A stretch of 64,000 nucleotides of DNA. It comes from Leptospirillum sp. (GTDB lineage: Bacteria > Nitrospirota > Leptospirillia > Leptospirillales > Leptospirillaceae). Of this stretch, positions 1 to 64,000 are shown piece by piece. Location of the stretch: contig DAHUYM010000007.1 in NCBI GenBank assembly GCA_027315205.1, positions 1-64,000 on the forward strand, read 5' to 3'. A program made the position numbers and the translations under genes. Under the pieces are notes generated by a model, which worked only from the letters and a program-made list of their open reading frames with translations, searched no databases and had not been told where the DNA came from. Position 1 is the first letter of the stretch, and every line of letters starts with the position of its first letter.

Positions 1-428
1 TGTCGCCGCCGGGAAACGGTCCGTCTCCGGCCGACCGCCTGACCGCCATCCCGGGGATCGGCCCCAGGACTGCCGCGGTTCTCCTGGCCGAGATTGGAGA
101 CGTCTCCCGTTTCCTCTCGGCCAACCACCTGGTGGCCTATTTCGGCTTCTTTCCGGTCCTTTTCGAATCGGGCGGAAAGTCCCTGGGGTCTCCTCGCATG
201 AGCCGACAGGGGCCCAAACATCTCCGACAGGCCCTGTACATGGCTTCCGTCGCGGCCCTGAAGCACAACCCGGACCTGAGAGCCCTCTACCACCGGAAGA
301 TCAGTCAGGGGAAAGCCCCCAAACAGGCCCTCATCGTCGTCGCCCGAAAACTGTTGACCCTCGTCTACAGCCTGCTCCGATACCAAACCAACTACGATCC
401 TCGCAGGCTGTTCCTGCAACCAACATGA
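1..428 (+). mobile_element. IS110-family transposase, C-terminal part, cut by the window edge
   Basis: The reading frame is open from base 3 to the stop at 426-428. It begins with a helix-hairpin-helix-like stretch (TAIPGIGPRTAAVLLAEIGD) followed by a block containing AYFGFFP, RMSRQGPKHLRQALYMA and a C-terminal basic helix. This is the arrangement of the C-terminal Transposase_20 domain of IS110/IS1111 elements. The N-terminal DEDD catalytic domain lies outside the window, so it is unknown whether the element is intact. No terminal inverted repeat can be assigned with the left end missing. GC content and codon use resemble the neighbours. Confidence 0.85.
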
Positions 429-572
429 TGAGGCGTTCATGACTCCTGTCTTATTCCTGTTCCCCTCTTGTGAACCTTATAGGATGTCTTTTGGGTTTAA
501 GTGGAACGCTCCTTCTCGGGATTTGTTTCAGTGTAAGGGAGGCGGGCACACTTCGCTTCTCTTAGATTGCTC

Positions 573-1373
573 TTACCCGGGAATCGGATCCGGCCTTCCA
601 AGACAGGCGAGAAGAGCCACGAGAATCGGGGGGTCGAGGGGTTCCGGCGGTCGAAGGTGGAGTTCCAGTTCCCGGTCGGCTCGGTCGGGAAGGGGTAATA
701 CCCCGACCAGAAGGCAATCGTTGGGGATGAGGTAGGAGGTGGGGTCGTGGAAGGAGCCGATGCCGGCGGCCATGAGAAACCCTTCCGGTGAGGCGTGGGG
801 GATCCGGAAGGCTCCCGGCCCCATCAACAGGGTACTGGCTTCGGGAAAACGCTCGGGGATCGGTTTGGGAAAGAGACCGACGAAGATGGGACCCGAAAAG
901 GAAGAGGACGCCTTGACGGTGCCACGGAGTCCCGGATAGGACTGCCATCGCTCCTGCCGCTCGACTTGGGTCGTGAGCCGCTTCGGGGAAAATTCGTCGG
1001 CCAGCCGACGGAAGGCGACGGGGGAAACGCCGACAAGGGACGTGAATCGGCTGGTGAAGCTTCCCAGGCTGCTGAACCCCAAATCGAAGCAGATGTCCGT
1101 GACTTTTTCGGGGGTTTTCAGAAGAAGCGTCTTGGCAAATTCGATCCGGAGCGCCGCCAGGTATTCACCTGGGGGAATGCCTACCGTACGCCGGAACAGG
1201 CGGATGAAATGCCAGGGCGTGACGCGGGCTTCTTCCGCGAGTTCCGAGACTGATGGAGGCTCCTGGAGGAACCGGCGCATGGTACGGATCGCCTCTTCGG
1301 CACGCTTCTCAAAGAGTTGAGTTCCGTCTTGCACCAGACCTTCGGGATTGTGCAGTCGTCCGACCGGTATCAT
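573..1373 (-). CDS. AraC-family transcriptional regulator
   Basis: A 266-residue protein with the DNA-binding half at the N-terminus. Two helix-turn-helix units are visible at about residues 40-64 (SVSELAEEARVTPWHFIRLF) and 89-125 (VTDICFDLGFSSLGSFTSRF), the standard AraC/XylS pair. The C-terminal half (about 140-266) is proline-rich and hydrophobic and is not a sensor domain I recognise. The order, DNA-binding first and effector region last, is the reverse of classical AraC. The ATG at 1373 is preceded by GGAG five bases away, supporting this start. It stands alone, so its target cannot be inferred. Confidence 0.85.
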   Translation of the reverse strand: MIPVGRLHNPEGLVQDGTQLFEKRAEEAIRTMRRFLQEPPSVSELAEEARVTPWHFIRLFRRTVGIPPGEYLAALRIEFAKTLLLKTPEKVTDICFDLGFSSLGSFTSRFTSLVGVSPVAFRRLADEFSPKRLTTQVERQERWQSYPGLRGTVKASSSFSGPIFVGLFPKPIPERFPEASTLLMGPGAFRIPHASPEGFLMAAGIGSFHDPTSYLIPNDCLLVGVLPLPDRADRELELHLRPPEPLDPPILVALLACLGRPDPIPG

Positions 1374-1543
1374 GGATCTCCGATCCGTGGATCAAGAGGT
1401 CAAGACTCTTCGTTTCATGCCGATGGCGGGAAACGCATGCCCATACCTTACCTTAAGTGAGTCCCTTGTTTAAAACGCTTCGGGGAAAATGCCCCGATCG
1501 CTCTCTCCTCCAACCGACTTGCACGTTAAAGCCATGCACACCG

Positions 1544-1993
1544 CTACAGGATTTTCTCCCACTCATCGATCATTCGTTTAAGAATCCGGTCCAGATCCGA
1601 AAGAAGCCCTGGAGTGAGCTTTGAAATCCCCATCGCATATTCTTCGGCACGCGCTCGATGAAACCTTTTGAGAAGAATTCTCGATTTTGGTGTTGCACGA
1701 ACGATTTTCTGACGACGGTCGCCCGGGTTTTCACGGCGCTCCACGAACCCCTGAAAATGAAGGCGATCGATCATCTGGCTTACCGAAGACAGTGACATTT
1801 TAAAGTTCTCGGCGATTTTCGAAAGGGTCAGATCGCCTTCGGTCTCCAGTCGTTTAAGGATAAGGACTTGTGGAAGGGTCACGGAATATTCATTCATGAG
1901 AGCCAAAACTTTTCCTTCGCGATGCGAGATGCGGTTGACAACTTCCACAAGGCGTTCGCCGATCGCAATCGGCATCTTGTTGCCCGGCATCAT
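1544..1993 (-). CDS. MarR-family transcriptional regulator
   Basis: A 149-residue winged-helix protein of normal MarR length. The winged helix covers about residues 53-102, with the recognition helix around SLSSVSQMIDRLHFQGFV and a basic wing (RRENPGDRRQKIV). Helices at both ends would form the dimer interface. It is translationally coupled to the upstream VOC gene by a four-base ATGA overlap at 1990-1993, so the two form one operon. It most likely represses its own operon through the paired palindromes at 2591-2635. The ligand is unknown; the VOC partner suggests a small electrophilic or aromatic compound, which is inference. Confidence 0.88.
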   Translation of the reverse strand: MMPGNKMPIAIGERLVEVVNRISHREGKVLALMNEYSVTLPQVLILKRLETEGDLTLSKIAENFKMSLSSVSQMIDRLHFQGFVERRENPGDRRQKIVRATPKSRILLKRFHRARAEEYAMGISKLTPGLLSDLDRILKRMIDEWEKIL

Positions 1994-2577
1994 TCCGGTC
2001 TCCCTGGATTCCAGATCAGGCGGGACATCGACGGAGGCCGGATTTGGACCTGGTTCCAGAACCCCAGGCAGGTGATCTCCAGATGATTTCCGAACGGATC
2101 GTTGAAATAAAGAGACGCTTGGCCGGGAGGCCCGAGTTGCAATGGGCCTTCGACCGGGATTCCCCGGGCTTCGAGTCGCTCTTTCCAGTATGGAAAATCC
2201 GAAGGACGGGATTCGAACGCAATGTGGGGATGTCCAACCTCGGATGACGGCTGGCCTTTGGATTGGAAAAACAGATCCAGGCGGGTCGATCCCCCGAGAC
2301 AGACGGAAACGTGGTGTGAGCCTTCACCATTATTGGGAGCAACGGGGCGTCCGAACCGTTTGAAGGTTTCGTCGTCCACCCTAATAAGATAGGTGGCTCC
2401 CAAGAGATCGCAATAAAAACGACGGGCTTCATCCAGATCGCGAACAGGAATCGTGATGTGGTCCAACCGCTTCAGACTCGGTTGCCCCAGATTCACGAGA
2501 ACCCTTTTAAGTTTCACGAGCCCCATCCACCACCGAAAGCCCAAGAGAGCAAGTTTTCTTTGCATCTGGTGTGCCAT
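1990..2577 (-). CDS. VOC (glyoxalase/dioxygenase fold) metalloprotein
   Basis: A 195-residue protein with one vicinal-oxygen-chelate domain from about residue 35. LDHITIPVRDLDEARRFYCD opens the first beta-alpha-beta unit; HHVSVCL and a terminal GNHLEITCLG supply likely metal ligands. The family includes glyoxalases, ring-cleavage dioxygenases and fosfomycin/bleomycin resistance proteins, and the sequence does not decide between them. An ATG at 2592 lies inside the operator and has no ribosome site. The ATG at 2577 follows GGAGAG with a five-base gap, so that start was chosen. First gene of a two-gene operon with the marR gene. Confidence 0.8.
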   Translation of the reverse strand: MAHQMQRKLALLGFRWWMGLVKLKRVLVNLGQPSLKRLDHITIPVRDLDEARRFYCDLLGATYLIRVDDETFKRFGRPVAPNNGEGSHHVSVCLGGSTRLDLFFQSKGQPSSEVGHPHIAFESRPSDFPYWKERLEARGIPVEGPLQLGPPGQASLYFNDPFGNHLEITCLGFWNQVQIRPPSMSRLIWNPGRPE

Positions 2578-2590
2578 CGTTACTCTCTCC

Positions 2591-2649
2591 AAACTAGTTT
2601 ATATTAATTAATATTTTATATATATAAACTAGTTTTGGGATGCTGTCAA
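2591..2649 (-). promoter_or_regulatory. Promoter of the VOC-marR operon with twin MarR-type palindromes
   Basis: On the minus strand, TTGACA (2649-2644) and TATATA (2626-2621) are separated by exactly 17 bases. The 10-base palindrome AAACTAGTTT occurs twice: at 2626-2635, filling the spacer against the -10, and at 2591-2600, just upstream of the ribosome site. The two copies belong to a larger inverted repeat with 14-base arms (2591-2604 and 2622-2635). Placement over the core promoter fits repression by the MarR protein encoded in the operon. Confidence 0.75.
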
Positions 2650-2700
2650 CGGCCGATGAGAGAGACTCGAGACGAGATCCGCGAAACACGCCGTCATCCG

Positions 2701-3861
2701 TCACTTCAGTGTGTAGGTCAAACCGGCGTTGATTTGCAGGGAATTGGGGGTGAATCCCGGAGCGGGATCGTTCAGGTAACTGTCGATGGCCTGTATGGAA
2801 AAGGCCAGGTTCCCGAATACAGGTATCGTCAGGCCGGCGCTCACATTCGCGGAATACGCGTTCATGTCGTTCCACTCCGGCGTAATGGATCCGGTTTGCG
2901 TCAACATGATGTCGTGCGGAAATGTATAGAAGTAATTGTCCCCGAACGTGGAGCCGATCAGGTTCTTGTTGTTGCCGGGGTCCGTGAACTCCTGCTTGGT
3001 GTAGTCCGTGGTGAGCGTGAAATTGAGCTGCTGCTTCGCGCTCTTATAGGCCGTGTACCCGATGCCGGCGCCGTACATTTGCTGGAGATCCAGGCCCTGG
3101 GTCGAGTTGTGGTCAAAGATGGCGTGACCCAGCACATAGAAGTCCTTCGAGAAGTACCGGTCCTGCTCGGCGTTCCCATGGAAGATGCTTGTTTCGATCG
3201 TGGGGGTGTTCGGCTGTGAAATGCTTCCGTATGTGCTGCTGAAACCCAGGATCGTCCGGTCGCGGGACGGCATCCATGGGACAGACGGAACGGAGCGGGT
3301 CAGCGCAATCCCGCTCGAATACGTGTTGACGTTCTGGGTGGAGGTGACATTGCTCGCCCCGAAGGTGACGGAGCCGGTCCAGCCGTGAAACAGCCCCCCC
3401 GAAGATGCGATGGCGGTCCTGTAGCTTTTTTCATCCACGAGATAGGTGATTGTCTTGACCGGGAGGATTTGCGCGCCCGTCTTGGTATGGACCGTCAGGA
3501 TCTGGTTTGCCAGATCGAGCGTTCCCACGGGAACTTGCATGCCGGGAAGGACAAAGGGGTCCTTTGGCGTCGTGACGATCACCGCAAAATTTTCGGCGGT
3601 ATGCAGTTCCTTGATTTTGTCCAGCGGCACAGTGATTTCGCCGGCGGCATCCGCCTTGAAGACCACTTTCCCGTCGGACATGCGTTCAAGCTGTCCCGTC
3701 AAGCGGTCTCCGTTCGAGAAGATCAGGACATCGAAAGGGGAGGCCGGGGCCGTCGTTGCCGCGTGCGCGGAGACGGGCAGTCCCGAACCGAAGAAAGCGG
3801 TCAAAAGACAGATCCATCCCAGAAGGCAGAGATGTCTGAGGGTTTTGGACAAAAGGCGCAT
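2701..3861 (-). CDS. DUF481 (YdiY-like) outer-membrane protein
   Basis: A 386-residue protein starting with a signal peptide that ends near SAHAAT at about residue 35. The next 60 residues carry the pattern FSNGDRLTGQLERMSDGKVVFKAD..GEITVPLDKI, the conserved N-terminal region of DUF481 proteins. The remainder has alternating aromatic/polar strands (YSSGIALTRS, FHGNAEQDRYFSKDFYVLGHAIFDHN, NAGLTYTLK) as expected for a beta-barrel, ending in a short strand at the C-terminus. Relatives are described as salt- or acid-induced outer-membrane proteins; the specific role here is unknown. Monocistronic, divergent from the polymerase cassette. Confidence 0.8.
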   Translation of the reverse strand: MRLLSKTLRHLCLLGWICLLTAFFGSGLPVSAHAATTAPASPFDVLIFSNGDRLTGQLERMSDGKVVFKADAAGEITVPLDKIKELHTAENFAVIVTTPKDPFVLPGMQVPVGTLDLANQILTVHTKTGAQILPVKTITYLVDEKSYRTAIASSGGLFHGWTGSVTFGASNVTSTQNVNTYSSGIALTRSVPSVPWMPSRDRTILGFSSTYGSISQPNTPTIETSIFHGNAEQDRYFSKDFYVLGHAIFDHNSTQGLDLQQMYGAGIGYTAYKSAKQQLNFTLTTDYTKQEFTDPGNNKNLIGSTFGDNYFYTFPHDIMLTQTGSITPEWNDMNAYSANVSAGLTIPVFGNLAFSIQAIDSYLNDPAPGFTPNSLQINAGLTYTLK

Positions 3862-3999
3862 GAATCTATTTTTCTCCTTCGTTCAAAAGATCTTGACTTA
3901 GGTTCTACCGCAGATTTCCCCATTGTCAAAGCGCCGGTTTTCGGAGGATGAGATCCCGGGTTCCCTCGGAAGGGGGCAGGGCTTATCCGGTGCGGAGAT

Positions 4000-4041
4000 T
4001 TGACAGCCCTCCCGTTTTTAGGAAAAATATTTGTACGACAA
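4000..4041 (+). promoter_or_regulatory. Candidate promoter with operator-like palindrome before the polymerase cassette
   Basis: A TTGACA box lies at 4000-4005, with an AT-rich -10-like stretch (AAATAT) around 4025-4030. The spacing of 19 is longer than ideal. Directly after it, at 4031-4041, is TTGTACGACAA, an inverted repeat TTGT-N3-ACAA positioned where a repressor would block the start of transcription. Whether this is a LexA operator cannot be told from the sequence. Confidence 0.4.
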
Positions 4042-4073
4042 TTTTTTACTGATGATCCGAGAGGGTTTCCTCC

Positions 4074-4880
4074 ATGTCCTGGCACCCTGGCCGCACGCGA
4101 GTCTTCCCGGAAGAGTCCGACCCCTGGACGCGACAGCGCACCCGGCCTCTCGACTCCCGGAGTGCGGTCGTCTTCTTCCGAGAGGTCCGGCGGTTTCTCC
4201 TGGAGGGAGGCAGGACCTACTGGATCGCCGGGGAGGGAGGGATCGCCCCCGACCCCCTCCTCCTGGTGTCCAGCCGCGAGCAGTCTCCGGAGCACTGGCG
4301 GGAACTTCTCGGGCGCGTCCGGATCCGTCGGGGATTCACGAAAGACCAGCTGAGATCTATTCTTGGGGATCTGTCCTCCCGGATCGCATCGGAAACCGTC
4401 CCCTGTCTTCTTCTGTTCTCCGGGTTCGAGCCTTCGGAGAATCTCTCCCCGGGGGATTCGAAACGGCTCCATCAGGAAATCCGGCGGCTCTTTGGAGAAA
4501 CCGATCCGGAAAGATGCCGACTTTTCCTTCTTCAGGCCGCCGATCCGCGCTTTATCGCCGACACCGCCGACGGGGACGGAGGCGTCCTTCCGGAGGCACC
4601 GGCCCCATCGTCTAAGGAGGGAACCATGGGCAAATCCGTTTCCACGTTCCGCGAACAGGTCGAGCAGGAGGAAAAGTCCTGGAGGCCGTTTCGAAAGGGC
4701 CTCTCCCGGGCGGAGCAGGACGTCCTGGACCGGCTTTTCGAAACCTCCCGGCTCTATGTGCATGCCGGCGGGGAAATGTCCGGACAGACCCATCCGTTCA
4801 ACGTCCTTCTCCTGAGCGTGATCCTTGACCTCTCCCGCCGGATCGAGGCGCTGGAAGAAGAACGTTCCCGCCGCCCGTGA
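4074..4880 (+). CDS. RecA-like protein lacking a P-loop, partner of the family B polymerase
   Basis: A 268-residue protein that I cannot assign firmly. Residues about 55-125 (LLLVSSREQSPEHW, RIRRGFTKDQLRSIL, ETVPCLLLFSGFE) resemble the central part of RecA/RadA-like ATPases (nucleotide-binding core strands and an arginine-rich segment), but no Walker A motif is present. The last 84 residues form a separate mostly helical segment. A perfect in-frame Shine-Dalgarno and ATG sit inside the gene at 4614-4628 and could yield this segment alone. The ATG at 4074 is preceded by GAGAGGG eight bases away. The stop overlaps the GTG of the polymerase gene (4877-4880), so the two are coupled. By analogy with ImuA beside DnaE2 it may be a polymerase accessory factor; this is inference. 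Confidence 0.6.
   Translation: MSWHPGRTRVFPEESDPWTRQRTRPLDSRSAVVFFREVRRFLLEGGRTYWIAGEGGIAPDPLLLVSSREQSPEHWRELLGRVRIRRGFTKDQLRSILGDLSSRIASETVPCLLLFSGFEPSENLSPGDSKRLHQEIRRLFGETDPERCRLFLLQAADPRFIADTADGDGGVLPEAPAPSSKEGTMGKSVSTFREQVEQEEKSWRPFRKGLSRAEQDVLDRLFETSRLYVHAGGEMSGQTHPFNVLLLSVILDLSRRIEALEEERSRRP
4614..4628 (+). promoter_or_regulatory. Internal ribosome-binding site and ATG inside the RecA-like gene
   Basis: AAGGAGG at 4614-4620 is followed after five bases by ATG at 4626, in the same frame as the 4074-4880 gene. This is the strongest Shine-Dalgarno match in the neighbourhood. It predicts a second product of 84 residues ending at the same stop (4880). Confidence 0.5.
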
Positions 4881-7117
4881 AGCCGGAGGAGCTTCCGACG
4901 TTCTTCAAGAGAACGGGCGATCCCGTGCCGTCCGGTTCCGAAATCCGCGGGTTCCTGTTCGATATCACGGAAGAAGAGGAGGGGGTCGGACTCTGGATCC
5001 GGACCCCTGACCGCAGGATGATCTTTCTCCGGGATCCTGCGTTTAGGCCTTCCGTTCTCATGGAAGCGTCCGGGAGCGCCCTCCGGAACGTGTCGACCCG
5101 GCTTTCGCGGATGGACCCCTTTCTTTCGCGAAGGAAAGAGCGGTGGAAGGACCTGTTCACCGGGGAAGAGCACGATATGACCGCGCTCGTGTTCTCCCGT
5201 CCGCGGGCCTTCCGGGATTTTCTCGCCTGCCTCCCGTCTCTTTCACGTCTTCCGGTCCGTTTCTTCAACGCGGACATCGACGTTTCCATGCGCTACCTCT
5301 GCCAGAACCGGATCCACCCGCTATCGTTTGTGCATATCGAGAAGGAGGGGGACACCGTTCTTGGGATCCATCCCGATCCCGACAGGGACTTTCCGGAGGA
5401 GACCCTGGAGAGTGCGGAGATCTTCCTGGATGGAAATCGGATCGTCCTCTCCGACGGCAGGGACGAGCGGATGTTCCTTGACACCGGATTCTCCCTTCTC
5501 CGGCATCTGGCCGACTGGATCCGCGGCCACAACATCGATGTCCTCTATTCGCGCGGAGGTGACCGCCGGATTTTTCCGGGACTCCTGGCCGAGCTCTCGC
5601 ACCGTTTCCTCCCGGACGCCGCCCCGTTTTACGGGAGGCCGTTCGTCCTTTCGGGACGGTGGCACCTGGACAGGAGTACCTCCTTTTTCCTGAAGGAATC
5701 GTTCCTTTCGGGTCTGATCGAGATCGCGCGTTTCAGTTTCGTCGATTTCCAGACATTGGCCCGGTGCACAGCCGGAGGAGCTATTTCCTCCGCGCAGATC
5801 GCCTATGCCCTCCAGAACGGAATCCGGATTCCGTTTGCGAAGGAAAAGACAGAAGGATTCTCTTCCGGCCTCGAATTCCTTCAAAAGGACCGGGGAGGGA
5901 TGGTCATGGTTCCCCGGGCCGGCGTATACGAAAACGTCACGGAAATCGATTTTTCGTCCCTCTATCCCGCCCTCATGGTTCACCGGAACATCTCCCCGGA
6001 AACGGTCAACTGCGCCTGTTGTCCTGAAAATCGTGTCCCGGAGAGCCCCCATCATCTTTGTCTGAAGCGGAGGGGGCTTGTCCCCGACGTGCTGGAGCCG
6101 ATCCTGAAACGCCGCCTCTCTCTCAAAAAGGAGTGTTCGGAGCCGCCCGCAGGCACCGACCATGACCGGGCGAAAAAACGGCAGACCGCCCTCAAGTGGA
6201 TACTGGTCGTCTGCTTCGGGTACCTGGGGTACAAGAACGCCCGGTTCGGGAACGTGGAGTCGCACGAAGCCGTGACCGCCTGGGGAAGGGCTTCCCTCCT
6301 TGCCGCCCGTGAAATCCTGGAATCCCGGAATCTCCCCGTGCGCCATGCGATCGTCGATTCCCTGTGGTTTGAAGGTATCGATTCCCCGGACCCCGGAGGG
6401 AACGGCCGTCTGTCCGTCGTCAAGAGCGCCATTCGGGAACGGACGGGGATTCCGATCGAGGTGGAGGGGATCTATTCCTGGATCGTGTTCCTTCCCCGGA
6501 AAGGCTCCACGCTCCTGGGGAGCGCGAACCGCTATTTCGGAAGGATGCGGGACGGCCGGACGAAGATCCGGGGGATCGCCGCGCGCCAATGGGGAACGCC
6601 TCCCTTTATCCGGACGATCCAGGAAGATCTTCTGGAACGCATGGGCCTGTGCGAGAGAGCCTCCGACGTCCGTGCCGCCCTTCCGGAGCTTCTCGAGGCC
6701 GTTCGCGTTCGTCTGCGGGATCTTCGCGACCGGCGGGTTCCCCTTGCGGACCTCTGCCTGTCGGAACGGCTACATCGATCCCCGGAAACCTATCAAAGAG
6801 CCTCTCCTGCCGTCGTCGCGGCCCAGAAAGAAGGGCTTGCCTTCAGGAAGAGGCAAACCGGAACCGTCTCGTACTGGATTTCCGGGAGGGGAGAGTCCTA
6901 CCCGGGGGACCGTGTGGTCCCTTCTCGGGGGGACGAACTCCCCATGGTGGATCTCGGGGATTACGAAACCCTCGCGATCGATGCCGTCCTGGAGATCCTG
7001 GGGCCTTTCTGCCCCGATCCGGAGAGTCTCCGGAAAAGGCTCAAGAATGCGGATCCATCCAAGATTCGTTCCGCAGGAAAGAGACGTTCGGGGAATCTGT
7101 TCCCGTCCTGGTCGTGA
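4877..7117 (+). CDS. Family B DNA polymerase, PolB2-like
   Basis: A 746-residue polymerase. Motif A is EIDFSSLYP with the metal-binding aspartate at residue 358. Motif B is K440 followed by CFGYLGYKNARFG, a variant of the usual KxxxNSxYG. Motif C is IVDSLWFEG (D494) instead of YGDTDS, so the first of the two aspartates is missing but the catalytic one remains. A cysteine cluster (CACC, then C) follows motif A. The N-terminal exonuclease region keeps NADIDVSMRYL and HNIDVLYSRGGD but not a clear DxE set, so proofreading is doubtful. The altered motif C and cysteines recall archaeal PolB2 (Dpo2), which acts in damage tolerance. Starts with GTG overlapping the upstream stop. Confidence 0.85.
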   Translation: MKPEELPTFFKRTGDPVPSGSEIRGFLFDITEEEEGVGLWIRTPDRRMIFLRDPAFRPSVLMEASGSALRNVSTRLSRMDPFLSRRKERWKDLFTGEEHDMTALVFSRPRAFRDFLACLPSLSRLPVRFFNADIDVSMRYLCQNRIHPLSFVHIEKEGDTVLGIHPDPDRDFPEETLESAEIFLDGNRIVLSDGRDERMFLDTGFSLLRHLADWIRGHNIDVLYSRGGDRRIFPGLLAELSHRFLPDAAPFYGRPFVLSGRWHLDRSTSFFLKESFLSGLIEIARFSFVDFQTLARCTAGGAISSAQIAYALQNGIRIPFAKEKTEGFSSGLEFLQKDRGGMVMVPRAGVYENVTEIDFSSLYPALMVHRNISPETVNCACCPENRVPESPHHLCLKRRGLVPDVLEPILKRRLSLKKECSEPPAGTDHDRAKKRQTALKWILVVCFGYLGYKNARFGNVESHEAVTAWGRASLLAAREILESRNLPVRHAIVDSLWFEGIDSPDPGGNGRLSVVKSAIRERTGIPIEVEGIYSWIVFLPRKGSTLLGSANRYFGRMRDGRTKIRGIAARQWGTPPFIRTIQEDLLERMGLCERASDVRAALPELLEAVRVRLRDLRDRRVPLADLCLSERLHRSPETYQRASPAVVAAQKEGLAFRKRQTGTVSYWISGRGESYPGDRVVPSRGDELPMVDLGDYETLAIDAVLEILGPFCPDPESLRKRLKNADPSKIRSAGKRRSGNLFPSWS

Positions 7118-7385
7118 CGAGGGAAATGCTGTGCTCCTTGGGGTATTCGGGCGATCGTCGGTAGAGTGCAGACGGTTACCCGAGAACCCACGACACGTAT
7201 CGCAATCGACCTGGATCACCCGGCGTACGAACTTTTTTGCGAAAGATCGTATAGGTGCGGGAAAGCAAGTTCCGCGACAGGGTCATTGCCTTGGACAAAC
7301 TGGTCGATGGCCGTCACGGGCCGAAAATGAAGGGCAAGTGACTGTGAAAATCAGCCGGAATGAAGTTCGGCGCCGGCCGCGCCTG

Positions 7386-7841
7386 TCAGGGGTTCGTTTG
7401 CTTCTTAAGGAGATTCCCGAGATTCTCAAGAGACCCGGACCAGCCGTGGTGATGTCCATCGCGGGTTTCGGTATCCCCGAATCCTTCGTGGAGCAGGACC
7501 ACTTCGGTTCCGCCGGCAACATCCCTGAAAGTCACCGTGACCACGCTGTTCGAGGCCGGATTCCCGAGCATCGACCAAGTAAAGGAAATTTCCTCGTCGG
7601 GACGAATCGTCCGGTAGACCCCTTCGAACACCGGCGTCATGAAGATACCTCTGGGGTTGTCTCCCGCCATCTCGACCCGCCAGGCCCCTCCGGCTTTGGG
7701 GTCTGTTTTCGCGAGCGTCACCCTCATCTTGCCGGGAGCGAGCCATTTCTTCATGATCTCCGGCTCGAGCCACGCACGAAACACCGCGGTTCTCCCGGCC
7801 TTGATGGTCGTCTTGATCTGCAATCCCGTCTTTTCATCCAT
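7386..7841 (-). CDS. SRPBCC / AHSA1-type protein
   Basis: A 151-residue protein with the activator-of-Hsp90 (AHSA1, START-like) pattern: an N-terminal strand and helix (LQIKTTIKAGRTAVFRAWLEPEIMKKWLAPG), a middle block with GGAWRVEMAGDNPRGIFM and GVYRTIRPDEEISFTWSM, and a C-terminal helix (GWSGSLENLGNLL). Such proteins bind hydrophobic ligands in a helix-grip cavity. Bacterial copies beside an ArsR regulator are common, but their substrates are mostly unknown. It overlaps the end of the arsR gene by eight bases and is co-transcribed with it. Confidence 0.85.
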   Translation of the reverse strand: MDEKTGLQIKTTIKAGRTAVFRAWLEPEIMKKWLAPGKMRVTLAKTDPKAGGAWRVEMAGDNPRGIFMTPVFEGVYRTIRPDEEISFTWSMLGNPASNSVVTVTFRDVAGGTEVVLLHEGFGDTETRDGHHHGWSGSLENLGNLLKKQTNP

Positions 7842-8175
7842 CGGTGCCTCCTTCTATCTCCAATAAGTTCCGTAACGCTTCTAGACGTTCGTTCCAGAAC
7901 TGTTCGTAATAGGAAATCCACTCTTCCGCCGTTTTGAGCGTTTCCGGGTTGAGACGGACGAACTGGTGACTCCCTGCCTTTCGGCGGTCGATCAGTCGGG
8001 CCAGTTCGAGTACCTTCAAATGCTTCGAGATGGCGGCGAGAGACATGCGGTAAGGTCGGGCGATCTCTCCAACGGTTTTTTCCCTTTTTCCGAGGTCGCG
8101 CAGGATCGACCGTCGGGTCGGGTCCGACAGGGCATGGAAGATGTGATCGAGTTCCTGGGTTTTAGATTTAACCAT
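7834..8175 (-). CDS. ArsR-family repressor, probably leaderless
   Basis: A 113-residue winged-helix protein: LDHIFHALSDPTRRSILRDL opens the domain and MSLAAISKHLKVLELARLI is the recognition helix. The metal-binding ELCVCDL box of ArsR/SmtB is absent, so it belongs to the non-metal group often paired with SRPBCC genes. The ATG at 8175 lies about seven bases after a TATATT box, so transcription should begin at or next to the start codon. A longer TTG start at 8211 would place coding sequence over the promoter. It probably represses its own operon through the repeated palindromes at 8170-8227. Confidence 0.8.
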   Translation of the reverse strand: MVKSKTQELDHIFHALSDPTRRSILRDLGKREKTVGEIARPYRMSLAAISKHLKVLELARLIDRRKAGSHQFVRLNPETLKTAEEWISYYEQFWNERLEALRNLLEIEGGTDG

Positions 8176-8227
8176 GTGGTTGAATATATCCTCTCCCGGG
8201 ATAAGTGTCAACCATTTGGTTGAATAT
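8170..8227 (-). promoter_or_regulatory. arsR promoter flanked by two identical-type operators
   Basis: On the minus strand TTGACA (8211-8206) and TATATT (8188-8183) are exactly 17 bases apart. The plus strand shows AACCATGTGGTTGAATAT (8170-8187) and AACCATTTGGTTGAATAT (8210-8227), identical except for one base and 40 bases apart. Each contains an AACCA-N2-TGGTT palindrome. One covers the -10 and the start codon, the other covers the -35. Confidence 0.75.
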
Positions 8228-8282
8228 TTTCATGGGAGCCGGATTTTGGAGAAAAACAAATCACGGAGGGAAACGGAAAGCT

Positions 8283-8738
8283 TCAGGAAAGCGAAGAGGT
8301 GCACTCCCTGCAGCGTGTTGCCGAAATGGGAATCTCGGACATACAGTAGGGACACACTTTCGTCGTCGGTTCGGAAGATTCTTCGATTTTCGGAACAAGA
8401 GCGGTAAGCCGGTTCACCGACCGGATCAGCATGAACACCGCGAATCCGATGATCAGGAAGCCGATCACCGAGTTCAGGAATAGGCCATAATTCAACGTTG
8501 TCGCCCCGGCTTTGTGGGCGATTCCGACGGTGGCATAGGGGCCTGTGGGAGAACCGTTCCGCAGAACCCAAAACTGGTTCGAAAAATCCGCTCTTCCGAG
8601 TAAAAGCCCGATCGGGGGCATGACGATATCGGACACCATCGATTTGACGATATCTCCGAATGCCGAGCCGATGATGATGCCGACGGCCATGTCCACGACA
8701 TTTCCCCGCATCATGAATTTCGTGAATTCTTTCAGCAT
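8283..8738 (-). CDS. mscL: Large-conductance mechanosensitive channel with C-terminal zinc ribbon
   Basis: A 151-residue MscL. The first transmembrane helix region reads EFTKFMMRGNVVDMAVGIIIGSAF, with the family's RGNVxDxAVGxIIG signature; a second membrane helix is at about 88-107 (LFLNSVIGFLIIGFAVFMLI). The usual C-terminal helix bundle is followed by CPYCMSEIPISATRCREC, a CxxC...CxxC zinc ribbon. The ATG at 8738 follows GGAAGGA and gives the canonical MLKEF start; upstream in-frame codons encode no family sequence. It opens under membrane tension in the inner membrane to release solutes. Confidence 0.92.
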   Translation of the reverse strand: MLKEFTKFMMRGNVVDMAVGIIIGSAFGDIVKSMVSDIVMPPIGLLLGRADFSNQFWVLRNGSPTGPYATVGIAHKAGATTLNYGLFLNSVIGFLIIGFAVFMLIRSVNRLTALVPKIEESSEPTTKVCPYCMSEIPISATRCRECTSSLS

Positions 8739-8934
8739 CTTCGCATCCTTCCCGCTTAAGCCCGAGGAACCCGGCTCTTTTTGTTTTCTCCGTATTTTTT
8801 GTTCATCTTTGTAAAACGAGTAACATTTTTGGGAATGCTTCGCCTTCATGTTCCGGGAATTCTCACACCGGAATTTGTTCGATCTGTCCCACCCCTAAGG
8901 TTGTACCGCACGTTTCCGGATTTTTCCGGAACGG

Positions 8935-8950
8935 TGGCACAGTCATTGCT
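8935..8950 (+). promoter_or_regulatory. Sigma-54 promoter of the ATP-grasp/alpha-E/Anbu operon
   Basis: TGGCACAGTCATTGCT matches the -24/-12 consensus with GG and GC twelve bases apart, as sigma-54 requires. The first gene starts about 70 bases downstream. TTCCGG motifs at 8851-8873 (inverted, 11-base gap) and 8914-8931 lie upstream and could be activator sites. Confidence 0.7.
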
Positions 8951-9019
8951 TGATCCGTTAAGGAAACAAAAGCGATTCCGGGTCTATCATTCACCCCTTG
9001 GAATGGGGGGAGAGCCGAC

Positions 9020-10465
9020 GTGCGGGATTCCGATTGCTCGATAAACCCCTTACGCGATTCCTGTTTCGACGAGATGAAACGGGCCGACGGTATCGTGCGC
9101 CCTCCCTACGGAACTTATTCCCAATGGCTCGAAGGAACCCCCATAGAGTCTCTCCGTCAAAAGCAGGTTGAAGCCGAATTCCTTTTCCAGAGGCTTGGGA
9201 TCACGTTTTCCGTCTACGGAAAGGAGTCCGAGAACGAGCGACTTATCCCGTTCGACATCCTGCCGAGGATCCTCTCCGCCGAAGAGTGGAAAACGGTGTC
9301 GGCCGGATGCGTCCAGCGTATCCGGGCGATCAACGCCTTCCTTAGAGATATATACCATGGGCAGGAAATCCTCCGCGCGGGGGTCATTCCTTCCGCACAG
9401 ATCCTGGAAAACGCCCAGTACCTCCATCCCCTTCAAGGGGTGAAGGTGCCGGGGGATGTGTACGTCCATATTGCCGGCATCGATATCGTCCGGGTCGAGG
9501 AAGGCGAATTCTTCGTCCTGGAAGACAATCTGAGGACGCCTTCGGGCGTCTCCTACATGCTGGAGAACCGCCGCATGATGATGCGGCTTTTCCCGGAGCT
9601 GTTCACCTGCCAGTCCATCGCTCCCGTGGACCATTATCCCCAGATGCTCCTCGACAACCTGAGAAGCGTCTCCCCCAGGGGCATCAACGATCCGACGATC
9701 GTCCTCCTGACCCCGGGCGCCCACAACAGCGCCTATTTCGAGCATGCGTTCCTGGCGCAGCAGATGGGGATCGAACTGGTCGAAGGGCAGGATCTCTTCG
9801 TCCGGGACAACAAGGTCTACATGCGGGCGACCCAGGGTCCCCAAAGGGTCGACGTGATCTACCGGAGGGTCGACGATGCGTTCCTCGATCCCCTGGTGTT
9901 CCGGCAGGATTCCGTGCTCGGAGTTCCGGGTCTCGTGTCCGTCTACCGGAGCGGGAACGTGGCCCTCGCCAATGCCATGGGGACCGGGGTCGCGGACGAC
10001 AAGTCGACGTACACATATATTCCCGAGATCATCCGGTTCTACCTGGGGGAGGAACCGCTCCTCGCGAACGTCCCGACCTACCGGTTGTCCGATCCAAGCG
10101 ACCTGCTCTACGTTCTCGAACATCTCGATTCCCTGGTCGCGAAGGAAGTCCAGGGGTCCGGAGGGTACGGGATGCTGGTCGGACCGACCAGTTCGAAAAA
10201 GGAGATCGAGGCGTATCGGGGCCGCATTCTCGAAAACCCCGGGAACTTCATCGCGCAGCCCACGCTTGCGCTTTCCACCTGCCCAACCTTCGCGGACTCC
10301 GGGATTGTGCCGCGCCACGTCGACCTGAGGCCGTTTGTATTGAACGGAAAATCCGTTTCGCTCGTGCCGGGAGGACTCACGAGGGTGGCCCTGAAGGAAG
10401 GGTCCCTGATCGTCAACTCATCCCAGGGGGGCGGAACAAAAGACACCTGGGTACTGGAGGGATAA
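9020..10465 (+). CDS. Circularly permuted ATP-grasp protein (DUF404/DUF407)
   Basis: A 481-residue protein of the circularly permuted ATP-grasp type: LPRILSAEEWKTVSAGCVQRIRAINAFLRDIYHGQ near the N-terminus, EGEFFVLEDNLRTPSGVSYMLENR in the middle, TPGAHNSAYFEHAFLAQQMGIELVEG, and a late KEVQGSGGYGMLVGPTSSKKE block. These enzymes are predicted to form peptide-like bonds with ATP; the product is unknown. It is the first gene of the cluster with an alpha-E protein and an Anbu protease. A GTG start at 9020 follows a G-rich Shine-Dalgarno (9006-9014). Four bases separate it from the next gene. Confidence 0.88.
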   Translation: MRDSDCSINPLRDSCFDEMKRADGIVRPPYGTYSQWLEGTPIESLRQKQVEAEFLFQRLGITFSVYGKESENERLIPFDILPRILSAEEWKTVSAGCVQRIRAINAFLRDIYHGQEILRAGVIPSAQILENAQYLHPLQGVKVPGDVYVHIAGIDIVRVEEGEFFVLEDNLRTPSGVSYMLENRRMMMRLFPELFTCQSIAPVDHYPQMLLDNLRSVSPRGINDPTIVLLTPGAHNSAYFEHAFLAQQMGIELVEGQDLFVRDNKVYMRATQGPQRVDVIYRRVDDAFLDPLVFRQDSVLGVPGLVSVYRSGNVALANAMGTGVADDKSTYTYIPEIIRFYLGEEPLLANVPTYRLSDPSDLLYVLEHLDSLVAKEVQGSGGYGMLVGPTSSKKEIEAYRGRILENPGNFIAQPTLALSTCPTFADSGIVPRHVDLRPFVLNGKSVSLVPGGLTRVALKEGSLIVNSSQGGGTKDTWVLEG

Positions 10466-10469
10466 TGCC

Positions 10470-11513
10470 ATGCTGAGCCGGACCGCTTCGCACGTCTACT
10501 GGATGGCGCGCTACATGGAGCGCGCGGAGAACACCGCCCGGATTCTGAACATCATGCACCACATGTCCCTGTTGCCCCAGGGGACGCCTGAAGGGTACCA
10601 GGAATGGAACGCGCCCCTAAACATCACGGGCACCCTGGAATCTTTTTGCGGGAGATACGAAAAGATCAACGCCGACAATGTCCTCAGGTTCATGGCGCTG
10701 GACGGGGAAAATCCGTTCAGCATTTTTTCGAGCGTGTCCAGGGCCCGCGAAAACGCCCGGTCGGTCCGGGGAAAGATTACGACGGAGATGTGGGAGAGCC
10801 TGAACTCCACATGGATCGAGCTCAAGAGAATGCGGGACAAGAGCCCGAAGGAAAGGGATTTCGGTCAGTTCTTCGAATGGGTCAAGGAGCGCTCTCATCT
10901 CTTCCGTGGCGTCACCCATGGAACCATCCTCCGGGACAACACGTTCCATTTCGTGCGGCTGGGCACCTTCCTCGAACGCGCCGACAGCACGGCCCGCATC
11001 CTCGATGTGAAATACCACATTCTCCTGCCCAGCCTGAAGGACGTGGGGGGAGCCGTCGATTATTATCAATGGGGTGCGCTGTTGAGGTCGGTCAGCGCGT
11101 TCGAATCCTACCGGAAAGTGTACCGGGACGTCATCACGCCGATGCGGGTTGCGGAGATGTTGATTTTGAGAGAGGATATGCCCCGTTCGCTTCACGCATG
11201 CCTAGACGAGATCCTGGGCATTCTGGCCGGGATTAACGGAGGATCCGGCGTAGAAGCCCGACGGCGGACGGGAGAACTTCACGCGCGCTTACATTTCGCG
11301 CGCATTTCCGACATATTCGATTTCGGAATGCACGAATACCTCACCGATTTTTTGAAGCGGATCATGGCTTTGACGGACGAGATCCATTCGAGCTTCTTCG
11401 TTTACGGCGATGCCGAACCCGTCTCGGTCTTCTCCCGGATGCCGAGCGAGAGAGGCTTTGCGCTGACGACCGACGACGCCCATCTCGTCATGGACGGTGG
11501 ATCGAATGCGTGA
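10470..11513 (+). CDS. Alpha-E domain protein (DUF403)
   Basis: A 347-residue all-helical protein starting MLSRTASHVYWMARYMERAENTARIL, the diagnostic N-terminus of the alpha-E family. Internal features include the second arginine-rich helix (FLERADSTARILDVKYH) and a helix with LHARLHFARISDIFDFGMHEYL. The function is unknown. It is almost always encoded beside the permuted ATP-grasp protein, here starting four bases after that stop, and the two are thought to form one enzyme system. ATG start. Confidence 0.9.
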   Translation: MLSRTASHVYWMARYMERAENTARILNIMHHMSLLPQGTPEGYQEWNAPLNITGTLESFCGRYEKINADNVLRFMALDGENPFSIFSSVSRARENARSVRGKITTEMWESLNSTWIELKRMRDKSPKERDFGQFFEWVKERSHLFRGVTHGTILRDNTFHFVRLGTFLERADSTARILDVKYHILLPSLKDVGGAVDYYQWGALLRSVSAFESYRKVYRDVITPMRVAEMLILREDMPRSLHACLDEILGILAGINGGSGVEARRRTGELHARLHFARISDIFDFGMHEYLTDFLKRIMALTDEIHSSFFVYGDAEPVSVFSRMPSERGFALTTDDAHLVMDGGSNA

Positions 11514-11541
11514 ACGATCGCCGGTTACGGAGTGTCTATAG

Positions 11542-12279
11542 ATGACCTATTGCGCCGCCCTGATGCTGGAATCCGGCATCGTCTTCGGTTCGGATTCCCG
11601 GACCAATGCGGGCGTGGACGATATCGCGACCTTCCGGAAAATGAAAGTCTTCGAACGTTCCGGCGACCGTGTGATGGTCGTCCTGTCCTCGGGAAACCTT
11701 TCCGTGACCCAGGCCGCCCTCACGCTCTTCGAGAAGCGCTCCCATGCAGGCGACGGACGGGAAACCCTCTGGTCCGCGACGTCGCTCTTCGATGTCGCGA
11801 ATATCCTTGGGGAGACGCTCCGGGAGGTGCAACTCAAGGAAGGCCCTTACCTTGCGCAGGACAATATCGACTACAGCGCGTCATTTTTGATGGGGGGGCA
11901 GATCCAGGGAGAGGAGCCCCGCCTCTTTCACATCTATTCCCAGGGAAACTTCATCGAGGCGACCCGGGAAACGCCGTATTTCCAGATCGGGGAGACCAAG
12001 TACGGGAAACCCATCCTCGACCGGGTGATAACGCCCCGGATTTCCCTGAAAGATGCCGCAAAATGTCTGCTCGTCTCCTTCGACTCGACGATGAGGAGCA
12101 ATATTTCAGTCGGTCTTCCGATCGACCTTCTTTGCTACGAGCGCGAGAGTTTTACGACGCGACACCAGTGGCATATCGAGGAAAACGACGTCTATTTCAA
12201 CACGCTTCGGAAGGAATGGTCCGAGGGGCTCAAACAGGTTTTCGGAAGTCTTGCCGATCTCCCTTCCAGGGAGCCCTGA
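11542..12279 (+). CDS. Anbu-type proteasome-like peptidase
   Basis: A 245-residue Ntn-hydrolase. Threonine directly follows the initiator methionine (MTYCAAL), as expected for the N-terminal nucleophile. GIVFGSDSRTNAGVDDIATFRKM is the Anbu (ancestral beta subunit) signature, and GDRVMVVLSSGNLSVTQAAL and SFLMGGQ continue the proteasome fold. Anbu assembles into rings in the cytoplasm; its natural substrate is not settled. Third gene of the ATP-grasp/alpha-E cluster. The transglutaminase-like gene often found in this cluster is not present in the window. Confidence 0.88.
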   Translation: MTYCAALMLESGIVFGSDSRTNAGVDDIATFRKMKVFERSGDRVMVVLSSGNLSVTQAALTLFEKRSHAGDGRETLWSATSLFDVANILGETLREVQLKEGPYLAQDNIDYSASFLMGGQIQGEEPRLFHIYSQGNFIEATRETPYFQIGETKYGKPILDRVITPRISLKDAAKCLLVSFDSTMRSNISVGLPIDLLCYERESFTTRHQWHIEENDVYFNTLRKEWSEGLKQVFGSLADLPSREP

Positions 12280-12438
12280 CGAGAGTCGAGGAGGAAGGGT
12301 AAGAGTTTCGCCAGTTCGGGAATTTGTGACCGTCTAATTGGCAGTCCGGGGTGGTTTGAAAATCTCTTTCATCACGCCCGTCTGAAAATGACCGGGTAAA
12401 TCCCTTTGAAGATCGTCCGGAAAAGCGTTCAGAAGAGT

Positions 12439-13119
12439 TTACACAAAGACGGACCGCTTTTTACGCAGGCAGACTTGGCAACCCACCAGGACGACTCCTG
12501 TTCCGAACAGGATCCATGTGCCGGGTTCCGGAACGGCAGTCCCCCCGCCCAATGTGATGTTTTCCGAAGTGATCCCGTCATGTACCCCATCGCTGTTCAG
12601 ATACAAGGCCTTGATGCTCGCAGCATCCGTCCCCGTCAACAATGTTCCGGGAACGATCGACTCGTCGTACTGGAAAGTATATGTTGCGCTCCCCGTCAGA
12701 AGACCGGAAGTCGCCGACGAATAGGTGGCGCAGGCAAATCCCGACGATCCGGACTTGCACCCGTTCGCATCCAGGCCACCGATCGTTTTTCCGGTAAATC
12801 CCGATGGAAGACTTACAGACGAGATGGACAGGATATCCGCCGTGTTGGGCGTGGTCTTGACGGCAACGCTGTTCAGGTAATACTGGGCGGAATCCGTGAG
12901 GGCCGTATCGACCGTCAGCGTGATCTGATAGGTATCTGCCAGCGTCGACAGACTGAGCGTTTTGTCGGTAAGGGTATAGACGGATCCGTAGCACGAGCCG
13001 CAGCTTGGACCGATGATTCCGGCATGAAGCGTTCCGGGGAGTCCCGCTGAAAGGAATCCGAATGCAAGCAGAAACAGTGTCCAGAAGGTCGATTTTCGTT
13101 TCAGCCCCACGGTATTCAT
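12439..13119 (-). CDS. PEP-CTERM sorted exported protein
   Basis: A 226-residue protein with an N-terminal signal peptide (hydrophobic stretch 12-30, cleavage near LHAG) and a C-terminal sorting signal: VPEPGTWILFGTGVVLVGCQVC then LRKKR. This PEP motif, membrane helix and basic tail is recognised and cut by an exosortase, which is not encoded in this window. The mature region is rich in Thr, Ser and Gly and contains CGSC and two further cysteines (CKSG, FACAT). It probably ends up at the surface or in the exopolymer matrix. Transcribed alone from a sigma-54-type promoter. Confidence 0.9.
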   Translation of the reverse strand: MNTVGLKRKSTFWTLFLLAFGFLSAGLPGTLHAGIIGPSCGSCYGSVYTLTDKTLSLSTLADTYQITLTVDTALTDSAQYYLNSVAVKTTPNTADILSISSVSLPSGFTGKTIGGLDANGCKSGSSGFACATYSSATSGLLTGSATYTFQYDESIVPGTLLTGTDAASIKALYLNSDGVHDGITSENITLGGGTAVPEPGTWILFGTGVVLVGCQVCLRKKRSVFV

Positions 13120-13214
13120 GCGGATTCTCCCACGTTAAAACCCAAGATCTGTAAGTCCAAAGTCCCGAAAGATCAAGAAAACCCAAAAGGGATAAGCTAG
13201 TCTTTAATAAAAAT

Positions 13215-13230
13215 AGCAAATCATATGCCA
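13215..13230 (-). promoter_or_regulatory. Sigma-54 promoter of the PEP-CTERM gene
   Basis: On the minus strand TGGCATATGATTTGCT gives the -24 GG and -12 GC exactly twelve bases apart, about 96 bases upstream of the start codon. A perfect 14-base palindrome TCATAAATTTATGA at 13274-13287 lies upstream in the position of an activator site. Confidence 0.7.
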
Positions 13231-13616
13231 GGGTTTATGGGATTTGAATATTTTCCATTTTTTGTTTTGTATTTCATAAATTTATGATCGATCTTGGATC
13301 AGGTAGCGACATAAAGAAGGTAAAGTCCTTCTGTAAAAATGGGTGACGGTCGTAAAGGGATCGTACATTCGGAGGATACATGGAGCGAAAATAGCCTTCG
13401 GATTTGTATCACGATCAAGAAGACTTGGGCGTTCGGAAAAAGATGTGACAAGATGGTGAAGTCAAAAAGGGCCTCGTTGTCCGGAACAGTCCGGCTTCCC
13501 AGGGAAATCGGAAGGCCTTTACCGTTCGATCCTTTTTCATCGGAAAAGCCGCAATTCCGGCGTGATCCATTCTAATGTCCTTTTACCTGTACTCTCTTCG
13601 CCCTGAAAGGGGACGC
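13231..13616. other. Intergenic stretch, no convincing gene
   Basis: The left part is AT-rich and holds the palindrome TCATAAATTTATGA. The right part can be read as a 78-codon frame (13339-13575) without a ribosome site or recognisable composition, which I do not accept as a gene. The promoter of the downstream lipoprotein gene should be here but I cannot place it. Confidence 0.5.
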
Positions 13617-14265
13617 ATGATCAAACGCGGCATTCTTCGTCCTCGTCCTTCTGCTCCCGGCGGCCTGTGCCACGAGCGGAACCCCTAGGATCTCGAACGA
13701 CCGGGACCTTCTGGAGAACAAGTCGACCCGTTTTTACGTCAAGACGGTTCCGATCCCCGAACGTGCGGACGAAATCATCGTCGTGAAAAAAGCCGCCCTC
13801 GAGACGATCCACCGCATCAGTTTTTCCGAGTTTTTGCGGCAGGTCCAGCCGGTGGAGCCCCCGGCGCATTATTACCTGATGCATTATTCGCGGCGGATCG
13901 TGACCACCGACGAAGCCAACCCCCAGGGGGACTGGATCCGACCGTTCTTCGGCAACCCCTTCCGCTACCGGTACGAAGGCACCGTCGTGACGCTCAGGAG
14001 CGAATGGAACGCGTTCAGGGAGAAAGAGCGTAAAAAGAAGGAAAAAGAAGCAAAAAAAGCGGAGAAACAGCTGAAAAATGCGGGCGCAGCAGGATCAAGC
14101 CAACCCCGGACCGGTCCGGACGGGGGGAAGATTCTTCAGGAAGACAAGGACGCCATGACCGAGATGCTGCCGTCCGGGGCCTATGTCATCCATCCGGCCG
14201 TCGAGCTTGAAAAAAGGGGATATACGTTCGATCCGACAGGGCACTGGGTTCGGAAATCCCCCTAG
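13617..14265 (+). pseudogene. Lipoprotein-like gene with a frameshift in the signal peptide
   Basis: An ATG at 13617 follows AAAGGGGA, but its frame stops after 23 codons. Skipping one base after the fourth codon continues into a frame open to 14265 that begins AFFVLVLLLPAACATSG, a lipoprotein signal peptide with a lipobox-like cysteine. The frame then gives about 200 residues containing a lysine-rich helix (about 40 residues of K/E) and a C-terminus ending HWVRKSP. The only in-frame conventional start is a GTG at 13783, which removes the signal and 54 coding codons. Either a real frameshift, a sequencing error, or an unusual start. Function unknown. Confidence 0.6.
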
Positions 14266-14281
14266 GATCCCGGGACCGCGT

Positions 14282-15289
14282 TTATTTGAGACGCGTTGCG
14301 TTTCCGATGGAGCTTCCCTTTGGGTCTTCGCCGCCGACGACGATCACAGAACCATCGCCTAATACAGCGACCCCGGTCTCTTTCCGGGCGACCGGATCGA
14401 CAAGAGGAAGGGTTTTCCATTTTCCCGTCCTCGGGTCGTACAGGTCCGCCGAACCAAGGACCCCTGTCCTGTTGAAGCCGTCCAGAAACAGGAACGTTCC
14501 GTCAGGCAAGGCCGAACCGATTCCGTAAAGGCGAGGCGTCGGTCCAGGTGGTATGACCTCTTCCCATTTCTTTGTTTTCGGATTGAAATACCGCCCTCCT
14601 GAAGTTATCCCGCCGGCTTTCAAGAGCCCCCCCACGACAAGGACCCGTCCGTCAGGCATGCGTGCGGCAACGCCGCCCAGGCGCCCTTCCGGAGCGGATT
14701 CCATGGAAACCCATCGATTCTCCGAAGGACGGAAGACCTCGGTAACACCGGTGATGCCGTTTTCGGTTTCGCCCCCGGTCACGAGCACGTCTCCGCCGGC
14801 CAGGACGATCGCCATGGATCCGGCCCGGGCCACGGGATCCGGGGCCGTCGTGGTCCAGGATCCTTTTTGTGGATCAAAGAGATAACTGTCCCGAACGAAT
14901 CCGGAACTGTTGAACCCTCCGGTGGCGAAAAGCCTGCCGTCGGGGAGCGTCGCGCCTGAAAGGTAGGAAACCGCCACTGGGTAGGGAGAAAGGGCCCTGT
15001 CCCATGTGTGCGTGTTGGGGTCGAACCGTTCGACCGCATTGGAGACCCCCGAGACGGCCTCCCCGCCGATCGCGACGATACGGCCGTCATGTTGCTTCAG
15101 GACGAGGAGCGAATCCCTGGCCGTCGGCATTGGAGCGATTTCGGTCCATTTGGAGAAATGAACCGGGGGTTGGGCGAGAGCGGAGGAGGAGATCTTGCCG
15201 GTTTCGGGGAAAAGGATAAAAAAGGCTGTGAGCAAGAGGAGAGAGGTTTTCCCCCAAGTGGCCAAGCAGGAATTTTTATGGTGCGACAT
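14282..15289 (-). CDS. Exported kelch-repeat beta-propeller protein
   Basis: A 335-residue protein with a signal peptide (TSLLLLTAFFILFP, ending near ALAQ). It contains about six kelch blades marked by GRIVAIGG, GRLFATGG, DVLVTGG, GRVLVVGG, FLFLDG and SVIVVGG, each followed by a W-containing strand (SWTTT, KWEEV, KWKTL). Such six- or seven-blade propellers bind proteins or carbohydrates or carry oxidase sites; no catalytic residues of galactose oxidase are evident. The ATG at 15289 gives a proper signal peptide; longer starts run over the cupredoxin gene. Last gene of the FTR1 operon, overlapping the previous gene by 14 bases. Confidence 0.8.
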   Translation of the reverse strand: MSHHKNSCLATWGKTSLLLLTAFFILFPETGKISSSALAQPPVHFSKWTEIAPMPTARDSLLVLKQHDGRIVAIGGEAVSGVSNAVERFDPNTHTWDRALSPYPVAVSYLSGATLPDGRLFATGGFNSSGFVRDSYLFDPQKGSWTTTAPDPVARAGSMAIVLAGGDVLVTGGETENGITGVTEVFRPSENRWVSMESAPEGRLGGVAARMPDGRVLVVGGLLKAGGITSGGRYFNPKTKKWEEVIPPGPTPRLYGIGSALPDGTFLFLDGFNRTGVLGSADLYDPRTGKWKTLPLVDPVARKETGVAVLGDGSVIVVGGEDPKGSSIGNATRLK

Positions 15290-15647
15290 GGATGCGTCCA
15301 CGGGCGGTTCTCGGGTGGAAATCCCCGAAAAACTCATATGTGCCGGGATCAAGGGGGCGGATCGGGACATCGATCGAGCGATGGGGAAGGATGATGATCT
15401 CGAATTCGAGGTCGTAGCTTTCAAACTCTTCCGGATGGTTGTCGTTGTTGGTCACATGGATGGTAAAGGATTTCCGGGAGGAAACGGTGATCGTGTCGGG
15501 GATGAATTTATGATGCAGGATCGAAAGGGTGACGACGCGGGGGGCGTCACCCCAAGCCGCGAGGGGGAGAAGGAGAAAGAGTGCCGCAGGGAGAGCCAGG
15601 GAGAAGGACGAGAGCCAATCGGGAAACGACCGGTACCGACGGGTCAT
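15276..15647 (-). CDS. Periplasmic cupredoxin-like protein of an iron-transport operon
   Basis: A 123-residue protein: an N-terminal signal peptide (LALPAALFLLLPLAAWGDA) followed by a cupredoxin-type domain with SILHHKFIPDTITVSSRKSFTIHVTNNDNHPEEFESYDL and GTYEFFGDFHP. This matches the Cupredoxin_1 domain found beside FTR1/EfeU permeases, as in EfeO-like and P19-like partners. The classic type 1 Cys ligand is absent, so it may bind iron or Cu(II) through His, Asp and Glu. The ATG at 15647 overlaps the FTR1 stop by four bases (ATGA), fixing both start and operon. Confidence 0.82.
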   Translation of the reverse strand: MTRRYRSFPDWLSSFSLALPAALFLLLPLAAWGDAPRVVTLSILHHKFIPDTITVSSRKSFTIHVTNNDNHPEEFESYDLEFEIIILPHRSIDVPIRPLDPGTYEFFGDFHPRTARGRIHVAP

Positions 15648-16471
15648 CGTCTCGATGGCTCCTGCCGGGTGTGGGACATGCGCCAAAGCCAGGAGAACAT
15701 GAACGCGAGATACCCCCAGACAGTCAGGATCGTCATCAGGGAAGGACGAGCCCGGTAGCCGAAAAAGTCGGCCATCAGGCTTCCGAAGAGTGTGTGCTCG
15801 TTTAAGATGCGGCTGGAGTCCCACACCTGGAATACGATCGGGGAGACTGCGCCGAGCGAGATCAAACGGCCGATCCCTGAGGAAATCATTCCCGCGGCCA
15901 TCAGGATGAGAAGGACCGACGTGATTTTAAAGAAGAGCCCCAGGGGGATTCGGGAGAACCCCTTGAATAGGGCGACGACGATCAGGATCCCGGTCAGGAC
16001 GCCGGAGACTCCTTCTGCGAAGGGAAGCCAGGGAAGACGTGATCCCGCCTGAAGAGAGACGCCCCAGAGGAACAGGATGGTTTCAAGTCCTTCGCGGAAC
16101 ACGCCCATGAACGAAAGGAGGAACAAGATCCCGACATGACCGCTCTCGAGTGCACGGGTCGCGCGTCCCTGGATTTCCCCTTTCATGGAAGGTCCGTTTT
16201 GCGTCATCCAGAGAACCATATACGAAAGGAAGATGGCGGCTAGAAAAAAGATCGTGATGTCGAGGATGTTCTTGGCCGATCCCGAGAGGAAGGATTCCAG
16301 CCGATCGGCGAGGAACCCCAGCACGATACAGGCCGAGACGGCCAGACCCGCTCCCAACCAGACTTTAGGAATATCGCTCTTTCGGCCAAGACGGCCGAGT
16401 GTCGTCAGGAGAATGCCGACCAGAAGGGACGCTTCCAGAGTTTCCCGGGCCAGAATGAGATACGTTTCCAT
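15644..16471 (-). CDS. FTR1-family high-affinity iron permease
   Basis: A 275-residue inner-membrane protein with about seven membrane helices. Two REXXE iron-binding motifs are visible: RETLE in the first helix and REGLE in the fourth, the hallmark of FTR1/EfeU. The ATG at 16471 (METYLILARETLEAS) gives the family's usual N-terminus; a TTG at 16492 is possible but would add seven unneeded residues. It is the first gene of an operon with a cupredoxin and a kelch protein, under a Fur box at 16496-16510, so it should be induced by iron shortage. Ferric iron import is the likely job. Confidence 0.92.
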   Translation of the reverse strand: METYLILARETLEASLLVGILLTTLGRLGRKSDIPKVWLGAGLAVSACIVLGFLADRLESFLSGSAKNILDITIFFLAAIFLSYMVLWMTQNGPSMKGEIQGRATRALESGHVGILFLLSFMGVFREGLETILFLWGVSLQAGSRLPWLPFAEGVSGVLTGILIVVALFKGFSRIPLGLFFKITSVLLILMAAGMISSGIGRLISLGAVSPIVFQVWDSSRILNEHTLFGSLMADFFGYRARPSLMTILTVWGYLAFMFSWLWRMSHTRQEPSRR

Positions 16472-16495
16472 GAACACAGGATCCTTTTCCAATGT

Positions 16496-16510
16496 TGAGA
16501 TTGATTCTCA
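16496..16510. promoter_or_regulatory. Fur box before the FTR1 operon
   Basis: TGAGATTGATTCTCA fits the 7-1-7 Fur inverted repeat (TGAGAAT-N-ATTCTCA type) with one mismatch between arms. It ends 25 bases from the FTR1 start codon. It also lies between FTR1 and the divergent chemoreceptor gene. Confidence 0.7.
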
Positions 16511-16713
16511 TGTTCAATTTTAATAGCTCTTTGGATTCCTGTCAAATGAAAATCGCCGAACAGTCCGAAAAGAGTCTAGATCACCCGTTTTATGGGGTCT
16601 GTAATTTGAGATACAATGAGGGGAATTGTGAAAAAGAAAAAGTCCTCCATCGGGTATATCGTAATTCTAGCGGTCTGGAAATCCATGGGCGGGTCACTGA
16701 AGGAGGAATAGGG

Positions 16714-17832
16714 ATGCCTTTTTTGGGATATGGGAGAAAAAACGGGGAGTCTTCTGCCCTGGATGTCGGAAATGGTTTGGCGCATTCGCTGAAGGCGCTG
16801 CCGGGCGATGACGGGGAGCTGTTCAGGCTCCGGGCGGAACTCTCCAGGGTCCAGGAGGAGAATCAAGGCTTCAGGAATCTTTTCGAGAGCATGCAGGTTT
16901 TCGGACAGTCGCTTCAGGAAACCCGTGACAGCATAGGGGTTCTGTCCAGCAATATGCAAAAGGAAAAGGAAAAAATACTCGTCGCTTCCGGTATTACGGA
17001 GAAAACCGGAGAAATGATGTCCCGGATGGCCGGAAATCTCCTGAAGATCGCCCACGAGACCCGGGACACGGCAAAAGACGTGGACCAGCTGAACCAGAGG
17101 ACAGGGCAGATCAGCGGGATCGTCCAGCTCATCAAGGAAGTGTCCGACCAGACGAACCTTTTGTCCTTGAATGCGGCGATCGAAGCGGCCCGGGCCGGTG
17201 AGCAGGGCCGGGGATTCGCCGTCGTCGCGGACGAAGTCCGAAAGCTGGCCGAACGGACCCGGAACGCCACGAACGAGATCACCACCCTCGTCAAGGCGAT
17301 CCAGGCCGAAACCCTCAGTACCAAAAGTCACATGGAGGTCTGGTCCGGGGAGTCGGAGCGTTTCAACAAGGAAGGAGAGGCCGCTTCCAGGAGCATGAAA
17401 GAAATCCTCGTTCTTTCCAAGGACATGGAGTCGATGGTTTCTGCGTCGTCCCTCAAGAGTTTCATGGATCTCCTGAAGATGGACCACCTCATCTATAAGT
17501 TCGAGGTCTACGGGATCCTCCTCGGCATTTCCGGGAAGAAGGCCGATGATCTGTCGTCTCACACCCATTGCCGTTTGGGAAAATGGTACTACGAAGGAGA
17601 GGGAAGGAAGTCTTACTCCGGCCTGAACGGATTTCGGGAGATCGAGGGTCCCCACGAAGATGTCCACAATGCCGCACAGGAAGCAGTCCGGCAACAGAGT
17701 GCGGGAGATCACGGGATGGTCTTTGTTGCCGTCAGGCGGATGGAAAGTTCCAGCATGAAAGTCCTGCAGTCCCTCGACATTCTGGAGAAGAGTGCCGAAA
17801 GACTTTGGGATGCTCCGGGAGGACCGAAGTGA
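16714..17832 (+). CDS. Soluble methyl-accepting chemotaxis protein with CZB zinc-sensor domain
   Basis: A 372-residue chemoreceptor without membrane helices. Residues about 20-70 form a coiled coil. The signalling tip is [35 protein letters not shown], the canonical MCP hairpin. The C-terminal region (about 250-350) is a chemoreceptor zinc-binding domain with [28 protein letters not shown] and [11 protein letters not shown], supplying the His-Cys-His-His set. Such receptors sense zinc or zinc-linked oxidants. The ATG at 16714 follows AAGGAGG seven bases away; a longer frame from 16492 has no family content. Divergent from the FTR1 operon. Confidence 0.92.
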
Positions 17833-17870
17833 ATTTCTTTCCGTTCTGATCGTCCGCAAGGACCAGGGCC

Positions 17871-20800
17871 GTGATCGAACTTGTCCAGGGACGCCGTCTC
17901 GAAAGCCTTCTTGCCCATCTCGCGGTTCGCCTCGGTTTTCCAAGGGATCCCCTTTTCCCGGATATCCTGGTCGTCCCGACCGTGGGCATGGCCAGATGGG
18001 TTCGGTTTGCTGTGGCGGAATCCAACGAAGGTTTCTGCCACTTCCGGATCCTCCCGGTCGGAAGCTTCCTATGGGAGCTCTTCGGAAGCGTGCTGACCGG
18101 CCTCCCGGCCGAACCTCTTTCGATTCCCGCCCTGACCGTCGAGATCGTCCGGGTCCTGATTTCGCCTTCAAAGCATCCGCAACTGTCTTCCGCCGGCCTC
18201 GAACTTCCTTCTTTCAGGGAAGATCCTTACTGGTACTACGATTTTGCCCGCCGACTGGCCGATCTGTATGACCGTCTCACCCTGTACCGCCCAGAAATCA
18301 TTCTGGCGTGGGAGGAAGGTGAGTCGGGCCGATGGGGGGACGACATATGGCTGTCCCGCATCTGGCGGCTCGCAAGTACCGGATTCCCGGACCACCGGGC
18401 GGCTCTCCTCAGAAAAATCAAGGCATCCCTCGTAGACAGCGGCGTACGGGAGAGGCTTCGGGCACAGTATCCGTTCCCGATCCATGTGTTTGGCCATCCT
18501 CTTCTCCCCCCGGTTGTCATCGGCCTCCTTGTGGAAGTCTCGGAATTTCTCGACGTCGTCGTCTATCATCCATCTCCTTCGGGAGAGTACTCCCTTTACG
18601 AAGGACGGCGTCAAAATCTGTCCGGGAACGAAACCTTCCATTCCGGAAACCGGCTTCTCCGGGCGTTAGGGCACCAGCATCAGGCCATGCAGCAGATCCT
18701 TCTGGAATCGGTGTCCCAATGGGAAGAGGATTCGGATCGGGGGGCTGTTCCGGCGTCTTCGCTCCTTTCCATGGTCAAGGAGGACATCTGGTACGACCGG
18801 GAAAGACCGGAAGCCGGTGATCTTTCCCGTGAGATTTCCCCCGAGGACGGGTCGATCCGGATCTATGTATGCGACAGTCCCCTGGATGAGGTGGAAAGGC
18901 TCCGGAGGACCCTTTTCGAACTGATGTCCCGGGTTCCGGGCCTGGAGCCTTCGGACATCGTTGTGCTCGCCCCCGATATGGAACGTTACACACCCTTCGT
19001 GGAGGGCGTTTTCCTCGCGGATCCCCCCGATTTCAGGATCCCTTTTACTCTGTCGGCAGATACCCCTTCATCAGGACTTCTCTCCTGGTTTCTTGGACTC
19101 CTGGAGATCGCGGACAGCCCCTTTTCCGCACTCGATGTCCTTTCTCTCCTGGAGTCCGAGGGGATCCGGCACGCGTTCGGCTTCGGAATCGAGGACCTCC
19201 CGGCCCTCGACCGGATCGTAAGGCGTCTTGGAATTCTCTGGGGACTGGATGGTCTTACCCGGGAACGGTTTGGAAGCCCCGAACCGTACAGGAACACGTT
19301 CCAGTACGGACGCGACAGGATGCTCTTGTCCCTGGCCCGCGCCCAAGCCCTCCCCGGCGACGGGGCCATGATCCCGCTCGAAAACGCCGATCCCGACATA
19401 TGGTCCCTGTTTGAACGGTTCCTTGTCTTTCTCGATCGCCTCGACACCCTGAAAGACAAGGCCGGAGGAACCCACACCCTGGATGAATGGGGAATGCTCC
19501 TGGAAGGGATTCTTTCCGACTTTTTCCCGGAAGAGCCCGACAGTCCGATGGACGAACGGGAGAGGGAGCTTCTCCGGGAATGCTTGCTCCGGTTCAAACG
19601 ATCCGGGCCGATGCCAGAGGCACGGTGGGATCTCTCGAGCGTTCGCCGGATCGTGGAAAAGGAAGCCGGTGAGGAGAGCAGGGACCGTGCCATCCTCACC
19701 GGGAAAGGTGTCCTGTTTTCCAACATGGTTCCGGTCCGTGGGATCCCGTTCCGGGTTGTCTGGATCCTCGGAATGGAAAACGGGTCGTTTCCAAGGCCCG
19801 ATCGCCCCCTGTCCTTCGATTTTCTCGGTCACCACCCGAAACCGGGAGACCGCTCCGTATGGGAAGACGACAATGCCCTTTTCCTCGATGCACTCTTGTC
19901 GGCAGGCTCCGTGTTCGGAGTCAGCTACACCGGAAAAAACCCTAAAGGGGCTGGGATCATTCCCCCATCGTCTCCGGTTGTCCTGCTTCTCGAAGCGATC
20001 CGGGAAGGCTTCGGAGACGATGTCGCAACACGCGTGGTTCAGGAACAAAAACCGGAAGGAAGACCGGTGGGTTCCGGGTGCAATCCGGATCGGACCTTCT
20101 GGAGCCGTTCACCAATTCACGATATCCCCTGGGAAGGGGAAAGGGACGTCTCCGATCTCATGGAATTCCTCCGGTCTCCTTCCGCTTATCTCCTTGAACA
20201 TTGGGGGAGCGTCAGACCGACTCGCGACAGGGAGGCCCTTCCCGAATCGGAGCCATTTCTTGTCGAAAGGCGGACCGAAAGGGGGCTGGCCCGGTACCTT
20301 TCCCGGAGGATGGGAGGAGGAAGCTTTCCCGGTCCGGAAGCGTTCCTGGAAAGTTCGGGAGACCTCCCTCACGGCACGGTCCGGGAATGGGAGATGGCCG
20401 ATTTGAAGGTCATGGGGAACAGGTTCGACGAACTCGCGGACCGTTTGGGATCGGAAGGATTGGTCTACGGCCCGGTTCCGGTCTCCGAAGACATCCGGGA
20501 TCCTGATCGAAACGGAAGCATCCGTCTCACGGGCGCTCTGCTTCTCTGGAGCCGTCCATCCGGCACGTGGTCCGCGGTGTTCCCGAAGGAGATGTTGGGA
20601 TCGGAATGGCTCCGTGCCTGGGCGATGCATCTTCTGATGCAAAGAAGGGAACCTTTTGGAGGATGGCATGGACGGGTCTATTGCCTGACCCGGTCCGGGG
20701 GATGGACGGAGCATGTCCTCAGTCCTCCGGAGGCGCCGGAAGCGCACCTTGAAACGCTCATCCGGTATTATCTGGAAGGCGGGCTCAGGCCTCTTCCCCT

Positions 20801-21131
20801 GTTTTCCAAAAGCTCTTTGGCGTACGCAGGCGCGCTTTCCGGAAAAGGTCTGACCCTTGCGACGTTCCCCCTTGACGGACGCACGGCCGATCTTCGCAGG
20901 AAAGGCCTGGAAAAGGCACATAAGTCCTGGACCGGAACGGAGTTCGAAATGGGAGAGGGGATCTATCCGGAACACCATCTGCTCTATGCCGATTCGTCTT
21001 TGATTCCCCATCCCGACGTCCTGGGGGATCCCCGGGCCCCCCTGGCCGAATTCGAACGTCTGTCGCTTTTGTTTTTCCTGCCGATTTTTGCCGCCAGTGA
21101 CGCCAAGCCGGAGACGGAGGAGGGCACTTGA
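17871..21131 (+). CDS. recC: RecBCD subunit RecC
   Basis: A 1086-residue protein of normal RecC length. The N-terminus (VIELVQGRRLESLLAHLA, then ILVVPTVGMARWV) is the RecC start with the GMxRW box. A middle block (PVRGIPFRVVWILGMENGSFPR, DDNALFLDALLSA) is the degenerate helicase-like region. The C-terminal third (DISDLMEFLRSPSAYLLEHW-type pattern) is the inactive nuclease-like domain. RecC recognises Chi and splits strands in the RecBCD complex. GTG start; stop overlaps the recB TTG. RecD is not encoded nearby. Confidence 0.9.
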   Translation: MIELVQGRRLESLLAHLAVRLGFPRDPLFPDILVVPTVGMARWVRFAVAESNEGFCHFRILPVGSFLWELFGSVLTGLPAEPLSIPALTVEIVRVLISPSKHPQLSSAGLELPSFREDPYWYYDFARRLADLYDRLTLYRPEIILAWEEGESGRWGDDIWLSRIWRLASTGFPDHRAALLRKIKASLVDSGVRERLRAQYPFPIHVFGHPLLPPVVIGLLVEVSEFLDVVVYHPSPSGEYSLYEGRRQNLSGNETFHSGNRLLRALGHQHQAMQQILLESVSQWEEDSDRGAVPASSLLSMVKEDIWYDRERPEAGDLSREISPEDGSIRIYVCDSPLDEVERLRRTLFELMSRVPGLEPSDIVVLAPDMERYTPFVEGVFLADPPDFRIPFTLSADTPSSGLLSWFLGLLEIADSPFSALDVLSLLESEGIRHAFGFGIEDLPALDRIVRRLGILWGLDGLTRERFGSPEPYRNTFQYGRDRMLLSLARAQALPGDGAMIPLENADPDIWSLFERFLVFLDRLDTLKDKAGGTHTLDEWGMLLEGILSDFFPEEPDSPMDERERELLRECLLRFKRSGPMPEARWDLSSVRRIVEKEAGEESRDRAILTGKGVLFSNMVPVRGIPFRVVWILGMENGSFPRPDRPLSFDFLGHHPKPGDRSVWEDDNALFLDALLSAGSVFGVSYTGKNPKGAGIIPPSSPVVLLLEAIREGFGDDVATRVVQEQKPEGRPVGSGCNPDRTFWSRSPIHDIPWEGERDVSDLMEFLRSPSAYLLEHWGSVRPTRDREALPESEPFLVERRTERGLARYLSRRMGGGSFPGPEAFLESSGDLPHGTVREWEMADLKVMGNRFDELADRLGSEGLVYGPVPVSEDIRDPDRNGSIRLTGALLLWSRPSGTWSAVFPKEMLGSEWLRAWAMHLLMQRREPFGGWHGRVYCLTRSGGWTEHVLSPPEAPEAHLETLIRYYLEGGLRPLPLFSKSSLAYAGALSGKGLTLATFPLDGRTADLRRKGLEKAHKSWTGTEFEMGEGIYPEHHLLYADSSLIPHPDVLGDPRAPLAEFERLSLLFFLPIFAASDAKPETEEGT

Positions 21132-24100
21132 ACGGTTTCGAAACATCGGAACAGCTCCTTCAGGCGATCGACCTGGACCGTGCGGCCCTCATAGAGGCGA
21201 GTGCGGGCACAGGGAAGACGACACTGATCACGGGCCTTTTCCTCCGTGCCCTCCTCGAGCGGGAAGAGTGCACCATCGAGCGCCTCCTGGTCGTGACCTT
21301 TACGAATGCCGCGACCTCCGAGCTGATCGACCGGATCCGGGACCTTTTGTACGACGTCCTCGGCCAGATCGAAAAAAACAAACCCCCGAAGAAAGAAAAC
21401 AGCTGGACGACCGGTCTAATCGACCGGGCCAGGATACGTCTAGGTCAGTCCGGAGCCGATCCGGGTGAGATCGGCCGGATTTTCCAGGGCCGGGTCCGGG
21501 ACGCGATCGACCGGATCGGCCAGGCACAGATTCAGACCATCCACGCATTCTGCCTGAAGGTTCTCTCGGAATTCGCTCTCGAAACCGGTTTGCCTTTTGA
21601 GAGGACCCTTGTGACGGATTCGAAGGAAGAGTGGCTCATGGCATTGGAGACAGTCTTCCGGAGCCTTATCGAAGCCGGGCCCGCGCCGTTCGTTTATTAC
21701 CTTCTCGAGCGCAAATTATCGACGGCAAAAGGCCCGATACCCTGGACCCCCGAATCTTTTTACACTCTGTTGCGTCCCTTTGAGTCGATCCTGGACCACT
21801 CCCCGGAAGGAGTGAAAGACATGGACGACGATGAAGGAGTGGACGCGCAGGTTCTCGAAACCTTCCGGAGGATCGAAAGCTCTCTCCGGGCTCTCTGGAG
21901 TACGGACCGGGAGATCATAAGGAATCTTTTGGAAGACGGCCGGCTGAGCGGGAAGAAATACCGAAAAAAAGCGATCGAGACATTCCCGGACTGGTTCGAG
22001 CGGGAACTGGCCCACCCCCTCTTTCTTGTTCACCGCGTCCTAGAATCCCGCAACGGAAAGACTCAAGGACATCAGACACCTTCCTCCTGGGGGAAGTGGG
22101 GAGCGAGGGTCCTCAACGCGTCCCTGAAGGCAAAAGGGAAACCGTTCGAACATCCCTTTTTTTCCCTGATCGACGAGATGGCCGATACCTCCCAAGACCT
22201 CGTGGTCCTGTGGGAGGCCCGTGTCGGGAAGACGATCCGGAGGATGATCGGAAGGTCGGGGGTCGCACTCGACCGACAAAAGAAAAAACGCAAGATCGCG
22301 TTTCACGGGGATCTGCTGATCGATCTTTTGAACGTTCTGCGAGACCCGTCGGCCGGCCCCCGGCTCCTCGTTCGCCTGTCGGAGCGCTATCGTCTGGTGC
22401 TGATCGACGAGTTCCAGGACACCGATCCCGTGCAGACCGAAATTTTCGAGCGGTGGAAACTGTCCCGGAAAACGCCGCTGATTCTGGTCGGCGACCCCAA
22501 GCAATCGATTTACCGGTTCCGGGGTGCGGACCTGAACGCGTATGTCGCGTTTCGGAGCCGGTTTCCCGGGGAAATCCGGTCGCTGTGGGAAAACTTCCGT
22601 TCCTCCCCGGGGCTTCTCGAATCGTTCAACCGTCTTTTTTCCGATCATGAAACTCCCTTCCTGACTCCGGGAATCGACTATGTCCGGCTTCGGTCCCGGG
22701 GAATGGAAAGGAGCCTGACCTCCCGAGGCAATCCTTTCCCGTCGATTCGGTTCTGGGGAAGAGGTTCCGGCGCGGAAACGCTTTCGAAAACGGATCTCAA
22801 GGAAAGGCTGGCGAGGGAAACCGCTTTCGGGATCGCCCGTTTTCTCGAGGACGGTTCCGACATCCGTCTCGATGGAAAGCGGGTGTCCCCGGAATCGATC
22901 GCCGTCCTGGTCCGGACCAACGATGAAGGCGCGACCGTCCGGAACGAACTTTCGAAACTGGGAATCCCGGCGTCCCTCGAATCCCAGGAAATTGTCTACC
23001 GGACGCGTGAAGCAGTCGACCTCGACTGGATCCTGAGGGCGGTCTGGGATCCGGCGGACGAAGGAAAGCGGATCCTGGCGCTCGCGACCGGACTGATCGG
23101 CTGGAACGCCGAGGAAATCGACGATGCGCGCCGTCGTTCCACCGCATGGGAAGGAATCGCTGTGGCGTTCGCCGGTTTCCGGCAAATCTGGGCCCGTCAC
23201 GGGGTCTACCCGATGTTCCTCAGGCTTTGGAAAGCGTACGGGATCGATTCGAGGCTCGACCGGCGGTCGGACGGCCCAAGGATGCGGACGAACACGTGGC
23301 ATCTCCTGGAACTTCTGAATGAAGCGGAGCGTCGCCAGGGGCTTTCTCCCGAACGACTGATCGCCCATTTCGCAAAGAAAAGGACGATGGAAGGAAGCCC
23401 GGGGGAAGAAGAGTTCCTTCGCCCGGAACCCGGTTCGGACCATGTCCGGATCCTCACCGTTCACAAGGCGAAAGGGCTGGGATTCGATATCGTCTTCTGT
23501 CCGTATCTCTGGGAAGCGGGTTCGGGTTGGCGGGACGGTTCCGTGCCGGATTTGATTTACCGGGAAGGTGAGGACGGAGGGTTCCGGGTAACAGGCGAAA
23601 TTGAAAAGCGGGACCGGGACAGCCTCATCCGCTCGGATCTGGCGGAACAGATTCGCCTGTTTTACGTGGCCCTCACACGAGCCAAGGTTCATGTCACCCT
23701 GTACTGGGACCCGGGTCTGCTCGCCAACGCCAAATGTCTCCTTTCCGGGTCCTCCTGGATTCTCCAGGGCTATCCGTTCAGCCACGAATCCGGGGGATCC
23801 CGGACCGAAGAAGATATTTTCGAACGCATCCGGTTCGGGATGGCTCAACGCGAGGCCGGTGAGCGGGTGCGCGATTTCGAACGACTTCTTGAGCGGCTCG
23901 GGGAGGAGGCAAAGTGGATGCCATTCGATCCGGAACCCTCCGGTCTTGCGGTCGGGTCCGCGGTCAAAGAGAACTCCGCCGGGCCGGAGGAAATGCCTCC
24001 CCCGGCACTCCTGCCCAGGGGATGGGAGGTGACGAGCTTCACCCGCCTGACGGCCTATCGGGAAGGAGAGTTCCCGGAGGAAAGGCCCGGCCTTGACGAG

Positions 24101-24892
24101 AGCCTCTCGCCTGGCATCGAAAGCGGCACAGGGCTCCCGGGCGGGACGAAAACGGGAACGATGCTGCACAAGATCCTGGAACGGGTCGACTTTGAGGATC
24201 CGCTTTCCCTGTCGGCCGAGGTGCCGCCGATCCTCGATTCGTTCGGATTCCGGGTCGAAGACTGGGTCGGGGATGTTGTCCGCAGGCTGACACGGGTTTT
24301 CGACACGCCGCTTCTGCCGGGAACGGATTTTTGTCTTCGCGACCTTCCCAGACGCCAGACGATTCGGGAAATGGAGTTCTCGCTTCCGGTGCGTTCGTTC
24401 CTCCCCGACGCCCTTTGGCACCTTCTCCGCGCTAACGGGATCCGGGTCCCGGGGATGCCGGGCTCCTCCCCGGAGTTGGGCCGGCGGATCAAGGGGTTTT
24501 TAAACGGGACGCTCGACCTTGTGTTTCTGAGGGAAGGGCGATATTCGATCGCCGATTACAAGTCGAACGGTCTGGGAGCCTCGAGAGCGGAGTATGCCCA
24601 CGACAGGCTCGAGGACGCCATGGAACGGGAAGGGTATTTCATCCAGGCGTTTTTGTACACGATGGCTCTTCATCGATATTTGTCCGGGAGAGTACCGGAT
24701 TACGACTATGACCGGCATGTGGGGGAAGTGCATTACCTGTTTATTCGCGGGATGAATCCGGGTTCCCATGAAGGCGTGTATACCTGGAGATTCCCGATGA
24801 ACCTGGTTCTGGAAGGTGCGCGCATCCTCGATCGGGGCATGGGGGAACCTTCGGGGTATCCGGCGGGAATCCTTCTCCGGCATCCATCCTGA
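21128..24892 (+). CDS. recB: RecBCD helicase-nuclease subunit RecB
   Basis: A 1254-residue protein. Walker A is EASAGTGKTTLITGLFLRALL at about residues 19-39; helicase motif II is LIDEFQDTDPVQTEIFERW and motif III is VGDPKQSIYRFRGADL; motif VI is RLFYVALTRAKVHV. The C-terminus carries the nuclease signature GTLDLVFLREGRYSIADYKSN (D...DYK). It unwinds and degrades DNA from double-strand ends and loads RecA. TTG start after GGAGGAGGG, overlapping the recC stop by four bases. Confidence 0.93.
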   Translation: MNGFETSEQLLQAIDLDRAALIEASAGTGKTTLITGLFLRALLEREECTIERLLVVTFTNAATSELIDRIRDLLYDVLGQIEKNKPPKKENSWTTGLIDRARIRLGQSGADPGEIGRIFQGRVRDAIDRIGQAQIQTIHAFCLKVLSEFALETGLPFERTLVTDSKEEWLMALETVFRSLIEAGPAPFVYYLLERKLSTAKGPIPWTPESFYTLLRPFESILDHSPEGVKDMDDDEGVDAQVLETFRRIESSLRALWSTDREIIRNLLEDGRLSGKKYRKKAIETFPDWFERELAHPLFLVHRVLESRNGKTQGHQTPSSWGKWGARVLNASLKAKGKPFEHPFFSLIDEMADTSQDLVVLWEARVGKTIRRMIGRSGVALDRQKKKRKIAFHGDLLIDLLNVLRDPSAGPRLLVRLSERYRLVLIDEFQDTDPVQTEIFERWKLSRKTPLILVGDPKQSIYRFRGADLNAYVAFRSRFPGEIRSLWENFRSSPGLLESFNRLFSDHETPFLTPGIDYVRLRSRGMERSLTSRGNPFPSIRFWGRGSGAETLSKTDLKERLARETAFGIARFLEDGSDIRLDGKRVSPESIAVLVRTNDEGATVRNELSKLGIPASLESQEIVYRTREAVDLDWILRAVWDPADEGKRILALATGLIGWNAEEIDDARRRSTAWEGIAVAFAGFRQIWARHGVYPMFLRLWKAYGIDSRLDRRSDGPRMRTNTWHLLELLNEAERRQGLSPERLIAHFAKKRTMEGSPGEEEFLRPEPGSDHVRILTVHKAKGLGFDIVFCPYLWEAGSGWRDGSVPDLIYREGEDGGFRVTGEIEKRDRDSLIRSDLAEQIRLFYVALTRAKVHVTLYWDPGLLANAKCLLSGSSWILQGYPFSHESGGSRTEEDIFERIRFGMAQREAGERVRDFERLLERLGEEAKWMPFDPEPSGLAVGSAVKENSAGPEEMPPPALLPRGWEVTSFTRLTAYREGEFPEERPGLDESLSPGIESGTGLPGGTKTGTMLHKILERVDFEDPLSLSAEVPPILDSFGFRVEDWVGDVVRRLTRVFDTPLLPGTDFCLRDLPRRQTIREMEFSLPVRSFLPDALWHLLRANGIRVPGMPGSSPELGRRIKGFLNGTLDLVFLREGRYSIADYKSNGLGASRAEYAHDRLEDAMEREGYFIQAFLYTMALHRYLSGRVPDYDYDRHVGEVHYLFIRGMNPGSHEGVYTWRFPMNLVLEGARILDRGMGEPSGYPAGILLRHPS

Positions 24893-24918
24893 ACAGTTGA
24901 CAGGCGCCTTTTTTAATA

Positions 24919-24933
24919 TGAGAATGATTATCA
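24919..24933. promoter_or_regulatory. Fur box before the outer-membrane protein gene
   Basis: TGAGAATGATTATCA is a near-perfect 7-1-7 Fur site (one mismatch between arms) in an AT-rich stretch. It sits 21 bases upstream of the GTG start at 24954. Confidence 0.8.
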
Positions 24934-24953
24934 TTATTAAAAAAGGAGGTTCT

Positions 24954-25847
24954 GTGTCGTGTTTGTCGTGCAAGAGTTTGTTTGTGCTGTCTGTTCTGGC
25001 CGGAATGACGTTACTGGGGGCGAACCGGGAAGCCTGGGGAGATCCGGTTTCCCCGGGAGCCGATTCGGCAAACCCTGGGGCGGTGTTGCCAGCGCCCGTG
25101 GGGGATTCGTCGAATACAGCCCTTCCTCTCGATCAGGACAGGGGTGTCGTCCGAAGCATCAACATCGAGGAATCCTGGGTCGAGAACGCGATCTATTTCC
25201 ATTCGATCAATGCGGACGATTTATCGGCCGGAAACACCTGGACCCTTTCCGGGGAACTTGATTTTGCCTTCAACTCCTGGTTTGGAGGGGAATTTGATTT
25301 TCCCGTTTTTCTGATGAACTATCCTTTGGGTTCCGGTCCTTCCGCGTTCGGTCCCCTTGATGCGGGGATCCGGGTCGTTCCTTTTCAGACGGGTTCGGAG
25401 GTCTCCCGGCAGGCGGCGATCCTGTCCATCGAGGTGGAAGGAAACTGGTGGCCGACCCCCCAGGTCCGGAACTTTCCCGGACAGGGGGATTCCGTGTCGG
25501 CGGAGTTTCTTTGGGCGTACCGGTATCATCGTGTATATTTTCAGGGAATCACCGGATACACTATGCCCGTCGGGCCGGGAGCCGTTGCCAACCCTTTTTT
25601 CCAGGTTAGCGCCGGAAGGACCTGGGAAGGGGTTTGGGCGCTCCAGCTCGAGACGGATGTGAATGGGGCGGTTCCGATGTCCAACGGGCAAACGGTTTCG
25701 GTTGTCTCCGTGATCCCCGAAGTGGCCTATATGCCGTTCGGGGACATTTGGCTGAACGAAATCGGAGAAGGTCTTTCGATCTATGGAAGCATGGGACCCC
25801 AACCGACGACCTATTTCATGATGGAGTATGAATTCCATGGGTTCTGA
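24954..25847 (+). CDS. Fur-controlled outer-membrane protein
   Basis: A 297-residue protein with a signal peptide that contains two early cysteines (SCLSCKSLFVLSVLAGMTLLG, cleavage near AWGD). The mature part has alternating beta strands (SGELDFAFNSWFGGEFDFPVFLMNY, AAILSIEVEGNWWPTP, YRYHRVYFQGITGYTMPVG, YFMMEYEFHGF), typical of an 8-12 strand barrel ending in aromatic F. The GTG at 24954 follows AAGGAGG; upstream in-frame codons lie across the Fur box. No TonB box or plug domain is seen, so it is not a siderophore receptor. Low iron should induce it. Function unknown. Confidence 0.75.
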   Translation: MSCLSCKSLFVLSVLAGMTLLGANREAWGDPVSPGADSANPGAVLPAPVGDSSNTALPLDQDRGVVRSINIEESWVENAIYFHSINADDLSAGNTWTLSGELDFAFNSWFGGEFDFPVFLMNYPLGSGPSAFGPLDAGIRVVPFQTGSEVSRQAAILSIEVEGNWWPTPQVRNFPGQGDSVSAEFLWAYRYHRVYFQGITGYTMPVGPGAVANPFFQVSAGRTWEGVWALQLETDVNGAVPMSNGQTVSVVSVIPEVAYMPFGDIWLNEIGEGLSIYGSMGPQPTTYFMMEYEFHGF

Positions 25848-25895
25848 TCCGGGCCGGAAAACCCATTTGTTCGGTCGATCCATCGGGGATCGTCC

Positions 25896-27374
25896 GTGAA
25901 TCTTTCCTTCCACGGTGCCGCCTCCTGCGTTACCGGTTCGTGCCACCTTCTGGACGTGGACGGTTTTCGGATCCTGGTCGACTGCGGCATGTTCCAGGGG
26001 CCGGACGAGCTGTTCTCGTCCAACGACATGCCGTTCGGTTTCGACCCGGAATCCGTATCGGTCGTCCTTCTCACGCACGCCCATCTCGACCACTGCGGCC
26101 GGCTTCCCCTTCTGGTGAAAAAGGGTTTTCGGGGCCCGATCATCGCGACGCTCCCCACACGGTACCTGGCCGAAATCGTGCTCTGGGACGCGGCCCATCT
26201 CCAGGAGGAAAAAACAAGGGCGGGCGAAGGTGGAGAAAGACGCCGCTCTCCCCGGACGGAGGGCAGCCCGGATCGAAGATCCGGACAAAGACACGCTCTC
26301 CTTTATACACTCCCTGACGTCATCGACACGATGGCTCTTTTCGCGCGGCCCGCCGAATATGAAATGCCTGTCAACCTGGCTCCGGGGATCGACGCCTCAT
26401 TTCACAACGCGGGCCACATCCTTGGGTCCTCCTCGATCCGGGTGACCGTCACGCGTCCGGGACGCAAGACCCGGATCCTTTTCTCCGGGGACCTCGGTCC
26501 CGAGGTCCCGGCGCTCCTGTCACCATCGGATCCTCCTTTGGACAACGACTACGTCGTCATGGAAACAACCTACGGGGACCGCTTGCACAGATCGTTCGCG
26601 GCCTCGAAGGAAGAGCTCCTCGGCGTTTTGACCGACACCCGTTCCCGAAAAGGAAACGTGCTGATCCCGACCTTTGCGCTCGAGAGGGCACAGGACCTTT
26701 TATCCGTGTTCCGCGAATGGTTCCAGGAAGGGCGTCTTCCGAAGGATCTCCATGTGTTCCTGGATTCCCCGATGGCGATCGATGTCACCCAGATCTACGG
26801 GCGTTTTCCGGAGCTTCTCTCCGAAGAGGCCCGGCGCCTGACGGCCGCCGGGGAGGGGCAGCTGTTCCTGTTCCCGGGCCTCAGGATGACGCGTTCGGCC
26901 CAGGAATCCCGTTCGATAAGGGATATTCCCGACTCCCGGGTGGTCCTGGCCGGCTCGGGGATGATCTCGGGAGGGAGGATCCTTCACCACCTGTCCCAGG
27001 AGATCGACAACCCTCGGTCCAGCCTCGTCTTTGTCGGTTTCCAGTCCGAAGGGACCCTGGGACGGCGGATCGTGGACGGAGCAAAAACCGTCACCCTCCT
27101 GGGTCGGGAGTGCGATGTCCGTATAGGGACGCATTTCATCAACGGCTTCTCCGCCCATGCCGACCAGGGGGACCTCCTCGACTGGTGCCGTCCGATGAAG
27201 GCTCCGGAAACCGTTTTCCTCGTCCACGGGGAACGTCCTTCCCTGTCGGGATTCCGGGAAGTTCTTGAAAAAGAAGGCTGGACGCGGATCCATATCCCCG
27301 TCCTTCACGAAATCGTGGAAATCCCCGAAAAACCCTCGGCACGAAAACGAAAACCGGCGGTATCTCAGATATGA
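25896..27374 (+). CDS. Beta-CASP metallo-beta-lactamase-fold RNA nuclease
   Basis: A 492-residue protein of the CPSF73/YSH1-like group. The MBL motif is LTHAHLDHCGRLP (HxHxDH) near residue 62. The second half has the beta-CASP domain: TFALERAQDLLSVF, DSPMAIDVTQIY, VLAGSGMISGGRILHHL, and the final motif INGFSAHADQGDLLDW. Zinc ligands are therefore complete. Members cleave RNA endonucleolytically or trim it. A GTG start at 25896 is used. The stop overlaps the next gene's ATG by four bases, so translation is coupled to a lipid-metabolism enzyme. Confidence 0.88.
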   Translation: MNLSFHGAASCVTGSCHLLDVDGFRILVDCGMFQGPDELFSSNDMPFGFDPESVSVVLLTHAHLDHCGRLPLLVKKGFRGPIIATLPTRYLAEIVLWDAAHLQEEKTRAGEGGERRRSPRTEGSPDRRSGQRHALLYTLPDVIDTMALFARPAEYEMPVNLAPGIDASFHNAGHILGSSSIRVTVTRPGRKTRILFSGDLGPEVPALLSPSDPPLDNDYVVMETTYGDRLHRSFAASKEELLGVLTDTRSRKGNVLIPTFALERAQDLLSVFREWFQEGRLPKDLHVFLDSPMAIDVTQIYGRFPELLSEEARRLTAAGEGQLFLFPGLRMTRSAQESRSIRDIPDSRVVLAGSGMISGGRILHHLSQEIDNPRSSLVFVGFQSEGTLGRRIVDGAKTVTLLGRECDVRIGTHFINGFSAHADQGDLLDWCRPMKAPETVFLVHGERPSLSGFREVLEKEGWTRIHIPVLHEIVEIPEKPSARKRKPAVSQI

Positions 27375-30100
27375 AACCGGCATATTCCGGGAGTTCGGAT
27401 GAAACCCTCTTCCGGCGGGTGCTCAAATGGGCGGAAAACATGCCGGATTTCCCCCTGGCATGGGAATGGCCCGAAACCGACGGAAGCCCCCGTCCGGCCA
27501 GGAATCGGGATCCCCGGATCTTTTCCTATCGGGACGCGGTCGTCCACGCCTCGCGAAGGGCCGCCGAACTCAGAGTCATGGAATTGTCCCGGGGGAACCT
27601 TGTCGGGGTCGCCGTCTCTCCGGGCTACAGCAACATCGTGGCCCTTCTGGCCCTGGAGCTGGAGGGCCTTATCCCGATCCTGATCGATCACGCCCTGCCT
27701 CCTTCCGAGGTCCGTGCGCTCCTCGAAAGTTTCTCCGTCGAGGGGTTCCTTCTCGAAGAGGGGCTATGGGGTTCGGGGGACCTGGATGCCCTCCCCCGGA
27801 CCCTCAGGGTCCGGACACTTCCTCGGTGGCTGTCCGCCGGAGAGAAGATTTCCGAAGACACCTGGCGTGTTCTCGCGGGAGAACTGAAATCATGCCTTAT
27901 CCCCGATCCGGACCGGGTCGCATGTCTCATCCTGACGTCAGGAACAACCGGTGCCCCCAAAGGGGTTCCCCTGACGCACGGAAATCTTTTTGCCAACGTA
28001 CGCATGGTCGAAAAAACCCGGATTTACGAGCGGGGAGACCGGGTTTTCGGAGTTCTCCCGTTGCACCACTCTTATCCCCTCATGTCCCTCGTCTATCTCC
28101 CCTTCGCATTCGGATGCACCACCGCCTTTGTTCCCGACCTGCTCCCCGAGACCATCGGACACGCCCTTTCCGAGTTCAATCCGACCCTCTTCCCCGGGGT
28201 ACCCTCTCTTTGGGAAGGGTTCCACAGGAGGATTTGGGACGGAATCGAACAGAAAGGGCGTCTGACAGCCCGCCTGACCCGGAACGTCCTGATGCCGTTC
28301 GTTCTTTCCATGCGGCTTCGTTTCGGTTGGAACCCGGGAAAAGGTCTCTTTCCTTCGCTCCACAAAAGGTTCGGAAAATCCCTTAAAGTCATGGCGTCGG
28401 GCGGTGCGGCACTCGGGCAGGGGGTGTGTCGGGATTACTGGGGATGGGGACTCACTCTTCTTGAAGGATACGGTTTGACCGAAACCGCTCCGGTCCTGAC
28501 GTTCAACGATCGAAAGAGGTTCAGGATCGGGTCGGTGGGCCCTGCGCTCGATGGAGTTTTACTGGGCATCCTCCCGCCCTCTCCCGGCAACGTGGCGGGC
28601 GAGGTCGTCGCGAAGGGGCTGAACGTCGCGGGCGAATACTGGATGGACCGGACCCGGAGGGCCCCCATCACCGACGGTGAAGGGTGGTTCCGTACCGGGG
28701 ACCTGGGTCTTCTGGACGATGGATTCCTGTTCCTCAAAGGGCGGGAGAAGGAACTCCTCGTTCTGGCGAATGGCAAGAAAATCCAGCCCGATTCGATCGA
28801 GATCCTTTTGAAGGATGATCCGCTCGTCTCCGAAGCGGTCCTGACGCTTAGGAACAAAGTCCCGTGGATTGTCCTGCGTCCGGACGATGAGGCGTTTCGA
28901 AGCCGCCAGATCGTCCAGATCACGCCCGCTCTGTCTTCATCCGTCGACCGGCTGAACCGGAAGCTTCCACAGCACAGCCGGATCGGGGGATTCTCGATCA
29001 CACTGGAACCTCTTCCGAGAACACGCCTGGGGAAGATCCGCCGGTTCGAAATACCAGCCATCGTCGAACGGATCGAAAGCCGGGATCGCTCGAAAAAGCC
29101 TCTCCGGGAGGAAGAAGAAGGGGAACAGTCCCGCCGGGTCCTCGAGATCCTTCGCGAAGTTCTGGGAACGAAGGGACCGTTATCCCCTGAGGATCATCTT
29201 GAGGTGGATCTCGGGATGGACTCGTTGAGCCGGATCGAGCTGGCGTCGCGATTGGAGGAGGCATTCGGGGAAACAGTCACCGAAGACAGGTGGGATTCCG
29301 TCAGGACGGTCGGAGATCTTTTGACCCTGTCCCTGTCCATGGGGACCGGCATGAAGGGGAAATCGACCACCCGATTCCTGGACGCACCTCTTTCCCCTTC
29401 GGAAAAGGAACGAATACCCGTTCGTCCAACCTCCAGCGGTCGTCCACCGTTCTGGTTTTTGGGGTTAAAATCGGTCCTGAAAGCGATTTTCGGATTGTAT
29501 TTCAGGGTCCGGTGGCCGAAGTTCGGGAAAAATCCGAATGGCGGATGGAACTACGTGTCCGCAGGCGGCATGAGATGCGAATGGCCGACGGGGCCCTCGA
29601 TCATCGTGGCCAACCACGAATCCTACCTTGACGGAATCCTTTTGTCGCTTGCCCTGCCCGCCGATCTTCTCTTGAACGTCTATTTCTGGGGGTATTCACC
29701 CCTGTTCGACAAAGGGATCCTGAAGCGGATCCGGAATCTGGGCGGAATCGTTTCCATTGACCCGGAGGAAGCCTCGACGGGACTTCGCGTGGCGTACCAT
29801 CTTCTGAAGGACGGAGACGCCCTCGCGATTTTTCCCGAGGGTGGCCGCTCCCCCGATGGATCGATGAAGCCGTTCCGGCCAGGGACGGCTTTTTTGCTGT
29901 CAGTTTTTCCGGTTCCGGTCGTGCCGGTAGCAATCCATGGCTCATTTAAGGCGTACTCCAGGTACCACCGGTTCCCACGGCCCGGCAGGATCGGGATCCG
30001 GATCGGTGACCCTCTTCCTCCGGCCTCTTTTCGCGATCTGGACGTGGATCGGATCCGGAAAACTCTCGAAGACGTTGTCCGTTCCCTCTTACTCTCCTGA
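27371..30100 (+). CDS. Fused acyl-CoA/ACP ligase - acyl carrier domain - PlsC acyltransferase
   Basis: A 909-residue three-domain protein. Residues about 50-565 are an AMP-forming ligase (LILTSGTTGAPKGVPLTHGNL, EGYGLTETAPVL, GREKELLVLANGKKIQPD). Residues about 590-660 are an acyl carrier domain (VDLGMDSLSRIELASRLEE, with the phosphopantetheine serine in DSL). Residues about 735-880 are a PlsC-type acyltransferase (NHESYLDG, FPEGGRSPDGSMKPFRPGTAF). It could activate a fatty acid, hold it on its own carrier domain and transfer it to a lysophospholipid. This order resembles Aas-type fusions but the internal ACP is extra. Confidence 0.88.
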   Translation: MKPAYSGSSDETLFRRVLKWAENMPDFPLAWEWPETDGSPRPARNRDPRIFSYRDAVVHASRRAAELRVMELSRGNLVGVAVSPGYSNIVALLALELEGLIPILIDHALPPSEVRALLESFSVEGFLLEEGLWGSGDLDALPRTLRVRTLPRWLSAGEKISEDTWRVLAGELKSCLIPDPDRVACLILTSGTTGAPKGVPLTHGNLFANVRMVEKTRIYERGDRVFGVLPLHHSYPLMSLVYLPFAFGCTTAFVPDLLPETIGHALSEFNPTLFPGVPSLWEGFHRRIWDGIEQKGRLTARLTRNVLMPFVLSMRLRFGWNPGKGLFPSLHKRFGKSLKVMASGGAALGQGVCRDYWGWGLTLLEGYGLTETAPVLTFNDRKRFRIGSVGPALDGVLLGILPPSPGNVAGEVVAKGLNVAGEYWMDRTRRAPITDGEGWFRTGDLGLLDDGFLFLKGREKELLVLANGKKIQPDSIEILLKDDPLVSEAVLTLRNKVPWIVLRPDDEAFRSRQIVQITPALSSSVDRLNRKLPQHSRIGGFSITLEPLPRTRLGKIRRFEIPAIVERIESRDRSKKPLREEEEGEQSRRVLEILREVLGTKGPLSPEDHLEVDLGMDSLSRIELASRLEEAFGETVTEDRWDSVRTVGDLLTLSLSMGTGMKGKSTTRFLDAPLSPSEKERIPVRPTSSGRPPFWFLGLKSVLKAIFGLYFRVRWPKFGKNPNGGWNYVSAGGMRCEWPTGPSIIVANHESYLDGILLSLALPADLLLNVYFWGYSPLFDKGILKRIRNLGGIVSIDPEEASTGLRVAYHLLKDGDALAIFPEGGRSPDGSMKPFRPGTAFLLSVFPVPVVPVAIHGSFKAYSRYHRFPRPGRIGIRIGDPLPPASFRDLDVDRIRKTLEDVVRSLLLS

Positions 30101-30679
30101 AGCGGCCCCCGGACTTTTACCGTCGAGAATTTTCTCGAAATCCGGGTCCCGCGAGAGATTGGCCGCTATCCGGGGTATCAGCGCGAGTGCCTCTTTCTGG
30201 GAGAGGGCGAACCCTGTATCGTCGACGTTCTGGGACCGGATGAGTTCCCCGAGACCTTCTTCGACCTTCGAGAGAACGCGGGGGAACTGGCTGGAAAGGA
30301 CCTTATGCCGTTCGATGAAATTCGTCAGGGAAGAAGTCTACGATGCCGGTCGTGTTCTCGATCCACTCCGAACTATGTTCCGGGTTTGGACGGGTGTCGA
30401 TGAGCGCATGGCGTCCGAGAAGCCGGGCCGCTTCCATGAGCGGGCCTTTTTCCAGGATTTCGACCATTTCCTGGCGGATTTCCGGCTCGGGACATCCGAA
30501 AGAGCCGAATCGAAAAGCACGATACCGATAGCGCCCAGGGCCTGGACGACGGCCGTCAGGACCGCGAATCCCGTAATGGTCGATCCGGACTGGGGCTTCA
30601 GCCCGAAAATGAGGATGATGCCCAAAAGGCATAGGGGGATCCCGATGGCGGCCCGGAGAACCTTTCGATTGGCCAGCAT
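30089..30679 (-). pseudogene. Small membrane protein gene broken by two compensating frameshifts
   Basis: Three coding-like pieces in the minus strand form one protein. Piece one, from the ATG at 30679, gives two membrane helices (IGIPLCLLGIILIFGL and GFAVLTAVVQALGAIGIVLFD). After about 30500 the sensible reading moves to another frame (EIRQEMVEILEKGPLMEAAR to ENTTGIVDFF). Near 30330 it returns to the first frame and ends at 30089 with NFIERHKVLSSQF and DDTGFALSQKEALALI. A one-base loss followed by a one-base gain explains this. The end overlaps the acyltransferase gene tail-to-tail. I do not recognise the family. Confidence 0.6.
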
Positions 30680-30819
30680 GGATTGATGTTTTCGGCCAAT
30701 GTGTATCCTTATCCAGCGTTCGGAAAACGCCTGCGCTCTGTCAGAATGTCGTGTTCGCTTTCATGATTAATGGAAACGGGTACGAAAGTCGATCCTGACA
30801 ACCTGGGCCACCTATAGAC

Positions 30820-30836
30820 ATGTATATGTGATATAT
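30820..30836. promoter_or_regulatory. Weak NsrR-type site before the Rrf2 regulator
   Basis: ATGTATATGTGATATAT agrees at 13 of 17 positions with the recalled NsrR pattern ATRTATYTTAAATATAT. It lies about 58 bases upstream of the regulator start, in an AT-rich promoter-like stretch. Autoregulation is an inference. Confidence 0.35.
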
Positions 30837-30893
30837 TAATCCGTGAAGCAAGCACTGGTATGACAAAAGGCGATTTTTAAAGGAAGGTGCCCT

Positions 30894-31421
30894 ATGCAAC
30901 TGACGCTGTATACGGATTATTCGATCCGGGTTCTTCTCTACCTTGCCGCAAAACCCGAGTCTCCCTCGACCATTACGGAAATTGCCGAGTCGTTCGGTAT
31001 ATCCCGCAACCATCTCGTGAAGGTCGTGCACAACCTGGCGCTCAAGGACTTCATCCGCACGACCCGTGGTAAAAAAGGCGGTATGGTGCTCGAACGTTCC
31101 CCGGAATCGATATCGGTCGGCGCCCTGGTCCGACAGACGGAACCCGATTTCCGGATCGTCGAATGCATGGGCGATGAGCGGTCGGCTTGTCCGATCGATG
31201 AAGTGTGCGGCCTGAAGGGGGTTCTGACCGCGGCGAGGGAGGCGTTCCTTAATACCCTCGATCAGTTCACGCTTGCGGATATTACCCAAAACAGGATGCT
31301 TTTGCGCCCTCTCCTGATCAGGGATATCGTCACGAATCCCCATAGCGTTCGGAATGTCAACCGGGGGAAAGGTTCGGCAGCCCAGCCGACGGGCCGTCGG
31401 CAAAAAGTTCGTACCTCATGA
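30894..31421 (+). CDS. nsrR: Rrf2-family Fe-S regulator, NsrR-like
   Basis: A 175-residue Rrf2 protein. The winged helix is at about residues 25-60 (TITEIAESFGISRNHLVKVVHNLALKDF), followed by the wing RGKKGGMVL. Three cysteines, C91, C99 and C105 (ECMGDERSACPIDEVCGLKG), and aspartate 8 in YTDYSIRVL match the [4Fe-4S] ligands described for NsrR. The first cysteine spacing is longer than in known NsrR. The basic C-terminal 30 residues are extra. It should sense nitric oxide and repress genes carrying the palindromes seen at 35359-35492. ATG start after AAGGAAGG. Confidence 0.8.
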   Translation: MQLTLYTDYSIRVLLYLAAKPESPSTITEIAESFGISRNHLVKVVHNLALKDFIRTTRGKKGGMVLERSPESISVGALVRQTEPDFRIVECMGDERSACPIDEVCGLKGVLTAAREAFLNTLDQFTLADITQNRMLLRPLLIRDIVTNPHSVRNVNRGKGSAAQPTGRRQKVRTS

Positions 31422-31440
31422 GGGATGTCGGGAGGGTACA

Positions 31441-31659
31441 ATGAACATGGCAGACGTCCGGTCATACGCCCGTTCCCGCGGAGTCGTTCCTGGGTCGATG
31501 CGAAAAGGGGAATTGATCCGGACGATCCAGCGACGGGAAGGCAATTTCGACTGTTTCGGAACCGCCACTGCGGGGATCTGCGACCAGATCCATTGCCTGT
31601 GGCGTTCGGACTGTTTTCTCGCTGCCCGAAAAAAAGACGCCGGCTCATCAGACATCTGA
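31441..31659 (+). CDS. Small SAP/Rho-N-type protein with conserved cysteines
   Basis: A 72-residue protein that starts with a helix-extended-helix of SAP or Rho N-terminal type (MADVRSYARSRGVVPGSMRKGELIRTIQRREG), followed by NFDCFGTATAGICDQIHCLWRSDCF with four cysteines. I recall similar small proteins in many proteobacteria, without known function. The ATG at 31441 follows GGGAGGG; a longer frame from 31354 overlaps the regulator gene. It starts 19 bases after the NsrR-like gene and is probably co-transcribed. The cysteines could bind zinc or an Fe-S cluster. Confidence 0.75.
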   Translation: MNMADVRSYARSRGVVPGSMRKGELIRTIQRREGNFDCFGTATAGICDQIHCLWRSDCFLAARKKDAGSSDI

Positions 31660-31681
31660 TCCATCCTTGACAGATGTCTGA
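31648..31681 (+). terminator. Hairpin after the SAP-type gene
   Basis: TCAGACATCTG (31648-31658) and CAGATGTCTGA (31671-31681) form a perfect 11-base-pair stem with a 12-base loop; the left arm overlaps the stop codon. The T run is displaced (around 31695), so it is a weak intrinsic terminator or a processing site. Confidence 0.45.
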
Positions 31682-31911
31682 CAGAGAACAGGTCCGGTTT
31701 TTGTCGAACCGAGAGCCGGTGCGATACGTCCACTGAAAACGGTTTTCAAGTGTCATCCCTCCCCCCGTTGCTTTCTGTCCCGGTCTTCGAGTTTTCTCCC
31801 CCTGTTTTTCCGGTCGTCTTGTGTCCAATCCCGCGGTGATCGAGGTTCGTCCGGGCCAGGCAAGCATCTTCGAGAAGGGAGAATTCGGTTTTGCGTGATG
31901 ATGAAAGGGAG

Positions 31912-31933
31912 AGGGGGACGGTTCCGTCCCCCT
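31912..31933 (-). terminator. Terminator-like hairpin after the NirK-like gene
   Basis: AGGGGGACGG and CCGTCCCCCT form a 10-base-pair GC stem around TT, 13 bases beyond the stop codon at 31947. On the minus strand it is followed by CTCCCTTTC, so the T tract is short. It separates the operon from the convergent nsrR-SAP pair. Confidence 0.6.
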
Positions 31934-31946
31934 CCGATCCGGAAGA

Positions 31947-32900
31947 CTACTTCAAGAGGATGTTGGAACCCCGTCCTGCGCTGGGGTCGGCATCGGGGGT
32001 GTTCATGAGCACGGTTATCGCTCCCCGAAGCGCCGCACTCATGGTATGGTCCACGATCGCATTGTTCGTCGGCCGGTCTTTCGGAGAGACAATATCGAAG
32101 GTATCGGCTTCGGACGGCGCGACATTGTAGGTCTGGATCCCGTAGAGGGTATTTTTCGGGTTCCCGTTCAGGTAGACCCGGTCCCAGATGCCCGCGATCG
32201 GGTGAAAGGCCACGGGCATATTGACATTGGCGTTGACAAAAAAGATCCGGACCCGTTCCCCGGGCTTGGCGACCAGGGCCTGGGTCGCATTTGGGTCGTG
32301 AACCGGGTCGTAGTGGAAGATCTTTCCGTTGATCAGGGAGTTGGTCCAACCCTTGTTCTTGAGCATGGCCTGATAATCGTCCGGATTTTGGAAGAGCTGG
32401 CCCTGGACCAGGACATATTCTCTGTCCGGTTTCGGGTATCGCCTCGAGTATCCGCCCTTTGGATCGACGATGATGATCCCGTACATCCCCCGGGCGATAT
32501 GTTCGACCATGGGCATGGCGCCGCAATGGTACATGAAAACACCGGGAACCCTGGCGACGAACGTCCAGTGTTCCTGCGTGCCGGGCTTGATCGGAGCGAA
32601 CTCTTTCAGGACATCCACCTGGGCGGCATGGAAATCCATCGCATGAGAGTTCTGGTTGGTCCTGGGATTGATAAGGGTGAAGTCGACGGTGTCGCCTTGA
32701 CTGACCCGGACGACGGGCCCGGGAATCGCCCCGTTGAAGGTCCAGGCTGGGTAGAGCGTGCCTTTGTTATCGATGGGGATCTTGACTTCCTCGGCTGTCA
32801 TGACGACCTTGACAGTTTTGGCCTCGACGGTTTCCGTCAGTGTTCCTACAAGAAACAAGCCAGCGGCCATGATGACAAGAGTTGTTTGAAAAAATTTCAT
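31947..32900 (-). CDS. nirK: NirK-like copper nitrite reductase, periplasmic
   Basis: A 317-residue protein with a signal peptide (about 1-27) and two cupredoxin domains. HAMDFH gives one type 1 His, the catalytic Asp and one type 2 His. MYHCGAMPMVEHIARGMYG gives type 2 His, type 1 Cys, His and Met with the spacing of AniA-class nitrite reductases. AFHPIAGIWDRVYLNGNP in domain two gives the last type 2 His. It should reduce nitrite to NO in the periplasm. Last gene of the multicopper oxidase/cytochrome operon, and near an NsrR-like regulator, which supports a nitrogen-oxide role. Assays would still be needed to exclude another copper oxidase activity. Confidence 0.8.
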   Translation of the reverse strand: MKFFQTTLVIMAAGLFLVGTLTETVEAKTVKVVMTAEEVKIPIDNKGTLYPAWTFNGAIPGPVVRVSQGDTVDFTLINPRTNQNSHAMDFHAAQVDVLKEFAPIKPGTQEHWTFVARVPGVFMYHCGAMPMVEHIARGMYGIIIVDPKGGYSRRYPKPDREYVLVQGQLFQNPDDYQAMLKNKGWTNSLINGKIFHYDPVHDPNATQALVAKPGERVRIFFVNANVNMPVAFHPIAGIWDRVYLNGNPKNTLYGIQTYNVAPSEADTFDIVSPKDRPTNNAIVDHTMSAALRGAITVLMNTPDADPSAGRGSNILLK

Positions 32901-32933
32901 TTAAAACTCCTTTTTTCTTTGAGTGATCGTATC

Positions 32934-32953
32934 GCCTCCGAAATTCCGGAGGC
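32934..32953 (-). other. Intergenic hairpin between cytochrome c and nirK
   Basis: GCCTCCG and CGGAGGC form a seven-base-pair stem with a six-base loop. No T run follows, so this looks like a processing or stability element rather than a terminator. Confidence 0.4.
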
Positions 32954-33030
32954 CTGATGACGAATATGGAGAGATAACGTTTTAGATCCTGCCTTTCTCA
33001 CCTCCTTTGTTTTCCACCCGGCCGATCGAG

Positions 33031-33408
33031 TTATTGCTTGCCATATTGGCAGTGGCACAAAGTCCGGAGATATCGGACCATGTTGTGGATCTCTGAGTCG
33101 CTCAGGGTCTCCCCCCAAGGAGGCATCAGGACCGACTTGTCGATCGCGAGTCCCCCCTTTTTGTCGGCGGTGAAGAGATCCTGGTCGGACCGGGACGACA
33201 TATAGGCCCCGTCGGTATGGTTTCTTGGCTGGACCGACATGTCCCGGATGTTGACGCCCCGCCCGTTGCCCTGGAGCCCATGGCATTGGGCGCAATACGT
33301 CCGGTAGTTGTCCTTGGCCGGGGCGGCCAGGAGGGCGTCGGGCAGGAGAGCAAGAAATAAAACGGCAAGTCCCAGGATGAAAGCGTATGTCTTATGGACT
33401 GGATGCAT
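33031..33408 (-). CDS. Monoheme cytochrome c
   Basis: A 125-residue exported cytochrome: signal peptide FILGLAVLFLALLPDALLAAP, heme motif CAQCH at about residues 38-42, and an axial methionine in LMPPWGETLSDSEIHNMVRYL. The C-terminus carries CHCQ, an unusual extra cysteine pair. The ATG at 33408 follows GGGAGG; longer readings run into the upstream gene. It overlaps the diheme cytochrome gene by 17 bases. It probably shuttles electrons between the diheme cytochrome and the NirK-like enzyme. Confidence 0.88.
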   Translation of the reverse strand: MHPVHKTYAFILGLAVLFLALLPDALLAAPAKDNYRTYCAQCHGLQGNGRGVNIRDMSVQPRNHTDGAYMSSRSDQDLFTADKKGGLAIDKSVLMPPWGETLSDSEIHNMVRYLRTLCHCQYGKQ

Positions 33409-34123
33409 GGGAACCTCCCAGGTTGAGCGACTCGATGTAATGGACAAGTTGCTGTATGCGGGCGTCGTTGACATGTTTGTCTGGCATCCAGATTTTGGGA
33501 TCCCAGGCCTGGGGATTCCGGATATAGCTGGCGATGAATTCCGGCCTGAGCCGGGATCCGGCCGTATACAGCTCCGGACCCGAAAGTCCACCGTAGTCGG
33601 GATCGGTCCGGTGGCAGGCAAGACACCCGAGGAACTTGTCGAAGACCATTTCTCCCATCGATTTCGAGATCGATCCCGGGGCAACATGCTCCATCTTGAT
33701 GAGGTCGTTGTGGCCCTTTAAAGTCATGAGCGCGTCCGCGGCCAGTATCGCGTCCGCCTTGCTCAAAGCGACATGGGGCCGAAGGGTCGATTCGTCGACC
33801 ATATCCCGCTTCGGTCCGGGTTTCAGATGGTCGGCGTAGAACATCCCGGCAGGCCGGATCCGCACCGGATGCTGGAGCCAGGAAACGATCCAGGACCTCT
33901 GGTATTTGTTACCGGCGTAAAAGAAGTCCGGCCCTTTCCGGGCCCACAAGGCATGAATCGATGCGGGCGCCGGTCCGGTGAGGCTGTGACACGAAGCGCA
34001 TCGGTTTTTGAGAAGATCCATTCCGGGAGAGTCCGCTGCCCGTGAGTCGGCCGGGTGGATCGCGATGGAGAGTAACCCGGCCAGGGCAAGAAGGACCGCA
34101 CGTATCGGCATTCGAATGTCCAT
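33392..34123 (-). CDS. Diheme cytochrome c
   Basis: A 243-residue exported protein: signal peptide up to about residue 29 (DSRAAD), then two c-type heme motifs, CASCH (about 42-46) and CLACH (about 166-170). Possible axial methionines lie in PAGMFYADHL and KIWMPDKHV. Each half resembles a single cytochrome c domain. Second gene of the copper oxidase operon, 13 bases after the multicopper oxidase. A role as electron donor or acceptor for the copper enzymes is inferred from position. Confidence 0.88.
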   Translation of the reverse strand: MDIRMPIRAVLLALAGLLSIAIHPADSRAADSPGMDLLKNRCASCHSLTGPAPASIHALWARKGPDFFYAGNKYQRSWIVSWLQHPVRIRPAGMFYADHLKPGPKRDMVDESTLRPHVALSKADAILAADALMTLKGHNDLIKMEHVAPGSISKSMGEMVFDKFLGCLACHRTDPDYGGLSGPELYTAGSRLRPEFIASYIRNPQAWDPKIWMPDKHVNDARIQQLVHYIESLNLGGSHASSP

Positions 34124-34136
34124 CTGGATGATCCTC

Positions 34137-35222
34137 CTAATCCGAATGGTGGTGATGGTGTCCGGATTCGACGGGCTGGCCCTTGAATTTCGGGTTCTCG
34201 AAAATCCCGTACCCTTTTTTCATGGATTGGGTGTAGTAGAAATCCGGATCGTACGTCTTGTCCTTGTCCTTCCAGACATACCAATCCTCTTTCGGGATCC
34301 CGTCGTACTCGACGACCGTCATGGGCCCCCCCATCTCCTTGCCGTTGTTTGTCATGTGGCGGTCGATGTGGTCGTGCATGACGAACCGGCCGGGGTTGTT
34401 CATCCGGACGATGGCGTCATAGCGTTCTCCTGGTCCCACGAGGATCGTGTCGACGAAATAGGGACGGGGAAGAGGGTACCCGTCCTTCCGGACGATCAGC
34501 ATGTCGTGCCCGTGAAGGTGGATCTCGTGGAATTCATCGCCGGCCCCGTAGAAATGCAGCCGGATGATGTCTCCTTTTTTGACCCGGATGGGCATATCGA
34601 GGGGAAAGGACTTTGCATTGACCGAGAAGTAGTCCGAAATGTCCCTGGGACCGCCGCCGCGCCCATAGTGCCTGGCATAGGGAGACTCCCAGGCGCTGTA
34701 CATGAGGATGAAGTCCTTCGTCACGTTCTTTTCGAGGGGACTCGGATGTTTGGGGTCGATGATGATGGGACCCCACATGCCTCTCATGGCCACATGTTCG
34801 TTGACGTTGACATGGCAGTGGTACCAGAGGCTGCCGCTCCGTTCGGCCGTCCATCGATAGGTAAAGGTGTCGCCGGGCTGGATGGCTTCCTGGGTGATCA
34901 TGGGCACCCCGTCCATTTTCCAGTTGTTCTTCTGGTTGATCCCGTGCCAGTGGATCGTGTGCGGCATGGAGGTGTTGTTCGTGACGTGGACAATGACCAT
35001 GTCCCCTTCACGCACATGAATGAGGGGACCCGGGACCTGTCCGTCGAACGCGAAGACATTGAACGTGAGATCGGGAGCGACGCGGATCGTGACTTCCTCG
35101 ATGGTCAGGTTGAACTCCCGGGTGGTGGCAGACGACGGGTCCGGGGATGAGGCGAGGAAAAAGATCGAGACAATCGCGACGGGAAGATATCTCAGGAAAC
35201 CGGCTCTGTTTCGTGAAACCAT
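34137..35222 (-). CDS. Two-domain multicopper oxidase, type 1 copper in domain 1 only
   Basis: A 361-residue exported protein (signal peptide around VAIVSIFFLASSP). Domain 1 has TIHWHG and LWYHCHVNVNEHVAMRGM, a complete type 1 plus type 2/3 set. Domain 2 has EIHLHGHD and VMHDHIDRHMTNNG, keeping the HxH ligands but with Asp where type 1 Cys would be. This is the pattern of type C two-domain oxidases, which work as trimers. The protein ends in a natural run of five histidines. Start ATG at 35222 follows AGGAG; a longer frame crosses the operator palindromes. First gene of the nirK operon. Confidence 0.88.
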   Translation of the reverse strand: MVSRNRAGFLRYLPVAIVSIFFLASSPDPSSATTREFNLTIEEVTIRVAPDLTFNVFAFDGQVPGPLIHVREGDMVIVHVTNNTSMPHTIHWHGINQKNNWKMDGVPMITQEAIQPGDTFTYRWTAERSGSLWYHCHVNVNEHVAMRGMWGPIIIDPKHPSPLEKNVTKDFILMYSAWESPYARHYGRGGGPRDISDYFSVNAKSFPLDMPIRVKKGDIIRLHFYGAGDEFHEIHLHGHDMLIVRKDGYPLPRPYFVDTILVGPGERYDAIVRMNNPGRFVMHDHIDRHMTNNGKEMGGPMTVVEYDGIPKEDWYVWKDKDKTYDPDFYYTQSMKKGYGIFENPKFKGQPVESGHHHHHSD

Positions 35223-35358
35223 GATGCACTCCTGTCGAATGAAATGGTGACGCCAATCCGGGGAATGGAAGGCAAGAAACCCCGGCGCCAATCGCTCCTT
35301 CAAGGGGGAGCGGTGAATCGGCGGGGATTTTACCGGTGACCCCGCCATCGTTTTAATA

Positions 35359-35375
35359 ATGTATTGTAAATACTT
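35359..35375. promoter_or_regulatory. Imperfect NsrR-type operator
   Basis: ATGTATTGTAAATACTT is an 8-1-8 repeat with two mismatched pairs. It lies 137 bases upstream of the multicopper oxidase start. Confidence 0.55.
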
Positions 35376-35475
35376 CTTTAATACTGGATTATTCCGTTCG
35401 GGAACCCTTCTGGAGTTCCCCGATTTCGCGTTTACGAAGTAAGGCATGCACTCAAGTTCCGTAACCCGATTATTT

Positions 35476-35492
35476 ATGTATTTTAAATACAT
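35476..35492. promoter_or_regulatory. Perfect NsrR-type operator
   Basis: ATGTATTTTAAATACAT is a perfect 8-1-8 inverted repeat and fits the NsrR consensus as I recall it from Bacillus (ATRTATYTTAAATATAT). It lies 117 bases from the imperfect copy. Confidence 0.65.
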
Positions 35493-35659
35493 TATTTAAA
35501 CACGTTCTGGAAGTCAAGGGTGAGACTGTTCGGGATATGGTAAAAATGTGGAATCGTGTTTTCCGGGAGGGTGACCGGACTCGTAAAACCGGTGGACCCC
35601 TTTTAAGGATGGCTTTTCCGATTTATGGCGGCTTTTTGCGAACCATTGCATGAAGGATT

Positions 35660-36538
35660 TCAAAGCGCACCATACTCTCCTTTCCGGGTTTCCTCCCCGG
35701 AGAAGATGTCCGGGAGCATTCTGGAAATCGCCTGGCGGATTGGTATTTCAAGATCCCGATGGGTTGGAATCGCTTTTTCCAGATGGTCGGCCAGGATCCT
35801 GACGGGAGTTTTCCGGTCGTATCCCGGCGCTTCCCGGGCCATCCGGATGGCCCGGCGACGGTAATCCTTCAGAGTATTGTAGAGAGGCATCCGGTAGGAA
35901 AGCGCGACCTCCTCGATCAATGCGATGATTTTCCCGCCGAACGTGTCGAGGTAGGCATCCAAGACCCGTGAGAAAAACACAAAGTGCCGGGATTCGTCTT
36001 TTGCGAGGGTCTGGAGAAGTTTTTTCAGGACCGGTTCCTGAACCATGCGGGCGAGGTACTGGTAGTAAAGCTGGGTCGCCTTCTCCTGCAGAAATGTGTA
36101 GGTAAAGACCTGGACCGGTTCTGAAAATCCGATCGAAAAAGGCTTGATGCATTCTTCGATGAGTTCCCGAAGAAGGATGTCCGCGTCGGGAGCGATGCCT
36201 GCGGAGAGCTGGTAGAGGGACAGGGCTTCGGCATGCCGGTCCTCTTCGACCCCCCAGCGTACGATGAAGTGGAAGAGTTCGCGGTTGTGCATGGCGTTCC
36301 GCACTTCTCTGTATCCGTCGACGGGAAACCGGGAAAGGTAGTCCTTAATATAGCCCGGCGTGTGGTTTTCAATATGGGTCACGAAGACGACCGCCTGTTT
36401 TTGCCCTTCTGTGAGAAGGGCCGGATCGACATCCGATCGCAAAGACATTTGGAACCGGTTCCAGTCGGCATCGTCCGCGAGCCGGTTATAGTCGCTGACC
36501 AGCTTCCGGAGATTGTGTGGGTCAAGAATCAAAGTCAT
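35660..36538 (-). CDS. Diiron acyl-ACP desaturase family protein
   Basis: A 292-residue all-helical protein of the fatty acid desaturase type 2 (ferritin-like diiron) family. WGVEEDRHAEALSLY and LAKDESRHFVFFSRVL provide the two ExxH halves; ENHTPGYIKDYLSRF and FLQEKATQLYYQYLA supply the other carboxylate helices. Stearoyl-ACP desaturase relatives insert a cis double bond into acyl-ACP in the cytoplasm. The ATG at 36538 follows GGAG six bases away. Stands alone. It could supply unsaturated chains for membrane lipids; other members are N-oxygenases, so the substrate is not certain. Confidence 0.78.
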   Translation of the reverse strand: MTLILDPHNLRKLVSDYNRLADDADWNRFQMSLRSDVDPALLTEGQKQAVVFVTHIENHTPGYIKDYLSRFPVDGYREVRNAMHNRELFHFIVRWGVEEDRHAEALSLYQLSAGIAPDADILLRELIEECIKPFSIGFSEPVQVFTYTFLQEKATQLYYQYLARMVQEPVLKKLLQTLAKDESRHFVFFSRVLDAYLDTFGGKIIALIEEVALSYRMPLYNTLKDYRRRAIRMAREAPGYDRKTPVRILADHLEKAIPTHRDLEIPIRQAISRMLPDIFSGEETRKGEYGAL

Positions 36539-36896
36539 GGATGCTCCACAAAGTATGGGTAAAAGAACGAGAACCGGGCACAGGCAATCTTTCAAAAGAG
36601 TGGCCGGCGATCGGGTTGTAAGGGTCGACGGTAGCGCAGAAACCCGTGAGGTCCAGGCTTCTTTCTCGGACGGCGGCGGTATAGGGGGCTCCCAGGAAAC
36701 GGTTCACGTGCCCAATGCCGAAACGGCCGAGGGTTCGGGAAGGAAGAGAATCGCACGCATTTTGAATTTCGACATTAGAGAAATCAGGTCTTGGGGCATT
36801 TTCTCGGCAACAGGCAAGCGATCAGGGAATAAAATCCTCAAAAGACTCCTTGTTCCGGGAGGGATCACGGGAGAAAAAGAAGGATCAATGTGTGAT
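36539..36896. other. Intergenic stretch with no supported gene
   Basis: Open frames of 61 to 250 codons cross this region on both strands, but none has a ribosome site or family resemblance. I see only the upstream leader of the desaturase gene. Confidence 0.5.
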
Positions 36897-36931
36897 GGAA
36901 AAAGGCATCGGGGGGAACGAGTGTCCCCCCC
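36897..36931 (-). terminator. Intrinsic terminator of the 43-residue membrane peptide gene
   Basis: A seven-base-pair stem (GGGGGGA at 36910-36916 with TCCCCCC at 36924-36930, seven-base loop) is followed on the minus strand by a T5 run at 36901-36897. It begins 14 bases past the stop codon. Confidence 0.65.
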
Positions 36932-36944
36932 CATTACTTTTTTT

Positions 36945-37076
36945 CTAGAACCCGCCGATACCTTTGATCAGCGGGAACTGGATCTTTTCGAACACGATGA
37001 ACAGGATGAACGGGGTGAGGACGACGATCAGAAAGGTGAACCAGGTTTTTTTCATCGTTTCGTCAGAGTTTCGCAT
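36945..37076 (-). CDS. 43-residue single-pass membrane peptide
   Basis: MRNSDETMKK leads into one membrane helix (WFTFLIVVLTPFILFIVF) and a short tail EKIQFPLIKGIGGF. The ATG at 37076 follows GAGGAG with a five-base gap, a very good ribosome site. Upstream are a sigma-54 promoter and phased activator sites; downstream is a terminator, so it is a complete transcription unit. Size and topology recall small subunits of membrane complexes (KdpF or CcoQ type), but the sequence does not identify it. Confidence 0.75.
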   Translation of the reverse strand: MRNSDETMKKTWFTFLIVVLTPFILFIVFEKIQFPLIKGIGGF

Positions 37077-37153
37077 TTTTTCTCCTCAGGTTTTATGAAA
37101 ATAATGCGTTCATACCGGATCCCTTCCTCCGATACGGTGCGTCCCGACGAAGA

Positions 37154-37169
37154 AGCAAGGAGGATGCCG
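37154..37169 (-). promoter_or_regulatory. Sigma-54 promoter of the 43-residue peptide gene
   Basis: On the minus strand CGGCATCCTCCTTGCT has GG and GC twelve bases apart, the required -24/-12 spacing. Transcription would begin near 37143, about 67 bases before the start codon. Confidence 0.65.
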
Positions 37170-37255
37170 GAAATAGGACGGATGACGTATCCCGCTAGGA
37201 TTGTTGAAAAAATGGGGTTCGATATCGGATCAAGCGTCGGTAGGGAGTGCCATCG

Positions 37256-37314
37256 GGTTTCATGAATGAAACCGGAGATGAAACGAATGTTTCAGGAGTG
37301 AAACCGTATGTTCA
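37256..37314 (-). promoter_or_regulatory. Three phased activator sites (UAS) for the sigma-54 regulator
   Basis: GGTTTCA-N4-TGAAACC (37256-37273) and TGAAAC-N4-GTTTCA (37279-37294) are perfect inverted repeats; TGAAAC-N4-TGTTCA (37299-37314) is an imperfect third. Centres are 22 and 20 bases apart, two helical turns each. They lie about 90-145 bases upstream of the promoter, as enhancer sites do. Confidence 0.7.
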
Positions 37315-38670
37315 GGAGGAGAGGTCCAGCCGTTTCATTTTTCGCCATAGAGTGACACGACTGATCCCCAGGGATTTGGACGCTTCGGAGATGCGTCCCC
37401 TGGCCTGAAACAGGGCTTTTTTGATCCTCTGGCGTTCGAACTCCTGGAGGGTCTGCTCATGCAAGGGGCGTCCCGGTGAATCGCTGAGTGCCATATTCGG
37501 TTCTTGCCGCAAGAGCAGTTTGCGGATCGAAGGCGGGACCCGGTCGAGGGTCAGGTTGTCGAGGGGTTCGGACAGGGACAGGAGCGTTTCCACCATGTGT
37601 CGAAGTTCACGGATATTGCCCGGAAAATCGTAAGAGGCCATGACATCGATCAGTTCGGATGCGAGGGTGGGAGCGGGCAACCCGGTGCGACGGCTCCATT
37701 CCGATCGGAAATGTTCCAAAAGAACCGGAATGTCTTTCGGTCGCTCCCGGAGGGGGGGTATTTCGAGGGACAGGCCGTTGAGCCGGTAAAAAAGATCCGG
37801 ACGAAGACGGTGTTCTCTCAGGAGATCTTCAGGGGATTCGTTCGTCGCCGCGATGATGCGCACATCAACTTTTTGCGTATGCCGGGATCCGATCGGTTCG
37901 AAGGTACTGTTCTCCAGGAACCGGAGGAGTTTCATTTGCACCGCATGGGAAATATTCTGGATCTCGTCTAGGAACAGCGTCCCACCGTTTGACTGGTACA
38001 GTTTTCCGAGTTGATCCTGCATGGCTCCGGTGAAGGCGCCCCGGATATGACCGAAAAGGGCGTCTTCGATCAGTGTTTCGGGAACGAGCGAAAGGTCGAG
38101 AACGACGAACGGGCCCTTGCGCCGGTCGCTTTCCTCATGGATAAGTCTCGCGAAGCATTCCTTTCCGGTTCCCGTTTCCCCAACGAGAAGGATGGGGATG
38201 TTCGTTCGGGCGATCTTTGGAATGACGGGACGAAGTTCCTCGACCCATGTGCTCGTCGGTGCCATGGATGAAAGTGAATTATCCCCGGTTTTCGCTTCGC
38301 CCACCCGGACACTTTTCAAGAGGCCGAGCAAATGTCCGTCCTTGTCGCTGACCGTTTGGGTCTGTATGACAAACGGGGGACGAATGGGCGTGAAACAGCA
38401 CGTCTGGAAAACCGCATCCCCGCTCTTCATGTCCGGATTTTTGGGGGCTGAAGCGGTACATTGGTTCTGGCAGAGCTTGCCTTCAAGAAGATCCCGGCAT
38501 GTCGGCTCATCGGGCATCGATTCAAACCCCAGGAGGTGACGGGCCTCGGGGGAGATCCAGTGAATCCGGTAGTCAGTGCCGATAAAGAGAGAGGGGAGTC
38601 CTGCCGAGCCCGCGATCGAATCCAGGATGGTTGGGGCTTGAAGATTCCAGGAAAAGGTGTCCGCACGCAT
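37312..38670 (-). CDS. Sigma-54-dependent enhancer-binding regulator with PAS domain
   Basis: A 452-residue activator. An N-terminal PAS-type sensor (about 10-140: LFIGTDYRIHWISPEARHLLGF) contains a cysteine cluster (C..C...C, later CC) that may bind a metal or Fe-S cluster. The AAA+ domain has Walker A VGETGTGKE (about 162), the sigma-54 contact loop GAFTGA (about 210) and LFLDEI. The C-terminus has a Fis-type helix-turn-helix (RISEASKSLGISRVTLWRKMKRL). The ATG at 38670 follows GGGAGG; the longer ATG at 38727 has no good site. Its stop touches the third activator site, and its likely target is the adjacent peptide gene. Confidence 0.88.
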   Translation of the reverse strand: MRADTFSWNLQAPTILDSIAGSAGLPSLFIGTDYRIHWISPEARHLLGFESMPDEPTCRDLLEGKLCQNQCTASAPKNPDMKSGDAVFQTCCFTPIRPPFVIQTQTVSDKDGHLLGLLKSVRVGEAKTGDNSLSSMAPTSTWVEELRPVIPKIARTNIPILLVGETGTGKECFARLIHEESDRRKGPFVVLDLSLVPETLIEDALFGHIRGAFTGAMQDQLGKLYQSNGGTLFLDEIQNISHAVQMKLLRFLENSTFEPIGSRHTQKVDVRIIAATNESPEDLLREHRLRPDLFYRLNGLSLEIPPLRERPKDIPVLLEHFRSEWSRRTGLPAPTLASELIDVMASYDFPGNIRELRHMVETLLSLSEPLDNLTLDRVPPSIRKLLLRQEPNMALSDSPGRPLHEQTLQEFERQRIKKALFQARGRISEASKSLGISRVTLWRKMKRLDLSS

Positions 38671-38782
38671 GGGAACCGCCTCCCGGGAATTCGGCCGGGA
38701 AGGGGAGCTTCTTTGGGAGGAATCCATAAAAAGAAGCATACCACTACGATGCCGCGAATCAAAAAGTTTTTTTATTTGGCTT

Positions 38783-40174
38783 TCACACGAGGTCTTCAGC
38801 GATTGAAAGCAGGTCAAGCAGCTCTTTATGGATCTCATCCCTGCGTTGTGCCGTCAGGCCCTCAAATCTAAGAACCAGGGCCGGCTGGGTGTTGGATGCC
38901 CTGACAAGGCCCCAGCCATCCGGGTATTCGACCCGGATGCCATCGATATCGTTGAAGGGAATTCCGCGTTCCAGAAGAAGTGGCTTCATCGCCTCGACCA
39001 CCCTGAATTTCACTGAATCGGGGCAGTCTCTTCGGATCTCCGGGGTGGAATAGGTTTTGGGAACCGGCTCCAGAAGCTCGGATAGAGTGGATTGCTTCTG
39101 CACCAGGAGTTCCAGGAGTCTGAGCCCTGCGTAAAGTGCGTCGTCGAACCCGTAGTATCGGTCGGCAAAAAAGATATGACCGCTCATTTCCCCCGCAAAC
39201 GGAGACCCTGTTTCCTTCATCTTGGCCTTGATCAGGGAATGGCCGGCTTTCCACATGAGGGGCTTTCCGCCCATCTTCCGGATTTCGTCATAGAGAACCT
39301 TGGAGGCCTTGACCTCGGAAATGATGATCGATCCGGGGAGTTCGGCCAGGACTTGAGCCGAAAACAGGATCATGAGCTGGTCCCCGTAAAGGATTTCTCC
39401 CTTTTCGGTGACGACCCCGATCCGGTCGGTATCTCCGTCGAAGGCGATCCCGACGTCAGCGCCGGAACCTTTGACCTCGTGTACGAGCTGTCTCAAGTTT
39501 TCGGGGACGGTCGGGTCGGGATGATGGTTCGGGAACCGGCCGTCGGGTGTTTCGAAAAGAATCTTGATGTCGGCCCCTGCCGCACGGAAAAGATCTCCGG
39601 CAACCAGCCCCGCCGTTCCGTTTCCGCAATCGAGAATGACCCGGACGGGTCTTCCCTTGAACGGGGCAAGGGGGCCTATTTTTTCGGTAATTTCACGGAT
39701 ATAGGCGTCCCGGACCGGAGAAGTGACGACCTTTCCTTTTGGGCCGGGCTGGCCATTCGAAGGGCGTCCGGCCCGGATCTTCTCCCGGATCTCCTGGATA
39801 GCGGTTCCGTATAGGGTTTCCTTTCCGATCGCGAGCTTGATCCCGTTATCCTCCGACGGGTTGTGGCTCCCCGTGACCATGATCCCCCCGTCGACGGGAA
39901 GGGTGAACAGGGAATAGTAGAGGAGGGGAGTCGGAACGGTTCCGATGTCCATTACCTGGATCCCGGAGGAGGTCAGGGCGTTGATGAGGGTGTCCGAAAT
40001 GCGAGGGGAGGAAAGGCGGACGTCCCGCCCCAACGAGACGGAGTGCCCTCCTTTCGCCTTGAGCATGGAGGCGTACGCCCGGCCGATTCCGTCGACGACG
40101 CCATTGGTGAGATCGGGGTCGGCTTTTCCACGGATATCGTATTCTCGAAAGATTTTTGGATTGGGTTCGATCAT
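38783..40174 (-). CDS. algC: Phosphomannomutase / phosphoglucomutase
   Basis: A 463-residue alpha-D-phosphohexomutase of normal length. The phosphoserine loop is MVTGSHNPSEDNGIKL; the metal loop is AFDGDTDRIGVV; the sugar loop is GEMSGHIFF; the phosphate-binding loop is RASNTQPALVLRFE. It interconverts mannose-6-P and mannose-1-P (and glucose phosphates). It overlaps manC by four bases, so together they supply GDP-mannose precursors for polysaccharide. Confidence 0.93.
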   Translation of the reverse strand: MIEPNPKIFREYDIRGKADPDLTNGVVDGIGRAYASMLKAKGGHSVSLGRDVRLSSPRISDTLINALTSSGIQVMDIGTVPTPLLYYSLFTLPVDGGIMVTGSHNPSEDNGIKLAIGKETLYGTAIQEIREKIRAGRPSNGQPGPKGKVVTSPVRDAYIREITEKIGPLAPFKGRPVRVILDCGNGTAGLVAGDLFRAAGADIKILFETPDGRFPNHHPDPTVPENLRQLVHEVKGSGADVGIAFDGDTDRIGVVTEKGEILYGDQLMILFSAQVLAELPGSIIISEVKASKVLYDEIRKMGGKPLMWKAGHSLIKAKMKETGSPFAGEMSGHIFFADRYYGFDDALYAGLRLLELLVQKQSTLSELLEPVPKTYSTPEIRRDCPDSVKFRVVEAMKPLLLERGIPFNDIDGIRVEYPDGWGLVRASNTQPALVLRFEGLTAQRRDEIHKELLDLLSIAEDLV

Positions 40175-41655
40175 GAAGCGGATCCTTCCTGGGACTGGAA
40201 GGGCTGGGAATCGTCGGAAGGGGTGAGTCGCTGGTAATCGTCGGAAAAACGAATGATGTCGTCCTCTTCGAGGTATTCCCCGTTCTGGACTTCGATGAAC
40301 ACCAGGGGTACCTTTCCGGGGTTTTCGATCCGGTGACGGGTGGTTTTGGGGATGTCGATGCTTTGGTTCACGTGCAGAAACACTTCCTGATCATCGAGCG
40401 TGACCTTTGCGGTTCCCGAGATGACGACCCAGTGTTCCGAACGATGGAGGTGCATCTGATAACTGAGGCGGGATTTCGGATTGACTGTCACATTCTTGAT
40501 CTTGTAGTGGGGGCCTTGGTCGAGGATCGTGTATTGGCCCCACGGACGATGCGTCGTCCGGTGTTCCATTGCCTCGATGCGGTTCTTGCTCTTCAGCTCC
40601 GAGACGACTTCCCGGACCCTCTGGGCCTCGTCCTTGTGGCACACAAGGGTGGCATCTTCCGTGTCCACGACGATAAGGTCCTTTACGCCGATGACGGCAA
40701 GTACGCGCTTGTCCCCATAGAGGATGCAGTCTTTGTTGTGGACCGACATGACATTGCCCCTCAGGACGTTCCCGAGGACGTCCCGGTCGGAAATTTCGTC
40801 CAGGGCGCTCCAGCTGCCGACATCTTTCCAGTCGAGGGATGCGGAGATGGTCCAGACATTTTTCGAATGCTCGAGGAGGCCGTAGTCCACGGACGTGTTG
40901 GGAGCTTTGGTATAGAGTTTTTTCAGGGCTTTTGTCTCGCCGGGGGTCCCGATCGCCGCCCGGAATGCGTCGACATGCTCGAAGAAGGCGTGTTGGTATT
41001 CCTTCAGTTCGTCAAGGAAAACCGAGGCCCTGAAGACGAACATTCCGCTGTTCCAGAGGTGGCTTCTCCGGGACAGGAACGATTCGGCGGTTTCCCGATC
41101 GGGTTTTTCCACAAAGCGCCGGACCGAGTACACGGGCGCCATGGGAGTCGACACCAACGGCTGGATTTCCCCGAGTTCGAGGTATCCGAAACCGGTTTCG
41201 GGACGTTTGGGCTCGATGCCGAACGTCAGGATCACGTCCTGGCGTTCGGCGATGAGACAGGCCTGTTTCATGAGGGCGAGAAAATTCTCCTGGGGACCGA
41301 TCAGGTGGTCGCTTGCCATGATGGCGAGAACGCCCTCGGGGTCGTCCTTCTGGACCAGGGCCGAAGCGATCGCCAGCGGAGCCAGCGTATTCATCGATTT
41401 TGGTTCGACGAAGACGTGCAGGGGAATTCCCTCGGTTCCGACGGTCCTGAGAACCCGCCGGGTTTCGGATTCGTGCTTGGGCCCGACCATGATCCACAAA
41501 CGCTCCGCCGGGATCAGGGGGAGGATCCTGTCGACCGTGCCCTGGAGAAGGGATTCCGAACCGTAGAGTGAGAGGAACTGCTTGGGAAAAAGTTCCCGGC
41601 TCAAGGGCCAAAACCGCGTTCCGGACCCTCCTGCCATGATGACTCCGTGCCACAT
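40171..41655 (-). CDS. manC: Bifunctional mannose-1-phosphate guanylyltransferase / mannose-6-phosphate isomerase
   Basis: A 494-residue protein. The N-terminal nucleotidyltransferase has MAGGSGTRFWPLSRELFPKQF and, later, FVEKPDRETAESF. The C-terminal cupin (type II isomerase) has RPWGQYTILDQGPHYKIKNVTVNPKSRLSYQMHLHRSEHWVV and HRIENPGKVPLVFIEVQNGEY. It makes GDP-mannose and supplies mannose-6-P for exopolysaccharide. First gene of an operon with the mutase. A 14-base palindrome lies upstream at 41694-41707. Confidence 0.95.
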   Translation of the reverse strand: MWHGVIMAGGSGTRFWPLSRELFPKQFLSLYGSESLLQGTVDRILPLIPAERLWIMVGPKHESETRRVLRTVGTEGIPLHVFVEPKSMNTLAPLAIASALVQKDDPEGVLAIMASDHLIGPQENFLALMKQACLIAERQDVILTFGIEPKRPETGFGYLELGEIQPLVSTPMAPVYSVRRFVEKPDRETAESFLSRRSHLWNSGMFVFRASVFLDELKEYQHAFFEHVDAFRAAIGTPGETKALKKLYTKAPNTSVDYGLLEHSKNVWTISASLDWKDVGSWSALDEISDRDVLGNVLRGNVMSVHNKDCILYGDKRVLAVIGVKDLIVVDTEDATLVCHKDEAQRVREVVSELKSKNRIEAMEHRTTHRPWGQYTILDQGPHYKIKNVTVNPKSRLSYQMHLHRSEHWVVISGTAKVTLDDQEVFLHVNQSIDIPKTTRHRIENPGKVPLVFIEVQNGEYLEEDDIIRFSDDYQRLTPSDDSQPFQSQEGSAS

Positions 41656-41693
41656 GACAAAACCTCCTGTACGGCATCGATTATAACCCCGTG

Positions 41694-41707
41694 AATCAGG
41701 CCTGATT
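41694..41707. promoter_or_regulatory. Perfect palindrome upstream of manC
   Basis: AATCAGGCCTGATT is a perfect 14-base palindrome 39 bases from the manC start codon. It could be an operator for the GDP-mannose operon; no promoter elements were defined around it. Confidence 0.35.
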
Positions 41708-41757
41708 ACTTATCGTAAACCTATCAGATAACATGAGAAAGGGCAAGGGAAGGTCCG

Positions 41758-42606
41758 CTAGGGAGCCGGAGGCCACGAAAGATAAAGCCGGGCTTGGAAT
41801 CGTGAAAGAAACGATTCCCGGATCCGGTCCGGAAGAAGGGCAAGAAGGGAGATTCCAAGGCTCATGGGCAAGGGAAAATTCAGTTCGGAAGGGGCCGAAG
41901 AGGATTTTCGCCGGATGATCCTCGCCGCCTCGTCGGCGTCCATGACGAACGGCATGGGATAGGGGTTGTCCCGTGTCATTTCCGTTCGGATGAATCCCGG
42001 GTTTACGATGGTCAGATCGATGCCTCGTGGTGACAGAGCAAGCCGCAACGATCCCGCCCATCGGTTGATGGCGGCTTTGGAAGCGCAGTATCCTGCGGCG
42101 CCGGGAAGGGCAAGTTTGGCCGCAAGGCTCGAAATGACGAGGATCTGTCCGCGTCCGGCAGCGAGCAGGGACGGGATGAAGGGAAGAATGGTGTGCCGGA
42201 CGCCGTGGAAGTTGGTATCGATGAGATCTTTGTCGTCTTGGTCGAACGATCCGAGATGATTTCCACGGGTTCCTGCATTGGCGATGACGATATCCGGGAC
42301 CCCGGCGTTTTTGAGGAAAGAGTCCGCCGATTCTGCCATGAAATTTCTGTCGCGTACATCTCCTGTGAATACGAACGGGACCGAACCGGCACGGGACAGG
42401 ATGTCTCCCAGTGCGTAAAGTTTCTCCTTTCGACGGGCGACGATTCCGATCTTCGTTCCCGCTTCCGCATATTCACGCGCCAAGGCGTGGCCCAGGCCAG
42501 ACGAAGCGCCGGTGACGAAGACGGTTTTCCGAGGATTGCGGGTTTTCAATGGTCGGATCCGGAATCGTTGTTGGAAAGGGGATTTTTGGCTCGGCACTTT
42601 CCTCAT
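41758..42606 (-). CDS. Short-chain dehydrogenase/reductase
   Basis: A 282-residue SDR. The cofactor motif is TGASSGLGHALAREYAEAG with RR after strand 2, favouring NADP(H). NAG is at about 120, and the active site is the S...YCASK tetrad. The C-terminal 50 residues are hydrophobic (LPMSLGISLLALLPDRI), which suggests membrane association. The ATG at 42606 gives a normal N-terminus; an in-frame extension would overlap era. Substrate unknown. Confidence 0.85.
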   Translation of the reverse strand: MRKVPSQKSPFQQRFRIRPLKTRNPRKTVFVTGASSGLGHALAREYAEAGTKIGIVARRKEKLYALGDILSRAGSVPFVFTGDVRDRNFMAESADSFLKNAGVPDIVIANAGTRGNHLGSFDQDDKDLIDTNFHGVRHTILPFIPSLLAAGRGQILVISSLAAKLALPGAAGYCASKAAINRWAGSLRLALSPRGIDLTIVNPGFIRTEMTRDNPYPMPFVMDADEAARIIRRKSSSAPSELNFPLPMSLGISLLALLPDRIRESFLSRFQARLYLSWPPAP

Positions 42607-42648
42607 GATAGACTCGACCGAAGTAGAATTACAAAGAACGGGGGCAGA

Positions 42649-43656
42649 ATGTCGGCAGGCAAGAAGAAAAAACTGGATCACATCGTCGAAGTAGAGCCCC
42701 GGACAGAGTCCCCCCCGGGAATGACCATTGAGATCGGATCGGAGCAAGGGATCCAAAAATGTGGTCTTGTGGCGATCGTGGGATTCCCGAATGCCGGGAA
42801 ATCGACGCTCCTGAACGCCCTTGTCGGTGAAAAGATCGCCGCCACCTCTCCGATTCCCCAGACGACACGGACCTGTATCCAGGGGATCGTGACCGAACCG
42901 CGCGGACAACTGATCCTGTGCGACACGCCCGGACTCCACCGGCTTCACCATGCGTTCAACCAGCTTATGGTCATGACGGCGAAGGAATCGATTCTCGCGG
43001 CCGACGTGGTGGTCTGGGTCGTCGGTCTCTCACCCTTGCCGTCCAAGACCGATGTCGACCGCATGAAACGGATTCTTTCCCCGATCCTGGGCGACAAACC
43101 TCTCGTCATCGCGGCGACACGGATGGATCGCCCCGGTGGCCAGGGGATGATCCCCGAACTCCTTGAAGTCGAGAGCTGGGGGATCCCCGCGGAGATCGTC
43201 CCCATTTCCGGGCTCAAAAAGATCAATCTCGAACGGCTCAAGGACCTTCTCTTCACGCTTGTTCCAAAAGGGAAACCTTTTTTTGACGCCGAATGGTACA
43301 CGAACCAGTCGATCCGCCAGCTGGCACGGGAGTTCATTCAGGAGAAGATCTTCCGGTTGCTCCGGGACGAACTCCCCCATCAGTCGGCCGTCATGATCGA
43401 GGAGTTCGTGGAACCCGAACCCCCGGACAGTATCACCCGGATCACCGGATCGATCTTTGTCGAAAGGCCGAGCCAAAAAGCCATCATGATCGGGCAGGGC
43501 GGGGATCGGATAAGCGAAATCAGCGAAGCGGCGCGGAAGGACATCGAAAAACTCATCGGGGGAAAGGTTTTTCTCAGGATGGAGGTTCGACTTTCCCCGG
43601 GTTGGCGGGAAGATCCCCGAAAGCTCCGGGAACTGGGCTATATGCCGGAAAGTTGA
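42649..43656 (+). CDS. era: GTPase Era
   Basis: A 335-residue protein. G1 is GFPNAGKSTLLN, G3 is CDTPGLH, and the KH domain is in the C-terminus (ITGSIFVERPSQKAIMIGQGGDRISEI). The G4 position reads TRMD instead of NKxD, so nucleotide specificity may be altered. An N-terminal basic extension of about 35 residues (KKKKLDHIVEVEP) is longer than in E. coli Era. Era binds 16S rRNA 3' ends in 30S maturation. Six bases before recO, an order found in many bacteria. Confidence 0.92.
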   Translation: MSAGKKKKLDHIVEVEPRTESPPGMTIEIGSEQGIQKCGLVAIVGFPNAGKSTLLNALVGEKIAATSPIPQTTRTCIQGIVTEPRGQLILCDTPGLHRLHHAFNQLMVMTAKESILAADVVVWVVGLSPLPSKTDVDRMKRILSPILGDKPLVIAATRMDRPGGQGMIPELLEVESWGIPAEIVPISGLKKINLERLKDLLFTLVPKGKPFFDAEWYTNQSIRQLAREFIQEKIFRLLRDELPHQSAVMIEEFVEPEPPDSITRITGSIFVERPSQKAIMIGQGGDRISEISEAARKDIEKLIGGKVFLRMEVRLSPGWREDPRKLRELGYMPES

Positions 43657-43662
43657 GGCGTC

Positions 43663-44403
43663 ATGGAAAGGGAGTGCCTGATTCTGCGCTCCGTCCGGTA
43701 TTCGGACCACGACAGGGTTGTGACATTTTTTTCGAAGGACGAGGGTCTTCTGTCCGGATTTGCCCGGGGTGCCAACGGACCTGGAAACCGGTTCGGAGCT
43801 GCCCTCGAACCCCTCACATGGTCGTATCTAATTGGGCGACATCATCTCGAAGGAACGCTTTACAGGATCCACAAGGCATCGGTCATCGATTGCTTCATCG
43901 CGCTCAGGGAAGACCTTGAGCGCATGTACTGGGCAGGTGCCGCCGTTCGCCTTCTCCTGAGCCTTCTCCCTCCCCAGCATCCCGAACAGCCCCTTTTCGA
44001 TTCCATGATCCGGTATTTGAAGGATCTCGAATCCGAAAGACCCGCACCTTCCCTGTCCTGGCTGCGATTTGCAAGCCTTGCCCTGGTCTTTCTGGGGTAC
44101 GGCATACAGTCGGGCAATTGTTACAGATGTCACGAAGATCTTTCCGGGAGAACGGTGACCTATCACGTGCCGGATGGAAAGATCCTGTGCCGGCAATGCT
44201 TAGGGTCAGACGGAAAGAGGGATGGGGTCCGGACACAGACCGATGTTCTCGCGCTTCTGGAGAGATGGGGAAAAAACGAAGACGTGCATGTGCCCGTTCC
44301 GGCAGATTGGATCGACAATGCGATCTCGCTCATTGATTCCGTATTCGGACATCATATCCAGAACTGGATTCCCGTGCGGTCGCTTCCGCTGAGCCTGGGC
44401 TGA
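43663..44403 (+). CDS. recO: DNA repair protein RecO
   Basis: A 246-residue protein with the RecO N-terminal OB fold (CLILRSVRYSDHDRVVTFFSKDEGLLSGFARGA) and helical C-terminus. A zinc-binding set is present: CYRCHEDL and later CRQCL. RecO acts with RecR to load RecA at gaps in the RecFOR pathway. It is six bases downstream of era. Confidence 0.9.
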   Translation: MERECLILRSVRYSDHDRVVTFFSKDEGLLSGFARGANGPGNRFGAALEPLTWSYLIGRHHLEGTLYRIHKASVIDCFIALREDLERMYWAGAAVRLLLSLLPPQHPEQPLFDSMIRYLKDLESERPAPSLSWLRFASLALVFLGYGIQSGNCYRCHEDLSGRTVTYHVPDGKILCRQCLGSDGKRDGVRTQTDVLALLERWGKNEDVHVPVPADWIDNAISLIDSVFGHHIQNWIPVRSLPLSLG

Positions 44404-44412
44404 AGATCGAGG

Positions 44413-45099
44413 CTAGAACTGAAAGAAGTGCACCCCGAATCCCGTGGAGAAAATGATGAGGGTTCCGGGCTCCGAAGATTGATAGGCGCCGAAGGCCAAT
44501 GGCATCACGCTGACGGTCTCTTCGATGAAGAATGCGCCAAAGTCGAAACCTCCCCCGGCTTCGACGTAGGGTTCGGGCGTAGGGGAACTATTGCCGTAGC
44601 CATATTCGAATGCGACGCCGCCGTCGGCCAGGCCAAAAAACGTTTGCGTCTTCGAGAGCCGGTAGAAGGTGTGCGAAATGCCCACCGTCACGGGAATCAG
44701 CGAAACCAGCCCCCCATTGTTGGCTTCATGGGTGGTCACGTTGATGGCGGGATTCGTGGTAGATGTCGGGAAGAACTGCGATCCGATACTGAACAAGACA
44801 TTCCAATCCGGGGTATATTCCCACCCGAAACGGACCGTTCCCCCCCCGCCGATGATGCCCTCGTTCTGGAGCGGAGAGACCGGTATGAGATCGAGGTCGC
44901 CGATGAACTGGATGTCTACGGCCTGGGCCGGCCGGGGAACCCCCATCCAGGTCAGCAAGAGTGTGGCCAAGGCGATCAGGAAGACGATCGGCTTCCGCCG
45001 TAAAGAGTGACGGTAGGCAGCGATGGAATCGGCCAGGGGTTCCTCGACAGAGTGACTGGTGAACAATGGAGCCAAGGTAACGAAAAGACGTCTTGTCAT
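44413..45099 (-). CDS. Outer-membrane beta-barrel protein
   Basis: A 228-residue protein with an internal hydrophobic segment (PIVFLIALATLLLTWMGVPRPAQAV) that looks like a signal peptide with an extended N-terminal region. After it come repeated beta strands (TVRFGWEYTPDWNVLFSIGSQFF, GGFDFGAFFIEETVSVMPLAFGAYQ), ending in GFGVHFFQF, the terminal-F signature of barrels. The start is uncertain: ATG at 45099 or a shorter one nearer the hydrophobic segment. It is next to a DUF1207-type barrel on the same strand. Confidence 0.65.
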   Translation of the reverse strand: MTRRLFVTLAPLFTSHSVEEPLADSIAAYRHSLRRKPIVFLIALATLLLTWMGVPRPAQAVDIQFIGDLDLIPVSPLQNEGIIGGGGTVRFGWEYTPDWNVLFSIGSQFFPTSTTNPAINVTTHEANNGGLVSLIPVTVGISHTFYRLSKTQTFFGLADGGVAFEYGYGNSSPTPEPYVEAGGGFDFGAFFIEETVSVMPLAFGAYQSSEPGTLIIFSTGFGVHFFQF

Positions 45100-45189
45100 A
45101 AAACCTGTCGTGTTCGGGGAGGGATTTATCTTCGGCTCCGGATTGTCCTGCCGCATTTAGACAACCCGACCATTTTTGTCGTTCGGGAC

Positions 45190-46245
45190 TCAAAAGTCAA
45201 AATATACGCCGATGGAGAAGTACTGTTCCCTGGTGAAGAGGAAATCGCCCATCGGCGAATATCCGTTGAAAAAATCGATGGCCGGACGAATCTGGTAAAA
45301 AGAGTTTTTCTTATGAAATAGAAATCCGGCCTGAAGATCTGTGTCGGGAGAGAATCCGTTGATTCCCCTGGACTCCAGGTTGAATGCGAAATACGCCCGG
45401 GATTCGAATCTCTTGATTTGTGGTGAGTAGACTTCGAATCCTCCCTGGAGAATCAGCGAATCGTTGAACGTCGGATAGAAATAGAGCCCTATGACCCGGT
45501 AAGCGGCTCCTCCGTAGATCCTGACGTGGCGCGTAATGTCCCAGGAGGGTATGACCTGCAGGATTTCCTGCCCGAAATTGTCGGTCTGGGTCAGGTTGAA
45601 GTACGTCATGTAATCGTATCCGGTATGGGAACTTTCGTGATAAAAGAAAATGCGTGTCGAAAATGCGCCTATCCTGAAGGTGACCGGGAGGCCGATGACG
45701 AAATCCGTATCCACGAGAAAAGTCGAAGGGCCGACCAGTGCGAAACGGCTGAAACTTGCTCCCATGATACCGACCTGGATCGATCGATTGATTCCTTCCG
45801 ATGAGGATTCTATGCGTACGATCCCGATGTCGGCACCGAAATTTCCGTTGAATTGGCCGTAGGCTTGATTGGACAGGAAAAAGAAATTTCCGGACGACGT
45901 CGGTTGGCGGGGGTCGGCGAGCAAGGGTGTAAAGGGATCCTGGTTCGGGAACCAGTCGATTTTCCAGTTCGATGACTGTGAGGCTTTTGAGGAGACGGTT
46001 TTTTTTGATTTTGTTCCCTTCGATGCGTGTGATGTTTTGGGCGGAGGAACCGTACCCGGGGTCGGGCCTTCGGTCTGCAGGAAGGTGTCCGGAAGGTCCT
46101 GGTCCAGGGTCACCGTTGCGGAAGGCGGTTCACCGGCAAGGGTCTCTGGCGGATTGATGAGGGTTGTGCCGAGACTGAACGCTAAGGCAAGGATGGGGCC
46201 CAGAATGTTCCGGGCAAGGAATGGTCTAGGGGCGTTTGCAGTCAT
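45190..46245 (-). CDS. DUF1207-type outer-membrane protein
   Basis: A 351-residue exported protein. After the signal peptide (ALAFSLGTTLINPPETLAG) there is a threonine/serine/lysine-rich linker (about 55-90). The DUF1207 signature begins at WFPNQDPFTPLLADPRQP and continues as YGQFNGNFGADIGIVR and YHESSHTGYDYM. Many aromatic-rich strands, ending with YFSIGVYFDF, indicate a barrel. Function of the family is unknown; the HESSH motif might bind a metal. Confidence 0.8.
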   Translation of the reverse strand: MTANAPRPFLARNILGPILALAFSLGTTLINPPETLAGEPPSATVTLDQDLPDTFLQTEGPTPGTVPPPKTSHASKGTKSKKTVSSKASQSSNWKIDWFPNQDPFTPLLADPRQPTSSGNFFFLSNQAYGQFNGNFGADIGIVRIESSSEGINRSIQVGIMGASFSRFALVGPSTFLVDTDFVIGLPVTFRIGAFSTRIFFYHESSHTGYDYMTYFNLTQTDNFGQEILQVIPSWDITRHVRIYGGAAYRVIGLYFYPTFNDSLILQGGFEVYSPQIKRFESRAYFAFNLESRGINGFSPDTDLQAGFLFHKKNSFYQIRPAIDFFNGYSPMGDFLFTREQYFSIGVYFDF

Positions 46246-46448
46246 GAATGGAACGAAGCGACGGACAAATTCGGTTTCCGGCCTATAGGGAAGAAAGAGT
46301 GTTTGGATGGCAAAAATCCTGGATCGAACTGCTTCATAGAAATCGATTCTAAATTCGGCCTTGCGGTGTTGTCCACCTGAATCTGTAATCGATAGGGGGA
46401 CGATTCGGCAGATTCCGCGGATGCACCGAAAAGTGAGGAGAAGGTAGC

Positions 46449-47633
46449 TTGGAAAAGCGTGGTCGTCTTATTCTGGGAAAAGGGGAAGACCGGCGTATAC
46501 GGGCCGGTCACCAATGGGTATTCAGCAATGAGGTGGCGAGGCTCGAACCTGCCGGCGATGAAAGTCCCCTTTTTACGGATGTCTTTGCTTCATCGGGCAG
46601 GAAGCTCGGCTCGGCAATTTATAATCCGCATACGCTTCTTGCAGCGCGGCTCTTGGAAGACGGGGACTGGAAGGTGTTCGAATCCTATCTGGACAGGAAG
46701 ATAAAAACGGCAATCGAGCTCGTCTGCCGGAAGATCACCGGAAATGACAACGCCAGGCGTTTGATCCATTCGGAGGGGGACGGGCTTCCAGGACTTGTCG
46801 TAGACCGCTTCGACGATTGGCTTTCCATCCAGATCACCACACTTGCGATGGAAAAATACCGGGATGCGATTCTCGCCATTCTCGAAAGAGAGATCCGCCC
46901 GAAGGGAATCAAGGTGGACAATCGTCTTTATGCGCGGCGGACGGAAGGACTTGAGTCAGACAACGACCTGTTGCTTGGAGACGTTCCTGAATCGCTCAGA
47001 GTCATGATTGCCGGTAAAGCGATATCGTTTCCGTTTCGTGATGGCCAAAAAACTGGTCTTTTCCTTGATCAGTCGGAGAATATCAGGCAACTTGCCCCTC
47101 TTTTCTCAGGGAAGCGGGTTCTGGATGCCTTTTGTTACGTCGGGAACTGGTCCGTCGCAGCCTTGGCATCGGGAGCCTCTTCCGTCTCAGGCATCGATGT
47201 TTCGGAAGAAGCGCTCGGGTATTTTCTCCGAAATGTCTCGAATTCGGCTCCTTCCGCCCAAGGAGAATCCATCCATGCAAATTTTATGGAATGGTCCCAG
47301 AAAGCGAGGCAGGATGGTGTTCGGTTCGATGTGGTCGTTCTTGACCCTCCGGCGTTCATCAAAAACCGCAAGAAAAAGGAAGAGGGTCTCAGAGGGTATT
47401 TTTCTGCCAATGAAATGGGGTTGTCTCTCGTTAGCCCCGGGGGAATTTTTGTAACGTGTTCCTGCTCCGGTCTCCTGACGTGGGAGGATTTCTTCGGGAT
47501 CCTGAGGGATGTTTTCCGGAGGTCCGGACGCATTCCGAAGTTGATATACCAAGGAAGGGCGTCGATGGATCACCCCCGTCCGATGTCGATGCCCGAGCTC
47601 GATTATCTGAAATGCCTGGCATTCATCGCGTGA
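46449..47633 (+). CDS. RlmI-type 23S rRNA cytosine methyltransferase
   Basis: A 394-residue class I rRNA methyltransferase of the RlmI/RlmK group. The N-terminal PUA domain begins RGRLILGKGEDRRIRAGHQWVFSNEV; the middle domain has HSEGDGLPGLVVDRF; the SAM domain has GQKTGLFLDQSEN, VLDAFCYVGNWSVAAL and the catalytic DPPAFIKNRK, with CSCS behind it. It methylates a cytosine C5 in rRNA. A TTG start at 46449 follows GGAGAAGG and gives the expected PUA start. Confidence 0.88.
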   Translation: MEKRGRLILGKGEDRRIRAGHQWVFSNEVARLEPAGDESPLFTDVFASSGRKLGSAIYNPHTLLAARLLEDGDWKVFESYLDRKIKTAIELVCRKITGNDNARRLIHSEGDGLPGLVVDRFDDWLSIQITTLAMEKYRDAILAILEREIRPKGIKVDNRLYARRTEGLESDNDLLLGDVPESLRVMIAGKAISFPFRDGQKTGLFLDQSENIRQLAPLFSGKRVLDAFCYVGNWSVAALASGASSVSGIDVSEEALGYFLRNVSNSAPSAQGESIHANFMEWSQKARQDGVRFDVVVLDPPAFIKNRKKKEEGLRGYFSANEMGLSLVSPGGIFVTCSCSGLLTWEDFFGILRDVFRRSGRIPKLIYQGRASMDHPRPMSMPELDYLKCLAFIA

Positions 47634-47762
47634 GCAGGTTCCATTGCCGCACAAGGCTATAGCGGAGTCTTTGTGAGATTTGATTGACCCTCCCACCTTC
47701 TGTCTCTTACAATGTAAAGATTGAAGTTTTTGAAGTTCACCCACAAAGGGAGTCAAAAATTT

Positions 47763-49595
47763 ATGGAAAGTATTATTCCAACGGCCGGACTTCTTCACAT
47801 CCGCAACCTGGCCATCATTGCCCACGTCGATCACGGGAAGACGACACTGGTCGACAAATTGCTTCAGCAGGGAAATGTGTTTCGGGAGAATGAGGTGGTC
47901 GAGGAACGTGTCATGGACTCGAACCAGCTCGAGAAAGAACGCGGAATCACGATTCTGGCGAAGAATACATCCGTCCACTACCAGGATTACAAGATCAATA
48001 TTGTCGACACGCCTGGCCATGCGGATTTTTCTGGTGAAGTCGAGCGCACGCTTACCATGGTCGATGGCGTTCTCCTGGTCGTGGACGCATTCGACGGACC
48101 GATGCCACAAACGCGTTTCGTCCTGAATAAAGCGCTGTCTCTCGGGTTGAAGCCGATCGTGGTTCTGAACAAGATCGACAGGCACGATGCCCGTCCGGTC
48201 GAGTCATTGAACGAAGTTTTCAGCCTGTTTATCGAGTTGGGCGCATCCGACGAACAGATGGAGTTCCCCGTCATCTATGCCTCGGCAAAGAAGGGGTATG
48301 CGACAAAGGATCTCGCGCAACCGTCCGAGAATCTCATCCCCCTGTTCGAAACCATTATCAACCACATTCCCCCTCCGTCCGTGGATCTTTCAGGCCCGTT
48401 TCTCATGCAGGTCACCAGCCTTGAATACGATTCCTACATCGGACAGATGGCCCTGGGACGGATCGTGCGGGGACAGGTCGCCGCAGGTGAAACCATCGGC
48501 CGCGTGGTCGACGGTGCCTTGAAAGAAAAAGGGAAGATCAAGAAGATCCTTTCGTTCGAAGGGCTGAAGCGGGTTGAAGTCCCGTCCGCACGGGCGGGGG
48601 ACATTATCCTCATCGCAGCGTTTCCGGACCTCCGGATCGGGGAAATCCTTTCGGATATCAATACGATCGGAGACCTCCCGCCGATTTCAATCGGGGAACC
48701 CACGATCGCGATGGAGTTTTTGGTGAATAACTCTCCGTTTGCCGGACAGGAAGGGAAGTTCGTTACCTCCCGAAACATCCGTGATCGACTCTATAGGGAG
48801 ATCAAGTCGAATGTGGCGCTTCGCGTCGAGGAGACGGACAGTCCGGACTCGTTCAAGGTCTCGGGACGGGGTGAACTGCATCTCGGCATCCTGATCGAAA
48901 CGATGCGTCGCGAAGGGTTCGAATTCCAGGTGTCGCGCCCGAAGGTCCTGTTCAAGGGCGAGGGATCAGAACGCCAGGAACCCTACGAGTATCTCGTCAT
49001 CGATGTCGCTGAGGAGTACGTCGGGACGGTCATCGAGAAGCTGGGGCCCAGAAAGGGAGAAATGCTGAACATGGCTCCCCAGAAGGATGGCCATACAAGA
49101 CTCGAGTTCCTGATTCCGGCGCGGGGTCTTTTGGGATACCGGAGCGAATTCTTGTCCGATACGCGCGGGACCGGCCTCCTGACGCACACATTCCACGGCT
49201 ACGGAGATTACAAGGGCGACATTCCCGGGAGGACAAGCGGGGCTCTCATTTCGATGGAGACGGGAGAATCGGTCGCCTACGCACTCGAGAACGTGCAGGA
49301 GAGGGGCGTTCTCTTTATCGGACCTGGAGTCAGGGTGTACGAAGGGATGGTTCTCGGTGCCCATTCACGGCCGACGGACCTGGCCGTCAATCCCTGCAAG
49401 AAAAAGCACCTCACGAATATCCGTTCTTCCACGGCGGAGGATGCCATTGTATTGACCCCGCCGCGTCACCTGAGCCTTGAACAGACGCTCGAATTTCTGG
49501 AGGATGACGAGCTTCTGGAAGTCACCCCGGAAAGTCTCCGCATTCGGAAAAAGCTCCTGAACGAAAACGATCGGAGGAGGGCCGGGAAGAAATGA
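47763..49595 (+). CDS. typA: Ribosome-associated GTPase TypA/BipA
   Basis: A 610-residue translational GTPase: G1 [11 protein letters not shown]2 region [16 protein letters not shown]3 DTPGHADF, G4 NKIDR, followed by EF-G-like domains and the TypA C-terminal domain ([34 protein letters not shown]). The ATG at 47763 gives the usual start; the TTG at 47721 adds 14 residues absent from the family. Function in ribosome assembly and stress. Confidence 0.94.
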
Positions 49596-50266
49596 GGGAA
49601 TCGATGGAAACCAGTATCCGTCAACTTCTCAAGGGAATGTTTTACGGTGCGACCATGATCGCCCTATTGTCGATGCTTGCGCTGTCGACAGGGCCTGGAG
49701 GACATAGCGTGAGCGAAGCGATGGCACAGGAGGGAAAAACACTTCCACCGGGAGAGTATGCCGAATTCGAAACAACGATGGGGAACATCACCTGTCAGCT
49801 CTTTCCCCAGTCGGCACCCGCGACGGTCGCAAATTTTGTCGGACTTGCGAACGGAACCAAGGAATTCCTGGACCCGCGGACGGGTTCGATGGTCAAGCGC
49901 CCTTTCTTTGACGGCCTGATTTTCCACAGGGTTATCAAAAACTTCATGATCCAGGGCGGGGATCCCCTCGGCAACGGAACGGGCGGTCCCGGATACCAGT
50001 TCAACGACGAAATCGACGCATCCCGGGATTTCACCCGTACGGGTGTTCTTGCAATGGCCAATGCCGGACCGAATACGAACGGAAGCCAGTTTTTCATTAC
50101 GGTCGCACCCGCCCCCTGGCTGACCGGAAACTACAGCATCTTCGGTCAGGTCCTCGAAGGCCAGTCGGTCGCCGACAAGATTTCGGCAGTGGCCACCGAT
50201 CGGAATGATCGTCCGGCGACCCCTGTTGTCATCAACCACGTCCGTATCTTCCGAGTCAATCCCTGA
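49592..50266 (+). CDS. Exported cyclophilin-type peptidyl-prolyl isomerase
   Basis: A 224-residue protein with a signal peptide (GATMIALLSMLALSTG...EAMAQ). The cyclophilin domain begins at residue 55 with MGNITCQLFPQSAPATVANF, and has the active-site FHRVIKNFMIQGGDP and NTNGSQFFIT. It speeds prolyl folding in the periplasm. Its ATG overlaps the typA stop by four bases; a second ATG five codons later is also possible. Confidence 0.9.
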   Translation: MRESMETSIRQLLKGMFYGATMIALLSMLALSTGPGGHSVSEAMAQEGKTLPPGEYAEFETTMGNITCQLFPQSAPATVANFVGLANGTKEFLDPRTGSMVKRPFFDGLIFHRVIKNFMIQGGDPLGNGTGGPGYQFNDEIDASRDFTRTGVLAMANAGPNTNGSQFFITVAPAPWLTGNYSIFGQVLEGQSVADKISAVATDRNDRPATPVVINHVRIFRVNP

Positions 50267-50269
50267 TCG

Positions 50270-51088
50270 ATGGGATCGCTTTCTTCGGCTGTCCGGGGGG
50301 TGATGAACGTGTTTGAAGGGACACTCGAAGTTCTTTTCATGGGGACAGGCTCTTCCACGGGCGTTCCGATGATTGGATGCCGATGTCCTGTCTGCGTGTC
50401 TTCCAACCCGAAAAATGAACGGACACGGTCTTCCATCCTCGTCCGATTCGAAGGACGGAACATCCTCATCGATACGGCCACCGACCTTCGGATCCAGTCT
50501 CTCCGGCACGGATTGCAGAGGGTCGATGCCGTCTTTTTTACCCATTCCCACGCCGATCATATCCTGGGGATCGACGAACTCCGGACGTTCAATTATCTCC
50601 AGAAAGAAGCGATCCCTGTATACGGGGATCCCGAGACACTCCGGATCATTATGAACATGTTTCCCTATGCGTTTTCGGAGAAGAACAGGGGGGGTGTCAC
50701 GAGGCCGAAACTCGTCCCTCACACCGTGGAGAACTCGACGTTGATACACGGCGTACCGGTTGTCCCGTTTGCCGTCGAGCATGGACCGGTTTTCAATCAC
50801 GCTTTGAGGGTCGGGAATCTGGTCTATCTGACGGATTGCAACCGGATTCCGGAAGAATCGATGACATATCTGGATCGAATCGACACTCTGATTATCGGGG
50901 CCGTACGGTACGAACCCCATGAATCCCATTTCGGGGTGTGGCAGGCGCTCGAACTTGTCGAACGCCTTAAACCGCGCCAGGCGTTCCTGACCCACCTCTC
51001 CCACGGGATCGATCATGAAACCCTGGAATCGGAGCTTCCCCCCAACGTTCATGCCGCCTATGACGGCTTGACGTTCGAATGCCGCTAA
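50270..51088 (+). CDS. MBL-fold hydrolase, PhnP/YycJ-like
   Basis: A 272-residue metallo-beta-lactamase-fold protein: GTGSSTGVPMIGCRCPVCVSSNPKN near the N-terminus (with a Cys set for a structural metal), THSHADHILGIDELR as the zinc motif, and LVYLTDC and FLTHLSHGIDH for the remaining ligands. The early cysteines are typical of PhnP-type phosphodiesterases. There may be a shorter start (ATG at 50303) because the first 11 residues lack family similarity. It is four bases after the cyclophilin gene. Confidence 0.82.
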   Translation: MGSLSSAVRGVMNVFEGTLEVLFMGTGSSTGVPMIGCRCPVCVSSNPKNERTRSSILVRFEGRNILIDTATDLRIQSLRHGLQRVDAVFFTHSHADHILGIDELRTFNYLQKEAIPVYGDPETLRIIMNMFPYAFSEKNRGGVTRPKLVPHTVENSTLIHGVPVVPFAVEHGPVFNHALRVGNLVYLTDCNRIPEESMTYLDRIDTLIIGAVRYEPHESHFGVWQALELVERLKPRQAFLTHLSHGIDHETLESELPPNVHAAYDGLTFECR

Positions 51089-51092
51089 ACCT

Positions 51093-53537
51093 TCAGACCT
51101 TCACGCGATCCTTTGAAAAAATCTGTATCAGTTTTTCCGCCAGCGGCACGACCTCCCCGACATCCTTCCCGTAACCGTCGGACTTGATCTCTTCGGAAAA
51201 TTTGGTTGTCACGACGGCTCCGCCAATCATGACCTTATAGGGAAGGTTACGTTCCCGGATCGTGTCGATTGCGGTTTTCATCTGCATCATGGTCGTCGTC
51301 ATCAGGGCGGACAATGCGACGATTTCAGCCTTGTTCGTTTCTGCCGCATCGAGGATCGTTTCGAGGGGGACGTTCCTGCCGAGATCGATGACGTTGTATC
51401 CGAAATTCCTGAGCATGAGGATGCAGATGTTTTTTCCGATGTCGTGAATATCCCCTTTCACGGTGGCAAAGACGATCGTTCCTTTTTTTTCGACCGGCCC
51501 CTGGACTTCAAGGTATGGCTGAAGGACATCCACGCCTTTTTTCATGGTGTCGGCGCCCGCGATGAGATGGGGAATGAATTTTACCCGCTGGCCGAACAGA
51601 TCGCCCAGATGGCGGATCGCGGGTGTCATATAGTCCAGAAATATGGTGAAGGGGGATTCCCCTTCAGCCAGAGCGCGCCGGACCAAGCTGTCGATTGAAT
51701 CGCGTTCGCCTTCGATGATGGCTTGGCGGATCTCTTCGACCGTCGTAAGAGGACGGTTGGGTTCGGAGCGGATTTTGGGAGCCGAAGAGCCGTCCGGGGC
51801 GGCCCATGACTCGGCCTTCTTTATATAGGATCGGCAGTCGGGATCGCGCCCCGCGAATACGCTGGCGGAAGAGACCGTCTGATGAAGGACCAGGTCGTAG
51901 GGATCGCAGATGGCGGCATCCAGTCCCGAACCGATGGCCATGGCGAGAAAGTTGTCGTGGATCAGTTTTCGACTGGGGAGGCCGAAGGAAACGTTCGAAA
52001 GCCCCAGGATCGTGGGCATTCCGAGTTCGCTCTTGATCAGGCGGATTGTTTCCAGGGTTTGCCGCGCGGCTTCCTGGACGGCCGATACAGTCAGGGCCAG
52101 CGTGTCGAAAATGATGTCTCTCGGCGTCAGTCCAAGGTCCAAGGCCCTCTTCAGTATCTTTTCAGCGTTTTTGAGCCGGTCCGAGGCTTTTTCGGGAATA
52201 TCGTCTCCGGAAACGAGCGCGATGACCGATGCGCCATACCTCTTGATGAGGGGAAGCACCTCTTCGAGACGTTCATCCTCCGCATTTACGGAGTTGACGA
52301 GCGCCCTTCCAGGGTAGATCTTGAGACCTGCCTCAAGGGCCGACGCGTAGGACGAGTCGATGACGATGGGAAGCGAGACCACGTTCTGGATGGCGGTGAC
52401 CGCCTTGTCCATCATTTCCGCTTCATTCACGAGGGGAACCCCGACGTTCACATCCAGGGCGTGGGCTCCGGCTTCCATTTCTTTCCGGGCTTCGGCGACG
52501 ATGAGATCTGTCTGTCCGGCGGCGATCGCTTCGGAGAATTTTTTCTTTCCGGTTGGATTGATCTTTTCTCCGACGATCAGGAAAGGAACCCCGGTCCCGA
52601 CAAGGGTCATTTTTGTCCGCGAGGAGATTTTCAGGAGATTGGGGGTGGGCCGGGAAATCGGAGGAATCCGTTTTACAGTCCGGGCCAGGATCCGGATGTA
52701 GTCCGGTGTCGTCCCGCAGCAGCCGCCGATGATATTGGCCCCCCCTTCCACGAATTTAGGGGCGAAAGAGGCGACCTCCTCCGCATTCGCGGGGTAGATC
52801 GTCCGCCCGTCCTGATGGAGGGGAAGACCGGCATTCGGTTCCACGGCGATATAGGTGTTGGTTGTCTGTCCGAGGCGGGCAACCACGGGGACCATTGCCT
52901 CGGGTCCTACCGAACAGTTCAGTCCCATGATATCGACACCGAAGCCTTCGAGAACGGAAGCGGCCGTTTCCGGGTCCGACCCGGAGTCCGTGATGCCATC
53001 GGTGTTGAAGGTCATGAGGGCCATCACCGGTATCCTGTTTCCGACCGCTTCACGAACGCCGATAAGGGCGGCCCGCATTTCCTGGATGTCGAACATCGTT
53101 TCGATGGCGATCAGGTCGCAACCCGCGTCGAGCAGGATATGCGCCTGTTCCCGGAAGATTTCGATGGCATCGTCGAAGGACAGGTCCCCGAACGGTGCGA
53201 TCGTCGTACCGGAAGGACCGATGTCTCCGGCGATGTATGCGCGACCGCGGGACGCGCGACGGGCGAGTTCGACTCCGGCACGGTTGATCTCCCCGATCCT
53301 GTCTTCTGAGTTGTATTCCCGCAGCCGAAGGCGAGAGCTCCCGAAGGTGTTGGTCAGGATGATATCCGACCCGGCATCGACATACTCCGCATGGACGTTT
53401 TGAATATCGGACGGGCGCTCGAGATTCCAGAGGTCCGGCGCATATCCCGCAGGGAGTCCGCGGGACTGGAGAAGGGCCCCCATGGAACCATCGAGCAAAA
53501 GGACTTCGGATTTCAGGCGTTCAAGCAATGGTTTCAC
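51093..53537 (-). CDS. metH: Cobalamin-dependent methionine synthase lacking the reactivation domain
   Basis: An 814-residue MetH with three modules. Residues 1-290 are the homocysteine methyltransferase (LLLDGSMGALLQ; zinc ligands in GLNCSVGPEAM and NIIGGCCGTT). Residues about 325-590 are the methyltetrahydrofolate-binding domain (VGEKINPTGKKKF). Residues about 640-800 are the cobalamin domain with cap helices and DIHDIGKN, the His that ligates cobalt. The C-terminal S-adenosylmethionine reactivation domain is absent but encoded by the coupled upstream gene at 53534-54241. Confidence 0.93.
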   Translation of the reverse strand: MKPLLERLKSEVLLLDGSMGALLQSRGLPAGYAPDLWNLERPSDIQNVHAEYVDAGSDIILTNTFGSSRLRLREYNSEDRIGEINRAGVELARRASRGRAYIAGDIGPSGTTIAPFGDLSFDDAIEIFREQAHILLDAGCDLIAIETMFDIQEMRAALIGVREAVGNRIPVMALMTFNTDGITDSGSDPETAASVLEGFGVDIMGLNCSVGPEAMVPVVARLGQTTNTYIAVEPNAGLPLHQDGRTIYPANAEEVASFAPKFVEGGANIIGGCCGTTPDYIRILARTVKRIPPISRPTPNLLKISSRTKMTLVGTGVPFLIVGEKINPTGKKKFSEAIAAGQTDLIVAEARKEMEAGAHALDVNVGVPLVNEAEMMDKAVTAIQNVVSLPIVIDSSYASALEAGLKIYPGRALVNSVNAEDERLEEVLPLIKRYGASVIALVSGDDIPEKASDRLKNAEKILKRALDLGLTPRDIIFDTLALTVSAVQEAARQTLETIRLIKSELGMPTILGLSNVSFGLPSRKLIHDNFLAMAIGSGLDAAICDPYDLVLHQTVSSASVFAGRDPDCRSYIKKAESWAAPDGSSAPKIRSEPNRPLTTVEEIRQAIIEGERDSIDSLVRRALAEGESPFTIFLDYMTPAIRHLGDLFGQRVKFIPHLIAGADTMKKGVDVLQPYLEVQGPVEKKGTIVFATVKGDIHDIGKNICILMLRNFGYNVIDLGRNVPLETILDAAETNKAEIVALSALMTTTMMQMKTAIDTIRERNLPYKVMIGGAVVTTKFSEEIKSDGYGKDVGEVVPLAEKLIQIFSKDRVKV

Positions 53538-54241
53538 ATTTCGCTCTCTTTCTCGTCCGGTTCAGGTCGGGACTGGCGGTTTTTCGGCGGTACGTCGGCG
53601 GTACGCTCCCATCCGATGACAGCCGAAACCGAAAGTCTCGGGATCATGATGAACGAGTCGGTCAGTTCGATATGGATCTTGTGTGCTTCCGTCAGGGCCA
53701 TGACCTCCTTCTGGGAGGAAAGCGGCCAGTCCCCGTAACCCACTCCAAAGCGAAAGGTCCTTCCGTAGCCGAATCGATGAATTTCTTTCTCGACGGCTCG
53801 GTCCAGATAAATTCCCATATAGTCCGCCATCCAGGCCCCGACTCTCTCCAGAAAAAAGGAATAGGCGGGTTCTCCTGCCGCCAGGGCATCGACCCGGTCT
53901 TCGACCTGGGGTCCGATCGTGGCGACAATCAGGGTTGCAAAGTCGCAATATCTGAGAAGTTTCAGCATTTTTTCACCGATGAACAGCGTTTCGGTCTCTT
54001 TCGTCGTGACACAATTGTCTTTGATTCCGGTGATTGTCAGCGTCCGAAATACACCTTTGCCCTGGATCAGGCGATATCCTTCGTCGATGGCCTTTTTGAT
54101 CTGGGCGGCCAGTGCGGGTTCGTCGAGTTCCCTGAGGAAGGATTTCCGGGGGATCCGCATCTCCCGAAGGATTTGCCGCTCTTCGATTTCGAAGGGGATA
54201 TTGTTAAAGAAAACCGGAGTGCCAATCCTCATGGTTGGCAT
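53534..54241 (-). CDS. Stand-alone methionine synthase reactivation-domain protein
   Basis: A 235-residue protein matching the MetH activation domain: RFGVGYGDWPLSSQKEVMALTEAHK and LTDSFIMIPRLSVSAVIGW are the family's closing motifs. It should bind S-adenosylmethionine and remethylate oxidised cobalamin on the neighbouring MetH. Its end overlaps the metH start by four bases. The start at 54241 is tentative; ATG at 54232 is possible. The N-terminal part (IPRKSFLRELDEPALAAQIKKAIDEGY) helps dock MetH, as inferred. Confidence 0.85.
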   Translation of the reverse strand: MPTMRIGTPVFFNNIPFEIEERQILREMRIPRKSFLRELDEPALAAQIKKAIDEGYRLIQGKGVFRTLTITGIKDNCVTTKETETLFIGEKMLKLLRYCDFATLIVATIGPQVEDRVDALAAGEPAYSFFLERVGAWMADYMGIYLDRAVEKEIHRFGYGRTFRFGVGYGDWPLSSQKEVMALTEAHKIHIELTDSFIMIPRLSVSAVIGWERTADVPPKNRQSRPEPDEKESEM

Positions 54242-54331
54242 GACAGTGCCCCAAACTTCGCATGGATGTGAAAGAGGGATCGGGAAACGGGTATTCGAGC
54301 GCCGTCCCACGTCACCGTGAGAAAAGGGAAG

Positions 54332-54361
54332 AAAAAAGGGAACGGTGACACCGTTCCCTTT
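54332..54361 (-). terminator. Intrinsic terminator after thiC
   Basis: AAAGGGAACGGT (54335-54346) and ACCGTTCCCTTT (54350-54361) form a perfect 12-base-pair stem. On the minus strand a run of six T (54337-54332) completes the terminator. Confidence 0.85.
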
Positions 54362-54382
54362 GGACAAGCAATGAAAATGGCG

Positions 54383-55849
<1,467 letters not shown>

Positions 55850-55941
55850 TCAGGAAACAAACGTGAAGAGTGAATTCATCCCCAAGATTTAAGCATGGAC
55901 ATGGAGTTTCTGTCAATTTGGAAACAACGGAAAAATCTTGA

Positions 55942-55966
55942 AAATGAGCCCGATCCCGAGGGGCTC
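55942..55966 (-). terminator. Terminator after the triple-AAA membrane protein gene
   Basis: GAGCCC (55946-55951) and GGGCTC (55961-55966) form a six-base-pair stem, followed on the minus strand by TTTT. It starts 11 bases after the stop codon. Confidence 0.6.
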
Positions 55967-55976
55967 TTAGAGGGGG

Positions 55977-58900
55977 CTAGGCCGAAGGCATAGCGGGTTC
56001 AGGGGTTTCTGTGCGGACTCGGTCGTCAAGCGCGATCCTGTCGTTATTCCAGAAGAGAGTGAAATCGTGGACATCTTTTGAGGTTTCTATGGTCTCTTTC
56101 AGAACTTTCAATGGTTGAAGGAATGCATTCTGGACCGTTTTTTCGAGGCGGGCAAGTCCTGTTTTTTCGGGATCGAGTTTTCCTGCGAGGGAGTCATAGA
56201 CGGACGGATCGACCTTGAGACTCCCGTCGCGAGTGATTTTTTCCGCGAAATCGCGAAGGATCCTGTTGGAAGAAACGGTCGTGATTTCCAGAATTTCTTC
56301 CAAGGTGTGGGACGGGAACGGAACGATGAGATCGATGTAACGCAGGAAGGGTTCCTGGAAGATGGGAAGATACGCCAGCCTGCGATTGGTCCGCTGAACA
56401 GTCCGGACGATTTCCGAAGAGCGTTCCCATGGTTCTTTCCCTTCGAAGTCCGTGGGTGAAAAGAGTGTCGTGCCCAGGATGACAATGATGCCCGGGACGG
56501 GGAGAACTTTCTTGTGCCAAGAAAGCGCTCCATCGCTGAGAACGGGAAGAATGGAGTCCCACAGGGAAGGGTGAGCCCGCTCCGCATTGTCGAGGTAAAG
56601 GACTCTTTCCGGGTTTTTCGAGAGAACGTCCCAGAGGCCTTCGGGCACCACGGGACCAGTCTTCCGTGTGTCCAGGGGCTTGTGGATGAATTGCTCCGCG
56701 AAGTACAGCTCTTCATAGAGGCTCATGTCACGGTAGACGAAAGAATCTTTGTGCTTGTGCATGTGGTATGCAAGGTGTTCGGCCAGGGTTTTTTTCCCGC
56801 TCTGGGAGGGTCCGAGGAAGAAAAAAGATCCTAAAACGGCGGATCCATGGGGACGTATGTTGAGCCGGGAAGAGTCGAGTGTGCCCAGAATTTCGGCCTG
56901 TGTATCGGTTCTGCCGTAGAGGCCCGGTATGGGGGAGTCCGGAACGGGATTCACAAAAAGGCGGAAAGGAGAGGTTTTTGTTTCACCGTCGGAATTACCG
57001 GGCAATTCCCCGTTTTCTTGGGAGGGTCGCGACGATTTTAAGAGATTGAAACGGGAGAGACTGATTTCTTCCGGGAGGGTCCCGTCGAGGATCTGTCCCA
57101 AGGCAAAGTCTTCGACCTCCTGGGTCAATTCCCGCTGGATGTCCGCAAGCTCGATGATCCGGCCGAATTTTCTCAGGATCATCGGGTCGACATCGTTGAT
57201 GTTGGGAGTTCCGCAAACCAGCCAAAACTGTCGTTCCTGAAGAACCTGCGAAAGTTCAATCACCTTCTGGTTGTATATCTCCCCATGGTAACCGAAGTGG
57301 CTGAGCTGGACCCTTGGGAAAAGAAGCTCGACGGGATCGACAAACAACATGGCCGGACGGTTCCGCTTATTCTGGATAATGAAGTTCCGGAACGCTCCGA
57401 GACTGTCCCGAGCCAACTCCTTCTGGTTGATCGTTGCGAAATGATAGCGTTCGCGCTCGGCCAATTGCTTGACGAGCATCTTTCGAAGGAGGGGATCGTG
57501 TCCGATGATCAGGAGGGCATCGTTGGTCCGTCGTTTCTGGGTCAGGATCCGTGTCGCGGCCTTTTCGACGATCGCAGGTTGGAGAATTTCCGGTGTCAGG
57601 CGGGATCGGATGTACTCCATAGGTTCGAGAGTGGGGTCCTCCAAGCCCTGCATTTTGCGTCGAATCGCGACATCGAGATCGAGTTGTCTTAATGGGCGTT
57701 TGACGTTACGGGCGTTCTTAAGGCTGTTTTGAACGATTTCCTCGATATCTTCCGTATCGAATCCTTCCATCAGATCGGCCAGTTTTTTAAGATCATACCC
57801 CCCGATCATCTCTTCCGTAAGGAGAGGAAGATTCCCCGGAAGGAGTTCGTTCTTCTGGGCCTGATTTTTCAGTGTGATCCTCAGAAGACCGATTCGGGTA
57901 CCGAGATCGGGTGTCGGAAGCTCGATCGTCCAATGGATCAGGGGAGGGGAACGAAATTCCTGTGGTATCTCTTCGATATCCTTCGCGACGCCGATTATCA
58001 GGGCATCTTTTTGGGTCGAGAGTCTGGCGAGAAAGGATTTGGCGTTGTCCCAGGCTCCGGAATGAGGGGATGTGTGGGCGAGTATGTCCTGGTAGTCGGG
58101 AATGAATACGACGGTGGGTTTATGAAGATGGATCTTGTAGAAGAGGTTCTTTGTTTTTTCGGCGGCTCCGTTGGGGGAGATGTCCTTCAAGGTCGAAAGC
58201 GGGAATTCAAGGAGCGCTCTTCCCGTTTCTCCGGCAAGTGCGCGGACAAAGTGCAGTTGTCCCTTGTTGGAGGGACCCCAGAGGAGGATCCCGTTCCGGG
58301 TGGCCCGGAAAATGGAACGGGAGCGGACATGGGAGGTATAGGCTTCGAGCAAGGCGCTCTTGGTAGGAGACCTGCCGACGAAAAACGCCAAGTTTTCTTC
58401 GGGGATCAGGGAGACGTAGGGTGATTTCTCGACACGTGCAAAACCTCCAAGGAAAAAACTGGAGATGATCGCGAAGGAGATGGCTCCTAAAAGCCAAGCG
58501 AGACCGGTTCCGATGGAAAGATAGCCAGAAACCAGGGAAAATGGCTGCAAGAGGGAGCCGATCACAAGGAAAAATCCCCCTGCCAGGATGCATGTGTCCC
58601 AGAAACCGAATGCTCCCTCTTTCAGGTGGAGCCGGTTTGCGACCGCGACGATTTCTCCCGTTGTGCTTTCGGTCCGGAAGGACTGTGGAATCATAAGAAA
58701 GAGAAAAAGGGACAAAAGGATCACGGCTCCCGTCAGCCAGAGAAGGGCGGCCAGAATCCCGTTCCCGGTGCGGACGGAAAGCCCGCCGATTACGATCGTC
58801 AAGGCAATGAACGCCCATTGAACAATATAATAAAAGGGGGGAGACGTAGTTCCCTGAAATGATTTCTTCTTGGAACTCAACGGCCTTCCAAGATTCGAAC

Positions 58901-59063
58901 CCGAAAGGATCAAGGTCGTGGCATAGGTCAGGAGGATAATGGCCAGGACGAGTGTGGACAGGAGAGGATAGGCCGAAAACCATGGGTCGAGCACAGTACG
59001 GAAGAACGTGGCTGCGACAACCCAAATGAACCCGAAAGCGATCAACGTTGCATTAAGGATCAT
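55977..59063 (-). CDS. Membrane-anchored protein with three AAA-type modules
   Basis: A 1028-residue protein. The first 215 residues hold about six membrane helices. Three ATPase-like modules follow: module 1 near residue 262 has a degenerate P-loop (WGPSNKGQ) and a Walker B-like FIPDYQ; module 2 near 515 has IIGHDPLLRKML and MLFVDPVELLFP; module 3 near 750 has a good P-loop (LGPSQSGKKT) and Walker B with YLDNAERAHPSLWDSILPVLSDG, like the ClpA/ClpB second domain. Only module 3 looks able to hydrolyse ATP. I know no named family. It overlaps uvrC by four bases. Confidence 0.75.
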   Translation of the reverse strand: MILNATLIAFGFIWVVAATFFRTVLDPWFSAYPLLSTLVLAIILLTYATTLILSGSNLGRPLSSKKKSFQGTTSPPFYYIVQWAFIALTIVIGGLSVRTGNGILAALLWLTGAVILLSLFLFLMIPQSFRTESTTGEIVAVANRLHLKEGAFGFWDTCILAGGFFLVIGSLLQPFSLVSGYLSIGTGLAWLLGAISFAIISSFFLGGFARVEKSPYVSLIPEENLAFFVGRSPTKSALLEAYTSHVRSRSIFRATRNGILLWGPSNKGQLHFVRALAGETGRALLEFPLSTLKDISPNGAAEKTKNLFYKIHLHKPTVVFIPDYQDILAHTSPHSGAWDNAKSFLARLSTQKDALIIGVAKDIEEIPQEFRSPPLIHWTIELPTPDLGTRIGLLRITLKNQAQKNELLPGNLPLLTEEMIGGYDLKKLADLMEGFDTEDIEEIVQNSLKNARNVKRPLRQLDLDVAIRRKMQGLEDPTLEPMEYIRSRLTPEILQPAIVEKAATRILTQKRRTNDALLIIGHDPLLRKMLVKQLAERERYHFATINQKELARDSLGAFRNFIIQNKRNRPAMLFVDPVELLFPRVQLSHFGYHGEIYNQKVIELSQVLQERQFWLVCGTPNINDVDPMILRKFGRIIELADIQRELTQEVEDFALGQILDGTLPEEISLSRFNLLKSSRPSQENGELPGNSDGETKTSPFRLFVNPVPDSPIPGLYGRTDTQAEILGTLDSSRLNIRPHGSAVLGSFFFLGPSQSGKKTLAEHLAYHMHKHKDSFVYRDMSLYEELYFAEQFIHKPLDTRKTGPVVPEGLWDVLSKNPERVLYLDNAERAHPSLWDSILPVLSDGALSWHKKVLPVPGIIVILGTTLFSPTDFEGKEPWERSSEIVRTVQRTNRRLAYLPIFQEPFLRYIDLIVPFPSHTLEEILEITTVSSNRILRDFAEKITRDGSLKVDPSVYDSLAGKLDPEKTGLARLEKTVQNAFLQPLKVLKETIETSKDVHDFTLFWNNDRIALDDRVRTETPEPAMPSA

Positions 59064-60973
59064 GTCGGAACCGCGCTTTCAGGTTTTTCCTCCTCAGGGC
59101 CAGCCTGTCGGATAGAGCGGTGGAGTGATTCGGCGAGGGTCCTCGAGATGTGGGCCACCTGCATGATTTCCTCGGGTGAGGCTTTCAACACCGCATCGAG
59201 GGATCCGAAATGGCGGATCAGCTTTTTTTCACGGGTGGGACCAATTCCGGGAACGTTCAATAAGTGGGAGCGCGTCAGATACTCCTCCCGCAGGGATCGA
59301 TGGTAGGTGATGGCAAATCGGTGGGCCTCGTCACGTATATGGACCAGGAGATGGGTCGCCGGGTGGTGGGGTGGAAGAATACGGGGAATCTCCTGCCCGG
59401 GAATGAAAACGCGTTCCATCTTTCCTTTTTTCGAGCGTTCTTTGGCAAGGGAGATCACACGATCTTCCGGGTTCGGGTGCCCCAATGTCTTCAGGATCTC
59501 AAGACAGGCTCTCAATTGTCCGGAGCCTCCATCGATGACAAGCAGGTCCGGAAGGGGGTGGTCGCTGAAATGGCGCTCCATGATTTCCGCCAGCATTCGA
59601 AAGTCATCCTGCCCCCGTTCGTAGCGTATCCTGAATTTGCGGTAACGTGATTTGTCGGGTTTCCCTTCCGTAAACGTGACTAGGGAAGCGACGGGAAGGC
59701 TGTCCCCGGTGTTGGAGATGTCGACGCAATTGATCGTGACCGGGATCTTGGGGAGGCTCAGGAAGAGCCGTAATTCCTCCAGTGCGTCGGTTGCCGTTCC
59801 CTTCCGGACCTGCCGTGTTCTGACAGCTTCCTCGGCATTTTCCCGCGCCAGATCGAGAATGGCTTTCTTGTCTCCGCGTCTCGGATGTAAAACCCGAACC
59901 GATTCACCTTTCTTTTCGGACATCCATCCGAGAGACATGAGAATCTGAGACGGCAAAGGGTAGGGAACAAGGATCTCGGAAGGAATGAAAGAAGACTCGC
60001 GGCCGTAGAATTGCTCCAGAAAAGCGCTTAGAAGTTCGACGTCATCCGTATCGTCCGTGTTCTTGAGTTCCGCTTCTTTTTTCCCGGCGACTTGACCGTT
60101 CCGGACATGAAGGACTTCTGCCAGGACCGTGTTGCCGTCTATCGAAAAGTAAATCGCATCCAGGGGATAGTGAAAGGGGAAATGGACGGCTTGTCTCTCC
60201 AGGACTCTCAAAACGTTCTGGTAGCTGTTCCGGACCAGGGCGGCTTTTTCGAACTCTAGGGATTGCGCGTATCTTTCCATTTCCTCATGAAGGAGGACGA
60301 GGAGGTCGTCGTTTTTTCCCTGGAGGAAGAATCGGACGCCCGTTGCGACCCGGCGGTATTCTTCGGGGGTCGTCAATCCGGCACAGGGACCGAGGCATCG
60401 GTGGATCTGGTATTCTACGCACGGCCTTTCCAGTGTCGGTTTGTCGAGAGGAATCTGACATGATGCGAGAGGAAAGACCTTGTTGATGATTTTCAGGGTA
60501 TCCCGGAGCGCTGCTGGATTTGCATAGGGTCCGAAATAAACCGCCCCGTCATTCTTGACCCTTCGGGTGATGGCAAGACGAGGGTAGATTTCGTTCCATG
60601 TAAGCCTCAGGTAAGGATAGGTCTTGTCATCCCGCAACAGGACATTGTATCGGGGGCGATGTTTCTTGATGAGGGTGTTTTCCAGGATCAGGGCATCGAT
60701 CTCGCTTTTCGTCCGGAAGATTTCGATTTCGTGGATTCGAGAGACCATCATTGAAATTCTCCCGGAATGAGGACGGGATTCCTGAAAATAAGAGCGCACC
60801 CGGTCCTTCAGGGAACGTGACTTTCCAACATACAGAACCGTCCCTTCCGAATCTTTCATGAGATAGACGCCGGGTTCCTCGGGAAAATTCCGGATTCGTT
60901 CGAGAATTCGGGATTTTTCGGCGCCGTCGGTTCCTTCGGCTATCCGGTTGGTTTCGGACACGACCGCCTCCAT
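59060..60973 (-). CDS. uvrC: UvrABC excinuclease subunit C
   Basis: A 637-residue protein of normal length. The GIY-YIG nuclease is at the N-terminus (PGVYLMKDSEGTVLYVGKSRSLKDRVRSYF), the UVR motif at LLHEEMERYAQSLEFEKAALVRNSY, the RNase H-like nuclease has DGGSGQLRACLEIL and the C-terminus has two helix-hairpin-helix motifs (LNVPGIGPTREKKLIRHFGS). It makes both incisions in nucleotide excision repair. The ATG at 60973 is divergent from the next small gene. Confidence 0.95.
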   Translation of the reverse strand: MEAVVSETNRIAEGTDGAEKSRILERIRNFPEEPGVYLMKDSEGTVLYVGKSRSLKDRVRSYFQESRPHSGRISMMVSRIHEIEIFRTKSEIDALILENTLIKKHRPRYNVLLRDDKTYPYLRLTWNEIYPRLAITRRVKNDGAVYFGPYANPAALRDTLKIINKVFPLASCQIPLDKPTLERPCVEYQIHRCLGPCAGLTTPEEYRRVATGVRFFLQGKNDDLLVLLHEEMERYAQSLEFEKAALVRNSYQNVLRVLERQAVHFPFHYPLDAIYFSIDGNTVLAEVLHVRNGQVAGKKEAELKNTDDTDDVELLSAFLEQFYGRESSFIPSEILVPYPLPSQILMSLGWMSEKKGESVRVLHPRRGDKKAILDLARENAEEAVRTRQVRKGTATDALEELRLFLSLPKIPVTINCVDISNTGDSLPVASLVTFTEGKPDKSRYRKFRIRYERGQDDFRMLAEIMERHFSDHPLPDLLVIDGGSGQLRACLEILKTLGHPNPEDRVISLAKERSKKGKMERVFIPGQEIPRILPPHHPATHLLVHIRDEAHRFAITYHRSLREEYLTRSHLLNVPGIGPTREKKLIRHFGSLDAVLKASPEEIMQVAHISRTLAESLHRSIRQAGPEEEKPESAVPT

Positions 60974-61066
60974 TTGAGAGTGTTGATCAGGTCTATTATA
61001 CTACTGGCAAGGGTTCAATTGGATTTGTGGTCCAGAACGGTTCTCGATGACTGGCGGTCAAAACGA

Positions 61067-61321
61067 ATGATTTCAGAAAAACAAGAGAAAAACGGTCCCT
61101 CCCTTCGGGCGGGTCCCAACGATCCCGCTGATGACGAACGCATGACCCGGGGTGATTGGTACAGGGTTGCCCTCTATTTTATCATGGGGCTTTTTCTCCT
61201 GTTCGTGTTCTGGTACATGATCGTCTCCGGGCCGAAAGCGACCCTGATCGCCGGCATCACCCTGATCACCGGTATTTTCGTTTGGGCGATTTTTCGTTAC
61301 ATCCTGAAAGACATCGCCTGA
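61067..61321 (+). CDS. Small two-helix membrane protein
   Basis: An 84-residue protein: a charged N-terminal part (SEKQEKNGPSLRAGPNDPADD) and two membrane helices (VALYFIMGLFLLFVFWYMIV and LIAGITLITGIFVWAIFRYIL). Starts at 61067 or 61142 are both possible; a TTG at 60974 would overlap the uvrC promoter. It is 58 bases upstream of aroE and probably co-transcribed. Function unknown. Confidence 0.6.
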   Translation: MISEKQEKNGPSLRAGPNDPADDERMTRGDWYRVALYFIMGLFLLFVFWYMIVSGPKATLIAGITLITGIFVWAIFRYILKDIA

Positions 61322-61379
61322 AATTTCCTGAATTCATCAAGGGTTTCGTCTTTCTCGGTATAAAAAAGAAAGAAGGCTT

Positions 61380-62246
61380 TTGAAACGTCTATACGGCGTC
61401 ATTGGTTTTCCGGTGTCCCATTCCCTCTCGCCCTTATTCCAGCAGGCCGCGTTCGACAGTGTAGGTTTGGATGCCGCCTATGTGCCTTTTGAAATACCCC
61501 CCGAACGTTTGGAAGAAGCCCTTGAGGCGATGAGCCTGTTTGGAGTACAGGGGTTCAATGTCACTCTCCCCCATAAAGAATCGGTTTATCGATGGGTCTC
61601 TTCCAGGGATCCGGTGGCCGAAAGAGCTAAATCTGTCAATGCGGTCGTTTTGAAGGGTTCCTCATGGCACGGTACGAATACCGATGTGCCTGGATTCCGG
61701 AGCGTGTTCGACCTGTTCTTGAAGAGGACGGGGAAAACGATTCCCGAAAATCCGCTGGTCTTTGGTGCAGGCGGATCCGGACGCAGCGTCGTTCTGGCGC
61801 TTCTGGAATCGGGTGTTACCCGCCTGACGATTGCGAACCGATCCCTCGAGCGGGCCGAACATTTGCGTGGAGAACTTCAATGGATCCGTCCGGAATCCGT
61901 CATAAACGTTGCCGGACTGTCTGTCCTTGAAGAAGAAGACGCGGCATTCGATTACGTGATCAATACGCTTTCAAGAAATGCCTTCGGCGAAGATTTCCCA
62001 CCGCTTTCGAACATAAACGTGCAGAGTGTCCTGGGAATGATGGATCTTTCCTATAGACCGGACGGCGGTGCGACACCGTTCCTCGCGCACGGGATCGACC
62101 GGGGCATTCCTGTTGAGGACGGACTCCCGATGCTCCTTGAGCAAGGAGCGATGTCTTTTGAAGTCTGGACATCCCGTCCGGCACCCCGAAAGGCGATGTC
62201 GGCTGCCATCGAGAAACGGCTTGGACGCCCGGTCCTCTGGCGATGA
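61380..62246 (+). CDS. aroE: Shikimate dehydrogenase
   Basis: A 288-residue AroE. The substrate-binding start is GVIGFPVSHSLSPLFQQAAF; the catalytic lysine is in GFNVTLPHKESV and the aspartate in GTNTDVPGF; the cofactor loop is FGAGGSGRSVVLALLESG. NRSLERAEHL favours NADP. It reduces 3-dehydroshikimate in aromatic amino acid synthesis. A TTG start follows AAGAAGG. Confidence 0.93.
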   Translation: MKRLYGVIGFPVSHSLSPLFQQAAFDSVGLDAAYVPFEIPPERLEEALEAMSLFGVQGFNVTLPHKESVYRWVSSRDPVAERAKSVNAVVLKGSSWHGTNTDVPGFRSVFDLFLKRTGKTIPENPLVFGAGGSGRSVVLALLESGVTRLTIANRSLERAEHLRGELQWIRPESVINVAGLSVLEEEDAAFDYVINTLSRNAFGEDFPPLSNINVQSVLGMMDLSYRPDGGATPFLAHGIDRGIPVEDGLPMLLEQGAMSFEVWTSRPAPRKAMSAAIEKRLGRPVLWR

Positions 62247-62253
62247 TGGGTCT

Positions 62254-63177
62254 TCAGTCGAGTTTTGTTCCCGGACGGACCAAGGCCCTGGCATAGAGTA
62301 CAGGGTCGAAAGGGAGCAGGTCGTCGTTTCCCTCCCCGACGCCAACAAAACGTACAGGAAGTCGATATTTTCGAGCGAGGCTGACGGCGATTCCCCCCCG
62401 TGATGTTCCGTCGAGTTTTGTGAGAATCATGCCCGTCAATGGGAGTGCTTTCTGGAAGTGTTCGAGTTGGCTCATGGCGTTCTGCCCAAGCGTCGAATCG
62501 AGGACGATCAGTGTTTCAAAAGGTATATCCGGTAGTTCCCTTTTGACGAGGCCGTGGATTTTATGAAGTTCGGCCATGAGATTGTGTTTTGTTTGCAAGC
62601 GACCTGCCGTGTCGATCAGGGCTACGTCAATCTTCCGAGCCAGTGCGGCCTTGACCGTATCGAAAGCCACAGCTCCCGGGTCCGCCCCTTCCTTTTGCCG
62701 AATGACCGGAACGTCGAGCCGTTCTCCCCATAGGATGAGTTGCTGAACAGCGGCTGCACGAAATGTGTCGGCGGCTCCGAGAACGACCGATTTCCCCCGC
62801 GCTTTGAAGTAATGGGCCATTTTCCCTACAGTTGTCGTTTTTCCGACTCCGTTCACACCGACAAAAAGTACCGTGACCGGAGAGATATGGGGCTTCTCTT
62901 CCCAAAGCGGAGGATCGAGAGGGAAAAAACTGGCAATTCGTTCTTCGATAAAGACAAGAGGGTCTTTTTTGGGGTCGTTCTGTTGTTCTTCCCAGGTTTT
63001 GAGTTCCCTGACGAGAAGCGATGCCTGGGCCGGCCCCACATCGGTGGCAATCAACAGTTCCTCGATCTCTTCGTAAAATGCGGGTGATCTGGGTTTCTTT
63101 AATAAATTTGAGAGACCATCACCCAGTTGGGATCTCGTTTTTCGAAGCCCCTCGCCAATCCGTTGAAAAAGATTCAT
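62254..63177 (-). CDS. ftsY: Signal recognition particle receptor FtsY
   Basis: A 307-residue SRP GTPase receptor without the long acidic N-terminal domain of E. coli. The N domain starts FQRIGEGLRKTRSQLGDGL; the G domain has GVNGVGKTTTVGKMAHYF, DTAGRLQTKHNLMAEL, and TKLDGTSRGG. It targets nascent membrane proteins to the translocon. It overlaps the end of ybeY by four bases. Confidence 0.95.
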   Translation of the reverse strand: MNLFQRIGEGLRKTRSQLGDGLSNLLKKPRSPAFYEEIEELLIATDVGPAQASLLVRELKTWEEQQNDPKKDPLVFIEERIASFFPLDPPLWEEKPHISPVTVLFVGVNGVGKTTTVGKMAHYFKARGKSVVLGAADTFRAAAVQQLILWGERLDVPVIRQKEGADPGAVAFDTVKAALARKIDVALIDTAGRLQTKHNLMAELHKIHGLVKRELPDIPFETLIVLDSTLGQNAMSQLEHFQKALPLTGMILTKLDGTSRGGIAVSLARKYRLPVRFVGVGEGNDDLLPFDPVLYARALVRPGTKLD

Positions 63178-63740
63178 GATTCTCGCGTCTCCTTGGGATC
63201 TGGAATTTTTCCACGGACCGTATTCTCGGGAAGCCGCCCGACGCTCTGATCCAAGCTGAACATGTCGAGTGTCATTTCAAGTTCACTGAGCAATCTTCTG
63301 GCGATATGGCGTTCCATGTTCCTCATCCGATCCGCCTCTATTTTCCCTTTCTCGTGATCATACCCGAAGACATGGCAGAGTCCATGAATGATGAGGTTCA
63401 AGACTTCGCTCACAAGAGGGATTTTCAGTGCCTCTGCCTGCCTGGAAGCCGTTTCCACCGATATGAGGATCTCGCCTACCGGAACGTCTTCCAGGTCGGG
63501 CACAGGCTCAGGTGCGTACCTGAAAGAAAGGACATCTGTCGTTTTATCCTTGTTTCGGAACTTCTTGTTGACTTCCCGGATTGTTCGGTCATTCATGAAA
63601 ACAATGGAGATGAACTCCCGAGATCCTCCCAATTCCTTCAACGCCAGTTCCGCCGCTTTCGACAACTCTTTCAGTGGGAGAGGAAATTTGCGCTGGCGTG
63701 AGGCGAGTTCAATGGGCATTGGCGGATTTTTGAACGGCAT
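63174..63740 (-). CDS. ybeY: Endoribonuclease YbeY
   Basis: A 188-residue (or 181 from the ATG at 63719) zinc-dependent RNase with the family motif HGLCHVFGYDHEKG (H3xH5xH) and KFRNKDKTTDVLSFRY upstream. It acts in 16S rRNA maturation and ribosome quality control. The C-terminal 40 residues are a basic helix-rich extension. It overlaps ftsY by four bases and the degenerate 7TM-HD gene by 11 to 32 bases, depending on the start. Confidence 0.9.
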   Translation of the reverse strand: MPFKNPPMPIELASRQRKFPLPLKELSKAAELALKELGGSREFISIVFMNDRTIREVNKKFRNKDKTTDVLSFRYAPEPVPDLEDVPVGEILISVETASRQAEALKIPLVSEVLNLIIHGLCHVFGYDHEKGKIEADRMRNMERHIARRLLSELEMTLDMFSLDQSVGRLPENTVRGKIPDPKETRES

Positions 63741-64000
63741 GCGTCTTTGGAAATTCCGAATTTTTGGCCTGTGATTTCAGATAGGGAATTCTATGGTAAT
63801 GCGTGGATACGAGGGTTTGGACAAACGTTTTACGGAGCCTTGCCAGTTCGGTGAGATAGGAAAGGGCCATGCTGTGTTGGCAGGCTCCCGGAGCGTGCTG
63901 GAAAAATGCCCTTAGCAGCGGATGATCCACGTCAAGGAATTCAGTCAGGGCTACGTCGGACAGGGCACCGAGCCCCCGTTCGATCAGGCGCTGGCACCGT
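63709..64000 (-). pseudogene. 7TM-HD (PgpH-like) protein, degenerate C-terminal part, cut by the window edge
   Basis: The frame is open from the right edge to a stop at 63709. It reads LTEFLDVDHPLLRAFFQHAPGACQHSMALSYLTELA, matching the start of the HD domain of 7TM-HD (PgpH/YqfF) phosphodiesterases, which usually sit next to ybeY. Instead of the YYHDIGKLK motif it has HYHRIPYLK, and it stops about 45 residues after the first His, whereas the family goes on for more than 150 residues. The metal site is lost, so the phosphodiesterase activity is probably gone. The upstream membrane part is outside the window. Confidence 0.6.

Follow-up and report, generated by a model that had tools for sequence, protein, structure and literature searches.

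A predicted PolB2 mutasome locus with a fused iRadA-PPB2 gene in Leptospirillum

Introduction

Which damage-tolerance complex would be encoded by a two-gene locus of Leptospirillum sp., in which the gene for a family B DNA polymerase follows that for a small RecA-like partner, and what would such a complex do when replication stalls? The locus lies in the window, i.e. the first 64,000 nucleotides of contig DAHUYM010000007.1 (assembly GCA_027315205.1). An earlier note, made from the sequence alone, assigned the polymerase to PolB2, proposed a role in damage tolerance and regarded the pair, by analogy with ImuA beside DnaE2, as a possible new mutasome type. The three-part cassette was, however, described in bacteria by Makarova, Krupovic and Koonin in 2014 as the arCOG07300 operon, with Leptospirillum ferriphilum LFML04_0990-0993 (PolB2, arCOG07300, inactivated radA and lexA) as the worked example (PMC4104785). 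Timinskas et al. named iRadA and PPB2 in 2025, the latter being a small helical protein modelled as a trimer, and modelled the complex as a heteropentamer, iRadA:PPB2(3):PolB2; bacterial iRadA-PPB2 fusions with an internal Shine-Dalgarno sequence, the proximity of lexA, and clamp motifs carried by either iRadA or PolB2 were also reported (PMC11791011). Since iRadA-PPB2-PolB2 is this published PolB2 mutasome, the claim of a new type fails. In Sulfolobus, the PolB2 enzyme Dpo2 is an active, exonuclease-free extender (Feng et al., PMC8764526), which is damage-induced and constitutes the main source of damage-induced mutagenesis (Feng et al., PMC7390963).

Organization of the locus

Both open reading frames were confirmed at positions 4074-7117 (+), and relatives have these three genes in an identical order, in most cases accompanied by lexA. 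The published L. ferriphilum locus corresponds to that of the sampled relatives. The features of the locus are as follows.

4074..4625 (+), iRadA half of the fusion gene, residues 1-184 (approximate): predicted ATPase-dead RadA/Rad51-like subunit, from profile and fold
4615..4620 (+), internal Shine-Dalgarno sequence AGGAGG, 5 nt before the PPB2 ATG, from sequence
4626..4880 (+), PPB2 half, residues 185-268: from homology to separate PPB2 genes of relatives and to haloarchaeal PPB2
4877..7117 (+), PolB2 family B DNA polymerase, 746 aa: from NF004416, PF00136, tree and AlphaFold model
5669..5674 (+), D265-R266, D(K/R) loop motif of PolB2; D265 invariant where covered
5948..5950 (+), motif A catalytic Asp358 of PolB2, invariant
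6011..6061 (+), Cys379/Cys381/Cys382/Cys395 cluster after motif A, from alignment conservation
6350..6367 (+), motif C IVDSLW replacing DTDS, with catalytic Asp494, from alignment
7091..7114 (+), possible beta-clamp-binding PolB2 tail GNLFPSWS, a lead from resemblance to relatives' tails

The start codon of polB2 is a GTG at 4877 that lies within the stop codon of the partner gene (GTGA overlap), and therefore the fusion gene and polB2 are probably translationally coupled. The G+C content of the cassette (4074-7117) is 61.7%, against 56.5% for the window. Further downstream, three consecutive genes at 9020-12279 (+), assigned by eye to a circularly permuted ATP-grasp protein, an alpha-E domain protein and an Anbu-type proteasome-like protease, presumably represent a known bacterial operon type, and a predicted secreted protein with a PEP-CTERM-like tail (VPEPGTWILFGTGVVLVG...RKKR) is encoded at 12439-13119 (-).

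The partner protein

The 268-residue partner had been taken for a RecA-like core without a P-loop. The sequence indeed lacks a P-loop (Walker A), but only about half of the protein is RecA/RadA-like, and the remainder had been missed. No significant Pfam match was obtained for the partner, nor did any ImuA family of Pfam or NCBIfam match it. When the whole protein was compared with relatives, it was mainly the C-terminal part, adjoining PolB2, that matched. PPB2 is in most relatives encoded on its own, by a gene of some 90 codons that starts with MGRT and lies directly upstream of polB2; the C-terminal part of the window protein aligns with these genes (E 1e-8 to 1e-17) and also with haloarchaeal PPB2, and residues 185-268 (84 residues) are on this homology assigned to PPB2, the third mutasome subunit. 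This part has its own start at Met185 (4626) with AGGAGG 5 nt ahead, a spacing at which the motif precedes only 5 of the 505 internal Met codons in long open reading frames of the window, and the internal start probably also yields free PPB2. The same fusion is present in one other genome (G003), with a weaker internal Shine-Dalgarno sequence, and both fusions have MGKS for MGRT. The window arm reads MGKSVSTFR, in which R9 of the family is kept and K3 and S4 are changed; contact between this arm and the D(K/R) loop of the polymerase is part of the published model (PMC11791011), and the presence of MGKS rather than MGRT counts against reading the locus as a mutasome.

Residues 1 to about 184, aligned alone and apart from the PPB2 portion, are identified by profile as iRadA, which is related to archaeal RadA/Rad51 but ATPase-dead. 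They match a hidden Markov model built on 15 further iRadA proteins, without the window and G003 rows, at E 8.5e-7, the best of 2000 shuffles reaching 0.19. Searched against the PDB, the iRadA profile retrieves archaeal RadA at E 9.4e-8 with bacterial rows only and at E 3.7e-11 with haloarchaeal rows added; eukaryotic Rad51 is matched too, and neither bacterial RecA nor ImuA is among the PDB matches listed. The AlphaFold model of iRadA has Rad51 paralogues, Rad51 and RadA as its structural matches, most of them with E values slightly over 0.001, and is of moderate confidence only (pLDDT 68.9, pTM 0.61), which is a further point against the mutasome reading. The partner could instead be an ImuA-like protein of the RecA lineage, recruited independently beside PolB2 to form a new mutasome type, as its missing P-loop and its position beside an error-prone-type polymerase might suggest. 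The listed profile matches (archaeal RadA and Rad51, but neither bacterial RecA nor ImuA), the occurrence of the same trio in archaea and the prior publication of the cassette make such a recruitment extremely unlikely, and an ImuA/RecA origin of the partner was rejected on the profile searches. The parallel to ImuA beside DnaE2 thus holds for architecture but not for lineage.

The polymerase

The sole Pfam match of the 746-residue polymerase is PF00136, while several NCBIfam models of type B polymerases match it, the best being NF004416 (E 3e-93). The score of this match, 313 bits, is below the curated cut-off of 516, which speaks to some extent against the mutasome reading; none of the PolB2 carriers among 61 genomes reaches that cut-off, nor does the name of the model single out PolB2, and the cut-off was not taken as defining that group. 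PolB2 was detected in 22 of the 61 genomes searched, i.e. the window's own and 60 related ones; in one draft (G020; L046, L047), two different PolB2 genes lie on separate contigs, and these could be a second copy, a strain mixture or contamination. In a tree of 29 proteins, 26 PolB2 sequences form one side of a split with 100/100 support, PolB3 and E. coli Pol II forming the other, although the outgroup branches are long and two outgroup rows are fragments. The window protein pairs in this tree with PolB2 of G003 on long branches, without a resolved position relative to the remaining bacterial PolB2; its activity could have drifted. The AlphaFold model (pLDDT 81.8) has archaeal family B polymerases as its best PDB matches. 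Tree and motifs together identify the protein as a bacterial PolB2, as the earlier note had it.

The motifs on which that assignment was built are all present. The catalytic aspartates D358 (motif A) and D494 (motif C) are invariant in 18 aligned PolB2 proteins, as are K440 and other residues of the polymerase domain. Where YGDTDS would be expected, the window has IVDSLWFEG: the first Asp of DxD is replaced and the second is kept (IVD494). At this position, all 22 bacterial and four haloarchaeal PolB2 sequences in the alignment read [IL]VD[SA][LIV]W, and YxDTDS was seen in none of the close relatives, whereas PolB3 and Pol II have DTD in the same alignment. In the cysteine cluster that had been noticed after motif A (Cys379/381/382/395), C381 and C395 are invariant and C379 is nearly so, and C379, C381 and C395 are also found in haloarchaeal PolB2. 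D265, in a D(K/R)-type loop, is invariant in the aligned PolB2 proteins that cover it, and the PolB2 proteins of haloarchaeal plasmids share the IVD, the cysteine positions and the loop aspartate with the bacterial ones. A clear proofreading triad is lacking, as had been proposed: in the alignment to E. coli Pol II, which covered the Exo II and Exo III blocks, the window protein has a gap at Exo III (YNLKD), Exo II reads GGD and the site is unrecognisable.

Given the loss of the first Asp of DxD, the polymerase might be a catalytically dead protein of structural or regulatory function, which was the view of PolB2 before 2020. A replacement of this kind (IID) in Sulfolobus Dpo2 leaves a robust polymerase (PMC8764526), and the invariance of D358, D494, K440 and their companions likewise argues for an active enzyme; a dead polymerase is accordingly disfavoured and considered very improbable.

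The PolB2 tail in the window is GNLFPSWS, and that at L045 is KELFPDGS; the iRadA tails of several relatives end in GKLFxxQ, GRLFGTQ or similar, and the G003 fusion ends in SGKIFPEER. These patterns are in keeping with a clamp motif that shifts between proteins, and the window tail is offered, as a lead only, as a candidate motif.

lexA and a candidate operator

In most relatives of the family, lexA is the first gene of the operon, and a palindrome, GTGAAC-N4-G[TA]TCAC or a close variant, precedes the lexA-iRadA-PPB2-polB2 operons at L041-L045, L047-L050 and L053. In an exact scan of eight genomes, G002, G005, G006 and G010 carried the palindrome ahead of the operon, with hardly any occurrence elsewhere, whereas GTGAAC-N4-GWTCAC was absent from the window genome (G000) and from G003; the scan was strict and would miss variant sites, e.g. 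before lexA in G004. The palindrome is possibly a local LexA operator. At one locus (L056, in G026) the operon is split, some 7 kb of one contig separating polB2 from lexA and PPB2.

The window cassette has no lexA, and no LexA palindrome was found before it. Both absences count against the mutasome reading, and damage induction of this cassette is no more than a possibility. The window genome's lexA (G000:C39:29372-29995; L060, L061) lies directly behind a gene resembling that of NADH-quinone oxidoreductase subunit N, with no clear operator before it, and its product shares about 36% identity with the LexA type encoded in the relatives' operons. The sequence TTGTACGACAA upstream of the cassette was considered as an operator and rejected, as it has no counterpart before recA or lexA.

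Distribution of PolB2 and Y-family polymerases

Archaeal PolB2 is an extender that depends on a partner for insertion and works with a Y-family inserter, and a bacterial lineage with PolB2 but without a detectable Y-family or second C-family polymerase allows a direct test between two outcomes: insertion opposite damage is the work either of PolB2 with its partners or of the replicase or Pol I. No Y-family polymerase (PolY) was found in the window genome, which is 99.93% complete, in the 20 other genomes of the family (0/21 in all) or in class genomes more than 95% complete, and DnaE gave single matches only across the family, including the one DnaE of the window genome. Across the 61 sampled genomes PolB2 and PolY are nearly complementary, PolY being present in 1/22 PolB2 carriers vs 27/39 non-carriers and, outside the window's family, in 1/6 vs 27/34 (Fisher p 0.006); these genomes are related and therefore non-independent, shared ancestry inflates the figures, and many of the assemblies are incomplete drafts. 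In genus g14, PolB2 occurs without PolY in G029, and PolY without PolB2 in three congeners. The distribution suggests that, in evolution, PolB2 and the Y-family enzymes take each other's place, a statement not found in the open-access papers searched. The additions to published work are modest and comprise the lack of any other detected translesion polymerase in the family, the near-complementarity of PolB2 and PolY, the near-unique palindrome before several relatives' lexA operons, the MGKS of both fusions and the possibly shifting clamp motif.

Because such a cell has no detectable Y-family polymerase or DnaE2 to insert, PolB2 might carry out the whole of translesion synthesis, insertion as well as extension, with iRadA and PPB2 conferring the ability to insert. 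The absence of PolY from the family genomes searched, the single DnaE matches and the near-complementarity with PolY favour this; however, insertion opposite lesions by Sulfolobus Dpo2 alone is poor (PMC8764526, PMC8721586), the inserting enzyme could be Pol III or Pol I, and the counts carry the dependence already described, so that this extended role is held to be a real possibility on the less probable side. A still broader proposal, that the family's PolB2 mutasome has replaced Y-family polymerases and DnaE2 and bypasses lesions alone, insertion included, and that LexA in several relatives is a local repressor of this operon and not of a wide SOS regulon, is tentative and rather unlikely.

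Proposed function

The locus is, with good confidence, interpreted as a bacterial PolB2 mutasome, iRadA-PPB2-PolB2, that most likely extends distorted primer ends, and the damage-tolerance role proposed in the earlier note is supported in this form. Neither outcome that the note had named as refuting it was seen, since the relatives all lack an intact YxDTDS and the fold of the partner is of Rad51/RadA type. The interpretation draws on the family memberships, the fusion, the conserved residues, the gene order and the absence of detectable Y-family or second C-family polymerases; from these, complex formation, its stoichiometry, clamp tethering and translesion activity are inferred. A proofreading-dead PolB2 would be held by an ATPase-dead iRadA and by PPB2. 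Since iRadA and PPB2 are fused and the internal start probably gives free PPB2, one mRNA could supply all subunits, i.e. PolB2, one iRadA-PPB2 and two PPB2. Once damage has halted replication, the most likely action of the complex is to carry distorted primer ends beyond the lesion at the price of mutations, the PolB2 tail possibly tethering it to the beta clamp. It would probably be the cell's main translesion polymerase. Biochemistry of a bacterial PolB2 was not found, which also weighs against the mutasome reading.

Comparison with known systems

The mutasomes formed by ImuA-ImuB-DnaE2 and by UmuD'2C-RecA (Pol V) resemble the predicted complex in that a polymerase is joined by a partner of the Rad51/RecA superfamily in damage tolerance. 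They differ in the family of the polymerase and in the lineage of the partner, iRadA being on the RadA side and not that of RecA/ImuA, and PPB2 is unrelated to UmuD' or ImuB. Dpo2 of Sulfolobus islandicus belongs by its motifs to the same polymerase clade, keeps the second Asp of motif C and lacks proofreading; in Sulfolobus, however, the Y-family polymerase Dpo4 works with Dpo2, whereas the host of the window locus is a bacterium in whose genome no Y-family polymerase was found. Trios of iRadA, PPB2 and PolB2 are also present on haloarchaeal plasmids, one of them beside Cdc6 and an SOS-associated peptidase. With the published PolB2 mutasome, the locus shares the three components, the bacterial gene order, the IVD of motif C, the D(K/R) loop, the inactive exonuclease and the fusion with its internal Shine-Dalgarno sequence. 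It differs in the MGKS arm of PPB2, in a lexA that does not adjoin the cassette, in the absence of the relatives' palindrome from the genome, in a candidate clamp motif at the PolB2 tail and in the long branch that its PolB2 shares with one other genome. By these characters, the locus is classified as a divergent member of the published PolB2 mutasome.
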